From Limimaricola cinnabarinus LL-001 (GTDB lineage: Bacteria; Pseudomonadota; Alphaproteobacteria; Rhodobacterales; Rhodobacteraceae), in assembly GCF_000466965.1 (NCBI RefSeq), contig NZ_BATB01000004.1:62001-126000 (forward strand): 64,000 bases of DNA, given 5' to 3'. This document shows positions 1 to 64,000 of this stretch, in pieces; the stretch's first letter is position 1, and every line of letters begins with the position of its first letter. The notes below the pieces were generated by a model that had not been told where the DNA came from, did no database searches, and was given only the letters and a program-made list of their open reading frames with translations. Both the position numbers and the translations under genes were made by a program.

Positions 1-105
1 CGCCTCGACGGCCTCGCGCACCGTCTCGAGCGCGGCGAGCTGCGCGTCGCGGTTCTCGCGGAAGGCGTCCGATGCGGCCGGAACGGCGGAGCGCAGCACC
101 CCCAT
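1..105 (-). CDS. mccB: methylcrotonyl-CoA carboxylase beta subunit, N-terminal fragment
   Basis: Only the first 35 codons are in the window; the gene runs off the left edge. Its ATG (103-105) overlaps the TGA of the upstream acyl-CoA dehydrogenase in an ATGA junction, so the two are translationally coupled. The visible N-terminus begins [18 protein letters not shown] and continues with a helical stretch (DAQLAALETVREAVEA), matching the start of carboxyltransferase (beta) subunits of biotin-dependent methylcrotonyl-CoA carboxylase, which commonly begin with a similar SDAFRxNRAAxLAL segment. MCC carboxylates 3-methylcrotonyl-CoA, the product of the isovaleryl-CoA dehydrogenase encoded just upstream, in leucine degradation. 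The identification rests on a short N-terminus plus gene order, so it is inference. Confidence 0.65.
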   Translation of the reverse strand, partial: MGVLRSAVPAASDAFRENRDAQLAALETVREAVEA

Positions 106-1268
106 CAGCGCACCTTGGCCATCATCTCGCGTCCGATCAGCATGCGGCGGATCTCGCTTGTGCCCGCGCCGATCTCCATCAGCTTGGCATCGCGAAAGAT
201 CCGGGCCACCACGCTTTCGTTCATGAAGCCGGCGCCGCCCATCGCCTGCACCGCCTGATGCGCGACCACCATCGCCTCCTCAGAGGCGTAGAGCACGCAG
301 GCGGCGGCGTCGGCGCGGGTCACCCGGCCCTCGTCGCAGGCGCGGGCCACGGCATAGACATAGGCGCGCGCAGAGCCGAGCTTGGTGTAGATGTCGGCGA
401 TCTTGCCCTGCATCAGCTGGAAATCCCCGATAGGCTGTCCGAACTGCTTGCGCTCGGCGAGATAGGGCATGATTTCGTCGAGGCAGGCGGCCATGATGCC
501 GGTACCGATCCCCGACAGCACGACGCGCTCGTAGTCGAGCCCACTCATCAGCACCTTCACGCCGCGCCCGACCTCGCCCAGCACGTTCTCGTCCGGCACC
601 TCGACATTCTCGAACACCAGCTCGGCGGTGTTGGAACCGCGCATGCCGAGCTTATCGAAATGCTCCGAAGTGGAGAAGCCCGCCATGCCGCGCTCGACGA
701 CGAAGGCGGTGATGCCCTTGGAGCCCGCTTCGGGGTCGGTCTTGGCATAGACCACCAGCGTTTCGGCGTCGGGGCCGTTGGTGATCCAGTACTTGGTGCC
801 GTTGAGCGTCCAGCCACCGGAGGTCCGATCGGCGCGCAGGCTCATCGACACCACGTCGGAGCCTGCCCCGGCCTCGGACATGGCGAGCGCGCCGACATGC
901 TCGCCGGTCACCAGCTTGGGCAGGTATTTCGCCTTTTGCGCGTCGTTGCCGTTGAGCGCGATCTGGTTCACGCAGAGGTTCGAATGCGCCCCGTAGCTCA
1001 GCGCCACGGAGGCGGAGGCCCGCGCGATCTCCTCGACCGCGACGACATGCGCGAGATAGCCCATGCCCGCGCCGCCATATTCCTCGGGCACGGTGATGCC
1101 CAGAAGGCCCAGATCGCCCATCTCGCACCACAGATCGGCTGGGAACAGATTGGACTTGTCGATCTCGGCGGCGCGGGGCTTCAGCCGCTCCTGCGCCCAG
1201 CGGTGCACCGTCTCTCGCAGGCTGTCGCCATCCTCGCCCAGATCGAACCTCATCGCGTGATCGAACAT
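105..1268 (-). CDS. ivd: isovaleryl-CoA dehydrogenase
   Basis: A 387-residue acyl-CoA dehydrogenase, the usual family length. It should oxidise isovaleryl-CoA to 3-methylcrotonyl-CoA in leucine catabolism using FAD and pass electrons to ETF. Visible features are the FAD-binding segment [10 protein letters not shown] (about 129-138), the WITNG motif (161-165) and the C-terminal GGAGF and GAGTSEIRR motifs. The catalytic base of the isovaleryl-CoA subgroup lies in the segment [10 protein letters not shown], with Glu247 as the likely base; most other acyl-CoA dehydrogenases carry the base near the C-terminus, so this placement supports ivd. The next gene downstream is the MCC beta fragment, as expected for the leucine pathway. 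The fused indolepyruvate oxidoreductase gene ends 10 bp upstream, so the three are probably one transcript. Confidence 0.93.
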
Positions 1269-1278
1269 CGCACTCTCC

Positions 1279-4200
1279 CTATTCCGCCGCCACCTGGTGC
1301 GGCGTGTCGTTCTTGATCACGGCGCGGAGCGCGTCGCGGATCGGCGCCGCCTGCTCCATCGCCGCCAGCTTCACCGGCCCGAAGCCGCGGATCTGGTCGG
1401 GCAACTCCAGAAGCTTGAGGATCTCGGCATCGTGCCCTTGGCCCAACCGCTCCTGCGCAAGATCCATGTCCGCCTCATAGGCACCGATCAGCGCCCGCTC
1501 GCGCTTGCGTTCCTCGGTGCGGCCAAAGACGTCGAACGCGGTGCCGCGCAGCCGTTTGCCCCGCGCCAGCAGACCGAACGCCTTGAGGATCCATGGGCCG
1601 AACTCGCGCTTTTTCGGCCGGCCTTCGGCATCGGTGCCCGGTAGCCCCGGCGGCGCGAGGTTGAAGGCGATCCTGTAGTCGCCGTCGAACTGGTTCTTGA
1701 GGTTCTCCGAGAATTCGGGCCGCGTGAACAGCCGCGCGACCTCATATTCATCCTTGCAGGACAAAAGCTTGGCATAGTTTTGCGCAACGGCGCGGGTGAT
1801 CTTGTCGGCTTGCGCATGGCCCTTCACCGCCGCACGGACCCGTGCCACCCGGTCGGTGTAGCGCCGCGCGAGCCTTGCATCCTGATAGGCGGTCAGGTGC
1901 CCGGTGCGGTGCGCCACAAGCTGGTCGAGTGTCATCTGCGCCTGCGGCAGATGCGGCGGCTCGTCGGTCTCGCCCATCTCGGCGATCACCCGCTTGGGCT
2001 CTGCCGCCATGACCCTACCCCAGTTGAAGGCGTCGAGGTTCGACTGCACCGCCACGCCGTTGAGGCGCACGGCCTGCGTGATGGCCTCGCGACCCACCGG
2101 GATGAAGCCCTGCTGCCAGGCATAGCCCAGCATCATGATGTTGACCGCGATCTCGTCGCCGCACAGCTCGCGCGCGACATGGGCGAAATCGTGAAAATGC
2201 TCCGAGGAGCGCACCGTATTTTCGACCGCGCGCATGACACCGGCCGAGCGAAAGTCGAAGTCGCGCTGCCGCACGAAATCCGAGGTGGGCGAAAGCTTGG
2301 TGCTCATCACCGCATGGGTGCGGCTCGTGTCGCACAGTGTGACCCCGTCCTTCGACGCCGCGACGACGCTGTCGGCAGCGAGCAGCAGGTCGGCGGTGCC
2401 GGTCGCGATGCGCGGCGCCGTCGCGGGCCGCTCATGCGTCGAGATGCGGATATGGCTCAGCACCGCGCCACCCTTCTGCGCGAGACCGGCCATGTCGAGG
2501 ATCATCGGCGACAGACCCTCCATGTGCGCGGCCACGCCCAGGAGCGCGCCGATGGTCAGCACGCCGGTGCCACCCACCCCGGTGACGGCGATGTTCCACG
2601 GTCGGCTGATCTCGGGCAATTGCGGCTCGGACAGCATCGATACGTCGGGGCCCTCCGCCGCCGGGCGCTTGTGCAGCCCGGCCCCGCGCACGGTGACGAA
2701 GCTGGGACAGAAACCCTTGAGGCAGGAGAAATCCTTGTTGCAGGCCGACTGGTTGATCTGGCGCTTGCGGCCCAGCTCGGTTTCCAGCGGCTCGACCGCG
2801 ATGCAGTTCGACTGAACCGAGCAATCGCCGCAGCCCTCGCAGACCGCCGGGTCGATATGCACCCGCATGTCGGGGTCGTCGGCGCGGCCCCGCTTGCGGC
2901 GGCGGCGCAGCTCGGCGGCGCAGGTCTGGACATAGACCATGACCGTGACGCCCTCGATCTCGCGCAGCTCCTTCATCACCGCGTCGATATCGTCGCGGTG
3001 TCGGATCTCGGTTCCGGGCGCGAGATCGACGCGGTCGTAGCTCTCGGGATGATCCGAGAGCAGGACGATCCGGGCCACGTTCTCATGCGCGACCTGATGG
3101 GTCACCTGCTCGGGCGAGAGCGGGCCATCAACCTTCTGGCCGCCGGTCATTGCGACCGCGTCGTTGTAGAGGATCTTGTAGGTGATGTTGGCGCGGGCCG
3201 CGACCGATTGGCGGATCGCCAGATGGCCGGAATGAAAGAAGGTGCCGTCGCCGAGATTCACGAAGCGGTGCTTCTCGTCGGTGAACCTGCCGATCGAGGT
3301 CCATGGCACGCCCTCGGCGCCCATATGGGTGAAGGTCTCGGTGTTCCGGTCCATCCACTGCACCATGTAGTGGCAACCGATCCCCGCCATCGCCTTGGAG
3401 CCTTCGGGCACCTTGGTCGAGGTGTTGTGGGGGCAGCCGGGGCAGTAGTGCGGCAGCCGGGTGATCGGCGCCTCGTGCGCCTGCCCCCGCGCGTGGCCCG
3501 CCTCGAGCCGACGCAGCTCCGCCTCGATCCGGTCGTGCAGCCCTTCGGGCAGGTCGATGTGCAGCAATCGGTCGGCGATGGCGCGACCGACCGAACCCAC
3601 GGTGAGCCCTTGGCTCAGCGACAGGAAAGGCCGGTCCTTCTCGTCATGCTTGCCGATGATCCGCGGCCGCACGTCGGCGCGCCAGTTGAAAAGTTGCTGC
3701 TTGATCTGGTTCTCGATGATCTCGCGGCGCTCCTCGACGATCAGCACCTCCTCAAGACCTTCGGAAAAATGCCGGATGCCCTCGGGCTCCAGCGGCCAGG
3801 GCATGCGCACCTTGTAGAGCCTGAGGCCGATCGCCTGCCATTCATCAGGCCCCAGCCCCATCTCGGCCAGCGCTTGCCGGACGTCCTCATAGGCCTTGCC
3901 CGAGGCGACGATGCCGAAACGGGCATCGGGCGTATCGATGGTCACCTGATCGACACGGTTGGCGCGGGCGAAGGCCAGCGCCGCAAAGCCCTTGTATTCC
4001 TGCAGCCGCTCGTCCTGATCGAGTGGCGCGTCCGGCCAGCGCAGGTTCAACCCGCCCTCGGGCATCTCGAAATCGGTGGGCCGCAGGAACTGCCGCCGCT
4101 CTTGCCCGAGATCGACCACCGTGGAGGTCTCGACCGTCTCGGAGATCACCTTGTAGCCGACCCAGCAGCCCGAGTAGCGCGACATGGCGATGCCGAGGAG

Positions 4201-4746
4201 ACCCAGCTCGAGGAACTCGTGCACGGAGCTGGGATACAACATCGGCATCAGGGCCGAGATGAAGGCGTGGTCCGACTGGTGCGGGATCGAGGACGACTTG
4301 CAGGTGTGGTCGTCTCCCGCAAAGGCCAGCACACCGCCATTGGCCGAGGTGCCCGCCGCGTTGGCGTGCTTGAGCACATCGCCAGAGCGATCAACGCCCG
4401 GTCCCTTGCCGTACCACAAGCCCAAGAGCCCATCCTTCCTCGCGCCCTCGGACAGGCCAAGCTGCTGGCTGCCCCAGACCGCGGTGGCGGCGAGATCCTC
4501 GTTGACGCCGGGCTGGAACACGATGTCGAGCGGGTCGAGATGCTTCCGCGCAGCCATCAGCTGCTGATCGTATCCGCCCAAGGGCGAGCCGCGATATCCC
4601 GAGATGAAGGTGCCGGTATTGAGCCCCGCCGCGCGGTCGCGACGCATCTGGGTCATCGGCAGGCGCACCAGCGCCTGTATTCCGGTCAGGAAGACATGAC
4701 CTGTCTCCGCCGTGTACTTGTCGTCGAGCGACATTCGCATCGTCAT
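1279..4746 (-). CDS. indolepyruvate ferredoxin oxidoreductase, fused alpha-beta form
   Basis: A 1155-residue protein in which the thiamine-diphosphate-binding alpha part and the gamma/beta part of 2-oxoacid:ferredoxin oxidoreductase are joined in one chain, the form common in alpha- and betaproteobacteria. It is expected to decarboxylate aryl- or branched-chain 2-oxoacids to the acyl-CoA. The N-terminal half has the [12 protein letters not shown] pyruvate-oxidoreductase motif (near residue 50). A CPGCPHN motif lies near residue 435. An iron-sulfur type cysteine cluster ([13 protein letters not shown]) lies near 635 and is followed by further cysteines ([13 protein letters not shown]). The C-terminal half contains the [11 protein letters not shown] nucleotide-type glycine motif. 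Three in-frame ATGs lie at the start (residues 1, 3 and 5); I kept the longest. Sitting between putA and ivd, it fits an amino-acid degradation cluster. Confidence 0.9.
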
Positions 4747-4860
4747 GCGCCCCTCCCCTGGCTAATGACATGCAAAGTCTAAACGCGATGCGGTGAAACG
4801 CAGTCCCTGTTTTTTACAGCTTGGCGACACAACGCCGTGACACTGGCAACCGCGGAGGCC

Positions 4861-4902
4861 AAAAGCAGAAACGGCGTCACTCTCCCGAGCAACGCCGTTT
4901 CT
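4861..4902 (-). terminator. Rho-independent terminator of putA
   Basis: A perfect 11-bp inverted repeat (AGAAACGGCGT at 4867-4877 and ACGCCGTTTCT at 4892-4902) with a 14-nt loop lies 66 bp past the putA stop. Read on the minus strand, the stem is followed by GCTTTT, the expected U tract. It separates putA from the oxidoreductase gene starting at 4746, which therefore probably has its own promoter in 4750-4860. Confidence 0.8.
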
Positions 4903-4968
4903 CTTCCTTGCCGTCACCTGCGCGTCATGCGTCGCGTAGATATCGAGGCGTTCAGGCTCCCGTCGTTC

Positions 4969-7900
4969 TCAACCGACGCTGGCCAGCAGGCTGGCGTTGC
5001 CGCCCGCCGCGGTGGTATCGACGCAGACATGCCGCTCAAGCTGGAGCCGCAGCGCGAAATCCTCCTCGGAAAGGAGCGGGATGCGCTTGCCCTCGCGATT
5101 GGCCAGAGCCTGACGCAGGGGACGCAAGGCTTCGGCACCGCCGCGCAGGACGACGGCATCGAAGCCCGAAAGGTCCTCGAGGGCTGCGGGGTCGAGCGTG
5201 CCGTCGAGATTGTTCTCGCCCGACAGCCCCGGAGCGATGCCCACGGCGGCACAGCCCACGGCATGGGCGGCCTCGATCTGGGCTTTCGCCTCCTCGACCG
5301 AGGGGCCGAGGCACAGCACCGTGCCGCGCGGCACCACCGAAAGCCGGTTCGATTCGCCGGTCGGCCCCGGAAGGGTGACGGTATCGCGCCGGTCGAGATC
5401 GGGGGTGGCGGCATCCAGAAGCGTCTGTACCTTCCGGCTTGGAACTTCGCGCCCGTTCGCGGGCAGAGAGGCGATGCGCATCGGCTCGGTGAAGCGCGCG
5501 ACGTAGCGCGGCCCGCCTGCCTTGGGGCCCGTGCCCGACAGCCCCTCGCCGCCAAAGGGCTGGGAGCCGACGATGGCACCGATCTGGTTGCGGTTGACGT
5601 AGAGGTTGCCGACCTCCACGCGCTGCGTCACCTGCTCGACCCGTTCGTCGATGCGGGTGTGCAGACCGAAGGTAAGGCCGTAACCGGTGGCGTTCACCGC
5701 GTCGATCACGGCGTCGATCTCGCCCGCCTTGAAGGTGGCGACGTGCAGCACGGGGCCGAAAATCTCGCGCTCCAGATCCTCGATGCCGCCCAGCTTGATC
5801 AGGGCCGGGCCGATGAAATGGCCCTTGGCAGGCGTGTCGAGCTGCCACATGAGGCGCCCCTCCCGCTTGGCCTTCTCAAGATGCTCGACGATGCCCTTCT
5901 CGGCGCGCGCGTCGATGACCGGCCCCACATCGGTGGCGTGGCTCCACGGATCACCGATGCCCATCTCCTCGGCCGCGCCCTTGAGCATTTCGAGGAAATG
6001 CTCGGCGATATCCTCCTGCAGGTACAGCATCCGGAGCGCCGAGCAGCGCTGACCGGCCGACTGGAAGGCGGAGTTGACGATATCGCGCACCGCCTGCTCG
6101 GGCAGCGCGGTGCTGTCGACGATCATCGCGTTGAGACCGCCGGTCTCTGCGATGAGCGGCGCGGTCGGGTCCATGTTGGCGGCCATGGCGCGGTCGATGC
6201 CGATCGCCGTCTCGGTGGAACCGGTGAAGCACACGCCCGCGATGCGCGGGTCGGAGGTGATCGCGGCGCCTACCACCTTGCCCGCGCCGGGCAGGAGCTG
6301 CAGCGCGTCGCGCGGCACACCGGCCTCGTGCAGCAGCCGCACGCCCAGCGCCGCGGTGAGCGGCGTGGATTCCGCCGGTTTGGCCAGCACGGCGTTTCCG
6401 GCAGCGAGCGCCGCGGCCACCTGGCCGGTGAAGATTGCCAGCGGGAAGTTCCACGGGCTGATGCAGGCGAAGGTGCCGCGCGCCGGGTCCTTCAACTCCT
6501 CGCCGCGCGCCGCGTAGTAGCGCAGGAAATCGACCGCCTCGCGCAGTTCGGCCACGGCGTCCTTGGGCGTCTTGCCCGCTTCGCGCGCGGTGAGCGCGAA
6601 GAACTCGTGCGCGTTCTCTTCGAACAGGTCGGCTGCCCGACGCAGCGCGGTGCCGCGGGTCGAAGCTGGGGCTTGCCAGCGGCGCGCGTGGGCGATGGCA
6701 TTCTCGACATCGGCTTCGGACGACATCATCACCTCGCCCACCACGTCCGACGGATCGGCGGGGTTGGTGACGGGCAGCACCTCGGCCCCTTCGGCGGCCT
6801 CCTCGGTGGCGAGGATCGGCTCGGAGCGCCATTTGGCATCGCGGAAGGCCGCGCGCCCGGCGTCGAATTCGGCCAGCGCGTCGACCGCGGTGAGATCCCA
6901 GCCACGCGAATTCTCGCGCTCGGGCTGGAACAGCGCACGCGGATCGCGCAGCACCTTGGGGCGCGGGCCGCCCAGCTTTTCGAACGGATCGGCGGCGACC
7001 ACCTCGGCTGGCACCTTCTCGTCGACGATCTGGTTCACGAAGCTGGAGTTCGCGCCGTTCTCCAGCAGGCGACGCACCAGATAGGCGAGCAGGTCGCGAT
7101 GCGCGCCGACGGGGGCATAGATGCGCAGTCGCGTCGCGTCCGACTCGATCTGCTTGTCATGAAGTGCCTCGCCCATTCCATGCAGGCGCTGGAACTCGAA
7201 ATCGCGGCGTTCGCCCGCCATCTCCATGACGGCGGCGACGGAATGGGCGTTGTGGGTCGCGAACTGCGGATAGATCCGGTCGGTCATGTCCAAGAGCCGC
7301 TTGGCGCAGGAGAGCCACGCCACGTCGGTCGCGGCCTTCTCCGTGAAGACCGGGAAATCCTCGAGCCCCTCGACCTGCGCGCGCTTGATCTCAGTGTCCC
7401 AATAGGCGCCCTTGACGAGGCGGACCATGATCTTGCGATCGAGCTTTTCCGACAGGGCGTAGAGCCAGTCGATCACCGGGCCGACGCGGCGGCCGAAGGC
7501 CTGTACCACGACGCCGAAGCCGTCCCAGCCGGCGAGCTCGGGGGCCGACAGCACCGCCTCGATGATGTCGAGCGACAGGTCCAGCCGGTCGGCCTCCTCG
7601 GCATCGACGTTGAGACCCATGTTGCCCGCCTTGGCGGCGCGGGCCAGCTTGGTCAGGCGCGGCACCAGCTCGGCCATGACCCGCTCGCGCTGGGCCTCCT
7701 CGTAGCGCGGATGCAGCGCAGAAAGCTTGACCGAGATGCCCGGATTGTCGCGGATGTCGGGCGCGGTGGCCTCCTCGGAGATCCGCGCGATCGCGTTCTC
7801 GTAGCTCTTCATGAAGCCTGCGGCGTCCTTCGCGGTCAGCGCGGCCTCGCCCAGCATGTCGTAGGAATAGGTCACGCCGCTCTTCACCGGGCCTTGGCTG

Positions 7901-8445
7901 CGCTTGATCGCCTCGTCAATGTCGCGGCCCAGCACGAAGGTCCTGCCCATCTCGCGCATGGCGGCATAGGTCGCGGCACGGATCACCGGCTCGCCCAGAC
8001 GCTTGATCGCGCGGCGCAGCACAAGGCCCAGCCCCTCACCCTTCTCGTCGAGCACCTTGCCGGTCAGCATCAGCGCCCAGGTCGAGGCGTTGACCAGCGG
8101 CGAGGCCGCCTTTCCAAGATGCGCGCTCCAGTCCGAGGGCGTGATCTTGTCGTCGATCAGCGCGTCGATGGTCTTGGCGTCGGGCACCCGCAAGAGCGCC
8201 TCGGCAAGGCACATCAGCGCGATGCCTTCGCGGGTCGAAAGGCCGTATTCGGCAAGGAACGCTTCCATGATGCCGGGGCGCGTGTCGTTGCGGATCGCGC
8301 GCACCAGCGCGGCACCGCGGCGGGTGGCGGCGGCGCGCAGATCCTCGGAGATCGGGTTGGCGGCCATCAGATCGGCAAGAACCGCGGTCTCGTCGCGACG
8401 ATGATCGGCACGGATGCGGTGGCGCAGATCGACAAGCTCGCTCAT
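4969..8445 (-). CDS. putA: bifunctional proline dehydrogenase / L-glutamate gamma-semialdehyde dehydrogenase PutA
   Basis: A 1158-residue PutA that oxidises proline to glutamate in two steps. The N-terminal FAD-dependent proline dehydrogenase half carries the barrel motif MVRLVKGAYWDTEIKRAQ. The C-terminal NAD-dependent aldehyde dehydrogenase half carries ETGGLNAMIVD (near residue 765, catalytic Glu region) and SAGQRCSALR (near 798, nucleophilic Cys), and about 170 residues extend beyond the dehydrogenase domain. There is no ribbon-helix-helix domain, so it is not the trifunctional autoregulated form. I chose the ATG at 8443-8445 (MSELVDLRHR) because CAAGGGGG lies a few bases upstream; an earlier in-frame start at 8478 has no such site. 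The divergent Lrp-type gene is the expected regulator, as for PutR in Rhodobacter capsulatus. Confidence 0.96.
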   Translation of the reverse strand: MSELVDLRHRIRADHRRDETAVLADLMAANPISEDLRAAATRRGAALVRAIRNDTRPGIMEAFLAEYGLSTREGIALMCLAEALLRVPDAKTIDALIDDKITPSDWSAHLGKAASPLVNASTWALMLTGKVLDEKGEGLGLVLRRAIKRLGEPVIRAATYAAMREMGRTFVLGRDIDEAIKRSQGPVKSGVTYSYDMLGEAALTAKDAAGFMKSYENAIARISEEATAPDIRDNPGISVKLSALHPRYEEAQRERVMAELVPRLTKLARAAKAGNMGLNVDAEEADRLDLSLDIIEAVLSAPELAGWDGFGVVVQAFGRRVGPVIDWLYALSEKLDRKIMVRLVKGAYWDTEIKRAQVEGLEDFPVFTEKAATDVAWLSCAKRLLDMTDRIYPQFATHNAHSVAAVMEMAGERRDFEFQRLHGMGEALHDKQIESDATRLRIYAPVGAHRDLLAYLVRRLLENGANSSFVNQIVDEKVPAEVVAADPFEKLGGPRPKVLRDPRALFQPERENSRGWDLTAVDALAEFDAGRAAFRDAKWRSEPILATEEAAEGAEVLPVTNPADPSDVVGEVMMSSEADVENAIAHARRWQAPASTRGTALRRAADLFEENAHEFFALTAREAGKTPKDAVAELREAVDFLRYYAARGEELKDPARGTFACISPWNFPLAIFTGQVAAALAAGNAVLAKPAESTPLTAALGVRLLHEAGVPRDALQLLPGAGKVVGAAITSDPRIAGVCFTGSTETAIGIDRAMAANMDPTAPLIAETGGLNAMIVDSTALPEQAVRDIVNSAFQSAGQRCSALRMLYLQEDIAEHFLEMLKGAAEEMGIGDPWSHATDVGPVIDARAEKGIVEHLEKAKREGRLMWQLDTPAKGHFIGPALIKLGGIEDLEREIFGPVLHVATFKAGEIDAVIDAVNATGYGLTFGLHTRIDERVEQVTQRVEVGNLYVNRNQIGAIVGSQPFGGEGLSGTGPKAGGPRYVARFTEPMRIASLPANGREVPSRKVQTLLDAATPDLDRRDTVTLPGPTGESNRLSVVPRGTVLCLGPSVEEAKAQIEAAHAVGCAAVGIAPGLSGENNLDGTLDPAALEDLSGFDAVVLRGGAEALRPLRQALANREGKRIPLLSEEDFALRLQLERHVCVDTTAAGGNASLLASVG

Positions 8446-8497
8446 TGGCGGACCCCCTTGAGTAAAATTCCGGATCATTCTACTCCTGATGAGCTAA

Positions 8498-8535
8498 GGC
8501 GCGTTTCCCGAAGATCGAAGGAAAACGCGCTTTTT
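8498..8535 (+). terminator. terminator-like hairpin in the putA-putR intergenic region
   Basis: GCGCGTTTCC (8499-8508) pairs with GGAAAACGCGC (8520-8530, one bulged A), followed directly by TTTTT (8531-8535). It lies between two divergent genes and ends 33 bp before the putR ATG, so it cannot terminate an upstream plus-strand gene. It could attenuate putR in its own leader, or be a chance or regulatory hairpin. Confidence 0.55.
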
Positions 8536-8568
8536 GCGTTGAATACTTCGCCAATCGCGGGACGAAAG

Positions 8569-9039
8569 ATGAGCAATTCCGACACTGGCAGCCATCTGGA
8601 CCGCACGGACTACCGCATTCTCGCCGAATTGGCAGCAAACGCTCGGCTTCCGGTCACCGAGCTTGCGATCCGGGTGGGGCTGTCGAAGAGCCCCTGCCAG
8701 GTGCGGCTGAAGCGGCTGCAGGAAAAGGGTGTGATTCGCGGGTTTCGAACGGTGATCGACCCGGCCAAGCTCGGGCTCGACCACGTTGCCTTCGTGGAGG
8801 TGCGGCTGGCCGACACGACCGAGAAATCGCTCAGCGCCTTCAACGCGGCCGTGCAGCTGATCACCGAGGTCGAGCAGTGCCACTTGATCGCGGGCAGCTT
8901 CGATTACCTGCTCAAGGTGCGCACCCGCGACATCCGCAGCTACCGCGAGGTGCTCGGCACCAAGATCTCGGCTCTGCCGGGGGTCGCAGGCACCTCCACC
9001 TATGTCTCGATGCAGCCGATCATCGACGACACGATGTGA
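8569..9039 (+). CDS. putR: Lrp/AsnC-family transcriptional regulator, proline-responsive PutR
   Basis: A 156-residue Lrp/AsnC protein. The N-terminal winged helix-turn-helix reads from DRTDYRILAELAANARL through LAIRVGLSKSPCQVRLKRL (about residues 10-55), and the C-terminal RAM ligand-binding domain includes GSFDYLLKVRTRD. The start is the ATG at 8569, which gives the canonical LDxxDxxIL beginning and is preceded by GACGAAAG. It is divergent from putA with a 123-bp intergenic region, the same arrangement as putR-putA in Rhodobacter capsulatus, where PutR activates putA in response to proline. Assignment as PutR is from family plus position. Confidence 0.9.
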   Translation: MSNSDTGSHLDRTDYRILAELAANARLPVTELAIRVGLSKSPCQVRLKRLQEKGVIRGFRTVIDPAKLGLDHVAFVEVRLADTTEKSLSAFNAAVQLITEVEQCHLIAGSFDYLLKVRTRDIRSYREVLGTKISALPGVAGTSTYVSMQPIIDDTM

Positions 9040-9050
9040 TCCTTTCCGAC

Positions 9051-9093
9051 CGCCGCGACGCCATGTAGTGCGCTTCCTATTCGCGTCGCGGCG
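9051..9093. repeat. 11-bp perfect inverted repeat downstream of putR
   Basis: CGCCGCGACGC (9051-9061) and GCGTCGCGGCG (9083-9093) are exact reverse complements with a 21-nt loop, starting 12 bp after the putR stop. No U tract follows, so it may be a Rho-linked or mRNA-stabilising 3' hairpin rather than an intrinsic terminator. Confidence 0.6.
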
Positions 9094-9189
9094 TGACGCG
9101 CCCTCACCATCCTGTCATCGCCGGGCACCGCGCTGGACGCCCCGGCGGCGCGGCGCGATGATGAAACGCCCCTTCAGAAAGCCGCCCAG

Positions 9190-9798
9190 ATGCTCGACGC
9201 CGCCGCCCGCCGCCTGATCGATCCGCCGCTCAACGCCATCGGCCGGGCCTTGGCGCGCGCGGGCGTCACAGCCGACGCGGTGACGCTGGCGGGACTGACG
9301 CTGGGTTTGGTGGCGGCAGCGATGATCGCACTGGATGCGCCGTTGTGGGCCCTGGGGCCGCTTCTGACGTCGCGGCTGGCCGACGGTCTCGACGGGGCGG
9401 TGGCGCGGGCGACCCGGCGCACCGATTGGGGCGGCTATCTCGACATCGCCGCCGATTTCGCCTTCTACGGTGCGATCCCGCTATCCTTCGTGCTGGCCGA
9501 TCCCGGCGGCAACGGTGCCGCGGGCGGATTTCTGCTTGCTGCCTTCTACTTCAACGGCACGACCTTTCTGGGCTACGCGGTCCTTGCCGAAAAGCGGGGT
9601 CTGCGGACCTCGGCGCAGGGGGTGAAATCGCTCTATTTCTCGAACGGGCTGCTCGAAGGCACCGAAACGATCGGCTTCTTCGTGGCGCTGTGCCTGCTGC
9701 CGGGCTGGTTCGCGCCGCTGGCCTGGATCTTCGGATCGCTGTGCTATCTGAGCGGCACCTTGCGACTGATCGGGGCCCGCAAGGCATTCCCGAGCTAG
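9190..9798 (+). CDS. CDP-alcohol phosphatidyltransferase family membrane protein
   Basis: A 202-residue integral membrane enzyme with several hydrophobic segments. The family motif is present as LADGLDGAVARATRRTDW followed by GGYLDIAAD (about residues 63-90), giving the conserved D..DG..AR...G...D...D metal-binding residues. It should transfer a phosphoalcohol onto or from a CDP-activated lipid or alcohol; the substrate cannot be read from the sequence. The spacing between AR and the following conserved G is seven residues, whereas the classical motif has eight (or the first of the two glycines shifts the register). The start has only a weak AGAAAG upstream. It precedes an epimerase and sugar transferase gene, which hints at envelope or polysaccharide work, though putR-side readthrough is possible. 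Confidence 0.82.
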   Translation: MLDAAARRLIDPPLNAIGRALARAGVTADAVTLAGLTLGLVAAAMIALDAPLWALGPLLTSRLADGLDGAVARATRRTDWGGYLDIAADFAFYGAIPLSFVLADPGGNGAAGGFLLAAFYFNGTTFLGYAVLAEKRGLRTSAQGVKSLYFSNGLLEGTETIGFFVALCLLPGWFAPLAWIFGSLCYLSGTLRLIGARKAFPS

Positions 9799-9839
9799 CG
9801 GCATCTGGTTTTGCCGGCCTCGATCGGCTAGCCGAAACC

Positions 9840-10688
9840 ATGGACACGGCTCCGCACCATACAGGCTCCCTGATTCTCGGAAGCACCGGCCGGCTTGGCC
9901 GGGCCTTGCGATGTCTTGCCGATGGCGGACACTGGCCCGAAGGCCGTGCCGCGCTGTGGCACGGCAGGCGGGGTGACTTTGCCTGGGACATGCGCGAGAC
10001 GCCGCCACCGCTGCCGCGCCCGGTGCGCGGGGTCATCGTGCTCGCCGGGGTCACCGGCGGGACGTCCGAGGAACTGGCCGGGAATGCGGATCTCGCCCGT
10101 GCCGCGCTGCGGCTGGCCGCGCGGGACAGGCTCGGACCGGTGCTGCTGATGTCTTCGGCCGCGGTTTATGGCCGGGCGACGGATGCCTGCCGCGAAGAGA
10201 GCGCGAGCCCTGCGGCTGCCTATGGCGCGGCCAAGCTGGAGATGGAGCACGTGATCGCGCGCGAAATCGCAGCTATCGGCCCCGACGCCCCAGCCGCTTG
10301 CTGCCTGCGGCTTGCCAACGTGGCGGGCTGCGATCAGCTGTTCGGGTCGATGGGCACGGGTCCGGTGACCCTCGACCGCTTTGCCGACGGCGCGGCACCG
10401 CGCCGCGCCTATGTCGGCCCGCTGACGCTGGCCCGGCTGCTGTCGGTTCTGATCGAGGCCCCCGCCTTGCCCGCGATCCTGAACCTCGCCCAGCCGGGCG
10501 ATGTCGGCATGGAGGAAATCCTCTCCTCCGCAGGGGCACGCTGGCAGTGGCGCCCCGCCCCCGAAAACGCGCTGCCCCGGACCCGGCTCGACACCGCGCG
10601 TCTCGCTGCGATCACGGGGCCCGTGGCCCCGGCCCGGGCCCCGGCGCTGGTGGCCGAGGCCCGGCTCGCTGGATGGAACCTCGCATGA
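9840..10688 (+). CDS. NAD(P)-dependent epimerase/dehydratase family protein
   Basis: A 282-residue Rossmann-fold protein of the extended short-chain dehydrogenase type. It opens with a nucleotide-binding LILGSTGRLGRAL motif (about residues 11-23), has MSSAAVYG in the expected place for the catalytic Ser, and YGAAKLEME (Tyr and Lys of YxxxK) downstream. It probably modifies a nucleotide sugar; the substrate is unknown. Its stop overlaps the ATG of the next gene (ATGA at 10685-10688), so it is co-translated with the sugar transferase. The start at 9840 gives the Rossmann motif at a normal distance from the N-terminus. Confidence 0.85.
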   Translation: MDTAPHHTGSLILGSTGRLGRALRCLADGGHWPEGRAALWHGRRGDFAWDMRETPPPLPRPVRGVIVLAGVTGGTSEELAGNADLARAALRLAARDRLGPVLLMSSAAVYGRATDACREESASPAAAYGAAKLEMEHVIAREIAAIGPDAPAACCLRLANVAGCDQLFGSMGTGPVTLDRFADGAAPRRAYVGPLTLARLLSVLIEAPALPAILNLAQPGDVGMEEILSSAGARWQWRPAPENALPRTRLDTARLAAITGPVAPARAPALVAEARLAGWNLA

Positions 10689-11368
10689 CAGCGGGCAAGC
10701 GGGCCTTCGATCTGGTGGTCTCGATCCTGTTGCTGGCGCTGCTCTGGCCGCTACTGGCGGCGCTGATGCTGGTGCTGCTGGCAGTCGAGGGCCGGCCGGT
10801 CTTCTACATTGCCGAACGGATGCGCACGCCCCATGAGGCGTTCGGTTTGATCAAGCTGCGCACGATGCGCCCCGCCGCCTATGGCACCCGCGCCACCGGC
10901 GTGACCGGCGGCGACAAGTCGGCGCGCATGTCACGACTGCACCGGCTGCTTCGCCGCAGCCGTGCGGACGAGTTGCCGCAGCTTTGGAACGTGATCCGGG
11001 GCGACATCAGCCTCGTGGGGCCGCGCCCGCCGCTACGCATCTATGTCGACGCCTTTCCCGCGCTCTATGAGAGGGTGCTACGCTCGCGGCCGGGGATCAC
11101 CGGATTGGCAAGCCTGCGCTACCACGCTACCGAAGAGCGCCTGCTCGCGGCCTGCCGGTCGCCAGAGGAGACCGACGCGGTCTATCGGCGCCGATGCGTG
11201 CCGCGCAAGGCCGCACTCGACATGCTGTACCAGCGCCATGCAAGTGTCGGCCTCGACCTGTGGATCCTGGCGCAGACCATGCGCGCGGTGCTGCGCCGGC
11301 GCGACGGACGCATGTTGCGCGAGGCCCCGGCCCACAGCACTCGGCGGGTTCCCGCCAACCGCGATTGA
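10685..11368 (+). CDS. bacterial sugar transferase (undecaprenyl-phosphate sugar phosphotransferase type)
   Basis: A 227-residue monotopic phosphoglycosyl transferase. One N-terminal hydrophobic segment (about residues 8-38) is followed by the family motifs LIKLRTMRP, SRADELPQLWNVIRGDISLVGPRPP and RPGITGLASLRY. Enzymes of this family attach the first sugar-1-phosphate to undecaprenyl phosphate for exopolysaccharide, O-antigen or glycan assembly at the inner membrane. It is 227 residues, close to the catalytic core alone, without the long multi-spanning N-terminus of WbaP-type proteins. It is translationally coupled to the epimerase upstream and followed 26 bp later by the FlaA1/CapD-type gene. 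Confidence 0.92.
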   Translation: MTAGKRAFDLVVSILLLALLWPLLAALMLVLLAVEGRPVFYIAERMRTPHEAFGLIKLRTMRPAAYGTRATGVTGGDKSARMSRLHRLLRRSRADELPQLWNVIRGDISLVGPRPPLRIYVDAFPALYERVLRSRPGITGLASLRYHATEERLLAACRSPEETDAVYRRRCVPRKAALDMLYQRHASVGLDLWILAQTMRAVLRRRDGRMLREAPAHSTRRVPANRD

Positions 11369-11394
11369 TCTATGACGTGGCGTCGGATTAACAT

Positions 11395-13382
11395 ATGGGC
11401 AGAGTTGTCATGATGCGGCCGGACACAGCGAAAGCGGCCGCGGGGGATCACGGCGCTTGGGACGGCTTTTTCAGAAAAATGGGCAAAGCGATGGAAATGC
11501 TTGGCGTCATCACGCGCCTGTCGCGCGCCACGAAGCAATGGTTGATCCTGACCAACGACGTCTTGCTCGTGCCGGTTGCGATGCTTCTGGCAATGACGCT
11601 GCAGCTCAACGCACTTCCCGACAGCGCCCACATGATGCGTGGCTGGCTGCTGGTCCCGGTCCTGATGGCGCTTTGCGCGCTGATCGAGATTGGCATGAAC
11701 ATCCACCGCGTGCAGCTCAAGGCCTATGAAAGCCGGGCCATCGCGCTATCGGCGATCCATGCGGCGCTTCTGGGTCTCTCCGCCGGCCTGATCGAGCGGG
11801 CGGGCGGCGGCGTCACGCCGGGCGCCACCTTCGTCACGTTTTCCATGGTCTATCTGCTCTTGGTGGTCAGCAGCCGGGCGGTGATGCTCAAGCTGGTGCT
11901 CAACGCCTATCGCCAGCGGCCCAAGCTCAGGGTGCTGGTCTACGGCGCCGGGCGCACCGGCCAGCAGCTCGTGGCAGCGCTCAGGACCGACGAAACGGTG
12001 CGCCCCGTGGCCTATATCGACGACAACAAGATGCTGCAGGGCGCAATCGTGCAGGGTCTGCACGTGCACGCCCCCGCCGCGATCGCACGCCTCGTGCGCA
12101 CCAAGCGCGTGGACCGGGTGCTTCTGGCCATGCCCTCGGTGCCGCGGGCGCGGCTCGCGCAGCTCTCGCATCAGCTCGAGGGAAAGGGCCTCAACGTGCA
12201 GACCCTGCCCTCCTTCGCCCAGCTCGCCGGCAATGGCGTGCCCTTGGTCGAACAGCTGCGCCCCGTGGTGCCCGGCCAGTTTCTTGGTCGCGCGCCGCTC
12301 GACGCGGAACTGCCCGGCGGGTCGGAGACCTATCGTGGCGGTTCGGTGCTGATCACCGGTGCCGGGGGATCGATCGGCTCCGAGTTGTGCCGCCAAATCC
12401 TGGCCTGCCGACCACGGCGGCTGGTGTTGTTCGAGCTGTCGGAACTGGCGCTCTACAAGCTCGATCAGGAGCTGTCGGCCTTGGCCATGGACCTTCGGGT
12501 CGAGATCGTCCCCGTGCTCGGCTCGGTCTGCGACGCGCCGTTGGTGCGGCGTGTTCTGGCGGATCACGGCGTCGACATCGTTCTGCATGCCGCCGCCTAC
12601 AAGCACGTGCCGCTGGTCGAGCAGAACCCGGTCGCGGGTTTCGCCAACAACGTGCTGGGCACCCACACGCTCGCGCTTGCTGCCGGCGAGGCGGGCGTGA
12701 CGCGGTTCATCCTCATTTCGACCGACAAGGCGGTGCGCCCCAAGAACATGATGGGCGCCTCCAAGCGCATGGCCGAGCTGGTCGTGCAGGACCTCGCCAA
12801 CCGCTCCGAGGGTACGATCTACTCGATGGTCCGCTTCGGCAACGTGTTGGGCTCCTCGGGATCGGTGATCCCGCTGTTTCACGACCAGATCTGCAAGGGC
12901 GGGCCGGTCACGCTCACCCACCGCGAGGTGACGCGCTACTTCATGACGATCCCCGAGGCCGCGCGCCTCGTGCTCGTCGCGGGCACCTTCGCCACCGGTG
13001 GCGACGTCTTCGTGCTCGACATGGGGGCCCCGGTGCAGATCTACGATCTCGCGCGCCAGATGATCGAGGCGGCCGGCTACACCGTCCGCGACGAGACGCA
13101 TCCCGACGGCGATATCGAGATCCGCCTCACCGGCCTGCGCACGGGCGAGAAGCTGCATGAGGAGCTTCTCATCGGCAAGAACCAGATCGGCACGCCGCAC
13201 CCCAAGATCATGCTCGCGCGTGAGGCGCATCTGAGCGAGATCGAGGTGGCCGCCGGGATGAAGGCGCTGCGCGCCGCCGTGGCCGAGAGCAATGACGACG
13301 CGCTACGCGCCGTGGTGGCGCGCTGGGTCGAGGGAGGCACGGTACTGGTCAACCGCCCCGTGCCCCGGCTCGACGGCCGCGA

Positions 13383-13401
<19 letters not shown>
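11395..13401 (+). CDS. nucleoside-diphosphate sugar epimerase/dehydratase, FlaA1/CapD/WbpM membrane type
   Basis: A 668-residue polysaccharide biosynthesis protein. Hydrophobic segments in the first 170 residues form the membrane part. A first Rossmann region follows (LVYGAGRTGQQLV), then the catalytic SDR domain with VLITGAGGSIGSELCRQI (about 318-335), HAAAYKHVPLVE and STDKAVRPKNMMGASK. In this family (WbpM, FlaA1-like UDP-GlcNAc 4,6-dehydratases) Met replaces the usual catalytic Tyr in the YxxxK position, and MGASK here matches that. The product would be a UDP-4-keto-6-deoxy sugar for surface glycans. The first ATG lacks a clear ribosome site; starts at 11410 or 11491 are alternatives. Its end overlaps the convergent galE end by 19 bp. 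Confidence 0.9.
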
Positions 13402-14433
<1,032 letters not shown>

Positions 14434-14496
14434 AACCAACTCTCCGATCCTGTTGCCCAAGGTCTAGCGAAGAGTTCCGAGACTGACCAGAACCGG

Positions 14497-14526
14497 GGAA
14501 ACGGCGGGGCCCCTGAGGGCCCCGCC
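14497..14526 (-). terminator. Rho-independent terminator of the ABC importer operon
   Basis: GGCGGGGCCC (14503-14512) and GGGCCCCGCC (14517-14526) form a perfect 10-bp stem with a CTGA loop, 8 bp past the stop of the substrate-binding protein. On the minus strand it is followed by GTTTCCCC, a short U tract. Confidence 0.82.
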
Positions 14527-14533
14527 CGTCATG

Positions 14534-15532
14534 TTACTTCAGCGCTTCGTCGGTGATCCGGGAGGTCCATGCACCATCCGGTACCTGCGAGATCACCGGA
14601 TCCGAGCCCCCGGCAAGCAGCGTGTCGACCGTGCGCTGATAGGCGGCCTCGTCGAGGCTGCCGTCCGACCCCTCGGTCAGCTTGGCTATCTCGCCCATCA
14701 TCCGCACCTGATGCGCCTCTGTCTGCGCGCCGGTTTCATCATTGTCGAGCACGATCATCGCGGCCTCTTCGGGGTTCGTCTCCGCCCATTTCCACCCCTT
14801 CATCGAGGCGCGCACGAAGCGGGTCATCTTGTCGACGAACTCTGGGTCTTCGAGGTTCTCCTCAAGCACCCACATCCCGTCCTCGAGCGTGGCCACGCCC
14901 ATGTCCTCGTATTTGAAGGTAACGAGCTCGTCCTCGGAGATGCCCGCGTCGAGCACCTGGCCGTATTCGTTGTAGGTCATGGTCGAGATGCAGTCGGCCT
15001 GCCGCTGGATCAGCGGGTCGACGTTGAAGCCCTGCTTGAGAACCGTCACGCCCTCCTCGCCGCCCTCGGTCGGGATGCCCTCCTGGCTCATCCAGCTCAG
15101 GAACGGATATTCGTTGCCGAAGAACCAGACGCCGATGGTCTTGCCCTTGAAGTCCTGCGGTCCGGTGATGCCCGTGTCCTTCCAGCAGGTGAGCATCAGC
15201 CCCGAGCTGGCGAAGGGCTGGGCGATGTTCACCACCGGCAGCCCCTTTTCGCGCGCGGCCAGCGCCGAAGGCATCCAGTTGAGCATCACGTCGGCCCCAC
15301 CGCCGGCAAGCACCTGCGGAGGCGCGATGTCGGGGCCTCCGGGCAGGATCTCGACGTCGAGGCCTTCCTCCTCGTAGAACCCCTCCTCGAGCGCCACGTA
15401 GTAGCCCGCGAACTGCGCCTGCGTGACCCATTGCAGCTGCAGCCGGACCTCGTCGAGGTCCTGCGCCATGGCGGGCATCGTTCCCGCCATCAGCGCGCCT
15501 GCCGCTGCCGCGGCCATCATCATCCGTTTCAT
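14534..15532 (-). CDS. NMT1/THI5-like ABC transporter substrate-binding protein
   Basis: A 332-residue periplasmic protein with a clear signal peptide (MKRMMMAAAAAGALMAGTMP, cleavage after AMA-Q near residue 23). The mature start VRLQLQWVTQAQFAGYYVA and the later EEGLDVEILPGG are hallmarks of the NMT1/THI5-like family that binds pyrimidine-type and related heteroaromatic ligands. It is the last gene of a minus-strand set with two permeases and an ATPase, followed by a strong terminator. The surrounding reductive pyrimidine genes suggest a pyrimidine base or a related nucleobase/precursor as ligand; that is inference from context. Confidence 0.88.
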   Translation of the reverse strand: MKRMMMAAAAAGALMAGTMPAMAQDLDEVRLQLQWVTQAQFAGYYVALEEGFYEEEGLDVEILPGGPDIAPPQVLAGGGADVMLNWMPSALAAREKGLPVVNIAQPFASSGLMLTCWKDTGITGPQDFKGKTIGVWFFGNEYPFLSWMSQEGIPTEGGEEGVTVLKQGFNVDPLIQRQADCISTMTYNEYGQVLDAGISEDELVTFKYEDMGVATLEDGMWVLEENLEDPEFVDKMTRFVRASMKGWKWAETNPEEAAMIVLDNDETGAQTEAHQVRMMGEIAKLTEGSDGSLDEAAYQRTVDTLLAGGSDPVISQVPDGAWTSRITDEALK

Positions 15533-15583
15533 CCTAGTCGACCTCCGATTGCTGTTGATGGCCCGGTTCGCGGGCTCTGTAGG

Positions 15584-16429
15584 TTATCCGCGTTGCGAAG
15601 GATGCCAGAAGGTCACCCCCCGTTCGATAAGCGCCACCAGCCCGTAAAAGCCGGTGCCCGCCAGCGCCGCGACGAGGATCGCGGCCCAGACCATGTCGAG
15701 CGCGAGCTGCCCCACCGAGGTGGTGATCCGAAACCCGAGGCCCAGCGTCGGCGAGCCGAAGAACTCGGCCACGATGGCCCCGATCAGCGCCAGCGTGGTG
15801 CAGATCTTGAGCCCGTTGAAGATGAAGGGCATCGCCGCCGGAAGACGCAGCTTCACCAGCCCCGACCAGTAGCCCGCGCCCCAGCTTTTCATCAGGTCGC
15901 GCTGCATGGCAGAGGTCTCGGCGAGGCCCGCCACTGTGTTCACCAGCATCGGAAAGAACACCATGACCACCACCACGGCGGCCTTGGACTGCCAGTCGAA
16001 GCCGAACCACATCACCAGGATCGGCGCGGTGCCGACGATCGGCAGCGCGGCCATGAAGCTCGCCAGTGGCAGCAACCCGCGCTGCAGGAACACGAAACGG
16101 TCGACGGCGATCGCGGTGAGGAAGGCCGCCCCGCAGCCGATCGCATAGCCCGAGAGCGCGCCGCGCAGGATCGTCTGCACGAAATCACCCCAGAGCAGCG
16201 GCAGGCTTTCGGCGAAGCGCGCGCCGATCTGGCTCGGCGGCGGCAGGATGACCAGCGGCACCTGCAGCGCGCGCACCGCGATCTCCCACAGGATCAGGAT
16301 GGTGATCCCGAACAGCAGGGGCACCGCCATGCGGGCCCAGATCCGGTTCGACAGCGGTCCCGTGGCAAGCCAGACATTGAGCGCCCAGAGCCCGAGCCAC
16401 AGGGCCAGCGCGAGGATCGCCGCGCTCAT
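15584..16429 (-). CDS. ABC transporter permease (pyrimidine-associated importer), subunit 2
   Basis: A 281-residue membrane permease with about six to seven hydrophobic segments and the cytoplasmic EAA-type loop (LMKSWGAGYWSGLVKLRLPAA) that docks the ATPase. It belongs to the BPD_transp_1 family used by nitrate/taurine/NMT1-type importers. Its start overlaps the stop of the upstream permease by 4 bp (16426-16429), so the two are translationally coupled and probably form a heterodimer. The substrate-binding protein follows 51 bp later. Confidence 0.88.
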   Translation of the reverse strand: MSAAILALALWLGLWALNVWLATGPLSNRIWARMAVPLLFGITILILWEIAVRALQVPLVILPPPSQIGARFAESLPLLWGDFVQTILRGALSGYAIGCGAAFLTAIAVDRFVFLQRGLLPLASFMAALPIVGTAPILVMWFGFDWQSKAAVVVVMVFFPMLVNTVAGLAETSAMQRDLMKSWGAGYWSGLVKLRLPAAMPFIFNGLKICTTLALIGAIVAEFFGSPTLGLGFRITTSVGQLALDMVWAAILVAALAGTGFYGLVALIERGVTFWHPSQRG

Positions 16430-17373
16430 GCCGCCCCTCCCATGCGCCGCAACGCCAGCCGTTGTGCACCGCCGATTGCCGCGACGAGCCCGGCCGCCAG
16501 CGCCGCCGCCAGCAACAGCGCGGCCCAGATCTGCGCGGTCTGGCCATAATAGCTCCCCGCCAGCATCCGCGCGCCAAGCCCCCCGCCCTGCACCGGAAGC
16601 TCACCGACGATGGCACCAACGAGGGCGGCGGCCACCGCGATCTTCAGCGATGCGAAGAGATAGGGCATCGAGGCGGGCAGCCTCAGCCGCGTCAACACCT
16701 GCCAGCCGGAGGCGTCCCATGTGCGCATCAGGTCGGTCTGCATCGCGTCAGGCGCGCGCAGCCCCTTCACCATGCCGACCACCACCGGGAAGAAGGACAG
16801 ATAGGCAGAGATGATGGCCTTGGGCAGCAGCCCCTGCAGCCCGACCGAATAGAGCACCACGACAATCATCGGCGCCAGCGCCACGATCGGCACGGTCTGG
16901 CTGACGATGGCCCAAGGCATCACCGAACGTTCCATGGTGCGCGAATGGACGATGCCGACGGCCAGCAGGACCCCTGCCACGGTGCCGATGACAAAGCCCA
17001 GCGCGGTGGCCGACAAGGTGATCCAAACGTGCAGCAGGAGGCCGCGATTCGACAGGCTTCCGGATTTCAGCAGCCCGCGCTGCCCCTCGATCTCCTCCAT
17101 CACCACGCTCTGCCACAGCTCGCCCACGATCTGATGCGGCGCCGGCAGCCGGGGCCGGTCCTGCGCCCAAGCGGCCGGGATCTGCGCCAGGTTGGCCGCG
17201 ACCAGCCCCAGAGCGTTCGCGTCGCGCCGCTCGATCGCGGTGGCGGGTTCGACCACCACGCCGTTGCGCTCCGCGGCGCTGAGCGCCTCGCGGATGTTCA
17301 TCGGTACGGCGGCGGCGTACCACAACGCAAAGAGCGCCGCGACGAGCAGGAGGAGCGGTCCGTATCGGCTCAT
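16426..17373 (-). CDS. ABC transporter permease (pyrimidine-associated importer), subunit 1
   Basis: A 315-residue permease. An N-terminal membrane helix is followed by about 90 polar residues, predicted periplasmic, and then five or six membrane segments with the EAA-type loop (LMRTWDASGWQVLTRLRLPA). The long periplasmic insert distinguishes it from its partner at 15584-16429. It starts 218 bp downstream of the ATPase gene, an unusually large gap inside an operon, and that gap contains an opposite-direction terminator (see 17562-17590). The pair most likely forms the membrane channel for the NMT1-type binding protein. Confidence 0.86.
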   Translation of the reverse strand: MSRYGPLLLLVAALFALWYAAAVPMNIREALSAAERNGVVVEPATAIERRDANALGLVAANLAQIPAAWAQDRPRLPAPHQIVGELWQSVVMEEIEGQRGLLKSGSLSNRGLLLHVWITLSATALGFVIGTVAGVLLAVGIVHSRTMERSVMPWAIVSQTVPIVALAPMIVVVLYSVGLQGLLPKAIISAYLSFFPVVVGMVKGLRAPDAMQTDLMRTWDASGWQVLTRLRLPASMPYLFASLKIAVAAALVGAIVGELPVQGGGLGARMLAGSYYGQTAQIWAALLLAAALAAGLVAAIGGAQRLALRRMGGAA

Positions 17374-17561
17374 GCGCGCACCCGTGTGACTTCATTCCTC
17401 AAATACTCGAACCGCACCCTTTCACACCGGACCGCCGCCGGGACATCGGGACCGGTTCGACACGAGTGTTGTAAGAGTAAAGTAATCATCAGCTGCTTTC
17501 CTGAGCGCACGGTACAGGCTGGAGGGCCGATGACCGTGTGTGAAGTCACCCCGCCAAGGGT

Positions 17562-17590
17562 CCCTCGGCCCGTGTGGCCGGGGGGCTTTT
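17562..17590 (+). terminator. Rho-independent terminator on the plus strand with no plus-strand gene upstream
   Basis: CCCTCGGCC (17562-17570), loop CGTGT, and GGCCGGGGG (17576-17584) form a 9-bp stem with one G-U pair, followed by GCTTTT. It reads on the plus strand, opposite to the flanking ABC genes, at the very 3' end of the ATPase gene. It may end a small RNA or antisense transcript from 17374-17560. Confidence 0.6.
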
Positions 17591-17591
17591 C

Positions 17592-18392
17592 CTAGTGCTC
17601 GGCATGACCGGCCCTAAGCCCCTCGCGCACCCGATGCGCGATCTCGATGAATTCGGGGCTGTCGCGAATCTCGAGCGGACGCTCGCGCGGCAGCGGGCTG
17701 TCGATCACATCGGTGATCCGGCCGGGACGCGGGCTCATCACCACGATCTTCGTGGAGAGATATACCGCCTCGGGGATTGAGTGGGTCACGAAGAGCGTGG
17801 TCTTGCCGGTCGCGGCCCAGAGCCTGAGAAGTTCCTCGTTGAGCCGGTCGCGCACGATCTCGTCGAGCGCGCCGAAGGGTTCGTCCATGAGCAGGATCTC
17901 GGCATCGAAGGCCAGCGCGCGGGCGATGCTCGCGCGCTGCTGCATGCCGCCCGACAGCTGCCAGGGATACTTCTTTTCGAAGCCGCTCAGTTCCACCAAC
18001 TGCATCACCTCGCGCACCCGCCGCGTCCGCTCGGCGCGATCGAAACCCATGATCTCGAGCGGTAGCGCGATGTTGCCGCCGATCGTGCGCCATGGATAGA
18101 GCCCCGCTGCTTGGAATACATAGCCATATGCGCGCGCACGCCGGGCCTCGTCCGGGGTCATGCCGTTGACCGACACCGTTCCCGCCGTCGGCGTCTCCAG
18201 CGCGGCGACCACCCGCAGGAAGGTGGTTTTGCCGCAGCCCGAAGGCCCGATGAAGGAGACGAATTCGCCCTTGCCGATGTCGAGATCCACGCTCCTGAGC
18301 GCATGCACCGACCCGTCATTGGTGTCGAAGGTGAGGTCGACGCCGCGCGCCGAGATGACGGTCTGGGGGATCGGCGCGTTCATCATCGGCAC
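17592..18392 (-). CDS. ABC transporter ATP-binding protein (nitrate/taurine/NMT1-type importer)
   Basis: A 266-residue ATPase with Walker A GPSGCGKTT (about 50-58), a Q-loop segment (GYVFQAAGLYPW), signature LSGGMQQR, Walker B ILLMDEPFGALD and a switch His (VTHSIPEA). It energises the importer formed by the two permeases downstream. The gene begins 19 bp after the dihydropyrimidinase stop, linking import directly to pyrimidine breakdown. MPMMNAP offers two nearby ATGs; the first is annotated. Confidence 0.93.
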   Translation of the reverse strand: MPMMNAPIPQTVISARGVDLTFDTNDGSVHALRSVDLDIGKGEFVSFIGPSGCGKTTFLRVVAALETPTAGTVSVNGMTPDEARRARAYGYVFQAAGLYPWRTIGGNIALPLEIMGFDRAERTRRVREVMQLVELSGFEKKYPWQLSGGMQQRASIARALAFDAEILLMDEPFGALDEIVRDRLNEELLRLWAATGKTTLFVTHSIPEAVYLSTKIVVMSPRPGRITDVIDSPLPRERPLEIRDSPEFIEIAHRVREGLRAGHAEH

Positions 18393-18411
18393 GCCCCCCG
18401 CCCCGCCATTC

Positions 18412-19869
18412 TCACACCCCGCTCGCCGGGATGCCCGAACGTTCGACCGGGCGCGGCGCGGTCAGCGCCTTCCACGAGGACAGCGCGCGGTTCACCGGGC
18501 CCTGTGATTCACGCGCGACGAATGCGCCGTGGCCCTCATGCGCATCCAGCGCGCCGTCGCGCAGCGAGACATGACCGCGGCTCAATACATAGCGCGGCAG
18601 GCCCTTGACCCGCTGGCCCTCGAAGACGTTGTAGTCGATCGCCGAGGCCTGCATCGAAGCTGTGATGGCCTTTTCCTTCTGCGGATCCCACACGACAATG
18701 TCGGCATCGGCTCCGACGAGGATCGCGCCCTTCTTCGGGTAGCAGCCGAGGATCTTGGCGCTGTTGGTCGAGGTGACGGCCACGAACTCGTTCATGGTGA
18801 TCCGGCCGGTGTTCACGCCATGCGTCCACAGAAGCGGCATCCGGTCCTCGAGCCCGCCGGTGCCGTTGGGGATCTTGGTGAAGTCACCCACGCCGTTGCG
18901 CTTCTGCTCGGTGGTGAAGGCGCAGTGATCGGTGGCCACGACCGAGAGCGTGCCCGAGGCGAGACCGGCCCAGAGGCTGTCTTGATGCTTCTTGTCGCGG
19001 AAGGGCGGGCTCATCACCCGGCGCGCGGCGTGGTCCCAATCGGGGTGGGCGTATTCGCCCTCGTCGAGAATCAGGTGCTGAATCAGCGGTTCGCCCCAGA
19101 CCCGCTTGCCGTTCATCTTGGCCCGCCGGATCGCCTCGTGCGCTTCCTCGCAGGAGACGTGCACGACATAGAGCGGGACGCCTGCCATATCGGCGATCAT
19201 GATCGCCCGATTGGTCGCCTCGCCCTCGACGGATGAGGGTCGCGAATAGGCATGCGCCTCGGGGCCGGTGTTGCCCTCGGCCAGAAGCTTGGCCTGCAAC
19301 TCGGCCACCACGTCGCCGTTCTCGGCATGCACCATCGGGATCGCCCCCAGCTCTGCGCAGCGGCGGAAGCTCGCGAAGAGCTCGTCATCATTGACCATCA
19401 AGGCACCCTTGTAGGCCATGAAATGCTTGAAGGTGGTGATGCCGTGGTCGCGCACCACAGCCTCCATCTCGTCGAAGACCTGCCGATCCCACCAGGTGAT
19501 CGCCATGTGGTAGGAGTAGTCGCAGGCCGCCTGCCCCGACTTGTTGTGCCAGACCTTCAGCGCGTCGAGCAGGCTCTGACCGGGGCTCGGCAGGGCGAAA
19601 TCGACCACCATCGTCGTGCCACCCGCCAGTGCCGCGCGGGTGCCCGAGCCGAAATCATCCGTGGAATGGGTGCCCATGAAGGGCATCTCCAGATGCGTGT
19701 GCGGGTCGATGCCGCCGGGCATCACGTAGCAGCCCGTCGCATCGAGCGTCTCGTCTCCCGCGAGCCCCTTGCCGATCGCGGCGATGCGACCGCCCTCGAT
19801 CAGCAGGTCCGCCTCGTAGGTCAGATCCGCCGTGACGATCGTGCCGTTCCTGATGACCGTGGAGCCCAT
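18412..19869 (-). CDS. hydA: dihydropyrimidinase
   Basis: A 485-residue cyclic amidohydrolase that opens dihydrouracil or dihydrothymine to the N-carbamoyl-beta-amino acid, the second step of the reductive pyrimidine pathway. The binuclear metal site is visible: His57 and His59 in DPHTHLE, Lys154 in FMAYKG (the carboxylated Lys), His181 in VHAENGD, His237 in VVHVSC and Asp314 in ATDHCAF. The start has AGAGAGGG about 5 bp upstream. Neighbours supply the first (PreTA) and third (M20 hydrolase) steps. The name pydB is used in some genomes for the same role. Confidence 0.94.
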   Translation of the reverse strand: MGSTVIRNGTIVTADLTYEADLLIEGGRIAAIGKGLAGDETLDATGCYVMPGGIDPHTHLEMPFMGTHSTDDFGSGTRAALAGGTTMVVDFALPSPGQSLLDALKVWHNKSGQAACDYSYHMAITWWDRQVFDEMEAVVRDHGITTFKHFMAYKGALMVNDDELFASFRRCAELGAIPMVHAENGDVVAELQAKLLAEGNTGPEAHAYSRPSSVEGEATNRAIMIADMAGVPLYVVHVSCEEAHEAIRRAKMNGKRVWGEPLIQHLILDEGEYAHPDWDHAARRVMSPPFRDKKHQDSLWAGLASGTLSVVATDHCAFTTEQKRNGVGDFTKIPNGTGGLEDRMPLLWTHGVNTGRITMNEFVAVTSTNSAKILGCYPKKGAILVGADADIVVWDPQKEKAITASMQASAIDYNVFEGQRVKGLPRYVLSRGHVSLRDGALDAHEGHGAFVARESQGPVNRALSSWKALTAPRPVERSGIPASGV

Positions 19870-19923
19870 GCCGTTTCCCTCTCTGCCATGGCCCGGCCCC
19901 TCGCATGGGGGCCGTGGCGCGTC

Positions 19924-19947
19924 CCGGGGCGCGATGACGCGCCCCGG
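19924..19947. repeat. perfect 10-bp hairpin between the lipoprotein gene and hydA
   Basis: CCGGGGCGCG and CGCGCCCCGG flank a 4-nt ATGA loop. There is no U tract on either strand. It sits in the 147-bp gap between the lipoprotein stop and the dihydropyrimidinase start and could be a processing or mRNA-stability element that splits the operon transcript. Confidence 0.55.
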
Positions 19948-20016
19948 CTCGAAGGAGGTGGCGGGCCGAAGGGGGCGGCGGCGCGAAACCGGCCGACATC
20001 GCCCCCGTTGCCCGGA

Positions 20017-20508
20017 TCAGCTCGACGGGCGCGGTCCCACCGTGCCGTCGTCGTTTTCGCACAGCGGCGTGCCGCTGGAATCGCGCACCGGGTAGCCGCT
20101 CAGCGGCTCGGTGCGTTCGATCGAGAACAGGTAGCAGCCGTCGCCGTTCTGGAACACGGCCGAGGGAGGGGTTCCGGGCAACAGGGCCCCCAGCACCACC
20201 GGCGGTGCCGAGACGTTTTCCTGCGGCGATGAGGCGACCACGGCGCCGGCTGCCGGTCGCGGTGCGACAGCGGCCTCGGTGACGGACGGCGCGGAGTTGG
20301 AAATCGGAGCGGTCGCAACCGGGGCCGGCGTCGAAAGGCGCGCAGAAGGCTGCGCCGCCGGCGTGGGGGCCGGGGCAGGCACGGGTGCAGGCGCAGGCGC
20401 GGGGAAGACCGGCGCGGGTTGCTCGACGGCCATGGTACCGACCTCCTCGCACGCGGTAAGCAGCGGCAGCAGCGCCAGCGCGGGCAACAGTCTGGACATT
20501 CTCGGCAT
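20017..20508 (-). CDS. small proline/alanine-rich lipoprotein, function unknown
   Basis: A 163-residue predicted lipoprotein. I chose the ATG at 20506-20508 because CCAGGAGAGA lies just upstream and because it gives a short signal MPRMSRLLPALALLPLLTAC with a lipobox (LTAC, Cys20). After Cys20 comes an alternating Ala/Pro spacer (about residues 30-55). The C-terminal third (about 110-163) is a compact segment with two Cys (GDGCYLFSIERTEPLSGYPV and GTPLCEND) that may pair. No named family is recognised. It lies between the M20 carbamoyl hydrolase and dihydropyrimidinase genes on the same strand, so it is probably co-expressed with pyrimidine catabolism, which is unexpected for a lipoprotein. 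Confidence 0.72.
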   Translation of the reverse strand: MPRMSRLLPALALLPLLTACEEVGTMAVEQPAPVFPAPAPAPVPAPAPTPAAQPSARLSTPAPVATAPISNSAPSVTEAAVAPRPAAGAVVASSPQENVSAPPVVLGALLPGTPPSAVFQNGDGCYLFSIERTEPLSGYPVRDSSGTPLCENDDGTVGPRPSS

Positions 20509-20591
20509 CGGTCTCTCCTGGAAAATTCGGCTTCCCGATCCAGAGAGGCTGGATGGGGGGCAGGTCAAGCCCCCTATGCGCCGGGATGACT

Positions 20592-21841
20592 TCACGATAC
20601 CACTTCCGCCGCCTCGATCACCGCGTGCAAAAGCACATCGGTGCCCTTGGTGGCCCAGTCCTGCGTGATGTCCTCGGCCTCATTGTGGCTCAGCCCGTCC
20701 TTGCAGGGACACATCACCATCGCCGTGGGCGCGACGCCTGCGACCCAGCAGGCGTCGTGCCCCGCGCCAGAGACGATGTCGCGATGCGCATGGCCCAGCC
20801 GCTCGGCGGCGGCGCGCACCATGGCGACGCACTCCGGATCGAAGGTGACGGGATCGAAATGGCCCACCGGCTCGATCTCGATCCCAAGACCCAGTTCCCG
20901 AGCGATCCGCTCGGCCTCGGCCTCGACCGCCGCGCGCATCGCGTCGAGCTTGGCCTGTTCAGGCGAGCGGATGTCGACGGTGAACACCGCGCGGCCGGGG
21001 ATCACGTTGCGCGAGTTGGGCCAGACATTGGCCTGTCCCACGGCCCCCACCGCGTCGGGCTGGTGCTCCATGGCGATGCGGTGCACGGCCTCGGTGATCC
21101 GCGCCATGCCGAGCCCGGCATTGACGCGCATGTGCATCGGCGTGGAGCCTGTATGGCTCTCCTTGCCGGTGAGTCGGATCTCCAGCCACCACAGCCCCTG
21201 CCCATGAGTGACGACGCCGATCTCCTTGCTCTCGGCTTCGAGGATCGGCCCCTGCTCGATATGCAGCTCGAACAGCGCATGCATCCGCCGTGCGCCGACC
21301 TCCTCATTGCCCTTCCAGCCGATCCGCTCAAGCTCGTCGCCAAAACGCTTTCCCTCCGCGTCCTCGCGCGCATAGGCCCAGTCGAGATCGTGTTGCCCGG
21401 CATGGACGCCAGAGGCCAGCATCGCGGGAGCGAAACGCGTGCCCTCCTCGTTGGTCCAGTTCACCACGACGATCGGACGGCGGGTTTCGATGGCCATGTC
21501 GTCGAGCGTACGGATGATCTCCAGACCACCGAGCACGCCGAGCACACCGTCATACTTGCCGCCCGTCGGCTGGGTGTCGAGATGCGAGCCCACATAGACC
21601 GGCAGCGCATCAGGGTCCCGCCCCTCGCGCCGCGCGAACATCGACCCCATGGCATCGACGCCCATCGACATTCCCGAAGCCGCGCACCACTCTGCGAACA
21701 ACTTGCGCCCTTCGGCATCAGCATCGGTGAGGCTTGGCGGTTGTTGCCGCCCGCCACGCCGGGGCCGATGCGGGCCATCTCCATCAGGCTGCTCCAGAGC
21801 CGCGCGCCGTCGATCCTGAGGTTCTCACCGGGTGCGGACAT
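20592..21841 (-). pseudogene. M20-family N-carbamoyl-beta-amino acid hydrolase (beta-ureidopropionase type), one 1-nt deletion
   Basis: The restored protein is about 416 residues. It starts MSAPGENLRIDGARLWSSLM and reaches GVAGGNNRQ, where the frame breaks near 21731; adding one C (CAAGCCCTC) gives NNRQALTDADAEGRKLFAEW and continues in the main frame to 20592. Visible motifs are VYVGSHLDTQPTGGKYDG (metal His/Asp), NWTNEEGTRF (catalytic Glu pair), LHIEQGP and SGAGHDACW, typical of Zn-dependent carbamoyl-amino-acid hydrolases such as allantoate amidohydrolase and beta-ureidopropionase. In this pyrimidine cluster the third pathway step, N-carbamoyl-beta-alanine to beta-alanine, CO2 and ammonia, is the best fit. 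It is divergent from rutR. Confidence 0.87.
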
Positions 21842-21892
21842 GTGGGTCTCCTTGACGCGCTGCGGGTCTCGGGGGGGGCCTGCGACTTCGAT

Positions 21893-21908
21893 TTGACCAC
21901 CCGGTAAA
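21893..21908. promoter_or_regulatory. RutR-type operator, site 1
   Basis: TTGACCA-CC-CGGTAAA is an imperfect palindrome closely resembling the RutR box known from Escherichia coli (TTGACCA-NN-TGGTCAA). The left half is identical and the right half matches 5 of 7. It lies between the divergent M20 hydrolase gene and rutR. A matching element occurs at 25817-25832. Confidence 0.65.
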
Positions 21909-22029
21909 ATTCACGCTATCAAAGTCCCGAAACCAGTCAAGGATCGCGTGCCCTTCGCCTCGCATCGATTACGAAACGCTGCGAAACGGGGCGGCGCCGG
22001 GTCGGGTTGCCCGTTCCACAGGACCATAC

Positions 22030-22653
22030 ATGACCGACAACCCCCCGCGCACGCGCATACAGGCCCGCAACAGGGCCACCATTCTCGAAGCGGCCTTGGA
22101 GGTCTTCGCCTCGCGCGGGTTTCGCGGCGCGACGCTCGACCGGATCGCGCAGACGGCCGGCCTGTCCAAACCCAACCTGCTCTACTATTTCCGCTCCAAG
22201 GAGGCGCTGCACCTCGCGATCCTCGAGGATTTGATGGATTTGTGGCTGGCACCCCTGCGCGAAATGGACCCGGAGGGCGAGCCGCGCGAGGAGATCCTGC
22301 GGTACATGCGGCGCAAGCTCGACATGAGCCGCCATCACCCACGCGAAAGCCGGCTCTTCGCCAACGAGATCCTGCAAGGCGCGCCGCGCGCGCGTCCCGT
22401 GATCGAGGGTGAGCTGAAATCATTGGTCGACGAGAAGGCCGCGGTGATCGCAGCGTGGTCGGAAACAGGCCGGATCGGGCCGGTCGATCCCCATCACCTG
22501 ATTTTCTCGGTCTGGGCGCTGACGCAGCATTATGCCGATTTCGACGTGCAGGTGCGCACCATCATGGGCGGCACCGATCCCTATCCCGCCGCCGAAGCCT
22601 GGCTCGAGCGGGTCATGGGCGCGGTGCTGGAACTGCCGCGCGCGGCGCCCTGA
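22030..22653 (+). CDS. rutR: TetR-family pyrimidine regulator RutR
   Basis: A 207-residue TetR protein. The N-terminal helix-turn-helix reads NRATILEAALEVFASRGFRG through LDRIAQTAGLSKPNLLYYFRSKEAL (about residues 14-60), and the C-terminal domain has the YcdC/RutR-type sequence with FANEILQGAP and IFSVWALTQHYADFDVQV. RutR binds uracil (and thymine in Escherichia coli) and derepresses pyrimidine degradation. It is divergent from the M20 hydrolase and next to preA, and two RutR-like boxes flank the cluster. An AGGA lies 6 bp before the ATG at 22030. Confidence 0.9.
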   Translation: MTDNPPRTRIQARNRATILEAALEVFASRGFRGATLDRIAQTAGLSKPNLLYYFRSKEALHLAILEDLMDLWLAPLREMDPEGEPREEILRYMRRKLDMSRHHPRESRLFANEILQGAPRARPVIEGELKSLVDEKAAVIAAWSETGRIGPVDPHHLIFSVWALTQHYADFDVQVRTIMGGTDPYPAAEAWLERVMGAVLELPRAAP

Positions 22654-22733
22654 TCCGTTGCCCCATTCTCGCAGGCGCCTTGCCCGCGCCCCGGCGGGGT
22701 GCCCCATGCCGCGCATGATGGACAGCGACGGCC

Positions 22734-24038
22734 CTACTCGGCCGCCTGTGCCATCGGGTTGTTGGGGTGGGTGGTCCAATCGGCGTGATCGGGCGAGACG
22801 ACCCGGCCGGTGCGCGGATCGACGCTGCCCGCCGACATCGGCACCATGTCGATGCAGTTCTCCACCGGACAGACATCGACGCACAGGTTGCAGGCCACGC
22901 ATTCCGCGTCGATCACCTCGAACATTCGGTCCGGCGTCATAGCGATCGCCTGATGGCTGGTGTCCTCGCAGGCGGCATAGCAGCGGCCGCACTTGATGCA
23001 GAGATCCTGATCGATCTTCGCCTTGGCGACGTAGTTGAGGTTGAGGTTCTTCCAATCGGTGACGTTGAGCACGGCCTTTCCGACGAAATCGGCGGTCGAG
23101 CGGTAGCCCTTCTCGTCCATCCAGTCCGACAGCCCCGCGCACATCTCCTCGACGATGCGAAAGCCATAGGTCATGGCGGCGGTGCAGACCTGCACGTTGC
23201 CCGCGCCCAGCACCATGAACTCGGCCGCGTCGCGCCATGTGGTGACACCGCCAATGCCCGAGATCGGCATCCCGCGCGTCGCCTCGTGCCGCGCGATCTC
23301 GGAGACCATCGACAGCGCGATCGGCTTGACCGCCGGGCCGCAATAGCCGCCATGGCTGCCCTTGCCGTCGATCGAGGGCTCGGGGCTGAAACTGTCGAGA
23401 TTGACGCTGGTGATCGAGTTGATCGTGTTGATCAGGCTCACCGCGTCGGCCCCACCGCGCCGCGCCGCCTCGGCGGGCTTGCGCACATCGGTGATGTTCG
23501 GCGTCAGCTTCACGATGACGGGCCGGTCGTAATACTGCTTGCACCAGCGCGCGACCATCTCGATGTATTCGGGGACCTGCCCGACCGCCGCGCCCATGCC
23601 GCGTTCGCTCATGCCATGCGGACAGCCGAAGTTGAGCTCGATGCCGTCCGCGTTCGTTTCCTCGACCCGTGGCAGAATCGCCTTCCACGCCGCCTCTTCG
23701 CAGGGCACCATGATCGAGGCGATCAGGGCCCGGTCGGGATAGTCGGCCTTGACCCGCGCCATCTCCTCGAGATTGGTCTCGAGGTCGCGGTCGGTGATCA
23801 GCTCGATGTTGTTGAGGCCCAGAAGCCGCCGATCGGCGCCGTAGATGGCGCCGTAGCGCGGGCCGTTGACGTTGACCACCGGCGGCCCCTCGGCCCCGAG
23901 GGTCTTCCAGACCACCCCGCCCCAACCGGCCTCGAAGGCACGGCGGACGTTGTATTCCTTGTCCGTAGGCGGCGCCGAGGCGAGCCAGAACGGGTTGGGG
24001 CTCTCGATGCCCAGGAACCGGGTGGTCAGGTCGGCCAT
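22734..24038 (-). CDS. preA: NAD-dependent dihydropyrimidine dehydrogenase subunit PreA
   Basis: A 434-residue subunit that reduces uracil/thymine to dihydropyrimidines with electrons from PreT. The N-terminal part is a dihydroorotate-dehydrogenase-like FMN barrel, with FLGIESPNPFWLASAPPTDK at the start, NFGCPHGMSERGMG near the expected active-site loop, and VKLTPNITD. The C-terminal part is a ferredoxin-like domain with two 4Fe-4S motifs, CIKCGRCYAACED and CVACNLCVDVCPVENC. The start has GGATGATGAG directly upstream. It lies 4 bp after the VOC gene and is the 3' end of the preT-VOC-preA operon. Confidence 0.95.
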   Translation of the reverse strand: MADLTTRFLGIESPNPFWLASAPPTDKEYNVRRAFEAGWGGVVWKTLGAEGPPVVNVNGPRYGAIYGADRRLLGLNNIELITDRDLETNLEEMARVKADYPDRALIASIMVPCEEAAWKAILPRVEETNADGIELNFGCPHGMSERGMGAAVGQVPEYIEMVARWCKQYYDRPVIVKLTPNITDVRKPAEAARRGGADAVSLINTINSITSVNLDSFSPEPSIDGKGSHGGYCGPAVKPIALSMVSEIARHEATRGMPISGIGGVTTWRDAAEFMVLGAGNVQVCTAAMTYGFRIVEEMCAGLSDWMDEKGYRSTADFVGKAVLNVTDWKNLNLNYVAKAKIDQDLCIKCGRCYAACEDTSHQAIAMTPDRMFEVIDAECVACNLCVDVCPVENCIDMVPMSAGSVDPRTGRVVSPDHADWTTHPNNPMAQAAE

Positions 24039-24042
24039 CTCA

Positions 24043-24429
24043 TCATCCTTCCGGTGGTGTGGCGTGTATCACGACGGTGTTGCCCTCGCTGTCGAGGAAC
24101 ATCGCGAAGCGCTCGGTATCGCTCCAGGGAAGCTCGGTGGGGTTCATCAGAAAGCGCACCCCCTCGCCCTTCAAACGCTCGGTCTCGGCATCGACATCGG
24201 CGCATTCCAGATAGAGCGCCGGCACCTCCTCGGAGTAGCGGACCTCCTGGCGGCGCGCGAACTGGATCTTGGTCTGGGTGTCGGGCAGCTTCATCATGAT
24301 CATGCGCCAGTCGTCGTCGAGATCGGCGTCGAGCGCGACCTCCATGCCGATCCTGTCGCGGTAGAAGGCCAGCGCGCGGTCCTGATCGTCGACCGGAAGC
24401 GGCAGAATGAAAATGCCCGTGAATGCCAT
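24043..24429 (-). CDS. VOC (glyoxalase/bleomycin-resistance fold) family protein
   Basis: A 128-residue single VOC domain. It opens MAFTGIFILPLPVDDQDRAL, the usual beta-alpha-beta beginning, and ends MFLDSEGNTVVIHATP with the family's D.EGN motif. It has 4-bp gaps to both preT and preA, so it is firmly inside the operon. No enzyme of the reductive pyrimidine pathway is known to me that needs a VOC protein, so it may handle a toxic side product or a modified ligand; that is a guess. The function is not assigned. Confidence 0.85.
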   Translation of the reverse strand: MAFTGIFILPLPVDDQDRALAFYRDRIGMEVALDADLDDDWRMIMMKLPDTQTKIQFARRQEVRYSEEVPALYLECADVDAETERLKGEGVRFLMNPTELPWSDTERFAMFLDSEGNTVVIHATPPEG

Positions 24430-24433
24430 TTTA

Positions 24434-25762
24434 TTAATCCGTCAGTGTGCCGTGAATGTCTTCGGCGGCATCCCGACCCTGCGCCACAGCCGTAACGGTC
24501 AGGTCGTCGCCCCCCACCCCACAGTCTCCACCGGCCCAGACCTTGTCCATATCGGTGCGTCCACTACCCTGCGTCACAACTTTTCCACGTACGGTTTTCA
24601 ACCCGCTCGCGTCGCCGAGGCGTTGACCAACGGCACGGAACATCTGATCCGCCGGCAGGGTGAAACGGTCGCCGGTGGGCGCCAGCCCCTCGGATCCCTC
24701 GCCCATCCGCTCGAACACCACGCCGCTCAGACGTCCCTCACCCTCGACCGCCACGGGCGCGGCTTCGAAGATCAGCCGGACGCCGCGCTGCGCGGCGAGA
24801 TCCTGCTCGAACCGGCTCGCGCCCATGCGCTCCCGCGCGCGGCGATAGACCAGCGTCACGGTCTCGGCCCCCAGCCCCTTGGCCTGCACCGCGCAGTCGA
24901 TCGCCGTCATGCCGCCACCGATCACCACCACGTCGCGGCCGATCGGCAGCGTCGAGAGATCCTCGCACTGGCGCAGCGCCGAGATGAAGGTGACGGCGTC
25001 GTGCATCCCCTCGACCTTAGGGCCATCGAGGCCCAGCGCGTTGACGCCCGACAGGCCGATACCAAGGAACACCGCGTCATATTCGTCCCGAAGCGTCTCC
25101 AGCGTGATCTCGCCTCCGAGCCATTGGCCGTGGCGCAGTTCGATGCCGCCGATCTCCATGATCCATGCCGCCTCGCGCGCCGCGAACTCATCGACCGACT
25201 TGTAGGCGGCGATGCCGTATTCGTTGAGCCCGCCGGGTTTCGGCGCACCCTCGAAGATCACCACGTCATGCCCGTGCCGCGCCAGCCGGTGCGCGCAGGA
25301 CAGCCCCGCGGGGCCCGCCCCCACCACCGCCACGCGCTTGCCGGTGCGGGCTGCGCGGGTGAAGGGATGGCCCTGCCGCGCCATCAGGCTGTCCGTGGCG
25401 TGGCGTTGCAACAGCCCGATCTGCACCGGCTTGCCCTCGGCGGCCTCGCGGACGCAGGCGCCCTCGCAGAGCACCTCGGTCGGGCAGACCCGGGCGCACA
25501 TGCCACCCAGAATGTTCGCCTCGAAAATCTCGCGCGCCGCAGTTTCCGGGCGCCCGGCCTGAATCTCGCGGATGAAGAGCGGGATGTCGATCTCGGTGGG
25601 ACAGGCGGTGACGCAAGGCGCATCATGGCAGAAATAGCAGCGATCCGCGGCCACCCGCGCCTCGTGCGCGCTCAGCGGCGAGTGCAGGTCCGCGAAGTTC
25701 CGTGCCAGCGTATCGGCAGGCAAGCGACCGGCGACCGGTCCGGTCTGTGGCTGGGCAGGCAT
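24434..25762 (-). CDS. preT: NAD(P)-dependent dihydropyrimidine dehydrogenase subunit PreT
   Basis: A 442-residue flavoprotein that passes electrons from NAD(P)H to PreA. The N-terminal iron-sulfur part has RCYFCHDAPCVTACPTEIDI and CARVCPTEVLCEGACV. Next come the FAD motif VAVVGAGPAGLSCA (about 144-157) and the NAD(P) motif VVVIGGGMTAID (about 271-282), and GGDCGVGGDDL near the C-terminus is the second FAD contact. This is the glutamate-synthase-small-subunit-like architecture of PreT. A GGGGGAC lies upstream of the ATG. It leads the preT-VOC-preA operon and faces the aminotransferase gene across a 156-bp divergent region containing a RutR-like box. Confidence 0.95.
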   Translation of the reverse strand: MPAQPQTGPVAGRLPADTLARNFADLHSPLSAHEARVAADRCYFCHDAPCVTACPTEIDIPLFIREIQAGRPETAAREIFEANILGGMCARVCPTEVLCEGACVREAAEGKPVQIGLLQRHATDSLMARQGHPFTRAARTGKRVAVVGAGPAGLSCAHRLARHGHDVVIFEGAPKPGGLNEYGIAAYKSVDEFAAREAAWIMEIGGIELRHGQWLGGEITLETLRDEYDAVFLGIGLSGVNALGLDGPKVEGMHDAVTFISALRQCEDLSTLPIGRDVVVIGGGMTAIDCAVQAKGLGAETVTLVYRRARERMGASRFEQDLAAQRGVRLIFEAAPVAVEGEGRLSGVVFERMGEGSEGLAPTGDRFTLPADQMFRAVGQRLGDASGLKTVRGKVVTQGSGRTDMDKVWAGGDCGVGGDDLTVTAVAQGRDAAEDIHGTLTD

Positions 25763-25816
25763 GTGGCGTCCCCCGTGGCGGCATTCCGTTTCCCCGAGCC
25801 TGACACGGTTTCATTT

Positions 25817-25832
25817 TTTATCAAACGGTAAA
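25817..25832. promoter_or_regulatory. RutR-type operator, site 2
   Basis: TTTATCA-AA-CGGTAAA shares the exact right half (CGGTAAA) and the half-site spacing with site 1 at 21893-21908. It lies in the 156-bp region between divergent preT and the class III aminotransferase gene and probably controls both. Confidence 0.58.
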
Positions 25833-25918
25833 TTTTGTGCGATCCGCGAATCCGGTTTTCCTTGACCGCCGGCAGGCGCCGCGCAGAGTGGGGGCGACAT
25901 CCCCCAGCGAGGCCCGCC

Positions 25919-27298
25919 ATGGAAGACCTGATGCACAACGACCCCGCCCGCGTCATCGAGGCCGACCGGGCCCATGTCTGGCACCACATGATCCAGCACC
26001 GTGCGCTGGAGACCACCGATCCGCGCATCATCGTCGAGGGGCGCGGCATGCGGGTGTGGGACATCACCGGCAAGGAGCATCTCGACGCTGTTTCGGGCGG
26101 CGTGTGGACTGTCAATGTCGGCTACGGGCGGACGCGCATCGCCGACGCGGTGCGCGAGCAGTTGGTGAAGATGTGCTACTTCGCGGGCGCGCAGGGCTCG
26201 GTGCCCGGCGCACGTTTCGCCGAGGCGCTGATCGGAAAGATGCCGGGGCTTTCCCGCGTCTACTTCGCCAATTCCGGCTCGGAGGCCAACGAGAAAGCCT
26301 TCAAGATGGTGCGCCAGATCAGCCACAAGCACCACGGCGGTCGCAAGTCGAAGATCCTCTACCGCGAGCGCGATTACCACGGCACCACCATCGCCTGCCT
26401 CTCGGCAGGCGGACAATTGGAACGTAACGCGCAATACGGCCCGTTTGTTCCTGAATTCGTGATGGTGCCGCATTGCCTCGAATACCGCGCGCAGGACGGG
26501 CTCGCGGGCGAGGAATACGGGGTCCGGGCCGCCGAGGCGATCGAGGAGGTGATCCTGCGCGAGGGTCCCGATACGGTGGGCGCGCTGTGCCTCGAGCCGA
26601 TCACGGCGGGCGGTGGCATCATCGTGCCGCCCAAGGGCTATTGGGAGAAGGTGCAGGAGATCTGCCGCAAATACGACATCCTGCTGCATATCGACGAGGT
26701 GGTCTGCGGCATGGGGCGCACCGGCACGTGGTTCGGCTACCAGCAGTTCGGGGTGCAGCCCGACATCGTCACCATGGCCAAGGGCGTGGCCTCTGGTTAT
26801 GCCGCGATCTCGTGCTGCGTCACCACCGAGGCCGTGTTCGAGAGGTTCAAGGACGCCTCGGATCCGATGGCGCATTTCCGCGACATCTCGACCTTCGGCG
26901 GCTGCACCTCCGGCCCCGTCGCGGCGCTGGAGAACCTCGCGATCCTCGAGGAGGAGAACCTGCTCGAAAACTCGACCCGCATGGGGGCCTACCTGCATGA
27001 CGGGCTGTCGGCGTTGATGGATAAGCACGCGCTGATCGGCGACGTGCGCGGCATGGGGCTTTTCGCCGGGGCCGAGCTGGTGGTGGATCGAGACACGCGC
27101 GAGCCCGCGTCCGAAAAGCTGGTGCAGGCGGTCGTGGCCGACTGCCTCAAGCAAGGCGTGATCATCGGTGCCACCAACCGTTCGGTCCCGGGCTTCAACA
27201 ACGTGCTCCTGTTCGCGCCCGCGCTGATCGCCGGGAAGGCCGCGATCGACGAGATCCTCGGCGCGGTGGATGGCGCACTGGGCCGGGCCGCAGGCTAG
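25919..27298 (+). CDS. class III omega-aminotransferase, taurine-pyruvate / beta-alanine type
   Basis: A 459-residue PLP enzyme. The N-terminal region (WHHMIQHRALETTDPRIIVE and AVSGGVWTVNVGYGR) is very close to taurine-pyruvate aminotransferases. SGSEANEKAFKM is the phosphate-contact motif, DEVVCGMGRTG the PLP-ring Asp region, and TMAKGVASGYA carries the Schiff-base Lys288. As it faces preT under a shared RutR-like site, beta-alanine (or 3-aminoisobutyrate) to the semialdehyde is the likely physiological reaction, with taurine the alternative. ATG 25919 is preferred over 25931; both are preceded by weak sites. Confidence 0.88.
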   Translation: MEDLMHNDPARVIEADRAHVWHHMIQHRALETTDPRIIVEGRGMRVWDITGKEHLDAVSGGVWTVNVGYGRTRIADAVREQLVKMCYFAGAQGSVPGARFAEALIGKMPGLSRVYFANSGSEANEKAFKMVRQISHKHHGGRKSKILYRERDYHGTTIACLSAGGQLERNAQYGPFVPEFVMVPHCLEYRAQDGLAGEEYGVRAAEAIEEVILREGPDTVGALCLEPITAGGGIIVPPKGYWEKVQEICRKYDILLHIDEVVCGMGRTGTWFGYQQFGVQPDIVTMAKGVASGYAAISCCVTTEAVFERFKDASDPMAHFRDISTFGGCTSGPVAALENLAILEEENLLENSTRMGAYLHDGLSALMDKHALIGDVRGMGLFAGAELVVDRDTREPASEKLVQAVVADCLKQGVIIGATNRSVPGFNNVLLFAPALIAGKAAIDEILGAVDGALGRAAG

Positions 27299-27379
27299 GT
27301 CGCCCTTGACCGATAGGGGGTGGCGGCGGTTTCCTGAACCCCCGCCACCTTGATCGGCGGGCCAACCGGGAGACCCGCC

Positions 27380-27739
27380 ATGCCTCGCTTTCTCGTCCAT
27401 ATCCACACCGGCCCCGCCGATGCCAACAAGGCGACGCTGGGCTGCCTCGTCGCCCTTGCCGCCGCCCGCAAGGGGCACGACGTGACCGTGTTTCTCGCGG
27501 GCGACGGGGTGCACCTGCTCGCCCCCGCCCATGCCGGGATCGAGGGCGAGGGCACGGGCCGCCTGTCGGAGCATCTCACCGCGCTTTCGGAGATGGGCGT
27601 CCGGTTTCGCGTCTCGGGCCTCTCGGCCAAGGCGCGCGGCTATGACGAGACGCTGCTCGAAGGCCATGCGGCCGAGTTCGCCATGCCCGACGCGCTGATC
27701 GACCTCGCGCAGGCCGCCGACACGGTGCTCTGCTACTGA
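27380..27739 (+). CDS. DsrE-family protein
   Basis: A 119-residue single DsrE/DsrF-like domain (MPRFLVHIHTGPADANKATL, then HDVTVFLAGDGVHLL). Members include sulfur-relay proteins that use a conserved Cys; here the only Cys residues are in GCLVALAAA near the start and VLCY at the end, so a sulfur-carrier role is not obvious. The start has CGGGAGAC upstream. It begins 81 bp after the aminotransferase, same strand, and is probably co-transcribed with it. If the aminotransferase acts on taurine, a sulfur link would make sense; that is speculation. Confidence 0.8.
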   Translation: MPRFLVHIHTGPADANKATLGCLVALAAARKGHDVTVFLAGDGVHLLAPAHAGIEGEGTGRLSEHLTALSEMGVRFRVSGLSAKARGYDETLLEGHAAEFAMPDALIDLAQAADTVLCY

Positions 27740-27844
27740 TCCCAACATGTGAAACCGCCGTCCAAAATATGGCCCCACCTCTTGTAAAGGGCGCGGATCG
27801 GGTGACAGTCTGCCGTCACCGCGAAACAGCAGTGAGTGAACCAG

Positions 27845-28618
27845 ATGACGGGCGCAGACGCGATTCATCCCGACCTCAAGGAAGCGTCGGTCTTCGTGAC
27901 AGGCGGTGCCAGCGGCATCGGCGCCGCACTGGTCGAGGGGTTCTTGCGGCAAGGCGCGCGGGTGGCCTTCTATGACCGCGCCGATGCGAGCGCCACGGTC
28001 GAGGAGATGGAGGCCCGCACCGGCAACCGCCCGCTCTTCTTGCAAGGCGACGTGACCGACACACCCGCGTTGATGGCCGCGATCGACACGGCGGCCACCA
28101 CGCATGGCCCTGTCACGGTGCTGGTCTCGAACGCCGCCGACGACACCCGCCACGACGCGCAGGCGCTGACAGAGGCCGAATGGGACGCCTGCCTCGCGGT
28201 CAATCTCAAGCCCTATTTTTTCGCCGCCCAGAAGGTCGCGCCGATGATGGAGGCGGCGGGCGGCGGTGCGATCGTCAACATGTCCTCGGGCAGTTATCTC
28301 ATGGGAGTACCGCGCCTGTCGGCCTATGTCGCCTCCAACGCCGCGATCATGGGGATGACCCGCAGCCTCGCGCGTGAATGGGGCGGGCGCGGCATCCGCG
28401 TCAACGCCGTGGCGCCCGGCTGGGTGATGACCGAACGGCAAAAGACCCTCTGGGCGACGCCCGAGGGCGTGGAGAAGCACCGCCAGAGCCAGTGCCTGCC
28501 CGAACTGATGCACCCCGAGGATCTCGTGGGCGGCGTGCTGTTCCTGACCTCGAACGCCGCGCGGATGATGACCAGCCAGATGCTGGTGATCGACGCGGGC
28601 GTGAGCGTGACGGGATGA
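27845..28618 (+). CDS. SDR-family oxidoreductase, probable sugar 1-dehydrogenase, with altered YxxxK motif
   Basis: A 257-residue classical short-chain dehydrogenase with VFVTGGASGIG (about 16-26) for NAD(P) and the NAAD motif. It also has Asn120, a serine in NMSSGSYL (near 148) and Tyr161. The position of the catalytic Lys is Asn165 (AYVASNAAIMG), codon AAC. As first gene of the DgoK-DgoA-lactonase-epimerase operon it should oxidise galactose or a related aldose to the lactone. I chose ATG 27845 over GTG 27836. Its stop overlaps the next ATG (28615-28618). Because this assembly has many base errors, the K to N change could be an artefact, but it is a substitution rather than an indel. Confidence 0.84.
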   Translation: MTGADAIHPDLKEASVFVTGGASGIGAALVEGFLRQGARVAFYDRADASATVEEMEARTGNRPLFLQGDVTDTPALMAAIDTAATTHGPVTVLVSNAADDTRHDAQALTEAEWDACLAVNLKPYFFAAQKVAPMMEAAGGGAIVNMSSGSYLMGVPRLSAYVASNAAIMGMTRSLAREWGGRGIRVNAVAPGWVMTERQKTLWATPEGVEKHRQSQCLPELMHPEDLVGGVLFLTSNAARMMTSQMLVIDAGVSVTG

Positions 28619-29505
28619 GCCGCCCAGACTGGATTGCCCTAGACTGGGGCACGACGCATCTGCGCGGCTGGGCGATGGCCGCCGACGGCACGGTGATCGA
28701 AGAGCGCGGCTCCGACAGCGGCATGGGCAAGCTCGGCCCCGAAGGCTTCGAGCCTGCCCTGCGCGCGATGTGCGGCGACTGGCTCGACCACGGTTCGGTG
28801 CCGATGATCGCCTGCGGCATGGTCGGCGCGCGGCAGGGCTGGACCGAGGCCGACTATGCGCGCGTTCCCTGCCCGCCGCTCTCGCCTGCGCTGACGCGCG
28901 CGCCGAGCGATCTCGACGTGTCGATCATCCCCGGTCTGTCGCAGCCCGACCCCGCCGACGTGATGCGCGGTGAGGAGACGCAGATCGCGGGCTTTCTCGC
29001 GCTCAACCCCGGCTGGGACGGGGTGCTCTGCCTGCCCGGCAGCCATTCGAAATGGGCGCATGTCAGCGCCGGTGAGGTGGTGAGCTTTCGCAGTTTCATG
29101 ACCGGAGAGTTGTTCGCCGCACTCTCGACCCATACGGTGCTGCGCCATTCGATCCCGGCCGAGGGCTGGGACGAGGCCGCCTTCGACGCGGGCGTCGCCG
29201 AGACGCTGTCGCGCCCCGAGCGGATGGCGTCGGCGTTGTTCACGATCCGCGCCTCGGACATCCTGCACGGCGCGGCGGGGGCCGCGGCGCGGTCGCGGCT
29301 CTCCGGGCTCTTGATCGGCGCCGAGCTGTCTGCCGCAAAACCCTACTGGCTCGGCCAGCAGATCGGCGTGATCGGCGCGGGCGGGCTCGGCTCGCTCTAT
29401 GTACGTGCGCTGGGCGCGCAGGGCGCGCCGGCCACGCAGGCCAACGGCACCGCCGTGACGCTGGCGGGTCTCATCGCCGCATGGAAGCAAAGGACCACCG
29501 CATGA
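28615..29505 (+). CDS. dgoK: 2-dehydro-3-deoxygalactonokinase
   Basis: A 296-residue DgoK-family sugar-acid kinase that phosphorylates 2-keto-3-deoxygalactonate using ATP. The N-terminal nucleotide-binding motif is [15 protein letters not shown] (about 7-21), followed by [12 protein letters not shown] and [15 protein letters not shown], then [12 protein letters not shown]. Gene overlaps of 4 bp on both sides (SDR before, aldolase after) show tight coupling. With DgoA it forms the lower De Ley-Doudoroff pathway. Confidence 0.93.
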
Positions 29506-30107
29506 CCCGACCGCTCATCGCCATTTTGCGCGGCATCATGCCCGAGGACGCCGTCGCCGTGGCCGAGGCGTTGATCGCCACGGGCATCACCGTGATCGAG
29601 GTACCGCTCAATTCGCCGCGCCCGTTCGAGAGCATCCGCGCCATGGCCGAAGCCTGCAAAGGCCGCGCGACCATCGGTGCGGGCACCGTGCTGACCACCG
29701 ATCAGGTCGCGCAGCTCAAGGCGGCCGGGGGCGCGCTGGTCGTGTCGCCCAATGCCGATGCAGAGGTGATCCGCGCCACGCGCGCGGCGGGCATGGAAAG
29801 CTGGCCCGGCGTGATGACCCCGACCGAGGGCTTCGCGGCGCTTGCCGCCGGGGCCACGGGGCTCAAGCTGTTCCCGGCGAGCCTGATCGGCCCGGACGGC
29901 CTCAAGGCGATGCGCGCGGTCTACCCCAAAGAGGTCCCGATCTACGCCGTGGGTGGCGCGGGCGCGTCGAATTTCGGCGACTGGATCGGGGCGGGAGCGG
30001 ACGGCTTCGGGCTCGGCACCGCGCTCTATACCCCGGGCCTCATTACCGAGGAGGTTTCCACCCGCGCCCGCGAGATCGTCGCGGCCTATGACGAGGCGGT
30101 CGCATGA
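29502..30107 (+). CDS. dgoA: 2-dehydro-3-deoxy-6-phosphogalactonate aldolase
   Basis: A 201-residue class I aldolase of the KDPG/KDPGal family that cleaves the phosphorylated keto-deoxy acid to pyruvate and glyceraldehyde 3-phosphate. Visible features are IAILRGI at the N-terminus, [15 protein letters not shown] (Glu), [13 protein letters not shown] and [13 protein letters not shown] containing the Schiff-base Lys. VPLNSP is typical of the galactonate rather than gluconate branch. ATG at 29502 overlaps the dgoK stop, and its own stop overlaps the lactonase start. Confidence 0.93.
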
Positions 30108-30967
30108 GCGAACGATCCCCTTTCGAGGTCTTCGACGACACCTCCTGCGTGCTTGGCGAAGGCGCGCTCTGGCATCCCGAGCGCGAACAGCTCTACTGGT
30201 TCGACATCCTCGGGCGGCGGCTGCACACGCCGGGCCGGCACTGGGCGTTCGAGGGCATGCCCTCCTGTGCGGGCTGGGTCGACCGCGACACGCTGCTGGT
30301 CGCCACCAACAAGGCGCTGGTCACCTTCGACCTCGAAACCGGCCGGAGCGAGCCGGTCTGCGACTTCGACAGCGAGAACCCGGTCACCCGCTCCAATGAC
30401 GGGCGCGCCGATCCGCATGGCGGGTTCTACATCTCGACCATGGGCATCGACGGCGAGGTGAGCGCGGGCGCGCTCTACCGCTATTATCGCGGCGAGCTGC
30501 GGCAGATCCGCTCCGGCATGACCATTCCCAACGCGATCTGCTTTCCACCCGAGGGCGGGTTCTTCCATTACTCCGACACCCCCACCGGGATGATCATGCG
30601 CCAGCGCACCGACAAGGAGGGCTGGCCCGTGGGCGAGGCCGAGGTCTTCGTCGATTGCAAGCGATCGGGTCACAACCCCGACGGCGCGGTGATCGACGCC
30701 CAAGGCACGCTTTGGAGCGCGCAATGGGGATCGGGCCGCGTCACGGGCTATGACCGCGGTGGCCGTGAGGTGGCACATCACCCCTGCGCCACCGCGCCGC
30801 AACTCACCTGCCCGGCCTTTGGCGGCGAAGACATGAAGACGATGTTCGTCACCTCCGCCACCGCCGGCCTGTCGGAGGCCGAGATCGCGAATGGCCCGGA
30901 TTCGGGCCGGACCTTCAGCACCCGCGCCGACGCCCCCGGCCAGGCCGAACACAAGGTGATCCTGTGA
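30104..30967 (+). CDS. SMP-30/gluconolactonase/LRE family protein, probable sugar lactonase
   Basis: A 287-residue six-bladed beta-propeller of the regucalcin/gluconolactonase family. Metal-site motifs are visible: [12 protein letters not shown] (Glu), [21 protein letters not shown] (Asn) and [11 protein letters not shown] (Asp). In this operon it should hydrolyse galactono- or fucono-lactone made by the SDR. Start and stop overlap both neighbours by 4 bp. Confidence 0.92.
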
Positions 30968-31923
30968 TCCCCTTTGCCACCGACGCGCAAGGCCGCGACG
31001 TGCACCGCCTGGCGCTCTCGGGAGGCGGGCTTTCGGTCGACCTGCTGACGCGTGGCTCGATCCTGCGCGCGGTGCGGCTCGACGGAGTGGATCACAACCT
31101 GACGCTCGGCTCGGACGACCTCGCCGATTACGACGGGGCGATGAAGTATTTCGGCGCCATCGTCGGCCCCGTCGCCAACCGCATCGCCGGCGCCCGCGCC
31201 ACCATCGACGGCGCCGAGTACCGCTTTACCGCCAACCACCACCGCGCGCTCCTGCATTCGGGGCGGCATGGCACGCAGTTCAAGGTCTGGGAGGTGGTCG
31301 AGGAAACCGCCGACGCCGCGACGCTGGCGATCGACCTGCCCGACGGGGCCGACGGTTTTCCCGGCAATCGACGGATCGTGGCGCGCTGGTCCTTGCACGC
31401 ACCCGCGACGCTGCGGCTGGAACTGACCGCCACCACCGACGAGCCGACGCTGATGAACCCGGTGAATCACAGCTACTGGAACCTGACCGGCGCGCCCACG
31501 ACCGAAGGCCAGCTGTTGCGCGTCGCGGCCGAGCACTGGCTGCCCATCGACGACGAATCGCTGCCCACGGGCGAGATCGCGCCCAGCGCCGGGAGCAGCC
31601 GCGATTTCCGCGCGCCGCGCCCCCTGACGCCCGGCGATCCGCCGCTCGACTACAATTTCTGCCTGTCGCAGGAGGATGTAGACCTGCGCGAGGTGATGGA
31701 GTTGACCGGCGGCATCACGCTGCGCATCGCGACCACCGCGCCGGGGCTGCAGGTCTATGACGGGCGCGACGCCGACAATGCCGGGCTGGCGCCCTATGCA
31801 GGCCTCGCCGTCGAGGCGCAGCGTTGGCCCGACGCGCCGCATCACCCGGCCTTTCCGACGATCCGCCTCGCTCCGGAAGAGACCTTTCGACAGGTCACCG
31901 AATGGCGATTTGCCACCACTTGA
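30964..31923 (+). CDS. galM: aldose 1-epimerase
   Basis: A 319-residue galactose mutarotase family protein. It contains GPVANRIAGARATIDG, NHHRALLHSG and VNHSYWNL (catalytic His residues), and AGLAVEAQRWPD, whose Glu is the expected base. It interconverts the alpha and beta anomers of the sugar so the dehydrogenase can act. It is the last gene of the coupled operon, overlapping the lactonase stop by 4 bp. Confidence 0.92.
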   Translation: MIPFATDAQGRDVHRLALSGGGLSVDLLTRGSILRAVRLDGVDHNLTLGSDDLADYDGAMKYFGAIVGPVANRIAGARATIDGAEYRFTANHHRALLHSGRHGTQFKVWEVVEETADAATLAIDLPDGADGFPGNRRIVARWSLHAPATLRLELTATTDEPTLMNPVNHSYWNLTGAPTTEGQLLRVAAEHWLPIDDESLPTGEIAPSAGSSRDFRAPRPLTPGDPPLDYNFCLSQEDVDLREVMELTGGITLRIATTAPGLQVYDGRDADNAGLAPYAGLAVEAQRWPDAPHHPAFPTIRLAPEETFRQVTEWRFATT

Positions 31924-32091
31924 GACGCTTTCGGCGTAGGGGCGACGCCTTCGGCTGGTGTAGGGACGGCCCCTTCGGCGCAGAGGCCATCATGCCCGAT
32001 TGACAAACCCGACAGATTTCATCAGCTTCTCGGAAGACGCACGCCAGCCCGATTGCGGCAAGCCGCGCCATCCGCGACCGAGGAGTTTGCC

Positions 32092-32262
32092 ATGACGCCC
32101 ATGACCACCCTGCCCCATCCGATCCGCGCCGAAGAGGCCGAGTTGCCCGTGCATGACGCCCGCGCCTTGACCGGCAACGGCATCCGCGCCCGCATCGAGC
32201 TTGACGGGCAGAGCTACACGCTGCGCATCACCCGTGCGGGCAAGCTGATCCTGACCAAATAG
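32092..32262 (+). CDS. hemP: hemin uptake protein HemP
   Basis: A 56-residue protein. Its conserved core is VHDARALTGNG then RIELDGQSYTLRITRAGKLI and LTK at the very end, the signature of HemP. HemP is widespread near heme-uptake genes; in Burkholderia it activates heme-receptor expression. Start ATG 32092 is set by GAGGAG just upstream. It abuts the DUF1289 gene, whose ATG follows the hemP stop without a gap. No Fur or Irr box was obvious to me upstream. Confidence 0.9.
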   Translation: MTPMTTLPHPIRAEEAELPVHDARALTGNGIRARIELDGQSYTLRITRAGKLILTK

Positions 32263-32517
32263 ATGGCCAAGCTACCCTCCCCCTGCATCGGCGTGTGCAG
32301 GTTCAAGCGTGACGATCACTGTATCGGCTGTTCGATGACGCGCGACCAGAAAGCCCTGTCGAAGCAGGCAAAGAAACCGAAGGCCCGGCGCGCCTTCGTG
32401 ACGCTGGTGATGGCCCAGCAGGCGGTGATGGGCCGTTATCGCCACTGGGATGAGGCCTATGCGAAGCGTTGCGCCAAGAAGGGCGTCGAGCCGCCCGAGC
32501 GCCCGAAGGCAGCCTGA
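32263..32517 (+). CDS. DUF1289 domain-containing protein
   Basis: An 84-residue protein with the DUF1289 cysteine pattern CIGVCRFKRDDHCIGC near the N-terminus, suggestive of a small metal or iron-sulfur site, and a basic tail. It starts directly after the hemP stop codon, so the two share a transcript. The biochemical role is unknown. Confidence 0.88.
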   Translation: MAKLPSPCIGVCRFKRDDHCIGCSMTRDQKALSKQAKKPKARRAFVTLVMAQQAVMGRYRHWDEAYAKRCAKKGVEPPERPKAA

Positions 32518-32607
32518 CCTTTCGACAGGTGCCGTCGCGACGCCCTAGGCAGATCACCGTTATCTGTTAGACATTCCGGGTCCACCTTCATGGCCGGAGC
32601 CCGACCG

Positions 32608-33597
32608 ATGACCACAGCCGCGCTGCCAGACCAGCCCGAGAGCCTTCCGAACCACGCCCGCAACCTCGGCACGCCGCTCGACGCGGTGATGTTCGAGGGC
32701 CATGCCGTCAACCGCTCGGCCGCCGAGCGCCGCGCCGCCTCGCTGACCACGCGCCGATCGGTCAAGAAGACCCACCAGGCCGCCTGGCTCGTCAACGCGA
32801 TCCGTTGCATCGACCTGACGACGCTGGCAGGCGACGACACCGAGGGCCGGGTGCAGCGGCTTTGCGCCAAGCGCGTCAGCCGATCGCGCCGCGCATCATG
32901 GACGGGCTCGGTATCGCCGAAATGGGCCTGACCACCGGCGCGGTCTGCGTCTATCCCACCATGTGCCGCACGCCGTGAAGGCCCTGCGCGGCACCGGCAT
33001 TCCCGTGGCCTCGGTCGCCACCGGCTTTCCCGCCGGCCTGATGCCGCTGCATCTGCGGCTTGAAGAAATCCGCTGGACCGTCGATCAGGGCGCGCACGAG
33101 ATCGACATCGTCATCACCCGCGAGCACGTCCTCAAGGCCGATTGGCCCGCGCTCTACGACGAGGTCGCGGCGATGCGCGAGCCTGCGGCGACGCGCATCT
33201 CAAGGCGATCCTCGCGACCGGCGACATCGCCACGCTGCGCAACGTCTACTCGGCCTCGATGGTCGCGATGCAGGCGGGCGCCGATTTCATCAAGACCTCG
33301 ACCGGCAAGGAAGGCGTCAACGCCACCCTGCCCGTCTCGCTCACTATGGTCCGCGCGCTGCGCGACTATGGCGACGCCACCGGCCACCGCGTCGGCTTCA
33401 AGCCCGCGGGCGGCATGAAATCCACCAAGGACGCGCTGGCGTGGCAATACCTGATGAAGGAGGAGCTCGGGAACGACTGGCTCCAGCCCGACCTGTTCCG
33501 GCTTGGCGCCTCGTCCATGCTGGGCGACATCGAGCGCCAGCTCGAACACCACGTCACCGGGCGCTACGCCGCCGCCCATCGTCATTCGCTGGCCTGA
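32608..33597 (+). pseudogene. deoC: deoxyribose-phosphate aldolase, broken by three 1-nt deletions
   Basis: Once restored this is a DeoC of about 330 residues starting MTTAALPDQPESLPNHARN at ATG 32608 (GGAG upstream). Reading runs to LCAK, where a lost G near 32871 breaks the frame; restoring it gives ARQPIAPRIMDGLGI through VYPTM. A second lost G near 32963 and a third near 33181 break it again; restoring them gives VPHAVKALRGTGIPVASVATG and then ACGDAHLKAILATGDI. Lys in HLKAILATG (Schiff-base type) and KTSTGKEGVNATL are present. The enzyme splits 2-deoxyribose-5-phosphate into glyceraldehyde 3-phosphate and acetaldehyde. ALDH16 follows 13 bp later. All three losses are in G runs. Confidence 0.9.
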
Positions 33598-33610
33598 GGG
33601 AGAGCGCGTC

Positions 33611-35977
33611 ATGAACACGATCACGGACATTCTCGCGACCATGGATTACGGCACCGCCCCCGAGGACAGCGCCATCGTGCGCGATTGGCTCAAGACGAAC
33701 GAGACCGGTTTCGGCCATTTCATCGACGGTGCCTTCACCGCGCCCGGTGAGCTGTTCGAGGTGCGCGCCCCCGCCTCGGGCGAGCTTCTGGCCTCGGTCA
33801 CCCAAGGCAGCGAAGAGGACGTCGACACCGCCGTGCGCGCCGCCCGCGCGGCCCAACCGGGCTGGGCGTCGCTGCCGGGCCACGAGCGGGCCAGGTATCT
33901 CTACGCCATCGCGCGCCACGTGCAGCAGCACGCGCGCTTCCTCGCCGTGCTCGAAAGCCTCGACAACGGCAAGCCGATCCGCGAGAGCCGCGACGCCGAC
34001 GTGCCGCTGGTGGCGCGCCACTTCTACCACCATGCCGGCTGGGCCGAGATCATGGAGGACGAGCTTCCGGGCACAGCACCACATGGCGTCTGCGGCCAGA
34101 TCATCCCGTGGAACTTCCCGCTTCTGATGCTCGCATGGAAAGTTGCGCCCGCGCTCGCCGCGGGCAACACTGTGGTGCTGAAGCCGGCCGAGTACACCCC
34201 GCTGACGGCACTCGCCTTTGCCGAGATCGCGGCCGAGGTGGGGCTGCCCAAGGGCGTGCTCAACATTGTCACCGGCGACGGTCGCACCGGCGCGGCCATC
34301 GTCGCGCATGACGGTTTGGATAAAATTGCCTTCACCGGCTCGACCGAGGTGGGCCGCCGCATTCGTCGCGAGACGGCCGGCACCGGAAAGTCGCTGACGC
34401 TTGAGCTGGGCGGCAAGTCGCCCTTCGTGGTCTTCGCCGATGCCGATCTGGACGCGGCGGTCGAAGGTGTGGCGGACGCGATCTGGTTCAATGCGGGCCA
34501 GGTCTGCTGCGCCGGCGCGCGGGTTCTGGTCGCTGAAAGCGTGGCGAAGCGTTTCGAGGACCTGCTGGAGAAGCGGATGCGCCAGCTGCGCGTCGGTGAC
34601 CCGCTCGACAAGAACACCGACATGGGCGCGATCGTGCATCCTGTGCAGCTCGAGCGTATTCGCGGCCTCGTCGAGAAGGGCGTGGCCGAGGGAGCCGAGC
34701 TGGTGCAGGGTACGGCGCCCGAGGGCTGCTTCTTTCCGCCGACCATCGCGATGAAGGTGGAGCCCGCCTCGACGCTGGCGACCGAGGAGATCTTCGGCCC
34801 GGTCGCGACCGTGACCACCTTCCGCACCCCCGAAGACGCGGTGGCTCTGGCCAACAACACCCGCTATGGCCTTGCCGCCTCGATCTGGTCCGAGAACGTC
34901 AACCTCTGCCTCGACATCGCGGCGCAGGTGAAGGCGGGCGTGGTCTGGATCAACTGCACCAACGTCTTCGACGCGGGCGCGGGCTTCGGCGGCTACCGCG
35001 AAAGCGGCTTTGGCCGCGAGGGCGGGCGCGAGGGCATGATGGCCTACCTCACCCATCCCAAGTCCAAGGCGCGCAAGCCCGAGGCGGCCCCGGCCACCCC
35101 GGTCGGCCAGCCCGGCGAAGCCGCCCCCGGCAGCGCCGCGCGCATCGACCGCACCGCCAAGTTCTATATCGGCGGCAAGCAGGCGCGGCCCGACTCGGGC
35201 TATTCCTATCCGGTCGCGGGGCCGAACGGCCCCGTGGGCCTCGCGGGCTTGGGCAATCGCAAGGACATCCGCAACGCGGTCGAGGCGGCGCACAAGGCCA
35301 AGGGCTGGGGCAAGGCCACGGGCCACAACCGCGCGCAGGTCCTCTATTACCTGGCCGAGAACCTTTCGGCGCGGGCGGGCGAGTTCGCCGAACGTCTCGT
35401 CTCCTTCGGGGCGGGCAAGTCGGCGGCGCAGGCCGAGGTCGACACCGCGATCCGCCGCACCTTCTGGTACGCGGCGCAGGCCGACAAGTTCGACGGCGCG
35501 GTGCACCAGACCAAGAGCGCGCATGTCACGCTTGCCATGCACGAGCCTTTGGGCGTGATCGGCATCGCCTGTCCCACGGCCCAGCCGCTCTTGGGCTTCG
35601 TCAGCCTCGTGCTGCCCGCGATCGCCATGGGCAACGCGGTGGTCGCGATCCCGTCGCAGAGCCATCCGCTGGCAGCGACCGATCTCTACCAGGTGCTCGA
35701 CACCTCGGACCTGCCGGGCGGCGTCGTCAACATCGTCGCGGGCGAGCGCGACGCGATGGCCAAAACGCTGGCCGAACACGACGACGTGGCAGGCATCTGG
35801 TATTTCGGCACCAAGGATGGCGGCCGGATGACCGAAGAGGCCTCGGCCGGCAATCTCAAGCAATCCTGGGTCGAGGATGGTGCCGCGCGCGACTGGCTCT
35901 CCAAGGACGGTCAGGGCCGCGGCTTCCTGCATCGCGCCACGCAGATCAAGAACATCTGGGTGCCCTACGGCGAGTGA
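33611..35977 (+). CDS. aldehyde dehydrogenase family 16 protein (double ALDH domain)
   Basis: A 788-residue protein with two ALDH-fold regions, the architecture of ALDH16. The first domain is complete: CGQIIPWNFPLLMLAWK, LELGGKSPFVVFADAD with the catalytic Glu, and AGQVCCAGAR with Cys299 the likely nucleophile. The second (from about residue 510, FYIGGKQARPDSGY) lacks a GQxCxA nucleophile motif and has no equivalent Glu motif, so it is probably structural. Bacterial ALDH16 such as the characterised Loktanella enzyme is active. Located 13 bp after deoC, it likely oxidises the acetaldehyde released there. ATG 33611 has GAGGGAGA upstream. Its end overlaps the convergent GTPase gene by 13 bp. Confidence 0.92.
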   Translation: MNTITDILATMDYGTAPEDSAIVRDWLKTNETGFGHFIDGAFTAPGELFEVRAPASGELLASVTQGSEEDVDTAVRAARAAQPGWASLPGHERARYLYAIARHVQQHARFLAVLESLDNGKPIRESRDADVPLVARHFYHHAGWAEIMEDELPGTAPHGVCGQIIPWNFPLLMLAWKVAPALAAGNTVVLKPAEYTPLTALAFAEIAAEVGLPKGVLNIVTGDGRTGAAIVAHDGLDKIAFTGSTEVGRRIRRETAGTGKSLTLELGGKSPFVVFADADLDAAVEGVADAIWFNAGQVCCAGARVLVAESVAKRFEDLLEKRMRQLRVGDPLDKNTDMGAIVHPVQLERIRGLVEKGVAEGAELVQGTAPEGCFFPPTIAMKVEPASTLATEEIFGPVATVTTFRTPEDAVALANNTRYGLAASIWSENVNLCLDIAAQVKAGVVWINCTNVFDAGAGFGGYRESGFGREGGREGMMAYLTHPKSKARKPEAAPATPVGQPGEAAPGSAARIDRTAKFYIGGKQARPDSGYSYPVAGPNGPVGLAGLGNRKDIRNAVEAAHKAKGWGKATGHNRAQVLYYLAENLSARAGEFAERLVSFGAGKSAAQAEVDTAIRRTFWYAAQADKFDGAVHQTKSAHVTLAMHEPLGVIGIACPTAQPLLGFVSLVLPAIAMGNAVVAIPSQSHPLAATDLYQVLDTSDLPGGVVNIVAGERDAMAKTLAEHDDVAGIWYFGTKDGGRMTEEASAGNLKQSWVEDGAARDWLSKDGQGRGFLHRATQIKNIWVPYGE

Positions 35978-37599
35978 TCGCCCGATGTCTCGGGAGGCAC
36001 CGGTTTCGCCTCTTCTCCACGCCCGGCCTCAGGCCGGGCGTTTTCGCTGCCGCCCCACCGGCCCAGAAGCTTGCCACCGACCAGTTTTGCCCCCTGCCAC
36101 AGCCCGCGCCCCGACCGCACGATCTGCGCATCACCCGAGCGCGCATGGCGCGCGGCGGCGAGGCGCAGGCGGTTGCGTTGCACCAACAGCCCTTCGCTTA
36201 CCGCGCCTGACAATGCGCTACGCACCGCGTCGAGGTTCCATTCGGGCTCTCCGGCGCTGACGGGACGCGGGCGCAGGCCCTTCATGTCATTCGCAATGGC
36301 ATCCATCGCCTCGCTCACCCGGTCCCGCACCTCGCGCGGCATCTGATGTTCGGGATAGGGCCAATCCGGGGCCAACCGGTCCACCGCCGTCGCCACCGGT
36401 AGCACCGGTGGCCGCCGCCTGTCGGAATGCTCGGCGAACCACGCCTCGAAGGCCTCGTACAGCGCTACGTCCGCCGCGCGCCCGGGCCGATTGGCGCGCA
36501 GCACCCATAGCACCATGTCGCTCTGCGTCATTTCGTCGAGAAGCATCCGCTGCCGAGCCACGGTGCCATCGAGGCCTTGGGTGTCGAGCAGCACGCAATC
36601 CGTCCCGTCGATCGCCGCCTCATAGGCCAGAACGCCCTCGGTGGTGGCCGCCATGTCGGTCTCGGTGCGCTCCTCGCCCAAGAGCGCGTTGATCAGCGTC
36701 GATTTCCCGGCGCTGACCTGTCCCAGCACCAGCACGCGCAGCGGCGCGTCGGGCTGCGCGAGACGGGCCTTGTCGGCCCGGGTTTCGTCGAGCTGGAACT
36801 GCAACAGCTCCGCATCCGAGAACCTGAGCCGCCCCGAGTAGAGCTCCACGGCGGCATGGGCCACCTCCTCGAGCAGCACCGCCTGCAGCACACCCATCAT
36901 CTGCGTCCCGAGATAGGAGGAGTTGCCGCCCGCCATCAGCCATTCGACCTCTCGCAGCACCCCCTTGGCGGGGTTGAGCGCGAAACGCAGCACCCGGTGC
37001 CCGGCAAAGGCCGCGTCCATCGCCAACTGCGCCCTCCCGCGATGCTTCCAGATCCAGTGGATCGTATGCAGCGAGATCCGGTCCGAGAACGGCACATGGC
37101 GGCGCAGGTGATCGCGGTAGCGCGACGCGGCGCGCTCGGTCAGCAGGAGCGCCTCGGGCAGCGTGAAGTCGAGCGCCTTGCGGTCCGCCTGCCCCATGCC
37201 CTTAGCGATATCGTCAATCACCGAAAGCGCGAGATCCGGCAATTCGGTCCAGGCCACAGGCTCGGTGGTCTCGCGTTCGATCCGGTCGCGAGCGGCGCGG
37301 AAGGTCGCGCGTTCGGTGTCGGACCAGACCGGGTCGGATTCGACCTTCATCTCGCCCATGAGCATCGAGGGCGCCTCGCCCCCGCCGGGACGGCGCCGCG
37401 CGAGCCAGCGCATCCCGAAGGCCAGCGCCGCGATGGCGATGGACACGCCGAGATAGGGCAGCAGCCATTCGTGTTCGGTCAGCCACAAAAAGCCCAGCAG
37501 GAACGGCACGAGGAACGGCAGCGCCAGCGACACCGCGATCAGCAGTCGGTCCCAGCGCAGCAGCGCGCCGCGCATCCGGGCAAGCGGGCGGCGTTTCAC
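35965..37599 (-). CDS. membrane-associated GTPase-domain protein (second of a pair)
   Basis: A 544-residue protein. Two hydrophobic segments lie within the first 65 residues (RLLIAVSLALPFLVPFLLG and WLLPYLGVSIAIAALAFG), followed by a long helical region. A P-loop GTPase domain follows: G1 LVLGQVSAGKSTLINALLG (near residue 300), G3 LLDTQGLDG, and a T-A-V-D element where T/N-K-x-D is usual. It starts at GTG 37599, overlapping the stop of the upstream GTPase by GTGA, so the two are coupled. This is the layout of COG3596-like GTPases with DUF697-type partners; function unknown, with membrane remodelling or stress roles only suggested by family. Confidence 0.82.
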   Translation of the reverse strand: MKRRPLARMRGALLRWDRLLIAVSLALPFLVPFLLGFLWLTEHEWLLPYLGVSIAIAALAFGMRWLARRRPGGGEAPSMLMGEMKVESDPVWSDTERATFRAARDRIERETTEPVAWTELPDLALSVIDDIAKGMGQADRKALDFTLPEALLLTERAASRYRDHLRRHVPFSDRISLHTIHWIWKHRGRAQLAMDAAFAGHRVLRFALNPAKGVLREVEWLMAGGNSSYLGTQMMGVLQAVLLEEVAHAAVELYSGRLRFSDAELLQFQLDETRADKARLAQPDAPLRVLVLGQVSAGKSTLINALLGEERTETDMAATTEGVLAYEAAIDGTDCVLLDTQGLDGTVARQRMLLDEMTQSDMVLWVLRANRPGRAADVALYEAFEAWFAEHSDRRRPPVLPVATAVDRLAPDWPYPEHQMPREVRDRVSEAMDAIANDMKGLRPRPVSAGEPEWNLDAVRSALSGAVSEGLLVQRNRLRLAAARHARSGDAQIVRSGRGLWQGAKLVGGKLLGRWGGSENARPEAGRGEEAKPVPPETSGDHSP

Positions 37600-38630
37600 C
37601 GCCGTCCCGCCCGGCCCAGCGCCTCGCGGTAGATCGCACGCAGCTCGGCTTCGGGCACCGGCGTCCCCGCCGCCGCCCCGGCGAGCCAGCGATGCGCGGC
37701 GCGGCCAAGGGCATAGGTGGCGGCGAAACTCGCCGCCCCGGCGGCCGCGGCTCCCAGCGTCTGCCCCGCGACCGGCACCAGCTTGAACGCCTGCCGCAGC
37801 GCATAGCTCGCGCCGAACCGCAGCGCCGCGCCGAGCCCGAGGGCGGCGGCGAACTCGGCGGCCCGCGCGCCGCTCCAATCGACTTTGTGATGGCGCGCCA
37901 GCGACTGCAGCATCGCCGCTTGCAGCCCCGGTACCGTGACCACGCCAAGAAGCGGCGCGAGATCCGTCGCCGCCGCCGCTCCGGCAAAACGCAGCACCTC
38001 CGAGCGCACCGCCGCGAAACCGTCGCCGTGCTCATCCGCCGAAGTTTGCCCCAGGAGCAGCGCGACATCGGGCATGGTTTCGCCTAGCAGGTCGCACAGC
38101 GCCTCGAGACCTCGCGTCTCCTTCGGCCCGAGCGATATCTCCAGCCCCTGAAGCTGGTCACCCGCCGCTGCCTCGAGCCGGGCCTGCATGGCGGCGCGGG
38201 CCCGGAACCGGGTCTGTTCGTCTGGCACCTCGTCCGCCGCCGTGTGCAGCACGATGATCCGGATATTCGGCTTGCGGCGCCGCACCTCGCGCAGCGCCGC
38301 CTCGAGATCCGACTGCGCCGGATCGTCGAGTCTTGCGAGGGCGAGAATCGCATGGCTGCGCGCCTCGCACTGCGCCAGATCCTCGGCGGCGTCATAGCCC
38401 GCCTCGCCCAAGCCCCGCGTGTCGAGAAACCGCATCAAGGGCTGGTCTTGGGGAAAATCGAACACATCCGCGTTGCGCGTGCAGGGTGCGAAGCCAGACC
38501 CAAGCTCGATCTCGTCAACCCCGGTCAGCGCCCGGACCAGCGAGGATTTCCCGGCGCCCGTCTTGCCCAAGAGCCAGACCACCGGAAGCGGTCGCGCGGT
38601 CGGGTCTGTGTCGGTCAGAGGGTCGGACAT
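37596..38630 (-). CDS. GTPase with C-terminal DUF697-like membrane domain (first of a pair)
   Basis: A 344-residue protein starting MSDPLTDTDPTARPLP. The G domain has VWLLGKTGAGKSSLVRALTG (G1), FLDTRGLGEAGYD (G3) and LHTAADE where the G4 N/TKxD should be. The C-terminal third is Ala/Gly-rich and hydrophobic (AAAAGAASFAATYALGRAA), as in DUF697 domains. A TTG start at 38672 would add 14 residues; I prefer the ATG. No clear Shine-Dalgarno site precedes it. It is coupled to the second GTPase by a 4-bp overlap. Confidence 0.82.
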   Translation of the reverse strand: MSDPLTDTDPTARPLPVVWLLGKTGAGKSSLVRALTGVDEIELGSGFAPCTRNADVFDFPQDQPLMRFLDTRGLGEAGYDAAEDLAQCEARSHAILALARLDDPAQSDLEAALREVRRRKPNIRIIVLHTAADEVPDEQTRFRARAAMQARLEAAAGDQLQGLEISLGPKETRGLEALCDLLGETMPDVALLLGQTSADEHGDGFAAVRSEVLRFAGAAAATDLAPLLGVVTVPGLQAAMLQSLARHHKVDWSGARAAEFAAALGLGAALRFGASYALRQAFKLVPVAGQTLGAAAAGAASFAATYALGRAAHRWLAGAAAGTPVPEAELRAIYREALGRAGRR

Positions 38631-38790
38631 GGAGCGGATGGGCCTTTGGCGGGAACGGGAGACGGCACTCAAGCACGGCCGCCTTGCCTGAACAACTCAC
38701 CGCCGCCCCGCCCGGTTCGCGACCTGGATATTTTCTGCGGTTTTCGACTTGACGCCCCCGCCATGCTGTCATACTTCCGGCCTCGCTTCA

Positions 38791-38867
38791 GGCGGAGTAG
38801 CTCAGTTGGTTAGAGCAGCGGAATCATAATCCGCGTGTCGGGGGTTCAAGTCCCTCCTCCGCTACCA
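38791..38867 (+). tRNA. tRNA-Met (CAT)
   Basis: The 77-nt gene folds into a full cloverleaf: acceptor GGCGGAG / CTCCGCT with a G-U pair at position 1, D-arm with AGCTCAGTTGGTTAGAGC, anticodon stem GCGGA/TCCGC with loop ATCATAA (anticodon CAT at 38825-38827), T-arm GGGGGTTCAAGTCCCTC, and encoded CCA. The presence of a G1-U72 rather than an unpaired C1 favours elongator over initiator tRNA-Met; a lysidine-modified Ile2 tRNA cannot be excluded from sequence alone. No integrase or attachment repeat is visible next to it. Confidence 0.95.
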
Positions 38868-39067
38868 AGCCCCCCTTCAAACGACATTCTGGGCCGCAAA
38901 GTTGCCATGCTGCGAAGTCCGGCGTTCCTTGCCGCATCGGGTCGCGCTGTCTTGCGTTCCGCCCTGACGGGATGGTTATCTCGACCTGACCTCCGCCTCG
39001 GCATCATGCCCCGACCCGGAGCGCGGCATGCCTGATGCGTGCCCACCTTAGCCGTTGGAGCCCGCCG

Positions 39068-40443
39068 ATGACCAAGCTTTCGAACTCTCTCGCGCAGGCG
39101 GACATCGCCACCGCTCTACATCCCTACACCACGCCCGCCGCCACGAGGAGCGCGGCCCGCTGGTGATCTCACGCGGCGAGGGGATCCATGTCTATGACGA
39201 AGCGGGCAAGCAGTACATCGAGGGGTTGTCAGGGCTGTGGTCCGTGGGCGTCGGCTTCTCCGAGCCGCGGCTCGTCGAGGCGGCGCATAAACAGATGCAG
39301 GCCCTGCCCTATTACCACAGCTTTGCGCACAAAGCCCATGAGCCGTCGATCCGGCTGGCCGAGAAGCTCGTCGAGATGACGCCCGAGGGACTCGACCGGG
39401 TATTCTTTACCTCGTCCGGTTCGGAGGCCAACGACACCGTCGTGAAGATGGTCTGGTTCATGAACAATGCGCTGGGGCGGCCCGAGAAGAAGAAGTTCCT
39501 CGCCCGGACCAAGGGCTATCACGGCATCACCGTGGCTTCGGGTTCGCTCACCGGGCTGCCCTACAACCACATGCACTTCGACCTTCCGGCGATCCCGGTC
39601 ATGCATCTGACCTGCCCGCATCACTACCGCTTTGGTCAGGAGGACGAGAGCGAAGCCGACTTCACCGCGCGGCTCCTCAAGGAAGCCGAGGAGGTCATCG
39701 AGCGCGAGGGGCCCGAGACCATCGCCGCCTTCATCGGTGAGCCGCTGATGGCCGCAGGCGGCGTCATGCCACCCCCCGAAGGCTACTGGCCCGGCATCGA
39801 GGCACTGTGCCGCAAGCACGACATCCTGCTGGTCTCCGACGAGGTGATCTGCGGCTTCGGACGGTTGGGGTCGTCCTTCGGCTGCGTCCATTATGGCTTC
39901 ACACCCGACATCATGGTGACCTCCAAGCAGCTCACCTCCTCCTACATGCCGCTGGCCGCGATCGTGTTCTCGAAGAAGGTCTACGACGCCATCGCCGACA
40001 ACACCGCGCGGATCGGCACCTTCGGTCATGGCTTCACCGCCTCGGGACATCCGGTGGCGACGGCCGTGGGGCTTGAGAACCTGCACATCATCGAGGAACG
40101 CGACCTGATCGGCAACGCGGCCCGCATGGGCGCGCGGATGCAGGACGGGCTCAGGGCCTATGCCGATCACCCGCTGGTGGGCGAGGTGCGTGGCGCAGGG
40201 CTGATCGCGGGGTTGGAGCTGGTGGCGGACAAGGCGACGAAGCGGCCCTTCGACCCGGTGGGCCGGGTCGGTCTCATGGCCTTCGAGACCGGCCATGAAG
40301 AGGGTCTGATCTGCCGCAACGTGGGCGACACACTGGCGCTTTGCCCGCCGATGATCGTGACCGAGACCGACGTCGACGAGATCGTCGCGCGGATGGGCCG
40401 TATCCTCGACCGGACCGCCGAGCGGCTGGCGCGCGAAGGCTGA
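39068..40443 (+). pseudogene. class III omega-aminotransferase, frame broken by a 1-nt deletion near the start
   Basis: The restored protein has about 458 residues. The start ATG 39068 (GGAG upstream) reads MTKLSNSLAQADIATALHPY, then one A is missing at about 39131; adding it gives TNARRHEERGPLVISRG, the normal omega-aminotransferase N-terminus, and the rest is intact. Visible are SSGSEANDTVVKMV, DEVICGFGRLG and VTSKQLTSSYMPLAA with the Schiff-base Lys. It resembles the Ruegeria/Silicibacter-type amine, putrescine or GABA transaminases. It lies alone after tRNA-Met and before the convergent RTX nuclease; the amine donor is unknown. Confidence 0.88.
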
Positions 40444-40539
40444 GCCGGAGCCCAGCCCGCTTGCAAATCGGGTGCCGCCCGAGGCCATCACGGGATGGCC
40501 GGGCCGCACCCGTTCGGCACCGCCCCGCAAGACAGCCCG

Positions 40540-43500
40540 TCAGACGAAGGCCATGGTGCCTTCATTCATGAAGGTGATGTCGGCGAGGTCGTCCACGAAC
40601 TTCACGAAGATCTCGTCCCTGTCGCCCGCCAGCTCGATCCTGAGATGATTGCCGGTCGTGCGCGCCCCGGCGATCCGGGCGCCGCCAAGGTCGATCACGT
40701 CGAGGCCGACCTCGTAGTCGATGATCATCTCCCGCTCGCGCATGCCGTTCGAGGTTTCGGTCCCGAAAACGAAGCGATCCGCGCCGGCACCGCCCGTCAC
40801 CTTGTCGAGCCGCCCCGCTCCGCTGGCGATCAGGTCACGCCCGTCGGTGCCCGACAGCTTGTCGTTCCTGTCGCTGCCGCCCGCCACGATGTTGAAAGTC
40901 GGCGCGAGATCGAGCCCGACCAGGATCGGATCGTGATCCGAGGCGCGGAAGGCGTTGGCCTCGTAGAGGTCGTTGCCGGAGGGCTCCTCTTCGAAGCTGC
41001 GCTCGCTGGGGTCGCGGATATCGTCATTGTAGTCGAACAGCGGCACCTCGTCGGCGTTGATGTGCCAAGCTGTCGCGCCCGTGACCTGCGTGGCGAGGCC
41101 GGTGTTGGCCATCGCGTAATCAAGCGTGCCGAGCTGCCCGTCGAAGAGATAGCTGTAGGCGGCATCGCCCGCGTGGGCCGCAAGCAGGTCGACGAAATCG
41201 TCGGAGGTGCCGGCCATGCCGTCGGCCCCCTGACGGATCGTCTCGATCGGGTCCTCCATCGCATAGGAGTTCAGATCGCCCAGGATCAGCTGATCGGCGT
41301 CGCCCGAGCCGGTCGGATCGGTGGCGAGCCAGTCGACGAGGGCGGCGGCGGCATCGGTGCGGATCTGGTCGTTGTTGCCCGCGCCATCCCCCGAGGCGGC
41401 GTCGCCCTCGAAGATCGACCCCTTGGATTTCAGGTGATTGACGGTGGCGGTGAAAATGCCGGTGGTTTCGATTTCCTCGAAGGTCTGCGCCAGAGCGGGC
41501 CGGTTCGCCCCGTCGCGGAACCGCGCGTCGACGGATTCGTCGAGGATCGCATAATCGCCGACGGGCCGCACCTTGGTCTGGTCGTAGATCAGCGCCACCT
41601 TGATCGCGTCGGTGCCGATCAGCCCGGTATCGACATAGGCATAGGTCTCGGCACCCAGACGGGCGTTGACCGCCTCGACCAGCGCGGCGGTGGCCGCCCC
41701 GTCGTCGTTCTCGATCTCGATCAGGCCCACGACCTGCGCGTCGAGCTTGACCAGCGCGTCGACGATCTTGTCGGTCTGCCGTTCCAGCTCTGCGGCACTG
41801 TCGGCGCCGCGCGGGTCGAGGCCGGTGGCGGTGGTGTTCGATCCGTCGTCGAGCGTGGTGAAGTAGTTCAGTACGTTGAACGACGCGGCCTTGAGAGAGC
41901 CGCCGACATCCTCGGGCGTCTCGCTGCGTTCGTTGACGGGGGTGAAGATCACCGGGTCGGCCTCGGTCGGGCGCAGGCGCCACGCATCGGTGCCGAACTG
42001 GCCTGCATAGGACCAGTGCAGCACGCCGGTGAGGTCGGTGACCACGTCGCCGCCGCGGAAGAAGTCTTCGCCTTGGGTGCCGGTCGAGAAGCCGCCCGGT
42101 TGCGGATGGAAGATCTCGCCATCCGGCGTCGCCGCGTTCTGGGTGTTGTTGCCGTCGTCGAGGATGATACGCCGGGTGGCGAGCTCGTCGAGATAGGCTT
42201 GATAGCCTGCCTCGTCCGGGGCGTGAGTTGGGTATATTGGTACGGGCGCGCGCCTTCGTAGAGGGTGACCTGCCCGTATCGCGCCAGCTCGAAATACTCC
42301 GAGACGACCATCTCCTGAGCGAAGCCGATCTTCATGCCCTCGAACTGCTCCAGCGCGGTCAGTTCCTCGTTCCCGCCAAACTGCGCGCGCTCGATGAGCG
42401 GCACCTCGATGAGATCGAGGTTGTTGCCGTCGTCGAGCGTTTCGATGGTTGCTCCGCCATCCTCGGCCCGGATCTGGGTCATGCCGAAGTTCTCGCTCAC
42501 CGTGCCGGTGACCGACACGCTGTAGCCTTCGGCGACGGTGAACCCGCCGGGCGCATAGACGAAGATGCCTTCGGAGGAACGCAGGTCGCCGTCGCTGTCG
42601 GCGGCCTCTTCCTGCACGAAGAAGCCGCGCAGATCAGGGAAGGTCGCGGTGACGATGCCCTCGATCCGCACCTCCTCGCCATCGAGCGGCGAGGAGCCTT
42701 CATCCCCGAACCGGTTCATGATCTGGGTATCCGGGGTGCCCTGAATGGTCGAGATGAACACCAGCTCGGCCTTTTCGGGCTCGGGCGGCGGTGGCGTGCC
42801 GAGCGTGGTTCCGGTCAGTTGGATGTTGTCGAAGCGGTTGTTGCCCAAGGACGAGGTCGCCCCATCGAGGGTGAAGCGAATGATTGCGTCCGAGGCTCCG
42901 TCGAGCAGGGTGCTCGCGTCCGCCGTTTCGATCGCCCAACTGCTGGTCAGGGTGCCGCTGTCGGCGAATATCTCAGTAAAGGTCACGCCGCCATCGGTCG
43001 AGACCGAGACGATGCGGCTGTCGAAGCCCGAGGAGCTGCCCCGGTTGGCCCAAGTGATGTCGACATTGCTCCAGTCGCCGAGATCGGCACGGATATCGAA
43101 ATACGCCTCGTTGTTGGCTTCGCCCGTGACGGTCAGCGATCCACCGGGAAACGCGCCATCGGGCCGGTTCAGTCCGGTGCCGCCGAACGAGCCCCAGTTG
43201 TTCGAGGAGGAGGTCGCGAAGTTGTCGCCCTCAAGGGCCGTCACATCGAGATAGGCCCCGTAGCCGGCCACCTCGGGCAGATCGCCGGTGTCGGGATCGG
43301 GCGAACCGATCAGCACGCCTCCGCCCGCGCTTGCCACCGGAAACAGCGCATTGATGCCCAAAAGCTGTGGCACGATGCCCGACATCGGCTCGGCGGGATC
43401 AAGAAACCCGTCGTCGAAACCGTTGTTGTCCAGCATGTGGCCGTATCGCGACCGCGCGTCGGCATCGTCCAAGGTCGCGTTCAGCAGGTCGCCGTCATCG

Positions 43501-43547
43501 TCGCTGTTGTTGAAGCTCCACCAGGCCAGAAGGGTCTGTTCGCTCAT
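40540..43547 (-). pseudogene. ExeM/NucH-family extracellular endonuclease with RTX-type C-terminus, one 1-nt deletion
   Basis: The restored protein has about 1002 residues. ATG 43547 (GGAGAA upstream) gives MSEQTLLAWWSFNNSDD; there is no signal peptide. The N-terminal third looks like a cohesin/Ig-like extracellular region, and a middle OB-like segment (VFISTIQGTPDTQIMNRF, EVRIEGIVTATFPDLRGF) follows. The frame breaks near 42224; one A restores TQLNAPDEAGYQAYLDELAT. The second half is an endonuclease/exonuclease/phosphatase-like fold (ASFNVLNYF, GLIEIENDDGA, LILGDLNSYA, SDHDPILVGL). The end has a Ca-binding RTX stretch (NDKLSGTDGRDLIASGAG, GGAGADRFVF), which with no signal peptide points to type I secretion. 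It likely degrades extracellular DNA. Confidence 0.85.
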
Positions 43548-44030
43548 GTCTCGGTTCTCCGTGAACATCTCGGACCCCGCGCGGTCCCTCGATAGGGGCG
43601 AGTAAAGGGGCGGGAATCCGGTGCGGCAAGAAAACTCGCTTGGCACTTACTCGACGTCAGCCCGAGAAAGGTGCAAGCTTGGAAGGGGAATTTCCGGGCG
43701 GCACTGAGCTCTGAACAGCCGGATAGGACGAGGAAACCCAAGGACATTCCGGGGTGGATTGCCCCCAAGGCGCTTCTGCCCGTGATGTATCCCCGGGCTG
43801 CCATTACGTTTGGCCAAACAAGAAGAGGAATGGCGAGGTCCCAGAACCTGACGGAGGAAGAACGACTGCCCGGTCATTAACCTCATAGCCATGTTTTTCA
43901 GCGAAAATCTTGCGATTCCATGCAACAGTTCAGGGTTTTTCTCGAGCGCCGGTGGCCCCCGATACGATATCACCGGAGTATGCGTCGGTGCGGGACACCG
44001 CCGCCTTGGAATCACAGCGAGGATCCCGTC
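43548..44030. other. gene-free region upstream of the RTX nuclease and PilZ genes
   Basis: About 480 bp that separates two divergent genes. I see only short ORFs without family resemblance. A 10-bp palindrome TTTGGCCAAA lies near 43808. The promoters of both genes must lie here; no -35/-10 pair is clear enough to annotate. Confidence 0.6.
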
Positions 44031-44353
44031 ATGCGTTACCGCAACATGCGCTACCCTGCGGACAGCGAATGCCGCGTCGAATTGAACGGGTCGGTCAACC
44101 GCGCCCGCCTCGTGGACATCAGCCTTCGGGCGCCCGCCTCAAGGGCCTGCCGGCGCTTCAAAGCAACAGCCGGATCATCATTTGTCACACTTACCGGCGT
44201 ATCGCCGCGCAGGTCATCTGGTCGAATGATCGCTATACCGGCGTGCGCTTCTCGATGCCGCTCGGCACGCAGGAGGTCAACGATATCAGGGGCGTCGTGG
44301 CCTCTGGGGGCTTTGGCTCCCAAGGGAACCATGGCTTCCGTGAGATGACCTGA
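44031..44353 (+). pseudogene. PilZ-domain c-di-GMP-binding protein, one 1-nt deletion
   Basis: A small PilZ protein of about 107 residues once restored. It reads MRYRNMRYPADSECRVELN then ARLVDISLR; one G lost near 44130 shifts the frame, and restoring it gives GARLKGLPALQSN, completing the DxSxxG element that together with the basic N-terminal R-rich stretch forms the c-di-GMP site. The remainder (QVIWSNDRYTGVRFSMPLG) is typical PilZ beta-barrel. ATG 44031 has GCGAGGAT upstream. It precedes an MHYT-GGDEF-EAL gene, so the pair may form a local c-di-GMP circuit. A terminator follows at 44398. Confidence 0.82.
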
Positions 44354-44397
44354 CCACTGGCGGCCAAGCCGGTTTCCTCGACTTTGCACGATCAGAC

Positions 44398-44434
44398 ATC
44401 GCCGTTCAGCCCTCGGGCTGAAACGGCGATTTTG
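44398..44434 (+). terminator. Rho-independent terminator after the PilZ gene
   Basis: ATCGCCGTTCAGCCC pairs with GGGCTGAAACGGCGAT (one bulged A) across a 2-nt loop, followed by TTT. This ends the PilZ transcript before the GGDEF-EAL gene, which needs its own promoter in 44435-44536. Confidence 0.82.
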
Positions 44435-44536
44435 CGCATGGCGATTGCACCCGGATTGCGACAAAAGCACCATTTGCGCCATTATTCCGTCGAACTCCCC
44501 GGTCAATCCGAAACGAGGTAATCGGGGATTAAGATC

Positions 44537-46951
44537 ATGTTCATGTCGCTCGTGCAGGGGCTGCTGCACACTCAGACCGAGTTCTTGGTGATGGCAGCCT
44601 TCGTCTGCGCGGCCATGGCCGTGACGCTGGTGATCCTGATGCGCAACGTCGCCGTCACCGAAGGGCAGGCGCGGCTCGCCCCCCTCGCATGGATCACCGT
44701 CGTGGCGGGTCTTGGCGTCTGGACCACGCATTTCATCGTCATGGTCGGATATCGCCCCGCAGCCTCGGTAAGCTATGCGCCCGGCACCACGGCGATTTCG
44801 GCGTTGGTCGGTATCTTGTTCGTCGGCCTGCCGCTGGCGGCGGCCTGCCTTCTGCGGCGGCGTTGGTCGCGGGCGGTGTTGGGCGCCGTGGCCGGGGCCG
44901 GCGTCGGGGCGATGCATTTCACCGGCATGATGGCGATGCAAAGCCCGATGCATCACCAGTCGGACACCTCGCTCGTGGCGATCCTTCTGGGAATGGTGTT
45001 CTTTGCACCCGCCATGGCCGTCAGGGGGGTGAGCCGGCGCGCGAGATGGCTGCGCGGCACGGCCTTCGTGGCCGGTGTCTGCTCTTTGCACTTCACCGCC
45101 ATGTCCGGGCTTTCGGTGATGGTCATCGGCCAGGGCGTCTTTGGTATCGACCGTCGAATCCTGTCGATTTTCACCGGCCTTGCCGCCTTGGGGCTGTGCT
45201 ATGCGGCGATGACCGCGATGGCGAACCGCCATCGCCTCATGACTGCGCAAAAGGCGATCGAACGCAAGGACGCCTCCTTTCTCGCGGCGCTGCAGAACAT
45301 GTCCAACGCGCTGATCATGATCGACGCCGACCGGGTGATCACCGCGATTAACCAGCGCAGCTACGAGCTTTTCGCCATTGAGGAATCCGATGTCGGGGCG
45401 GGCGACACGCTCGACCATCTGCTCGATGCCATCGGACGCCAGCGCAACTGGGAGAGCGAACGCCTCGCCTCGACGATCGAGACCCATCTCAAGCGCCTGA
45501 GCAAGAACGCCATGCTGCGCGACGAGGAAGAGTTCGCCAACGGTAAGGTTCTGTGCATCTCTAGCCGCAAGGTGCCCGGAGGCGAGGTCGTGATCACCTT
45601 CGACGACTTCACCGAGCACCGCGCCGCGCAGGCCAAGATCGCGCATATGGCCTTTCACGACGCGCTCACCGGTCTGCCAAACCGCCGCAGCTTTCGCGAC
45701 CACATGGCCACGCTCAACCCGGCGCGGCACCAGCGCGCCCTGCTGATGATCGACCTCGATCACTTCAAGGTGGTCAACGACACGCTGGGCCATCCTGTGG
45801 GGGACGGTCTTCTGGTACAGGTCGCGCGCCGCCTGCTCGACGCCGCCGGCTCCTCTGCCACGGTGTTCCGGCTGGGCGGCGACGAACTCGTGGCCGTCCT
45901 CAATGGCGCGGGCGAGGTCGAGGCGTTGGAAACCGGACGGAACATCATTGAAAGCATCGGCGCGCCCTACGACGTGGATGGCCACACCATCACCATCGGC
46001 TGCAGCATCGGCGCGAGCCTGACCGGCGACGGCATCGGCGCCTCCGAAGCGCTGCAGCGCGCCGATCTTGGCCTCTACCGGGCCAAGAACCTCGGCCGGA
46101 ATCGCATCCAGTTCTACGAAGACGGCATGATGGAGCAGGCCCTTGAGCGTCGCCAGATGGAGAGCGATCTCGCGCAGGCGCTGAAATGCGAGGAGTTCGA
46201 ACTCGACTACCAGCCGATCTTCCGCCTGTCCGACCGCTCGATCCTCGGCTTCGAGGCGCTGATCCGCTGGCACCACCCGGTGCGCGGGCTCATCTCTCCG
46301 GCAGATTTCATCCCGCTGAGCGAAGAAAACGGCATGATCATTCAGATCGGTGAATGGGTGATCAACGAGGCCTGTCGCCAGCTTTCGGAATGGTCCACGG
46401 ACATCCATATCGCGATCAATGTCTCGCCGCTGCAGATGCGCCTTCCCTCGATCGTCGAAGTGGTGCGCAAGGCACTGGAGCGGCATGGGCTGGCGGCCAC
46501 GCGCCTGACGCTCGAGTTGACCGAGACTGCGCTGGTGCGTGACGGCGCGCATCTGGCGCGCAACCTGATCGCGCTGCGCGGCATGGGCGTGAAGATCGCG
46601 ATGGATGATTTCGGGACCGGCTACTCCTCCTTCACACATCTGCGCGATTTCGAACTCGACCAGATCAAGATCGATCGCAGCTTCATCAACGTGTCGCAGA
46701 CCGACCATAAGGCTTGGGCGGTGGCGCAGGCGGTGACGAACATGGCCCGCGAATTGTCGGTCGGCGCGGTGGGCGAAGGGGTGGAGACCTCCGAGCAGAT
46801 CACGCGGTTGATGCAGCTCGGTTGCGACGTGGCGCAGGGCTTCCACTTGGGCAGGCCCGTCAATGGCGAAAAGGCAAGCCGCCTGCTCGCCGATGCGCAG
46901 ACGGCCGCGCGCGAGGTCTTCCTGGGCAAGGAAAACGTCGCGGCCGAGTGA
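44537..46951 (+). CDS. MHYT-PAS-GGDEF-EAL cyclic-di-GMP protein
   Basis: An 804-residue membrane protein. The first 220 residues hold seven hydrophobic segments with MHYT-type motifs (TTHFIVMVGY, GAMHFTGMMAM, SLHFTAMSGL), proposed to sense metals or gases. A PAS-like region (about 250-350) follows, then GGDEF domain with FRLGGDELVAVL (last residue L, not F), then EAL with FEALIRWHHP, DDFGTGYSS and GEGVETSEQ. No RxxD inhibitory site lies upstream of GGDEL (SSATVF instead), so product inhibition there is unlikely. The EAL residues look complete, so phosphodiesterase activity is expected and cyclase activity is possible. Confidence 0.93.
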   Translation: MFMSLVQGLLHTQTEFLVMAAFVCAAMAVTLVILMRNVAVTEGQARLAPLAWITVVAGLGVWTTHFIVMVGYRPAASVSYAPGTTAISALVGILFVGLPLAAACLLRRRWSRAVLGAVAGAGVGAMHFTGMMAMQSPMHHQSDTSLVAILLGMVFFAPAMAVRGVSRRARWLRGTAFVAGVCSLHFTAMSGLSVMVIGQGVFGIDRRILSIFTGLAALGLCYAAMTAMANRHRLMTAQKAIERKDASFLAALQNMSNALIMIDADRVITAINQRSYELFAIEESDVGAGDTLDHLLDAIGRQRNWESERLASTIETHLKRLSKNAMLRDEEEFANGKVLCISSRKVPGGEVVITFDDFTEHRAAQAKIAHMAFHDALTGLPNRRSFRDHMATLNPARHQRALLMIDLDHFKVVNDTLGHPVGDGLLVQVARRLLDAAGSSATVFRLGGDELVAVLNGAGEVEALETGRNIIESIGAPYDVDGHTITIGCSIGASLTGDGIGASEALQRADLGLYRAKNLGRNRIQFYEDGMMEQALERRQMESDLAQALKCEEFELDYQPIFRLSDRSILGFEALIRWHHPVRGLISPADFIPLSEENGMIIQIGEWVINEACRQLSEWSTDIHIAINVSPLQMRLPSIVEVVRKALERHGLAATRLTLELTETALVRDGAHLARNLIALRGMGVKIAMDDFGTGYSSFTHLRDFELDQIKIDRSFINVSQTDHKAWAVAQAVTNMARELSVGAVGEGVETSEQITRLMQLGCDVAQGFHLGRPVNGEKASRLLADAQTAAREVFLGKENVAAE

Positions 46952-47057
46952 CGCCGGGGCGGCACGAGCAAGCGGTCCGGGTGATGGAGCCGGACCGATC
47001 TGGCATCATGGGACCATCCCGCCGGATGCTCCGTCAGGGCCTGATTGCGACGGGTTG

Positions 47058-47100
47058 AAAAAGGCCTCGCACCATCCGGTCTCCTTGAGATCACGAGGCC
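47058..47100 (-). terminator. Rho-independent terminator of the ArsR gene
   Basis: GGCCTCG (47063-47069) and CGAGGCC (47094-47100) close a branched hairpin; read on the minus strand the stem is followed by TTTTT. Confidence 0.7.
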
Positions 47101-47136
47101 GATCAGGTGTCGTCGATGGCCGTTCCGGCATGGCTT

Positions 47137-47475
47137 TCAGGCGGGGTCGAGGTCTGCTTCGCCGTTCGGTTTGCCCTGCGCACAATACAGAGCATGAAGC
47201 GTCTCCAGCACGGCGGCGACCTCCCGGCCCTTCACGCGGTAATAGATCGTCTGCCCGTCGCGCCGGCCCTCGACGAGGCCGGCCTCCTTCAGCCGCTTGA
47301 GCTGCTGCGACATGGTTGGCTGCGACATGTCGCAGGCCTGTGCCAGATCGCCCACCGACCGCTCGCCATCGAGCAGGCGGCACAGGATCTGCAGCCGCGC
47401 TTCCGAGGCCAGCATGCCCATCAAGGTCGCAGCGCCCGCGATGTCGCCTTCGAGGAAGTCGTCGGTGATTTTCAT
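47137..47475 (-). CDS. bigR: ArsR/SmtB-family repressor of the BigR/SqrR sulfide-sensing type
   Basis: A 112-residue winged helix-turn-helix protein (recognition segment DMSQPTMSQQLKRLKEAGLV, about residues 49-68). Cys32 (QILCRLL) and Cys98 (ALYCAQG) are 66 residues apart, the same separation as Cys41 and Cys107 in Rhodobacter capsulatus SqrR and the matching pair in BigR, which form a sulfur-linked bridge on persulfide exposure. There is an extra Cys48. It is divergent from the YeeE-persulfide dioxygenase operon with a perfect palindrome between. Assigning persulfide sensing is from these Cys positions and context. Confidence 0.85.
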   Translation of the reverse strand: MKITDDFLEGDIAGAATLMGMLASEARLQILCRLLDGERSVGDLAQACDMSQPTMSQQLKRLKEAGLVEGRRDGQTIYYRVKGREVAAVLETLHALYCAQGKPNGEADLDPA

Positions 47476-47484
47476 ATTCGGCCC

Positions 47485-47498
47485 ATTGAATATTCAAT
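47485..47498. promoter_or_regulatory. BigR/SqrR-type operator palindrome
   Basis: ATTGAATATTCAAT is a perfect 14-bp palindrome 10 bp upstream of the ArsR start codon, in the 95-bp divergent region. A looser AT-rich element CAAATATATTG (47503-47513) follows. Such AT-rich palindromes are typical of BigR targets. Confidence 0.72.
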
Positions 47499-47570
47499 AA
47501 GGCAAATATATTGATGTCCTGAAACAAGACAAGCCCGCTGGCGTTGGGCGATGTATCACGGAGGCGAGAG

Positions 47571-48005
47571 ATGGAAACCTCATTCACCCCATGGCTGTCG
47601 CTGGCAGGCGGCATGATGATCGGGGCATCGGCAGTGCTGCTGATGGCCACCAATGGTCGCATCGCCGGGATCAGCGGTCTGACCTCGCGGATCTTCGCGC
47701 GTTCCACCGACGGCGAGGCGCGCGGCGTTTCGGCGCTGTTCGTGGTGGGCCTGCTGCTGGCCGCGCCGATCTGGCTGCTGGTCTCGGGCGAATGGCCGCA
47801 GCAATGGGTGCCGTCGAGCCCGGCGCTGATGGCGGTCGCGGGCCTGCTGGTGGGCTTCGGCGCCACCTATGGCAATGGGTGCACCTCGGGCCACGGCGTC
47901 TGCGGTATCTCGCGCGGCTCGATGCGCTCGATCGTGGCAACGGCGACCTTCATGGCGGCGGCCTTCGTGACCGTCTTCATTACCCGCCACCTGATCGGAG
48001 GCTGA
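47571..48005 (+). CDS. YeeE/YedE family (DUF395) sulfur-compound membrane protein, first subunit
   Basis: A 144-residue membrane protein with about four hydrophobic segments and the family Cys motif GNGCTSGHGVCGISRGSMRS (about 103-122). YeeE/YedE proteins import or export sulfur compounds such as thiosulfate; in BigR operons they appear as half-size PmpA/PmpB pairs. ATG 47571 has GGAGGCGAGAG upstream. It is the first gene of the operon repressed by the divergent ArsR protein. Confidence 0.88.
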   Translation: METSFTPWLSLAGGMMIGASAVLLMATNGRIAGISGLTSRIFARSTDGEARGVSALFVVGLLLAAPIWLLVSGEWPQQWVPSSPALMAVAGLLVGFGATYGNGCTSGHGVCGISRGSMRSIVATATFMAAAFVTVFITRHLIGG

Positions 48006-48006
48006 G

Positions 48007-48450
48007 ATGAAACAGATCTTCGCACTTCTGTCAGGCCTGATCTTCGGCTTCGGCCTGATCGTCTCGGGCATGTCCGACCCGGCCAAGGTGCTGAACTTCC
48101 TCGACGTGTTCGGCACCTGGGACCCGAGCCTCGCCTTCGTCATGGGCGGCGCCATCGCGGTGACGGCACCGGGCTTCGCGCTTCTGACCCGCAGCCGCGC
48201 GCGCCCCTTCTTCGACACCGAATTCCGCATCCCGAGCCGGACCGATCTCGACCCCAAGCTCCTGACCGGCGCGGTGCTGTTCGGCACCGGCTGGGGGCTT
48301 GGCGGCTTCTGCCCCGGCCCGGCGCTGACCGCACTGCCGATCATGGCGTCTGGGACTCTGATCTTCGTGCCCTTCATGCTGGCGGGCATGTGGCTCGCCC
48401 GGCACACCCCCGACCTCTCCCTGCCCCTCAGCAAAGGAGCCACCCAATGA
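48007..48450 (+). CDS. YeeE/YedE family sulfur-compound membrane protein, second subunit
   Basis: A 147-residue partner of the preceding gene. Hydrophobic segments include FALLSGLIFGFGLIVSGM and GWGLGGFCPGPALTAL, the latter with the family GGFCPGP Cys motif. It starts 1 bp after the previous stop and its stop overlaps the next ATG (ATGA at 48447-48450), so all three are coupled. Confidence 0.87.
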   Translation: MKQIFALLSGLIFGFGLIVSGMSDPAKVLNFLDVFGTWDPSLAFVMGGAIAVTAPGFALLTRSRARPFFDTEFRIPSRTDLDPKLLTGAVLFGTGWGLGGFCPGPALTALPIMASGTLIFVPFMLAGMWLARHTPDLSLPLSKGATQ

Positions 48451-49364
48451 CCGACCCCCTCAAGAGCCGCGTCGTGCGCCATTCGCCCTCGACCGGCGCG
48501 GGCAGCCCCGACGTCTGGGGCATCTACGAGCCCGACACCGGGTCGATCCAGTACATCTGCGCCGATCCCAAGACGCGCCAGGCGGCGCTGATCGACGTGG
48601 TGTGGAACTTCGATCCCAAGAACTACCGCTTCTCCACGGAGAGCATGGATCAGGTGCTCGACCTCGTGCGCGAGAACGACCTGAAGGTGCAATGGGTGCT
48701 CGACACCCATCCGCACGCCGATCACGTCATGGCCTCGGCGCACCTCAAGGCGCGCACCGGCGCGCCCAACGCGATCGGCGCGCTGGTGCCCGAGATCGCC
48801 AAGATCTGGGCCGACATCTACAACCTGCCCGAGGCCTTCGACGCGAACCGCGATTTCGATCACCTGTTCGAGGAGGGTGAGACGTTCAAGATCGGTGAAC
48901 TGGAGGCGAAGGTCATGCTCTCCCCCGGCCATACGTTGGGTTCGATCACCTATGTCTGCGGCGACGCGGCCTTTGTGCATGACACGCTGATGCACCCCGA
49001 TGCCGGCACCTCGCGCTCGGACTTCCCGGGTGGCAAGACCACCGAGCTGTGGGACTCGATCCAGGACATTCTCGCGCTACCGGGCCACACCCGCCTCAAC
49101 GTCGGCCACGACTACGGCACCAAGGAGCGCAAGGAGCCGATGTGGGAGGCCACGGTCGACGAGCACCGCGCGCACAACATCCACGTCAAGGATGGCACCG
49201 AGCGCGAGGCCTTCATCGAGCGCCGCCAGACGCGCGACAAGACGCTGGCGCTGCCCAACCGCATCCTCGCCGCGCTTCAGGTCAACCTGCGCGGCGGTCG
49301 GCTGCCCGCAGCCGAAGGTGACGGCAACCACTACCTGAAGCTGCCGGTGAACCGCTTCGACTAA
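48447..49364 (+). CDS. MBL-fold persulfide dioxygenase-like hydrolase (Blh type)
   Basis: A 305-residue metallo-beta-lactamase-fold protein of the ETHE1/Blh group. The metal motif is THPHADH (about residue 87), followed by SPGHTLGSITY and FVHDTLMHPDAGTSRSDFPGG, the last a hallmark of persulfide dioxygenases, where Fe oxidises glutathione persulfide to sulfite. It is longer than ETHE1 (about 250). It is the third gene of the BigR-controlled set and is followed by a terminator and then the sulfate transporter. Confidence 0.9.
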   Translation: MTDPLKSRVVRHSPSTGAGSPDVWGIYEPDTGSIQYICADPKTRQAALIDVVWNFDPKNYRFSTESMDQVLDLVRENDLKVQWVLDTHPHADHVMASAHLKARTGAPNAIGALVPEIAKIWADIYNLPEAFDANRDFDHLFEEGETFKIGELEAKVMLSPGHTLGSITYVCGDAAFVHDTLMHPDAGTSRSDFPGGKTTELWDSIQDILALPGHTRLNVGHDYGTKERKEPMWEATVDEHRAHNIHVKDGTEREAFIERRQTRDKTLALPNRILAALQVNLRGGRLPAAEGDGNHYLKLPVNRFD

Positions 49365-49373
49365 GACGATCCC

Positions 49374-49398
49374 GGGCGGCCTGCGGGCCGCCCGTTTT
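49374..49398 (+). terminator. Rho-independent terminator between persulfide dioxygenase and sulP
   Basis: GGGCGGCC (49374-49381), loop TGCG, GGCCGCCC (49386-49393), then GTTTT. A perfect 8-bp stem ends the first transcription unit 10 bp past the hydrolase stop. Confidence 0.85.
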
Positions 49399-49428
49399 CG
49401 TTCCCCCCCTCAGACCGGACGGACTCGG

Positions 49429-51179
49429 ATGACCCTGCCCCCGCTGTCGCGCTACCTGCCGATCCTCGACTGGGGGCGACGCTACGACCGCGCGACCTTT
49501 ACCGGCGACATGGTCGCCGCCGTCATCGTGACGATCATGCTGATCCCGCAATCGCTGGCCTACGCGCTGCTCGCGGGCATGCCGCCAGAGGCCGGGATCT
49601 ACGCTTCGATCGCGCCGATCCTGCTCTATGCAATCTTCGGCACCTCGCGCGCGCTGGCCGTCGGCCCGGTCGCAGTGGTGTCGCTGATGACGGCGGCGGC
49701 GGTGGGCAACATCGCCGAAAGCGGCACGGCAGGCTACGTCGCGGCCGCCCTGACACTCGCGTTCCTATCGGGCGCGATGCTGTTGGCGCTGGGGCTGTTC
49801 CGGCTCGGGTTTTTGGCGAACTTCCTGTCGCACCCGGTGATCGCGGGCTTCATCACCGCATCCGGCATCCTGATTGCGGCGAGCCAGCTGCGCCACATCC
49901 TCGGCATCCAAGGCGAAGGCCACACGCTGCTCGAGATCGTGGGCAGCCTTCTCGCGCATCTGGGCGAGATCAACCTCATCACCGTGGGTCTGGGCGTCTC
50001 GGCCACCGCCTTCCTGTTCTGGGTGCGCAAGGGGCTGAAGCCGCTGTTGCGCCGTATCGGCCTCGGGCCGCGCATGTCCGATATCGGCGCCAAGACCGGC
50101 CCCGTGTTGGCCATCGTCGTCACCACCCTCGCGGTCTGGATCTTCGATCTGGGCGCACGCGGCGTCGCCATCGTCGGCGAAGTGCCACAAAGCCTGCCGC
50201 CGCTCACTCTGCCCTCCTTCTCGCCCGAGCTGCTGTCGCAGCTCTTCGTGCCCGCCCTGCTGATCTCGATCATCGGCTTCGTCGAGAGCATCTCGGTGAC
50301 GCAGACACTGGCTGCCAAGAAGCGCCAGCGCATCGACCCCGACCAGGAATTGATCGGCCTCGGCACCGCCAATCTCGGCGCGGCCTTCACCGGGGGTTTT
50401 CCGGTCACGGGCGGCTTCTCGCGCTCGGTGGTGAACTACGACGCGGGCGCCGAGACGCCCGCCGCCGGGGCCTTTACCGCCGCAGGCCTCGCGCTGGCCG
50501 CGCTGTTCCTGACACCATTGCTTCATTACCTACCGAAAGCGACGCTGGCGGCGACGATCATCGTCGCCGTCCTGAGCCTCGTCAACTTTTCGATCCTCAA
50601 GCGCGCCTGGCACTTCAGTCGCGCCGATTTCGCCGCCGTTTCGACGACGATCCTGCTGACGCTGGTCTTCGGCGTCGAGGTGGGCGTCACGGCGGGGGTC
50701 GTCACCTCGATCCTCGTGCATCTCTACAAGACCTCGCGGCCGCATATGGCGGTGGTCGGTCGGGTGCCCGGCACCGAGCACTTCCGCAACGTGCTGCGCC
50801 ACGAAGTCGAGACCCAGCCGCATGTGCTGACGCTGCGCATGGATGAGAGCCTCTACTTCCCGACGCCCGCTACCTCGAGGACCAGCTGTCGAACTACGCC
50901 GCCGACAAGCCCGAGCTGACCGACGTGGTGCTGATGTTCCCGGCAGTGAACGAGATCGACCTCTCGGCGCTGGAATCGCTCGAGGCGATCAACACCCGGC
51001 TGCACGATGCGGGCGTGCGCCTGCACCTGAGCGAGGTGAAGGGCCCGGTGATGGACCGCCTCAAGCGCAGCCACTTCCTCGACGAACTGACCGGCGAAGT
51101 GTTCCTCAGCCAGCACGAGGCAGCGTGCAGGTTGGCGAAGGCCCTGCAAGCATGTGACGAAAGCGCGAACGCGCCATGA
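49429..51179 (+). pseudogene. SulP-family sulfate/anion transporter with STAS domain, one 1-nt deletion
   Basis: The restored protein is about 583 residues. The membrane part is intact: MVAAVIVTIMLIPQSLAYAL, GPVAVVSLMTAAAVG, FLSHPVIAGFITASGI and GGFPVTGGFSRSVVN, with 10 or more hydrophobic segments. It breaks at DESLYFP near 50863; adding one A gives NARYLEDQLSNYAADKPELT, which joins the STAS domain (VVLMFPAVNEIDLSALESLE to 51179). Without the fix, the frame ends at 50919 without a STAS domain. Next to a persulfide dioxygenase, sulfate or sulfite movement is likely. Confidence 0.88.
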
Positions 51180-51364
51180 GATGTCCAATCCGTCCCTGAA
51201 CGGTTACAGCACCCATGCCTCGTAAAGGACTGCCCTCGCCGCCCGGTCCTCTGCTCCGGTAGCCGCCATGGCGAGCGAGGCGCGACCTGCGCTTCGCCCG
51301 CTGGCATGACCGGGGTTTCCGGATTGGCATGCTCGAAACGCACCCTTCCTGGGGGAAGCCGTTT

Positions 51365-52315
51365 TCAGTCGAGGCTCCAGTTGAACCCGGTGTCCTTCTC
51401 CGACCTATCCCACAACTTGACCATGACTGCTTTGTCATGGGCGTGCGGCTCCAGCTTGCCTTGGCCAACCGGACCGCTGGTCTGCATCCGGCCCGTGGGA
51501 CCGTGCAGGGCGCGCTGTTCCAGCCCGTCCTCAGTCGCGCACATGACCTCGGGATAGGCGCCTCTTTCGGCGGATTGCACGAAGGGGGTCTTGGTCATCA
51601 GCCACCAGGTAAAGCGCGTGAAACGCCCGCCGCTGGTGCTGATCAGCGAGGTCGCGGAGGCACCGGGGTGGCAGACATAGACCTCGACGTTCCTGCCCGC
51701 CGCCTTGACCCGGTCCTGAAGCTCGTAGGCGAACATCATCTGCGCCAGCTTGCTCTGGCTATAAACGGGGTTGGGGCTGTAGTTCCTGTCCCAGTTCATG
51801 TCGTCGAACTGGATCGTCTTGATCCCCATGTTGTAGCCGAGGCTGGCCATGACGACGATCCGGCCACGCGACTCCTCAATCCGGTCGAAGAGCATGCCGC
51901 ACAAGGCGAAGTGGCCGTAATGGTTGGTGCCCAGCTGGCTCTCGAAGCCGTCTACGGTCAGCTTTTGCGTCGGCACCTGCGCGATCGCGGCGTTGCAGAT
52001 CAGCGCGTCGATGCGCGGCACGGTCTTCAGCACCTCTTCGGCAGCGGCGCGCACCGAGGCCAGCTCGGACAGGTCCATGCGCACGAAGCTGACATCAGCT
52101 TTCGCGCCGAATTCCTGCTTCAGTTTGTTGACAGCCGCCGTCGATTTCTCGGCGCTGCGGTTCAGCATCACGACCTTGGCACCCTTGGAAAGAAGAATAC
52201 GCGCGGCCTGAAAGCCCGCCCCTGCATTGGCGCCGGTGATGACATAGGTCTTGCCGGCAAGGTTGCCGAGACGCTCGGGCGTCCAGCCCTTGGGTCCGAA
52301 TTGGGTCTGTTTCAT
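51365..52315 (-). CDS. SDR-family oxidoreductase (retinol dehydrogenase-like)
   Basis: A 316-residue short-chain dehydrogenase: NLAGKTYVITGANAGAGFQA (cofactor), NAAIAQVP, SLGYNMG near the catalytic Ser, and NPVYSQSKLAQMMFA (Tyr and Lys). ATG 52315 has AGAGGACG upstream. It sits 63 bp downstream of the aldo/keto reductase stop on the same strand, so both are probably under the divergent TetR protein. The substrate is unknown; the family favours carbonyl compounds. Confidence 0.87.
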   Translation of the reverse strand: MKQTQFGPKGWTPERLGNLAGKTYVITGANAGAGFQAARILLSKGAKVVMLNRSAEKSTAAVNKLKQEFGAKADVSFVRMDLSELASVRAAAEEVLKTVPRIDALICNAAIAQVPTQKLTVDGFESQLGTNHYGHFALCGMLFDRIEESRGRIVVMASLGYNMGIKTIQFDDMNWDRNYSPNPVYSQSKLAQMMFAYELQDRVKAAGRNVEVYVCHPGASATSLISTSGGRFTRFTWWLMTKTPFVQSAERGAYPEVMCATEDGLEQRALHGPTGRMQTSGPVGQGKLEPHAHDKAVMVKLWDRSEKDTGFNWSLD

Positions 52316-52377
52316 GTCTCGTCCTCTGAATCGGAGGGGCACCCGGCAAGGCCGGGGCCCCCGAAGGTTGGGAAGGC

Positions 52378-53403
52378 TCAGCCGTTGCGCCGGGCGAACA
52401 GGCTGTCGCCGCGCCGCATCTGCGGCAAGTAGCCGGGATATTCGGGCTTGAGCGCGCTGACCTCGTCGAGCCGCGCCATCTCATCATCCCCGAGTGCGAT
52501 GTCGGAAGCGCCGAGATTGTCGATCAGCTGCTCTTCCTTGCGCGCGCCGACGATCACGCTGGTGACGCCCGGCTTGTGCAGCAGCCAGGCCAAGGCGACC
52601 TGCGCGACCGAGGCGGTCTTCGCCTCGGCGATTTGCGCCAGCACGTCGATGATGTCGAAGCCCTGATCCTTGTCGACTGGGGGGAACTCGAACTTCGCGC
52701 GACGGCCCGCCGCTTCGCCGTTACGGGTGTATTTGCCGCTCAGGAAGCCACTCGCGAGCGGGCTCCAGATGAAGGTGCCGAGGCCGAGATCGCGCACTGC
52801 CGGGATCACATCGCGCTCCAGCTCGCGGCCCGCGAGGCTATAGTAGGACTGCGCCGAGGCGAAGCGTTCGGTGCCCAGCTGCCGCGCCAGCCCGTCGGCC
52901 TTGGCGATCTGCCAACCGGCAAAGTTCGACAGGCCGATATAGCGCACCTTGCCCTGCCGCACGAGATCGTCGAGCGCGCGCAGCGTCTCTTCGAGCGGGG
53001 TGGTGTAGTCGAAGCTGTGGACCTGATAGAGGTCGATGTAGTCGGTGCCGAGCCGCGACAGGCTCCCCTCCACCTCGCGCATGACGGCGAGCCGGCTGGT
53101 GCCGAAGTCGTTCGGCCCGGTGGTCAGGGTGCTGGCGAGCTTGGTGGCGATCAGCATGTCCTTGCGCCGGCCCCCCAGTGCACGGCCCAGCATCTCTTCG
53201 GAGACGCCGGAGCTGTAGACATTGGCGGTGTCGAAGATGTTGATCCCCGCCTCGATCGACAGATCCACCATGCGGGTGGCTAGGTCCTGACCCGTGGCCC
53301 CCATGAGGCCGGCATAGCTGCCGCCTTCGTCGTCGAAGGTCATGGTGCCCAGCGTCAGCTCCGAGACGTAAAGACCGGTATGTCCGAGTTGCTTGTATTT
53401 CAT
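52378..53403 (-). CDS. aldo/keto reductase
   Basis: A 341-residue NADPH-dependent (beta/alpha)8 enzyme. Visible are FDTANVYSSGVSEEMLG (Asp and Tyr of the catalytic tetrad), LIATKLAST, IDLYQVHSFD (His), and the cofactor segment VIVGARKEEQL. ATG 53403 is preceded by GGAGG. Divergent from tetR, with two operator palindromes between; reactive-aldehyde or quinone detoxification is a reasonable guess. Confidence 0.93.
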   Translation of the reverse strand: MKYKQLGHTGLYVSELTLGTMTFDDEGGSYAGLMGATGQDLATRMVDLSIEAGINIFDTANVYSSGVSEEMLGRALGGRRKDMLIATKLASTLTTGPNDFGTSRLAVMREVEGSLSRLGTDYIDLYQVHSFDYTTPLEETLRALDDLVRQGKVRYIGLSNFAGWQIAKADGLARQLGTERFASAQSYYSLAGRELERDVIPAVRDLGLGTFIWSPLASGFLSGKYTRNGEAAGRRAKFEFPPVDKDQGFDIIDVLAQIAEAKTASVAQVALAWLLHKPGVTSVIVGARKEEQLIDNLGASDIALGDDEMARLDEVSALKPEYPGYLPQMRRGDSLFARRNG

Positions 53404-53442
53404 CGAAGAACCCTCCAGCGCCACAGCGCTTGTGTTTGTGTT

Positions 53443-53462
53443 TGTAAACTGTGATGTTTACA
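53443..53462. promoter_or_regulatory. TetR operator palindrome 1
   Basis: TGTAAAC-TGTGAT-GTTTACA is a perfect 7-bp inverted repeat with 6-bp spacer, 40 bp upstream of the aldo/keto reductase ATG. It recurs with the same arms at 53483-53502. Confidence 0.78.
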
Positions 53463-53482
53463 TAGGGCGGCAAGGTGGCTGG

Positions 53483-53502
53483 TGTAAACCCAGTTGTTTA
53501 CA
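53483..53502. promoter_or_regulatory. TetR operator palindrome 2
   Basis: TGTAAAC-CCAGTT-GTTTACA has the same arms as palindrome 1, offset by exactly 40 bp, and lies 27 bp before the tetR ATG. Confidence 0.78.
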
Positions 53503-53529
53503 AAATAGCAGCGCGATCAGGTGAAACAG

Positions 53530-54120
53530 ATGAAACTTACTGAAAAAAAACGAAAAGATATTCTGGATGCGGCGATCTTGGAATTCCGGGAGCAGGGTTT
53601 CCCTGCCGCGCGGGTGAACCGGATCGCCGAGCTGGCCGAGGTGTCCAAGCGCACACTTTACAAGCACTTCGAGAGCAAAGAGGTGCTGTTCGCCGCCATC
53701 ACCGACATCTTGCTGCAAGAGATCGCGGCCATGCCGAAGCTGCGCCCCGAGGCGGATGCGCCGCTACGCGAGCAGCTGATCGCGGCGGTGCGGGACTACG
53801 TCGGCCATCTGACCGGGGAGCAGTATCTGGGGCTGAACCGGCTGGTGATGTCAGAGCTTCTGCGCGATCAGGATCTGGCGCAGGCTTTCTTCGCCAAGGC
53901 CGCGATGCAGGACGGCCCGATCTCGGGGATGATTGCCGACAGAATGCAGGCGGGCGCGCTACGCCGCGCCGAGCCCGGCTTCGCCGCGGGTCAGCTGCTG
54001 TCGATGATCAAGCACTTTCTGGTCTGGCCGCAGTTCCTGATGGGCACGAAGGCGGATGTCGACCCGGATGCCGTCATCGCCGACTGCGTAGACATGTTCC
54101 TCGCCCATTACGCCAAGTAG
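53530..54120 (+). CDS. TetR-family transcriptional regulator
   Basis: A 196-residue TetR protein (199 if GTG 53521 is used). N-terminal DNA-binding part KRKDILDAAILEFREQGFPA through IAELAEVSKRTLYKHFESKEVL (about 7-50), and a TetR C-terminal domain (LLSMIKHFLVWPQFLMGT). Divergent from the aldo/keto reductase with twin palindromes, so it is probably their repressor, also autoregulating. Confidence 0.9.
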   Translation: MKLTEKKRKDILDAAILEFREQGFPAARVNRIAELAEVSKRTLYKHFESKEVLFAAITDILLQEIAAMPKLRPEADAPLREQLIAAVRDYVGHLTGEQYLGLNRLVMSELLRDQDLAQAFFAKAAMQDGPISGMIADRMQAGALRRAEPGFAAGQLLSMIKHFLVWPQFLMGTKADVDPDAVIADCVDMFLAHYAK

Positions 54121-54241
54121 GGTGACGAGGTGGCCATGTGTCATATTCCGTTCCATCGACAGCGCGCGAGAGGCCCGGGCGTAGCGTTCTCATCGCGCTT
54201 CGCGCCGCGCGAGCGCAATGGACGGGCGCCGAGGTCGACCG

Positions 54242-55147
54242 CTATGCGGCCAAACCCGCCATCTCGATCGAAATGACGAGGATTGCGGCTCCGGCGATCA
54301 CTTCGATGACCGGAAGGACATAGGTCGCCTGCTTCGTTTCGCCGAAAGAGAAGAGCGTGCTTTCGCGGAAGAACACACTGCTCGCCGCGACGAAGACGGT
54401 GAGCGCGGCCGTGCCGAAGGACATCGCCAGCGTTCCGAATATCCCGGCCGTCAGGATATTCATGTGCCAGGTGAGAACGAGCAGCAGGATCGCGCCAGAA
54501 CAAGGGCGGATGGCGATGCCGCCGATCAGCGCGAGCGCGTCGCGCAGTCCGCCCGCATGGCGGATCTCGTCGATGCTCGGGCCGTGACGATGACCGCAGC
54601 CCGCATGACAGACGTGATCGTGCGCCCCATGCGCAGCCCCGTCGGCATTGGCTCGCAGACCCCACAACCGGCGCAGCCCCCGGAACGCCAGCCAGATGCC
54701 GATGAGGCCAATCGCAGCGGCGCTGAGCGGCAGCATGATGGTTTCGGCCGCACCGGTCATCTGGCTACGGGTCCAGCCCATGAGGAACAGGCCCGTCATA
54801 ACGAGCAGGATCGCGGTCACGGCCTGCCCGACCGAAGACAAAAGCGAGATCACCGACAGCCTGAGCATCGGCACGTCGTGGCTTACGCCATAGCCACCGA
54901 TCAGGAACTTGCCATGTCCCGGCCCCAGCGCGTGAAAGAAACCGTAGGCGAAGCACAGCCCCAAGAGCGCGGTCACGGCCCCCGGCTCCTTTGCCCTGAG
55001 GGCGCGCAGCCCACCGGCGAGGGCATTCTGGAACTCGCGCTGCCAGCCCGCGGCCCAGCGGGCCACTTCCTGGTCTTGACCAGTCGCCACGGCCCAGATC
55101 CCGACCGCGACCACCAGAAACGGGACGATCAGGAGGATGCGGCGCAT
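54242..55147 (-). CDS. nickel/cobalt efflux transporter, NicO/RcnA family
   Basis: A 301-residue protein with six to seven membrane segments. Family motifs are FFHALGPGHGKFLIGGY (metal His) and IAIRPCSGAILLLVL. A His/Cys-rich loop (HGAHDHVCHAGCGHRHG, about 173-189) lies between helices, typical of RcnA-type metal exporters. Its ATG lies inside the DUF1007 gene (19-bp overlap), so both are coupled; DUF1007-NicO pairs are a common nickel/cobalt module. Confidence 0.9.
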   Translation of the reverse strand: MRRILLIVPFLVVAVGIWAVATGQDQEVARWAAGWQREFQNALAGGLRALRAKEPGAVTALLGLCFAYGFFHALGPGHGKFLIGGYGVSHDVPMLRLSVISLLSSVGQAVTAILLVMTGLFLMGWTRSQMTGAAETIMLPLSAAAIGLIGIWLAFRGLRRLWGLRANADGAAHGAHDHVCHAGCGHRHGPSIDEIRHAGGLRDALALIGGIAIRPCSGAILLLVLTWHMNILTAGIFGTLAMSFGTAALTVFVAASSVFFRESTLFSFGETKQATYVLPVIEVIAGAAILVISIEMAGLAA

Positions 55148-55797
55148 GTCAGCACGAAGCTGTCGGCGAACAACACGCCGATATCGGGCAGATCGATCTC
55201 CGCAAAGGGATCGGAACTCGCGTCGATCGCGGCCAGCTGCTCGCCATACTCCTCCTCCGCCTCGTCACGGTCGGCGACGTTGCGGCGTAGCGCACAGCCA
55301 TCCCGGCCCGAGATGGTCGGCTCGACCGGCACATCGTAGGCGACGAAGTAGGTGGGATCGTAGGCGCGCGCGGTGACCAGTTGGCCGGACACATCGAATG
55401 GCGCGGCAAGCGGACGGACATGCGAAGTCACAAGCCGGCCTGCCTCGAACCGCGCCCGATGCTTCACCGGCCCGTCGAGCGCCACCGCTTCGCCGTCCCT
55501 CTCGATGATGAAATCGCCCGGAAAACCCGCGGCCCAGTCGACGTCGTGCCCGGCATAGGCATCGGGCGCCGCCTGCTCCGGCGCACCGTCACCATCGGCA
55601 TCGAGCCCGTTCTCCTCGATCAGCATGAGCGAGTAGAACTCGTCATAGGCCCAGTCGATCCGCACCGCCGCGAGATCGCCGGCCTCGTCGAAGACGAGTT
55701 CGAAGGCCGCGTCGATGAATACATGCGGATGAGCGAGGGCCACGCCGGGAAGCGCGACCGACAGGGCGCATGCGGAAAAGAAAAGGCGCGAATCCAT
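55129..55797 (-). CDS. DUF1007 family periplasmic protein
   Basis: A 222-residue secreted protein. MDSRLFFSACALSVALPGVA is a signal peptide, cleaved after ALA before HPHVFIDAAFEL; HPHVF is the DUF1007 signature and probably a metal ligand. DUF1007 is found with NicO transporters and is thought to assist metal delivery. ATG 55797 gives the right signal but has no strong ribosome site; starts further upstream are possible. Confidence 0.85.
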   Translation of the reverse strand: MDSRLFFSACALSVALPGVALAHPHVFIDAAFELVFDEAGDLAAVRIDWAYDEFYSLMLIEENGLDADGDGAPEQAAPDAYAGHDVDWAAGFPGDFIIERDGEAVALDGPVKHRARFEAGRLVTSHVRPLAAPFDVSGQLVTARAYDPTYFVAYDVPVEPTISGRDGCALRRNVADRDEAEEEYGEQLAAIDASSDPFAEIDLPDIGVLFADSFVLTCAASS

Positions 55798-56621
55798 TCG
55801 GCTTGATAGGCGCGCCTCGGCGCTGCAGGCAAGCGCCGACACAGCCATGCGCGGAGTTGCGCCGCCTGCTGTACGACCGCCTCCACTTTGTGATGATCTT
55901 CGAGGACGGATGGCATGACCATGGGCTTTGAGTGCCGAGGATTTGCAATGGTCATGCGGCAAGGCAGATGCAGGGACGACGGCGCATGGGCTTGGCGGGC
56001 CATCTCAAGGACCCTCTTCCATCCGCCATCAGCAAAGCGCGGACACGGCAGATAGCAGCCTTCGAAGCTTGTGACATGGCAGGCGCCGCCGATACGATCC
56101 GATCACTTTCGCGTTGGATGATGGGCAGGCTATCGGATCGAAGGATGGTGATCGGGAAAGACCGGACTGCCGGCGCCGGAGAGGCCATGACCATCAAGAA
56201 GGCCCAGTGACCTTCAGCCCGCGGCGCCAAGAGTGCAGCCGGTTGGTAAGCCTCGATATCGATACGACTCTATCGGGACAATATATCTTAGGTCCAATAA
56301 ATTTCGAATTTTAAACAGTTACTTAAGATACTTAAACAATATTCGGCCTGCCGAGATGATTGGCCGGATCTGCGGCAAATATGCCGTGACTCTCGATGCG
56401 GGCCACGGCGTGATCGGCTCTTTTCGCGCTGCGTGATGCGTGACGGCGCTTTCCTTTGTGGCTATTTCTCGATCGCCCCACGGCCCGGTGAGGCATTGGA
56501 TTGCAACGGCAAGATCACCGTCTGAACCGTCGAACATGCAGTTACGCCGCAACTTTCGGGTGAACCGATCCCATGACGCGCAGTTGGTGCAGCGTTTACC
56601 GAGTCTGCGAGAGGATCTCTC
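55798..56621. other. 824-bp gene-poor region with an AT-rich island
   Basis: No convincing gene is seen; short ORFs have no family resemblance. It holds a 10-bp inverted repeat (55913-55957), and a stretch at about 56265-56345 that is markedly AT-rich with repeated ACTTAA words, unlike its GC-rich surroundings. The esterase promoter probably lies in 56400-56610. Confidence 0.6.
55913..55957. repeat. 10-bp perfect inverted repeat upstream of the DUF1007-NicO operon
   Basis: GCATGACCAT (55913-55922) and ATGGTCATGC (55948-55957) with a 25-nt spacer, about 116 bp upstream of the DUF1007 ATG. It could be a metalloregulator site or a leader hairpin. No named riboswitch is recognised. Confidence 0.55.
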
Positions 56622-57944
56622 ATGCACATGCTATTGAAAACGACCACGGCGAGCGCTGCCCTTGCGGCTGCTCTGACCGTTGCTCCCGCCAGCCTGCTGG
56701 CGCAGGAAGCCACGACGAACGAGGCTGAGACGACCGCCGAAACCGAAGCCTCCCCAACCTCCGGCGCCAGCGCCGAGATGGAAGCCAATGTCACCGCCGA
56801 TGCCGGTGCCGTGGCCGATCCGCCCGCCACGCCCAACGAGGATATGCAGGCGGTGCTCGACAAGCTCGCCGAGCTCGGTGCCCAGCCGATTTCGGAGTTG
56901 TCGGTCGAGGATGCGCGCAGCCAGCCCACCCCAGCCGACGCCGTCATGGCGGTAATGGAGGAGCGTGGCATCGAGATGCCCGAGGATCTGGCCGGTGTCG
57001 CGACGCGTGACATCACTTATCCCGGCGCCGATGGCAGCCAGATCGACGCGCGGGTCTACACCCCCGCCGAAGGCGAAGGCCCGTTCCCTCTGATCGTCTA
57101 TTACCATGGCGGCGGCTGGGTGATCGCCGGCATCGACGTCTATGACGCCTCGGCTCGTGCCTTGGCCGCGGGTGCGAATGCGGTCGTGGTCTCGGCCACC
57201 TACCGGCAGGCTCCGGGCGCGACCTTCCCGGTGCAGCACGAGGACGCCAACGCGGCCTATGAGTGGATTGTCGAGAACTCGGGCGACTTCAACGCCGATG
57301 CCGAGCGGCTCGCCATCGCGGGCGAAAGCGCCGGCGGCAACCTCGCGCTGAACGTGGCCATACATGCCCGTGACGCCGAACTGATCCAGCCCGATCACGT
57401 GCTCTCGGTCTATCCGATAGCTAGCGACGACATGCAGACGCCGTCCTACGAAGCCTATGCCGACGCCATGCCGCTGTCGCGTGCCGGCATGGAGTGGTTC
57501 TTCGACAAGGTCTTCCAAGATCCCTCGCAGGCCTCCGATCCACGCATCGACCTGATTGCGCGCGATGACCTGCAGGGCCTGCCGCCGGTCACCATCGTCA
57601 ACGCCGAAATCGACCCGCTCCAGAGCGAAGGCGAAATCATGGCCGAGCGTCTTTCGGAAGCGGGCGTCGAGGTCGAGCAGATGACCTATGACGGTGTCAC
57701 CCACGAATTCTTCGGTATGGGTACCGTCGTGCCGCAGGCGCAAGAAGCCGTGGACATGGCCGTCGCCAATCTGCTCGAGGCTTTCGGAAACGAGAATAAT
57801 TCGGCCGACGAAGCGGCGATGGAGTCGGATGCAGCGTCCACTGACGGCACCGAAGCTATGCCGGTCGAAGGCGAGATGGACGACGCAGCCGATAACGTCG
57901 AAGCCGAACCGGCAGAAGAAGACGCGACGACCACCGCAAACTGA
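56622..57944 (+). CDS. secreted alpha/beta hydrolase of the hormone-sensitive lipase family, with acidic tail
   Basis: A 440-residue protein. A signal peptide (MHMLLKTTTASAALAAALTV, about 1-27, cleaved near LLAQ-E) is followed by an Ala/Glu/Thr-rich linker. The lipase core has YYHGGGWVIAG (oxyanion), GESAGGNLAL (nucleophile Ser), NAEIDPLQSEG (Asp) and VTHEFFGMG (His). The last 60 residues are strongly acidic (Glu/Asp/Ala), uncommon for the family and suggestive of a halophilic or surface-exposed role. AGAGGATCTC precedes the ATG; ATG 56628 is an alternative. A strong terminator follows. Confidence 0.9.
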   Translation: MHMLLKTTTASAALAAALTVAPASLLAQEATTNEAETTAETEASPTSGASAEMEANVTADAGAVADPPATPNEDMQAVLDKLAELGAQPISELSVEDARSQPTPADAVMAVMEERGIEMPEDLAGVATRDITYPGADGSQIDARVYTPAEGEGPFPLIVYYHGGGWVIAGIDVYDASARALAAGANAVVVSATYRQAPGATFPVQHEDANAAYEWIVENSGDFNADAERLAIAGESAGGNLALNVAIHARDAELIQPDHVLSVYPIASDDMQTPSYEAYADAMPLSRAGMEWFFDKVFQDPSQASDPRIDLIARDDLQGLPPVTIVNAEIDPLQSEGEIMAERLSEAGVEVEQMTYDGVTHEFFGMGTVVPQAQEAVDMAVANLLEAFGNENNSADEAAMESDAASTDGTEAMPVEGEMDDAADNVEAEPAEEDATTTAN

Positions 57945-57964
57945 TCGTCGGATATCAAAAGTCG

Positions 57965-57999
57965 GGGGCGGGGTTCAAAACCCCGCCCCTCGTCATTTT
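57965..57999 (+). terminator. Rho-independent terminator of the esterase gene
   Basis: GGGGCGGGGTT (57965-57975), loop CAA, AACCCCGCCCC (57979-57989), then TCGTCATTTT. Perfect 11-bp stem, weak U tract. Confidence 0.8.
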
Positions 58000-58196
58000 C
58001 GTCGAGAGATATGCCGCCGGTATCGCCCGGGCTCAAAGCCAGCATGCAAGTTTGCGTTGCTATAAGGCGTTCGACTGCAGCTTTGTACTCTTCGCACCCT
58101 ACGATTCCCCATCAGCACATTACGATGCCGCCGAGATGAGCGTTTGGCCCATGCAGTAGGTTTTCAGCGCCATCCCTTACAGAACGTCACGGTCTC

Positions 58197-59870
58197 TCAT
58201 CCCGCCATCCGATAATCGGGATTCCTTTGGTCGAGCGCGGCGATCGTCGTCGCCAGATCGGCGGAAGCCACCGGTCTGGCGAAATGAAAGCCTTGGAACA
58301 AGGAACAGCCGCCGGCACGCAGGAAGTCGACTTCCGCCGAAGTTTCAGTGCCTTCTGCCAGCACCTCCATTCCAAGCCCACGGCCGAGCGCGATCATTGC
58401 CGAACAGATGGCTTGCGACTGCGGCAGCCGATCAACATCGCTGACGAACTCACGATCTATCTTCAGCTTGTTGAAAGGCAGCTTTCGAAGCGAACTCATG
58501 CTGGCATAGCCGGTCCCGAAATCGTCGATCGCGAGCTTGAGCCCCTGATCGCGCAGCTTCGTCAGCGTGGAACGGGAGTGGTCGTGATCCACCATGGCGA
58601 CCGTTTCCGTCAGTTCGAGCTCCAGCCGGTCGGGCGACAGGCCGCTCTCCGATAGCGCCGCCGCGACATGGGCGTCGAGATCCTTGTCGAGGAACTGGCG
58701 GGCGCTCAGGTTGATCGCCACCCGTATGTCGCCCTCCCACGCCGCCGCCTGACGGCAGGCATCGCGCATCACCCAAAGACCGATTTGGTCGATCAGCCCG
58801 GCCTCCTCGGCCATCAGGATGAACAGGCCGGGCGGGATCATGCCGCGATCGGGATGATTCCAGCGGATCAGGGCCTCGGCCCCCGACACGCGGCCCAGTT
58901 GGGTATCCATGACGGGTTGGAAGTGCAGCACGAACTCGTCCTTCGCAATCGCACCGCGAAGCTCCTGCTCCAGTGCGAATCGCTTCTGGGCCTTGGCCCT
59001 CGCCTGTTCGGAATGCTGGACGATTCGGTCTGCGGCGCTGGCCTCGCCCGAGGCGGCGATCGCGTCGTCGAGACCCGCACCGACGTCGCCAGTGGCCTCG
59101 ATCAGGGCCACGCCTGCCACCAGGGTCGGTTGGATCGTGAGGTCGCCTTGCAGGATGTCCGAAGCGATGTTCGCGACGATCCGCATTGCTTGATTGGTCG
59201 CGCCTTCCCATACATCCGCACCGGTCACATCCATCGCGACCGCGAGGGCGAAACGGTCATCCGCCACCCGCGCCAGCAGCGCCGGGTTCGGCGCGACGAG
59301 GCCGAGCCGGTCGGCAAGGACCGACATCACGCCATGCATCACGTCTTGGTTGTAGCTGCCGCCGATCCTGCTCGCATCGAGAAGGCGAAGCGACATGATC
59401 GCGAAGCCGGTGCCGGTGTCGGCAGCGAGGGCACGTTGCAGACCATCCCGGTTGAGAAGCCCGGTCGCCTCGTCGATCGTCTCCAGCCGCAGCAACGACT
59501 TGTCGAGGCTCGTGATCATGTGCTGCGCATCGGCCATCAGCCGGCCCGCATCGTCGGTATGCGCGACAGGCAGATCCGGCAGTGCCCGGCGCGCCCGGTA
59601 GTCCCGCAGCGCCTGCGCGGTGTTGATCACCGGCCGCAACAGGTGATCGAGCACGAGGATCGTCGCAAAGGTGCCCAGAAGCGTGGCCAGAAGGGCGACC
59701 CCGAGAATCGTCAGGAAGCTCGACCATCCCTGAGCCGTCTGCATCGCCACATAGGCGATGAGCGCGATCAGGGGGACATGCGTTCCCACAAAGGCCATCA
59801 GCATGATCTTGCCGCGATATGGCAGCCGTGTCCGCCGCGACATCAATTCGTACAAGGCAATGTTCTTCAT
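58197..59870 (-). CDS. membrane HAMP-like, degenerate GGDEF plus EAL protein (c-di-GMP phosphodiesterase)
   Basis: A 557-residue protein. Two membrane helices (about 22-45 and 53-77) are followed by a HAMP-like linker. The GGDEF region keeps the fold start (DEATGLLNRDGLQRAL) but the motif is RVADDRFALA, so no cyclase activity is expected. The EAL domain is complete: GAEALIRWNHP, AINLSARQF, ELELTETVAM, DDFGTGYASMS, KIDREFV and GTETSAE, so it should hydrolyse c-di-GMP. The gene ends close to the window's downstream esterase terminator region; no operon partner. Confidence 0.9.
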   Translation of the reverse strand: MKNIALYELMSRRTRLPYRGKIMLMAFVGTHVPLIALIAYVAMQTAQGWSSFLTILGVALLATLLGTFATILVLDHLLRPVINTAQALRDYRARRALPDLPVAHTDDAGRLMADAQHMITSLDKSLLRLETIDEATGLLNRDGLQRALAADTGTGFAIMSLRLLDASRIGGSYNQDVMHGVMSVLADRLGLVAPNPALLARVADDRFALAVAMDVTGADVWEGATNQAMRIVANIASDILQGDLTIQPTLVAGVALIEATGDVGAGLDDAIAASGEASAADRIVQHSEQARAKAQKRFALEQELRGAIAKDEFVLHFQPVMDTQLGRVSGAEALIRWNHPDRGMIPPGLFILMAEEAGLIDQIGLWVMRDACRQAAAWEGDIRVAINLSARQFLDKDLDAHVAAALSESGLSPDRLELELTETVAMVDHDHSRSTLTKLRDQGLKLAIDDFGTGYASMSSLRKLPFNKLKIDREFVSDVDRLPQSQAICSAMIALGRGLGMEVLAEGTETSAEVDFLRAGGCSLFQGFHFARPVASADLATTIAALDQRNPDYRMAG

Positions 59871-60201
59871 CGCAGTCCCCCTGCTCTCCAGCTACCCCCG
59901 ACAGGTGCGGGGCTTGTTTCAAATGCGATAATTCCTCCCCAACATGTCGCGAATGCGGCCACTTTTTCGCCAGCCTGTGTCTTGGCGCAGCGGCAAGCGG
60001 GCCATGCCCGGTGCTATGTGATCGAAGTGGCTGTCAGCCCAATGTGCGCCAAACAGGCGCTCCGGCGCCCCCCCAAGGCAGTGCACTCCTTGCCGGTCAC
60101 GCTATGGCGAGGGGCATTGTTGGCGCGGAACACCACGGTGGTGAAAGGTCGGTCCGATGGCGGGCGCAGGGTCCAGCCGCCCACCCTCGCGCCGAGGAAC
60201 A
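59871..60201. other. intergenic region downstream of DUF2243, upstream of the EAL gene
   Basis: About 330 bp without an assigned gene. On the minus strand a frame running from the DUF2243 3' end to about 60014 keeps GC-rich third positions (segments LMFLGARVGGWTLRPP and SDRPFTTVVFRANNAP), so it may be a continuation lost by another base error at the seven-G run near 60240. Confidence 0.45.
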
Positions 60202-60693
60202 TCAGCGGCGCGAGCGTAGCCGTCGTCCGGTGCAGATCGCCCCCCCTTCGCCACTGCCTCGCCCCAAACCCCATCCGATCCCGAAAGGCAGCAAGCCAAA
60301 GACAAAGAACCACAGAAGATCCCAGAACAGCGGCACCTCGCTGTCGATCCTGATGCGATGGATGCCGAGCAGCCAATGTGACAGCACGCTGTCGAGGATG
60401 TGCCAAAGACCGAAACCGGCGATCAGCGCGCCGAGCAGCGGCTGCCCCGTGATCCCTGCCCGCCTAACATGGGCGCGCCACAGGCCCCACAGGCCGAGAC
60501 CGGCCAGCAGATACATGAACAGGTGGAAATAGCCGTCCCAGAGCACCTGCGCAGGCAGGTCGTCCACACCGGGCACGAGGCTGAGGAGATGATGCCATTG
60601 CAGGATCTGATGCAGCAGGATGCCATTGAAGAACCCACCCAAGGCGATACCCAAGAGCAGTGCGTACCGGATCCAAGGCGTCTTCCATGTCAT
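60202..60693 (-). CDS. DUF2243 domain-containing membrane protein
   Basis: A 163-residue protein with about four membrane segments. The family core is visible: GGFFNGILLHQILQWHHLLS, WDGYFHLFMYLLAG, LWHILDSVLSHWLLGIHRI. GGGGAGGG precedes the ATG. Its start overlaps the MFS stop (TGATG at 60691-60695), so they are coupled. The function is unknown. The C-terminus (GGAICTGRRLRSRR) looks atypical and follows a run of seven Gs, so a frame error is possible. Confidence 0.83.
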   Translation of the reverse strand: MTWKTPWIRYALLLGIALGGFFNGILLHQILQWHHLLSLVPGVDDLPAQVLWDGYFHLFMYLLAGLGLWGLWRAHVRRAGITGQPLLGALIAGFGLWHILDSVLSHWLLGIHRIRIDSEVPLFWDLLWFFVFGLLPFGIGWGLGRGSGEGGAICTGRRLRSRR

Positions 60694-61985
60694 CACGCGC
60701 CCTCCCCATCGCCGTGCCAAGTGTGTCGCATCCGAATGCTCTTGCGGTCTGGTGTCCGGCCCGCTCGCTCCCTCCGAACGGCCTCAAGCTCGGCGAGCAG
60801 CGGTCGCTCGCTCGCATGGTGGCCGCGCAGGAAAAGCACCGCTGCCGCCGGGAGCACCGCAGCCCCGAGAAACATCGCCATTGGCCCAGCGGCCCCCGAT
60901 GCCAGCCCGGCGAGGCCCGGCCCCAGAACGCTGCCCGCCGCCATGACCAGCAGCACCGCCGCGAAGCTGAGCGACGGAAGCGCCGGGAACAGCCGCTCCG
61001 ACCAGAAAGCCAGCACGGCGCTTGTCATCATCACGTGAACGCCCTGCAACCCGGCCGAAAGGACCACCCCAGCCCAGCGGTCCGGCATCATTGCCACGAT
61101 CACGAGTGACAGCGTCCCGGCCCCCATCAGGAGGCGCAGGAGCCAAACGAGGCCGAGCGCCTCCTTTGCCCGGCTGGTCAGCAGGCCCGCCAGCCCGAAC
61201 AACCCGTAGGAGATGAAAATCAACGCCGGGGCGGCGGCGGCGGGCAGGCCGGGAACACCGCCGATCTCCCGAACCCGATCGGCGGCAAAAGAGATGTAGA
61301 TCGCCGATGTCGTTCCGAGCACGAAGCCGATACCGAACAGAGGCAAGGCCGAGGCCTGCAGAACGCCGCGCCATTGGCCCTTCGTCCCTGCGGGGCCTCT
61401 CTCGACCGGGCGTAACGCCAGCCAGTTGCCAACGAGCACAAGAGCGCCCGCCATGGCGAATGCGGCCCAGCAATATCGCCACGAGAACCCCATCAGCACC
61501 ATGGCCAGCGCCGTACCGCCGGCAACCACGATCCCGATACTGGTGCCGGTGCTGATGTCCGAGAGGGCGGTGGGCCGGTCCGCATCGCGGACCTTACGAT
61601 GAACCGCGTCGTTGAAGGGCGTCCACGCAAAGCCGGCACTCGATGCAGCAAGGAACACGCCGACGGCAAGAACCGCGACATTCAGGGCAGCGGCGATGAT
61701 GACCATGCCGAGAGTGGCGGCGCAAAGTCCCAGCAAAACCGGCGCCTCCGGCCCTCGCCGGGTCAGGAGAAGCTGTGCCGCGAGCAGTCCCAGAAAAAAG
61801 CCGAAGAAGCCCAAGCTCGAGACGAGACCAATGGTCGAGGTCGACATGGAGAAGGCGGTGCGGAAGTCCGGCACGAACAGCCCGAACCCCATGCGCGCCG
61901 GACCGTACCCGATGGCGGTGGCGGCGAAACCCGCCGCTGAAAGGCTCCGAAAATAGGTGATGGCACCGCCTCCTTCTGCCTGCAA
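60693..61985 (-). CDS. MFS transporter (YbfB/YjiJ-like)
   Basis: A 430-residue major facilitator protein with about twelve hydrophobic segments. The start of helix 1 and the loop (GYGPARMGFGLFVPDFRTAF) match YbfB/YjiJ-type MFS proteins. The annotated start is TTG 61985; however AAGGAGG lies inside the first codons, seven bases before an ATC codon, so the true start is uncertain (perhaps a lost base). It is coupled to the DUF2243 gene. The substrate is unknown. Confidence 0.82.
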   Translation of the reverse strand: MQAEGGGAITYFRSLSAAGFAATAIGYGPARMGFGLFVPDFRTAFSMSTSTIGLVSSLGFFGFFLGLLAAQLLLTRRGPEAPVLLGLCAATLGMVIIAAALNVAVLAVGVFLAASSAGFAWTPFNDAVHRKVRDADRPTALSDISTGTSIGIVVAGGTALAMVLMGFSWRYCWAAFAMAGALVLVGNWLALRPVERGPAGTKGQWRGVLQASALPLFGIGFVLGTTSAIYISFAADRVREIGGVPGLPAAAAPALIFISYGLFGLAGLLTSRAKEALGLVWLLRLLMGAGTLSLVIVAMMPDRWAGVVLSAGLQGVHVMMTSAVLAFWSERLFPALPSLSFAAVLLVMAAGSVLGPGLAGLASGAAGPMAMFLGAAVLPAAAVLFLRGHHASERPLLAELEAVRRERAGRTPDRKSIRMRHTWHGDGEGA

Positions 61986-62376
61986 ACCGTTGGGCCCGGA
62001 TCGGGTTTCCGTCCGGTGCGGTTGCGCACCGGGATGCTCTGGCAGATCATCAAGGACGCGTTGCCGGTCGCTGGCTTCACGAGGGGAAATGGGAACGGTT
62101 GATTTTCACGGAACCGCAAACCCGTGATCGACGCCGTTCGCAACAGCGACCTGTCGACCCAAGACATCGGTCGCCTCTTCCGCGAGGCAGATACGCCCTG
62201 AGCGAACATCGAACGGGCCACTTCGGCGGATGCCTGCCATTCAGGGCCGCTTGGAGTGGCGAGGCTCCGCCAGTTCGTTCCTCGCATCGGAACCATTCGC
62301 CATTCGTCGTTGCACCGAGGATTGGCAGGGGTCAGATGTGGCGGACACCTTGGAACCATGACGGAAGGACCGGCTT
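61986..62376. other. region between MFS and RlpA genes, with a possible coding remnant
   Basis: About 390 bp. A short plus-strand segment (about 62103-62201) reads RNRKPVIDAVRNSDLSTQDIGR and ends with LFREADTP and a stop in codon-biased fashion, resembling the end of an old gene, but no start or family can be assigned. The rlpA ribosome site lies at the right end. Confidence 0.4.
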
Positions 62377-62769
62377 GTGATCAAGTTGACCGCCACGCTT
62401 CGAACCCTTTTGACCGCAAGCTGCCTCTTGGCGGCAGCACCACTGGCCTCCGCGCATTCCGGCAGTGTCACCAAGACCTTCGAGGGAGCTGCCTCCTGGT
62501 ACGGGCCGGGCTTTCACGGGCGTCAGACTGCCAATGGCGAAATCTACGACATGAACAGCCTCACCGCCGCCCATCCCAGCCTGCCTTTCGGCACACGCGT
62601 GCGCGTCACGAACGAGGCTACCAACGAATCCGCCGTGGTGCGGATCAACGACCGTGGCCCCTATGCCAAGGGCCGCATCATCGACCTGTCCAAGGGCGCG
62701 GCGGAAGATATCGGCCTGCTGAGCAGCGGTGTCGCCCGCGTGACGGTCGAGGTCCTTTCCAACGCCTGA
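62377..62769 (+). CDS. RlpA-like septal ring lytic transglycosylase domain protein
   Basis: A 130-residue exported protein. Signal peptide (about 1-26, cleaved after ASA) is followed by the double-psi beta-barrel: GAASWYGPGFHGRQTANGE, TAAHPSLPFGTRVRVTN, VVRINDRGPYAKGRIIDLS. The catalytic Asp (INDRGP) is present. RlpA cleaves naked glycan strands at the septum; this short form has no SPOR domain, so septal targeting is not evident. It begins with GTG, with GGAAGGA upstream. Confidence 0.9.
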   Translation: MIKLTATLRTLLTASCLLAAAPLASAHSGSVTKTFEGAASWYGPGFHGRQTANGEIYDMNSLTAAHPSLPFGTRVRVTNEATNESAVVRINDRGPYAKGRIIDLSKGAAEDIGLLSSGVARVTVEVLSNA

Positions 62770-62936
62770 GCCGGCTCAGGGTGGCCTAGTCTTGGTCCAG
62801 CATGCGTAAGTTTTATCAAAGTGACCGCTTCCCGGCGGCATCTGATGAACCAAGGTGAGTCGTTGGCGGTCCCCGAAGAGGATGGTCACACCATCAACTC
62901 CCCAAGGCACACGAACCACTCGTACAAATCTGGAAA

Positions 62937-63845
62937 CTACATCTCCGAGACGAACGTATAGCCCTCGCCGTTCTTCTCCACACGGCCCATTCCGCCGTCT
63001 GGGAGGTGGAAACCGATCAATGGCATGCCCCGTTCGGCCAATTCCTGAAGCAGGACCAAACGAGTCCGGGCGGCCTGCTCCGGGTCCTGATCGGCGGCCA
63101 TGGGCCATTCAGGGCGCGCGAAGGCCAGATGCGCGTTGCCGATGGCGTCGCCGACAACAAGCGCCTGGCCACTGCCGATCTCGAAGGACATGTGTCCGGG
63201 TGTATGTCCGAAGCTGGCCCGCGCTACGATGCCGGGCAGAACCTCGTCTTCATTCTCGAATGTCTCAAGCATGCCTTGTAAAAGTTCGATCCGGCGCGCG
63301 GCTCCGGCGGCAAAGCTCTGTCGTTCGGCGCCGATGGTTACCGGTGTCTCGGGGTCAGTCCAATAGTCCCGCTCGACCCGGCCGATGAGATGCCGCGCGT
63401 TCACGAACAGGGGTTCGTCGAAATCGTCGATAGCGCCCCAAAGATGATCCGGATGGCCATGGGTGAAGACGACATGGGTGACGTCCTCCGGCGACAGATC
63501 GAGAGCGGCGAGGGCCTCAGGCAGCCGCCCCGTGCTTTGCATGAAACCCGGCCCGGCGCCCGCATCGAACAGAACGACTTCCGCGCCTGAACGCAGCAGC
63601 GTCACGTTGCAGGGCGGCTCATACCCTCCCGCCGCGACGCCAGCCGCGTCGAGGATCGCGCGTGCCTCGCCCTGCGGCAGATCCCCGATCAGGAAGCTCT
63701 CCGGAAGCTGCAAGTACCCGTCGTTCAGTGTCGTGATCCGCCGTTCGCCGAGATCCATTTCCGTCGCGGCCCAAGCCCGGCCGAAGGCGAAGGTGGCGCC
63801 GAGCCCCGTGGCGCCCCGCAACACGCTGCGTCTGGTGATCCTCAT
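62937..63845 (-). CDS. Tat-exported MBL-fold metallo-hydrolase
   Basis: A 302-residue protein. The N-terminus RITRRSVLRGATGLGATFAF is a twin-arginine signal (cleaved near AWA). The metal motif is FTHGHPDHLWG (about 128-138), followed by GHTPGHMSF and VVGDAI, which match the class with two metal ions used by lactonases and related hydrolases. Substrate unknown; a role in degrading lactones or other esters in the periplasm is possible. The next gene upstream on the same strand (ending 63907) is 61 bp away. Confidence 0.88.
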   Translation of the reverse strand: MRITRRSVLRGATGLGATFAFGRAWAATEMDLGERRITTLNDGYLQLPESFLIGDLPQGEARAILDAAGVAAGGYEPPCNVTLLRSGAEVVLFDAGAGPGFMQSTGRLPEALAALDLSPEDVTHVVFTHGHPDHLWGAIDDFDEPLFVNARHLIGRVERDYWTDPETPVTIGAERQSFAAGAARRIELLQGMLETFENEDEVLPGIVARASFGHTPGHMSFEIGSGQALVVGDAIGNAHLAFARPEWPMAADQDPEQAARTRLVLLQELAERGMPLIGFHLPDGGMGRVEKNGEGYTFVSEM

Positions 63846-63906
63846 CGTCCCTCCCCGAACAACACATTCGCATCATTGCATTCGAATCGTCGTGGCGTCG
63901 AGGGGG

Positions 63907-64000
63907 TCACTCGGCCATGGCAAAGCCGTCGATCAGCTGCCGCAGCCCGATCGCAGCGCCCAGCGCGATCGCAGCCAGCGTCACCGGGGCACTGATCGCG
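63907..64000 (-). CDS. C-terminal end of an unidentified membrane protein
   Basis: Only the last 30 or so codons are visible, ending AISAPVTLAAIALGAAIGLR then QLIDGFAMAE and stop. It is hydrophobic and probably a membrane helix. The gene starts beyond the right edge. No family can be assigned. Confidence 0.5.
   Translation of the reverse strand, partial: AISAPVTLAAIALGAAIGLRQLIDGFAMAE

Follow-up and report, generated by a model that had tools for sequence, protein, structure and literature searches.

Predicted RutR-type operators at the reductive pyrimidine catabolism genes of Limimaricola cinnabarinus

Two similar 16-bp boxes in a 64,000-nucleotide stretch of the Limimaricola cinnabarinus LL-001 genome (the window) raise the question of whether both are docking sites of the TetR-family repressor encoded between them and, if so, which genes they govern. 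The RutR-like repressor (22030..22653, plus strand) was predicted by profile, structure and residue comparison. It features TetR_N (PF00440) and YcdC-like TetR_C_3 (PF08362) domains, both above gathering scores, and is by far the best match in its genome to the RutR equivalog model TIGR03613 (next match 43.8 bits), with a score of 236 bits that lies under the curated cut-off of 368. The closest solved structures are those of E. coli RutR (3loc, 191.7 bits; next non-RutR TetR protein 55.5 bits). The five uracil-contact residues of E. coli RutR (W77, Y97, W167, Q171 and Q179 in E. coli numbering) and two of its DNA-contact lysines (PMC10891134) are kept in the window protein and in 80/80 loci of relatives. 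E. coli RutR is described as controlling the oxidative rutA-G operon and carAB (PMC10891134). Unlike that protein, which is encoded with rutABCDEFG and controls it, the window regulator adjoins the reductive-pathway genes preT, preA, M20 and dihydropyrimidinase. No RutA match over the model cut-off was found in the genome (best 58.1 bits vs 498.3), which rules out control of the Rut oxidative pathway, and RutA exceeds that cut-off in only 3/198 genomes searched in the host's family, the Rhodobacteraceae.

The neighbouring genes form two minus-strand groups. Downstream of the repressor gene lie preA (22734..24038; dihydropyrimidine dehydrogenase subunit, NF006183, 713.6 bits, cut-off 335), a gene for a small glyoxalase-fold protein identified by domain search (24043..24429), and preT (24434..25762), coding a GltD-like NAD(P)-binding subunit that was named by its place beside preA and has no NCBIfam model above cut-off among the matches listed. 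On the other side, a divergent operon begins with an M20-family amidase of the hydantoinase/carbamoylase type (20592..21841; TIGR01879, 363.6 bits, cut-off 204), whose reading frame is broken near its 5' end and which, judged from its context, would perform the beta-ureidopropionase step. It is followed by dihydropyrimidinase (18412..19869; TIGR02033, 607.9 bits, cut-off 393.25) and by ABC importer genes recognised from profiles and relatives (14534..18392), which code for an ATPase, a permease, a second permease-like ORF (15584-16429, from the ORF list only) and an NMT1-type binding protein (SBP).

Both 16-bp boxes are found where the earlier note had placed them, in the same register and with the right half CGGTAAA in common. 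Box 1 (TTGACCACCCGGTAAA, 21893..21908) is a predicted RutR-type operator in the gap that separates rutR from the M20 operon, placed ~50 bp ahead of the M20 start codon (ATG at 21841, minus strand) and ~120 bp ahead of the rutR one (22030). Box 2 (25817..25832), predicted as the preT operator from its sequence and from relatives, reads TTTACCGTTTGATAAA on the minus strand and lies ~55 bp ahead of the start of preT (ATG at 25762, minus strand) and ~87 bp ahead of that of a divergent aminotransferase gene (ATG at 25919). These distances bear out the location claimed for the boxes in two divergent promoter regions. The E. coli RutR consensus is the ~16-bp palindrome TTGACCAnnTGGTCAA; box 1 agrees with it at 12/14 positions, a resemblance that had already been pointed out, and box 2 at 10/14.

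That two boxes which each depart from the consensus should be alike by chance has some appeal, as the heptamer CGGTAAA occurs six times in the 64-kb window (1.14 expected), so that having it in common is by itself weak evidence, and it is the relatives that carry the argument. The sharing of one right half does not hold in general, since site 1 of the near relative L011 reads TTGACCAGTCGGTCAA. The loci of Limimaricola pyoseonensis (L011) and Histidinibacterium aquaticum (L034) are among those with a box at both positions. A scan of the 3.9-Mb genome with the two-site pattern gave two perfect matches and none at one mismatch; at <=2 mismatches the reversed pattern gave more matches (32) than the real one (23), so these looser matches are noise. 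The generalised box TTKAYCRNNYGRTMAA matches only boxes 1 and 2 in the whole genome, its reversed control nowhere, and both positions are kept in relatives. Uniqueness and conservation together rule out chance, whose probability we consider negligible.

De novo motif discovery in the rutR upstream regions of 77 related loci yielded the palindrome TTGACCAatTGGTCAA (model fraction ~0.56), which equals the E. coli RutR box. The discovered motif and the window sites thus have the ~16-bp palindromic layout of a RutR operator. Sites of this kind, termed class A, are present at <=2 mismatches in 38/80 rutR and 48/64 M20 upstream regions, and in none of the reversed controls. The 42/80 rutR upstream regions devoid of any site at <=2 mismatches count against reading the box as an operator, as does the near relative L010, whose best match to box 1 has 5 mismatches. 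A second class (class B), TTTACCRnTTGATAAA, is found at the preT promoter; 3-4 of the 14 positions set it apart from class A. The exact class B pattern is present in 130/198 family genomes (131 matches vs 11 in the reversed control, by our own count), and 116/131 matches precede preT on its own strand by 67-121 bp; the exact class A pattern has more background (79/198 family genomes, 29 reversed-control matches, likewise our own count). Boxes are therefore conserved upstream of rutR, M20 and preT orthologues, the outcome of the motif search in related genomes that the earlier note had proposed. Counting against the operator reading, L009 and L010, both near relatives, have a box 2 with an altered right half.

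Class B matches also occur elsewhere, before a Bmp/PnrA-type importer gene in genome G141 and probably in G101. Two further matches, one within an ORF of another gene (G033) and one before a small unidentified protein (G159), show no evident connection with pyrimidines and could be chance matches; they were set aside.

Both boxes appear to overlap promoter elements, as judged from conservation. The putative -35 of rutR, TTGACC (21893..21898, plus strand; column conservation in 44 loci), lies inside box 1 and is separated by a 17-bp spacer from the -10 CTATCA (21916..21921). The divergent M20 operon has a candidate -35 TTGACT (21935..21940, minus strand) and a -10 TAGCGT preceded by TGA (21913..21918, minus strand), which has bases in common with the rutR -10; the start point expected from it falls within box 1. 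At preT, a candidate -35 TTGATA (25819..25824, minus strand) is inside box 2, followed after 16 bp by the TG-extended -10 CAGGCT (25797..25802, minus strand). The conserved TGTGGCAGGCT before preT was also considered as part of a sigma-54 promoter; this was discarded by inspection, which showed no -12 element to match, whereas the TG-extended -10 placed 16 bp from TTGATA is the better fit.

Since class B contains a -35 and is unlike class A, RutR could act on box 1 only, for autoregulation and control of the M20 operon, box 2 being the site of another regulator or a conserved promoter segment. Against this, TTTACC, the left half of the box, precedes the -35 and does not belong to the promoter elements. 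It stands in front in 74/77 TTGATA-containing preT upstream regions of the main set, and this half-site is gone in three RutR-less genomes (G014, G058, G085) in which a -10 of preT can still be made out by eye. Moreover, of 29 RutR-positive genomes without exact class B at preT, 25 have a variant, hybrid or class A box; such variants, hybrids and one pure class A box occupy the preT position in other genomes (e.g., G018 TTGACCAAGCGGTAAA, G128 TTGACCACGCGGTCAA). The preT boxes also track the regulator gene in two genome samples: a box is present in 145/149 RutR-positive vs 6/13 RutR-negative genomes of the host's family and in 15/22 vs 0/5 outside it, with the caveat that these genomes share ancestry and Fisher P values therefore overstate the association. 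The RutR-positive exceptions are one genome with no box (G059) and three with only two-mismatch boxes (G083, G105, G144) in the family, and 4/22 with no box and 3/22 with only two-mismatch boxes outside it. The 6/13 RutR-less genomes that retain a class B-like box favour action at box 1 only and count against the operator reading; they comprise G167, rated 100% complete, with an exact class B box, G063, with a one-mismatch box, and G028, G118, G156 and G181, with exact boxes in genomes 84-86% complete. On balance, restriction of RutR to box 1 appears improbable, and both boxes are, with high probability, operators of the RutR-like repressor, predicted to control preT-preA and the M20/dihydropyrimidinase/importer genes and to be released by uracil or thymine.

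Computation gave the boxes, showed how they are conserved and how they go together with the regulator gene, and located conserved promoter-like elements around them; from these results we infer binding, repression, ligand, start points and co-transcription as follows. Without pyrimidine, a repressor dimer on box 1 would cover the -35 of its own rutR promoter together with the start point of the divergent operon, and a dimer on box 2 would cover the -35 of the preT-glyoxalase-preA operon, RNA polymerase being blocked at both. Uracil (or thymine) would then bind the repressor and cause its release, so that import and reductive degradation are turned on. Control of the RutR type over preT-preA and the M20 operon, as put forward in the earlier note, is thus well backed by conservation, regulator co-occurrence and promoter anatomy. 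Less familiar in this circuit is that one operator class, the one at preT, has a -35 within it. Possibly, though this is less likely than not, the preT operator of the family is a promoter-operator composite in which selection for keeping the -35 (TTGATA) fixed the asymmetric class B, as opposed to the symmetric class used for autoregulation, and a single repressor may read the two operator grades and release preT and rutR at different uracil levels.

How far the regulon extends differs among the genes. In relatives, no own box at <=2 mismatches was found upstream of dihydropyrimidinase (HydA, 57 regions), the ATPase (57), the SBP (50) or the first permease (55). Sites at 3 mismatches number 0, 1, 2 and 0, respectively (none in reversed controls), and at 4 mismatches 7, 6, 7 and 6 (controls 2, 2, 2 and 3). 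RutR control of these genes would consequently depend on co-transcription from the M20 promoter, and the suggestion that the importer belongs to the regulon holds only on that condition, no box of its own having been found in relatives. The 78 preA upstream regions, which fall within the coding part of preT or between preT and preA, carry 4 sites at 3 mismatches and 25 at 4 (control 0 and 3), taken for conserved coding sequence.

The class III aminotransferase gene divergent from preT (25919..27298, plus strand; domain/profile search) is an uncertain member. Its control by RutR through box 2, in order to dispose of beta-alanine, is suggested by the presence of box 2 in its intergenic region here (L009 and L010 have an altered version), by a homologue in G097 (71.7% identical) with its own exact class B box and a -10-like sequence seen by eye, and by an AptA-type omega-aminotransferase divergent from rutR in L012. 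The -35/-10 spacing appears kept, by eye, only before the G097 gene and not at the Bmp/PnrA importer boxes. On the other side, the window gene has its own promoter-like TTGACC-N16-CAGAGT (25862-25889), which box 2 does not overlap and which, judged by eye, looks alike in L009 and L010, and in L011 the gene is without a box of its own, the box being ~3 kb away. Among 30 loci sampled from 144 aminotransferase matches in 141 genomes (G097 was found separately), only that of the window has a box at <=1 mismatch, L196 having one at two mismatches; a box at this gene as a general feature is thereby ruled out. Inclusion of the aminotransferase, also claimed earlier, consequently fares poorly and seems rather unlikely.

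The E. coli protein has the same 16-bp operator consensus and the same ligand residues as the window regulator. Pseudomonas putida is a gammaproteobacterium. Its PydR is reported as a RutR-like repressor of the dihydropyrimidine dehydrogenase gene (Hidese et al. 2012, cited in PMC7332683) and by that description is like the window regulator, for which an operator on the preT promoter is predicted. The length and palindromy of the 16-bp E. coli operator are also documented (PMC10891134). RutR regulons for pyrimidine catabolism, as here, were predicted in RegPrecise for 68 proteobacterial genomes of 13 taxonomic groups, with a motif that changes by taxon; the part of that source consulted does not name preT/preA or a Rhodobacterales motif (PMC5343134). 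With PydR in print and such regulons predicted, the circuit is of a known kind and not the departure from the known RutR role that had been supposed. An experimental study of RutR in the host's family was not found in the open-access literature searched. The boxes are very probably docking sites of the repressor, within a circuit that is real, widely conserved and of a known kind. The reductive uracil pathway of a large family, in which RutA passed the model cut-off in only 3/198 genomes searched, thereby gains a sensor, operators and promoters that can be put to the test. The circuit also provides a possible example of a promoter reshaping the operator that overlaps it and hints that, in one or two genomes, a Bmp/PnrA-type importer is under pyrimidine control.

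The two candidate operators of the RutR-type regulator were confirmed in the window at the positions claimed by the earlier note. Box 1 (21893–21908) lies between the genes of an M20-family hydrolase (minus strand) and of the predicted regulator (plus strand), box 2 (25817–25832) between preT (minus strand) and a class III aminotransferase gene (plus strand). Across the whole genome (G000; 3.9 Mb in 192 contigs, 94.8% complete) their joint pattern has two perfect and no one-mismatch matches, and the wider box TTKAYCRNNYGRTMAA occurs at the same two places and nowhere else (reversed control, 0). The M20 gene is followed on the minus strand by genes coding a small protein without Pfam match, a dihydropyrimidinase and an ABC importer, and preT by those coding a small glyoxalase-fold protein and PreA. 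Among 80 loci chosen by RutR similarity, several of which end early at contig ends, RutR, M20, dihydropyrimidinase, PreA and PreT are all present in 45, and the ATPase too in 44; the nearest RutR loci bear the name Limimaricola (RutR identity 88, 81 and 80%), and G107 is assigned to the same genus as the window, which therefore probably comes from Limimaricola or a close relative. The glyoxalase-fold protein positioned between preT and preA (24043–24429) is matched at E 1e-10 or better only in loci L009–L011 of these 80. The M20 frame is disrupted near its 5' end (21701–21841, minus strand) relative to L009, L010, L011 and L013, through a recent lesion or a fault in the assembly. Relatives carry the gene intact.

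Against the NCBIfam model for the RutR equivalog (cut-off 368 bits), the window regulator reaches 236 bits, by far the highest score in G000 (runner-up 43.8 bits). A PDB search retrieved E. coli RutR at 191.7 bits, the next TetR protein that is not a RutR scoring 55.5. The uracil contacts W77, Y97, W167, Q171 and Q179 and the DNA-contact lysines K52 and K62 of E. coli RutR, as reported in PMC10891134, are all kept in the window regulator and in 80/80 loci. Because the score is below the cut-off, yet the PDB match and contact residues resemble E. coli RutR, the protein is named RutR-like and is placed outside the RutR equivalog.

The motif search upstream of pyrimidine genes in relatives, suggested in the earlier note, showed that boxes recur at rutR, M20 and preT. 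A palindromic mixture model fitted to the regions upstream of rutR in 77 loci (the three nearest of the 80 excluded) yielded the 16 bp motif TTGACCAatTGGTCAA (class A), found in about 56% of them; widths 18 and 20 give the same core. Scored against TTGACCAnnTGGTCAA, which we take to be the E. coli RutR box, a site with at most two mismatches is present in 38/80 rutR and 48/64 M20 upstreams and in no reversed sequence, and is absent from the upstreams of HydA, ATPase, SBP and permease genes. Searched for in its exact form, TTGACCANNYGGTCAA, class A turns up in 79/198 family genomes, with 29 matches counted in the reversed control, and is noisier than the class B pattern typical of preT promoters. 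Weak class A-like matches upstream of preA (78 loci; 4 at three mismatches and 25 at four) exceed the reversed control (0 and 3) and are probably conserved coding sequence.

A related sequence lies near −70 of preT: in 82 upstreams (RutR loci plus 30 further loci, the window's own included), 48 have at most three mismatches to the reference, 32 have four and 2 have five, reversed upstreams giving 0 at three or fewer and 4 at four. The exact class B pattern TTTACCRNTTGATAAA has 131 matches in 130/198 family genomes, the window's included (11 matches counted in the reversed control). They comprise 116 sites 67–121 bp upstream of preT on the same strand, 6 confirmed at preT in fetched stretches, 1 before a partial preT, 4 elsewhere, 3 of unchecked place (G169, G189, G197) and one in G033 whose fetched stretch is without preT. 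In the 29 RutR-positive genomes without an exact class B site at preT, verified or unverified, a generalised box within 250 bp of preT has 0–1 mismatch in 25 and two mismatches in 3; G059 has none within this distance. The reversed control (38 rows evaluated) gave none at 0–1 mismatch and two at two. Some of these boxes differ little from class B, such as TTTACCTCTTGATAAA (G023); others shade into class A, namely TTGACCATTTGATAAA (G094, G109), TTGACCAAGCGGTAAA (G018), TTGACCATCCGGTAAA (G106) and TTGACCACGCGGTCAA (G128). The boxes are not fixed even among near relatives, since box 2 reads TTTACCGTTTGGAAAA in L009 and TTTACCGTTTGGGAAA in L010, and the best match to box 1 in L010 carries five mismatches.

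Presence of the preT box follows that of RutR. With PreT called at E < 1e-100 (164/198 genomes) and RutR at E < 1e-30, a box with at most one mismatch precedes preT in 145/149 RutR-positive family genomes (117 with an exact box of known place, 3 with one of unchecked place, 25 with a generalised box) vs 6/13 RutR-negative ones (G147 and G157 left out, their gene start missing); the Fisher P of 9.7e-7 is no more than a guide, as the genomes are related. Among RutR-negatives at least 90% complete, 2/8 judged have the box (G063, G167). RutR scoring was limited to 15 first-look candidates per genome; a few in the negatives G063, G125 and G162 went unscored. Outside the family, 27 of 28 class-sample genomes with PreT at E 1e-120 or better were examined (G226 lacked a locus): the box is found in 15/22 RutR-positive vs 0/5 RutR-negative genomes at one mismatch and in 18/22 vs 0/5 at two, reversed controls giving none and one, respectively. 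The class A half GGTCAA terminates 10 of those 15 boxes. G167, G063 and four RutR-negatives of 84–86% completeness with boxes are real exceptions, which recent loss or missing sequence might explain. In G167, rated 100% complete and lacking a RutR match, preT is preceded by an exact class B box (L176, 7219–7234), for which another regulator or a recent loss may account.

Promoter elements around the boxes were deduced from conservation. Where a class A box is clear ahead of rutR (44/80 loci), the strand toward that gene shows TTGACC within the box, 17 bp and CTAnCA, and the opposite strand CTTGACTG, 16 bp and TGnTAGCGT, so positioned that the M20-side transcript would start inside box 1; the window retains promoter-like elements on both sides. 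In the alignment on exact class B boxes (94 unique stretches of 103, box columns fixed by the way they were chosen) the right half holds TTGATA, with a TG-extended CAGgCT 16 bp on. TTTACC precedes TTGATA in 74/77 TTGATA-bearing preT upstreams of the main set. In three of the seven judged RutR-less boxless genomes (G014, G058, G085) the −10 part is visible by eye and the left half TTTACC is gone; no promoter is discernible by eye in the other four (G029, G125, G146, G162). We take the left half to be retained for repressor binding, and the right half for the polymerase too.

The case for assigning the aminotransferase to the regulon, as the earlier note proposed, is weak. It is favoured by G097, where an exact class B box precedes a homologue. 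Against it, the window gene has its own TTGACC-N16-CAGAGT past box 2 (L009 and L010 look much the same by eye), its L011 counterpart is ~3 kb away from the box, and among 30 loci fetched of 144 matches, G097 not being one of the 30, a box with at most one mismatch is found at the window's own only (L196 has a two-mismatch site). Another class III aminotransferase (28–32% identity) is present in 17/80 RutR loci; the one examined, L012:8463–9791, divergent from rutR, is an AptA-type omega-aminotransferase (768 bits, cut-off 500). Class III aminotransferases at RutR loci plausibly serve beta-alanine disposal. Exact class B boxes are also found just upstream of binding-protein genes adjoining an ABC ATPase in G101 (L178, 1568–1583) and G141 (L180, 1593–1608). 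The G141 protein matches Bmp/PnrA and that of G101 was judged alike by eye; the same repressor may thus control an importer of nucleosides or nucleobases. The composite promoter is not evident there because the box is nearer the start codon than at preT.

The link between RutR and the reductive pathway is of a known kind, since RutR regulons for pyrimidine catabolism were predicted in 68 genomes of 13 groups, with taxon-specific motif changes (PMC5343134), and PydR of P. putida is a RutR-like repressor of dihydropyrimidine dehydrogenase (as cited in PMC7332683). The available parts of these two papers make no mention of two operator classes or of a −35 element inside one. RutA scores above cut-off in 3/198 family genomes and not in the search of G000; from its scarcity in the family and absence above cut-off here it follows that the reductive route is a plausible target of the window regulator.
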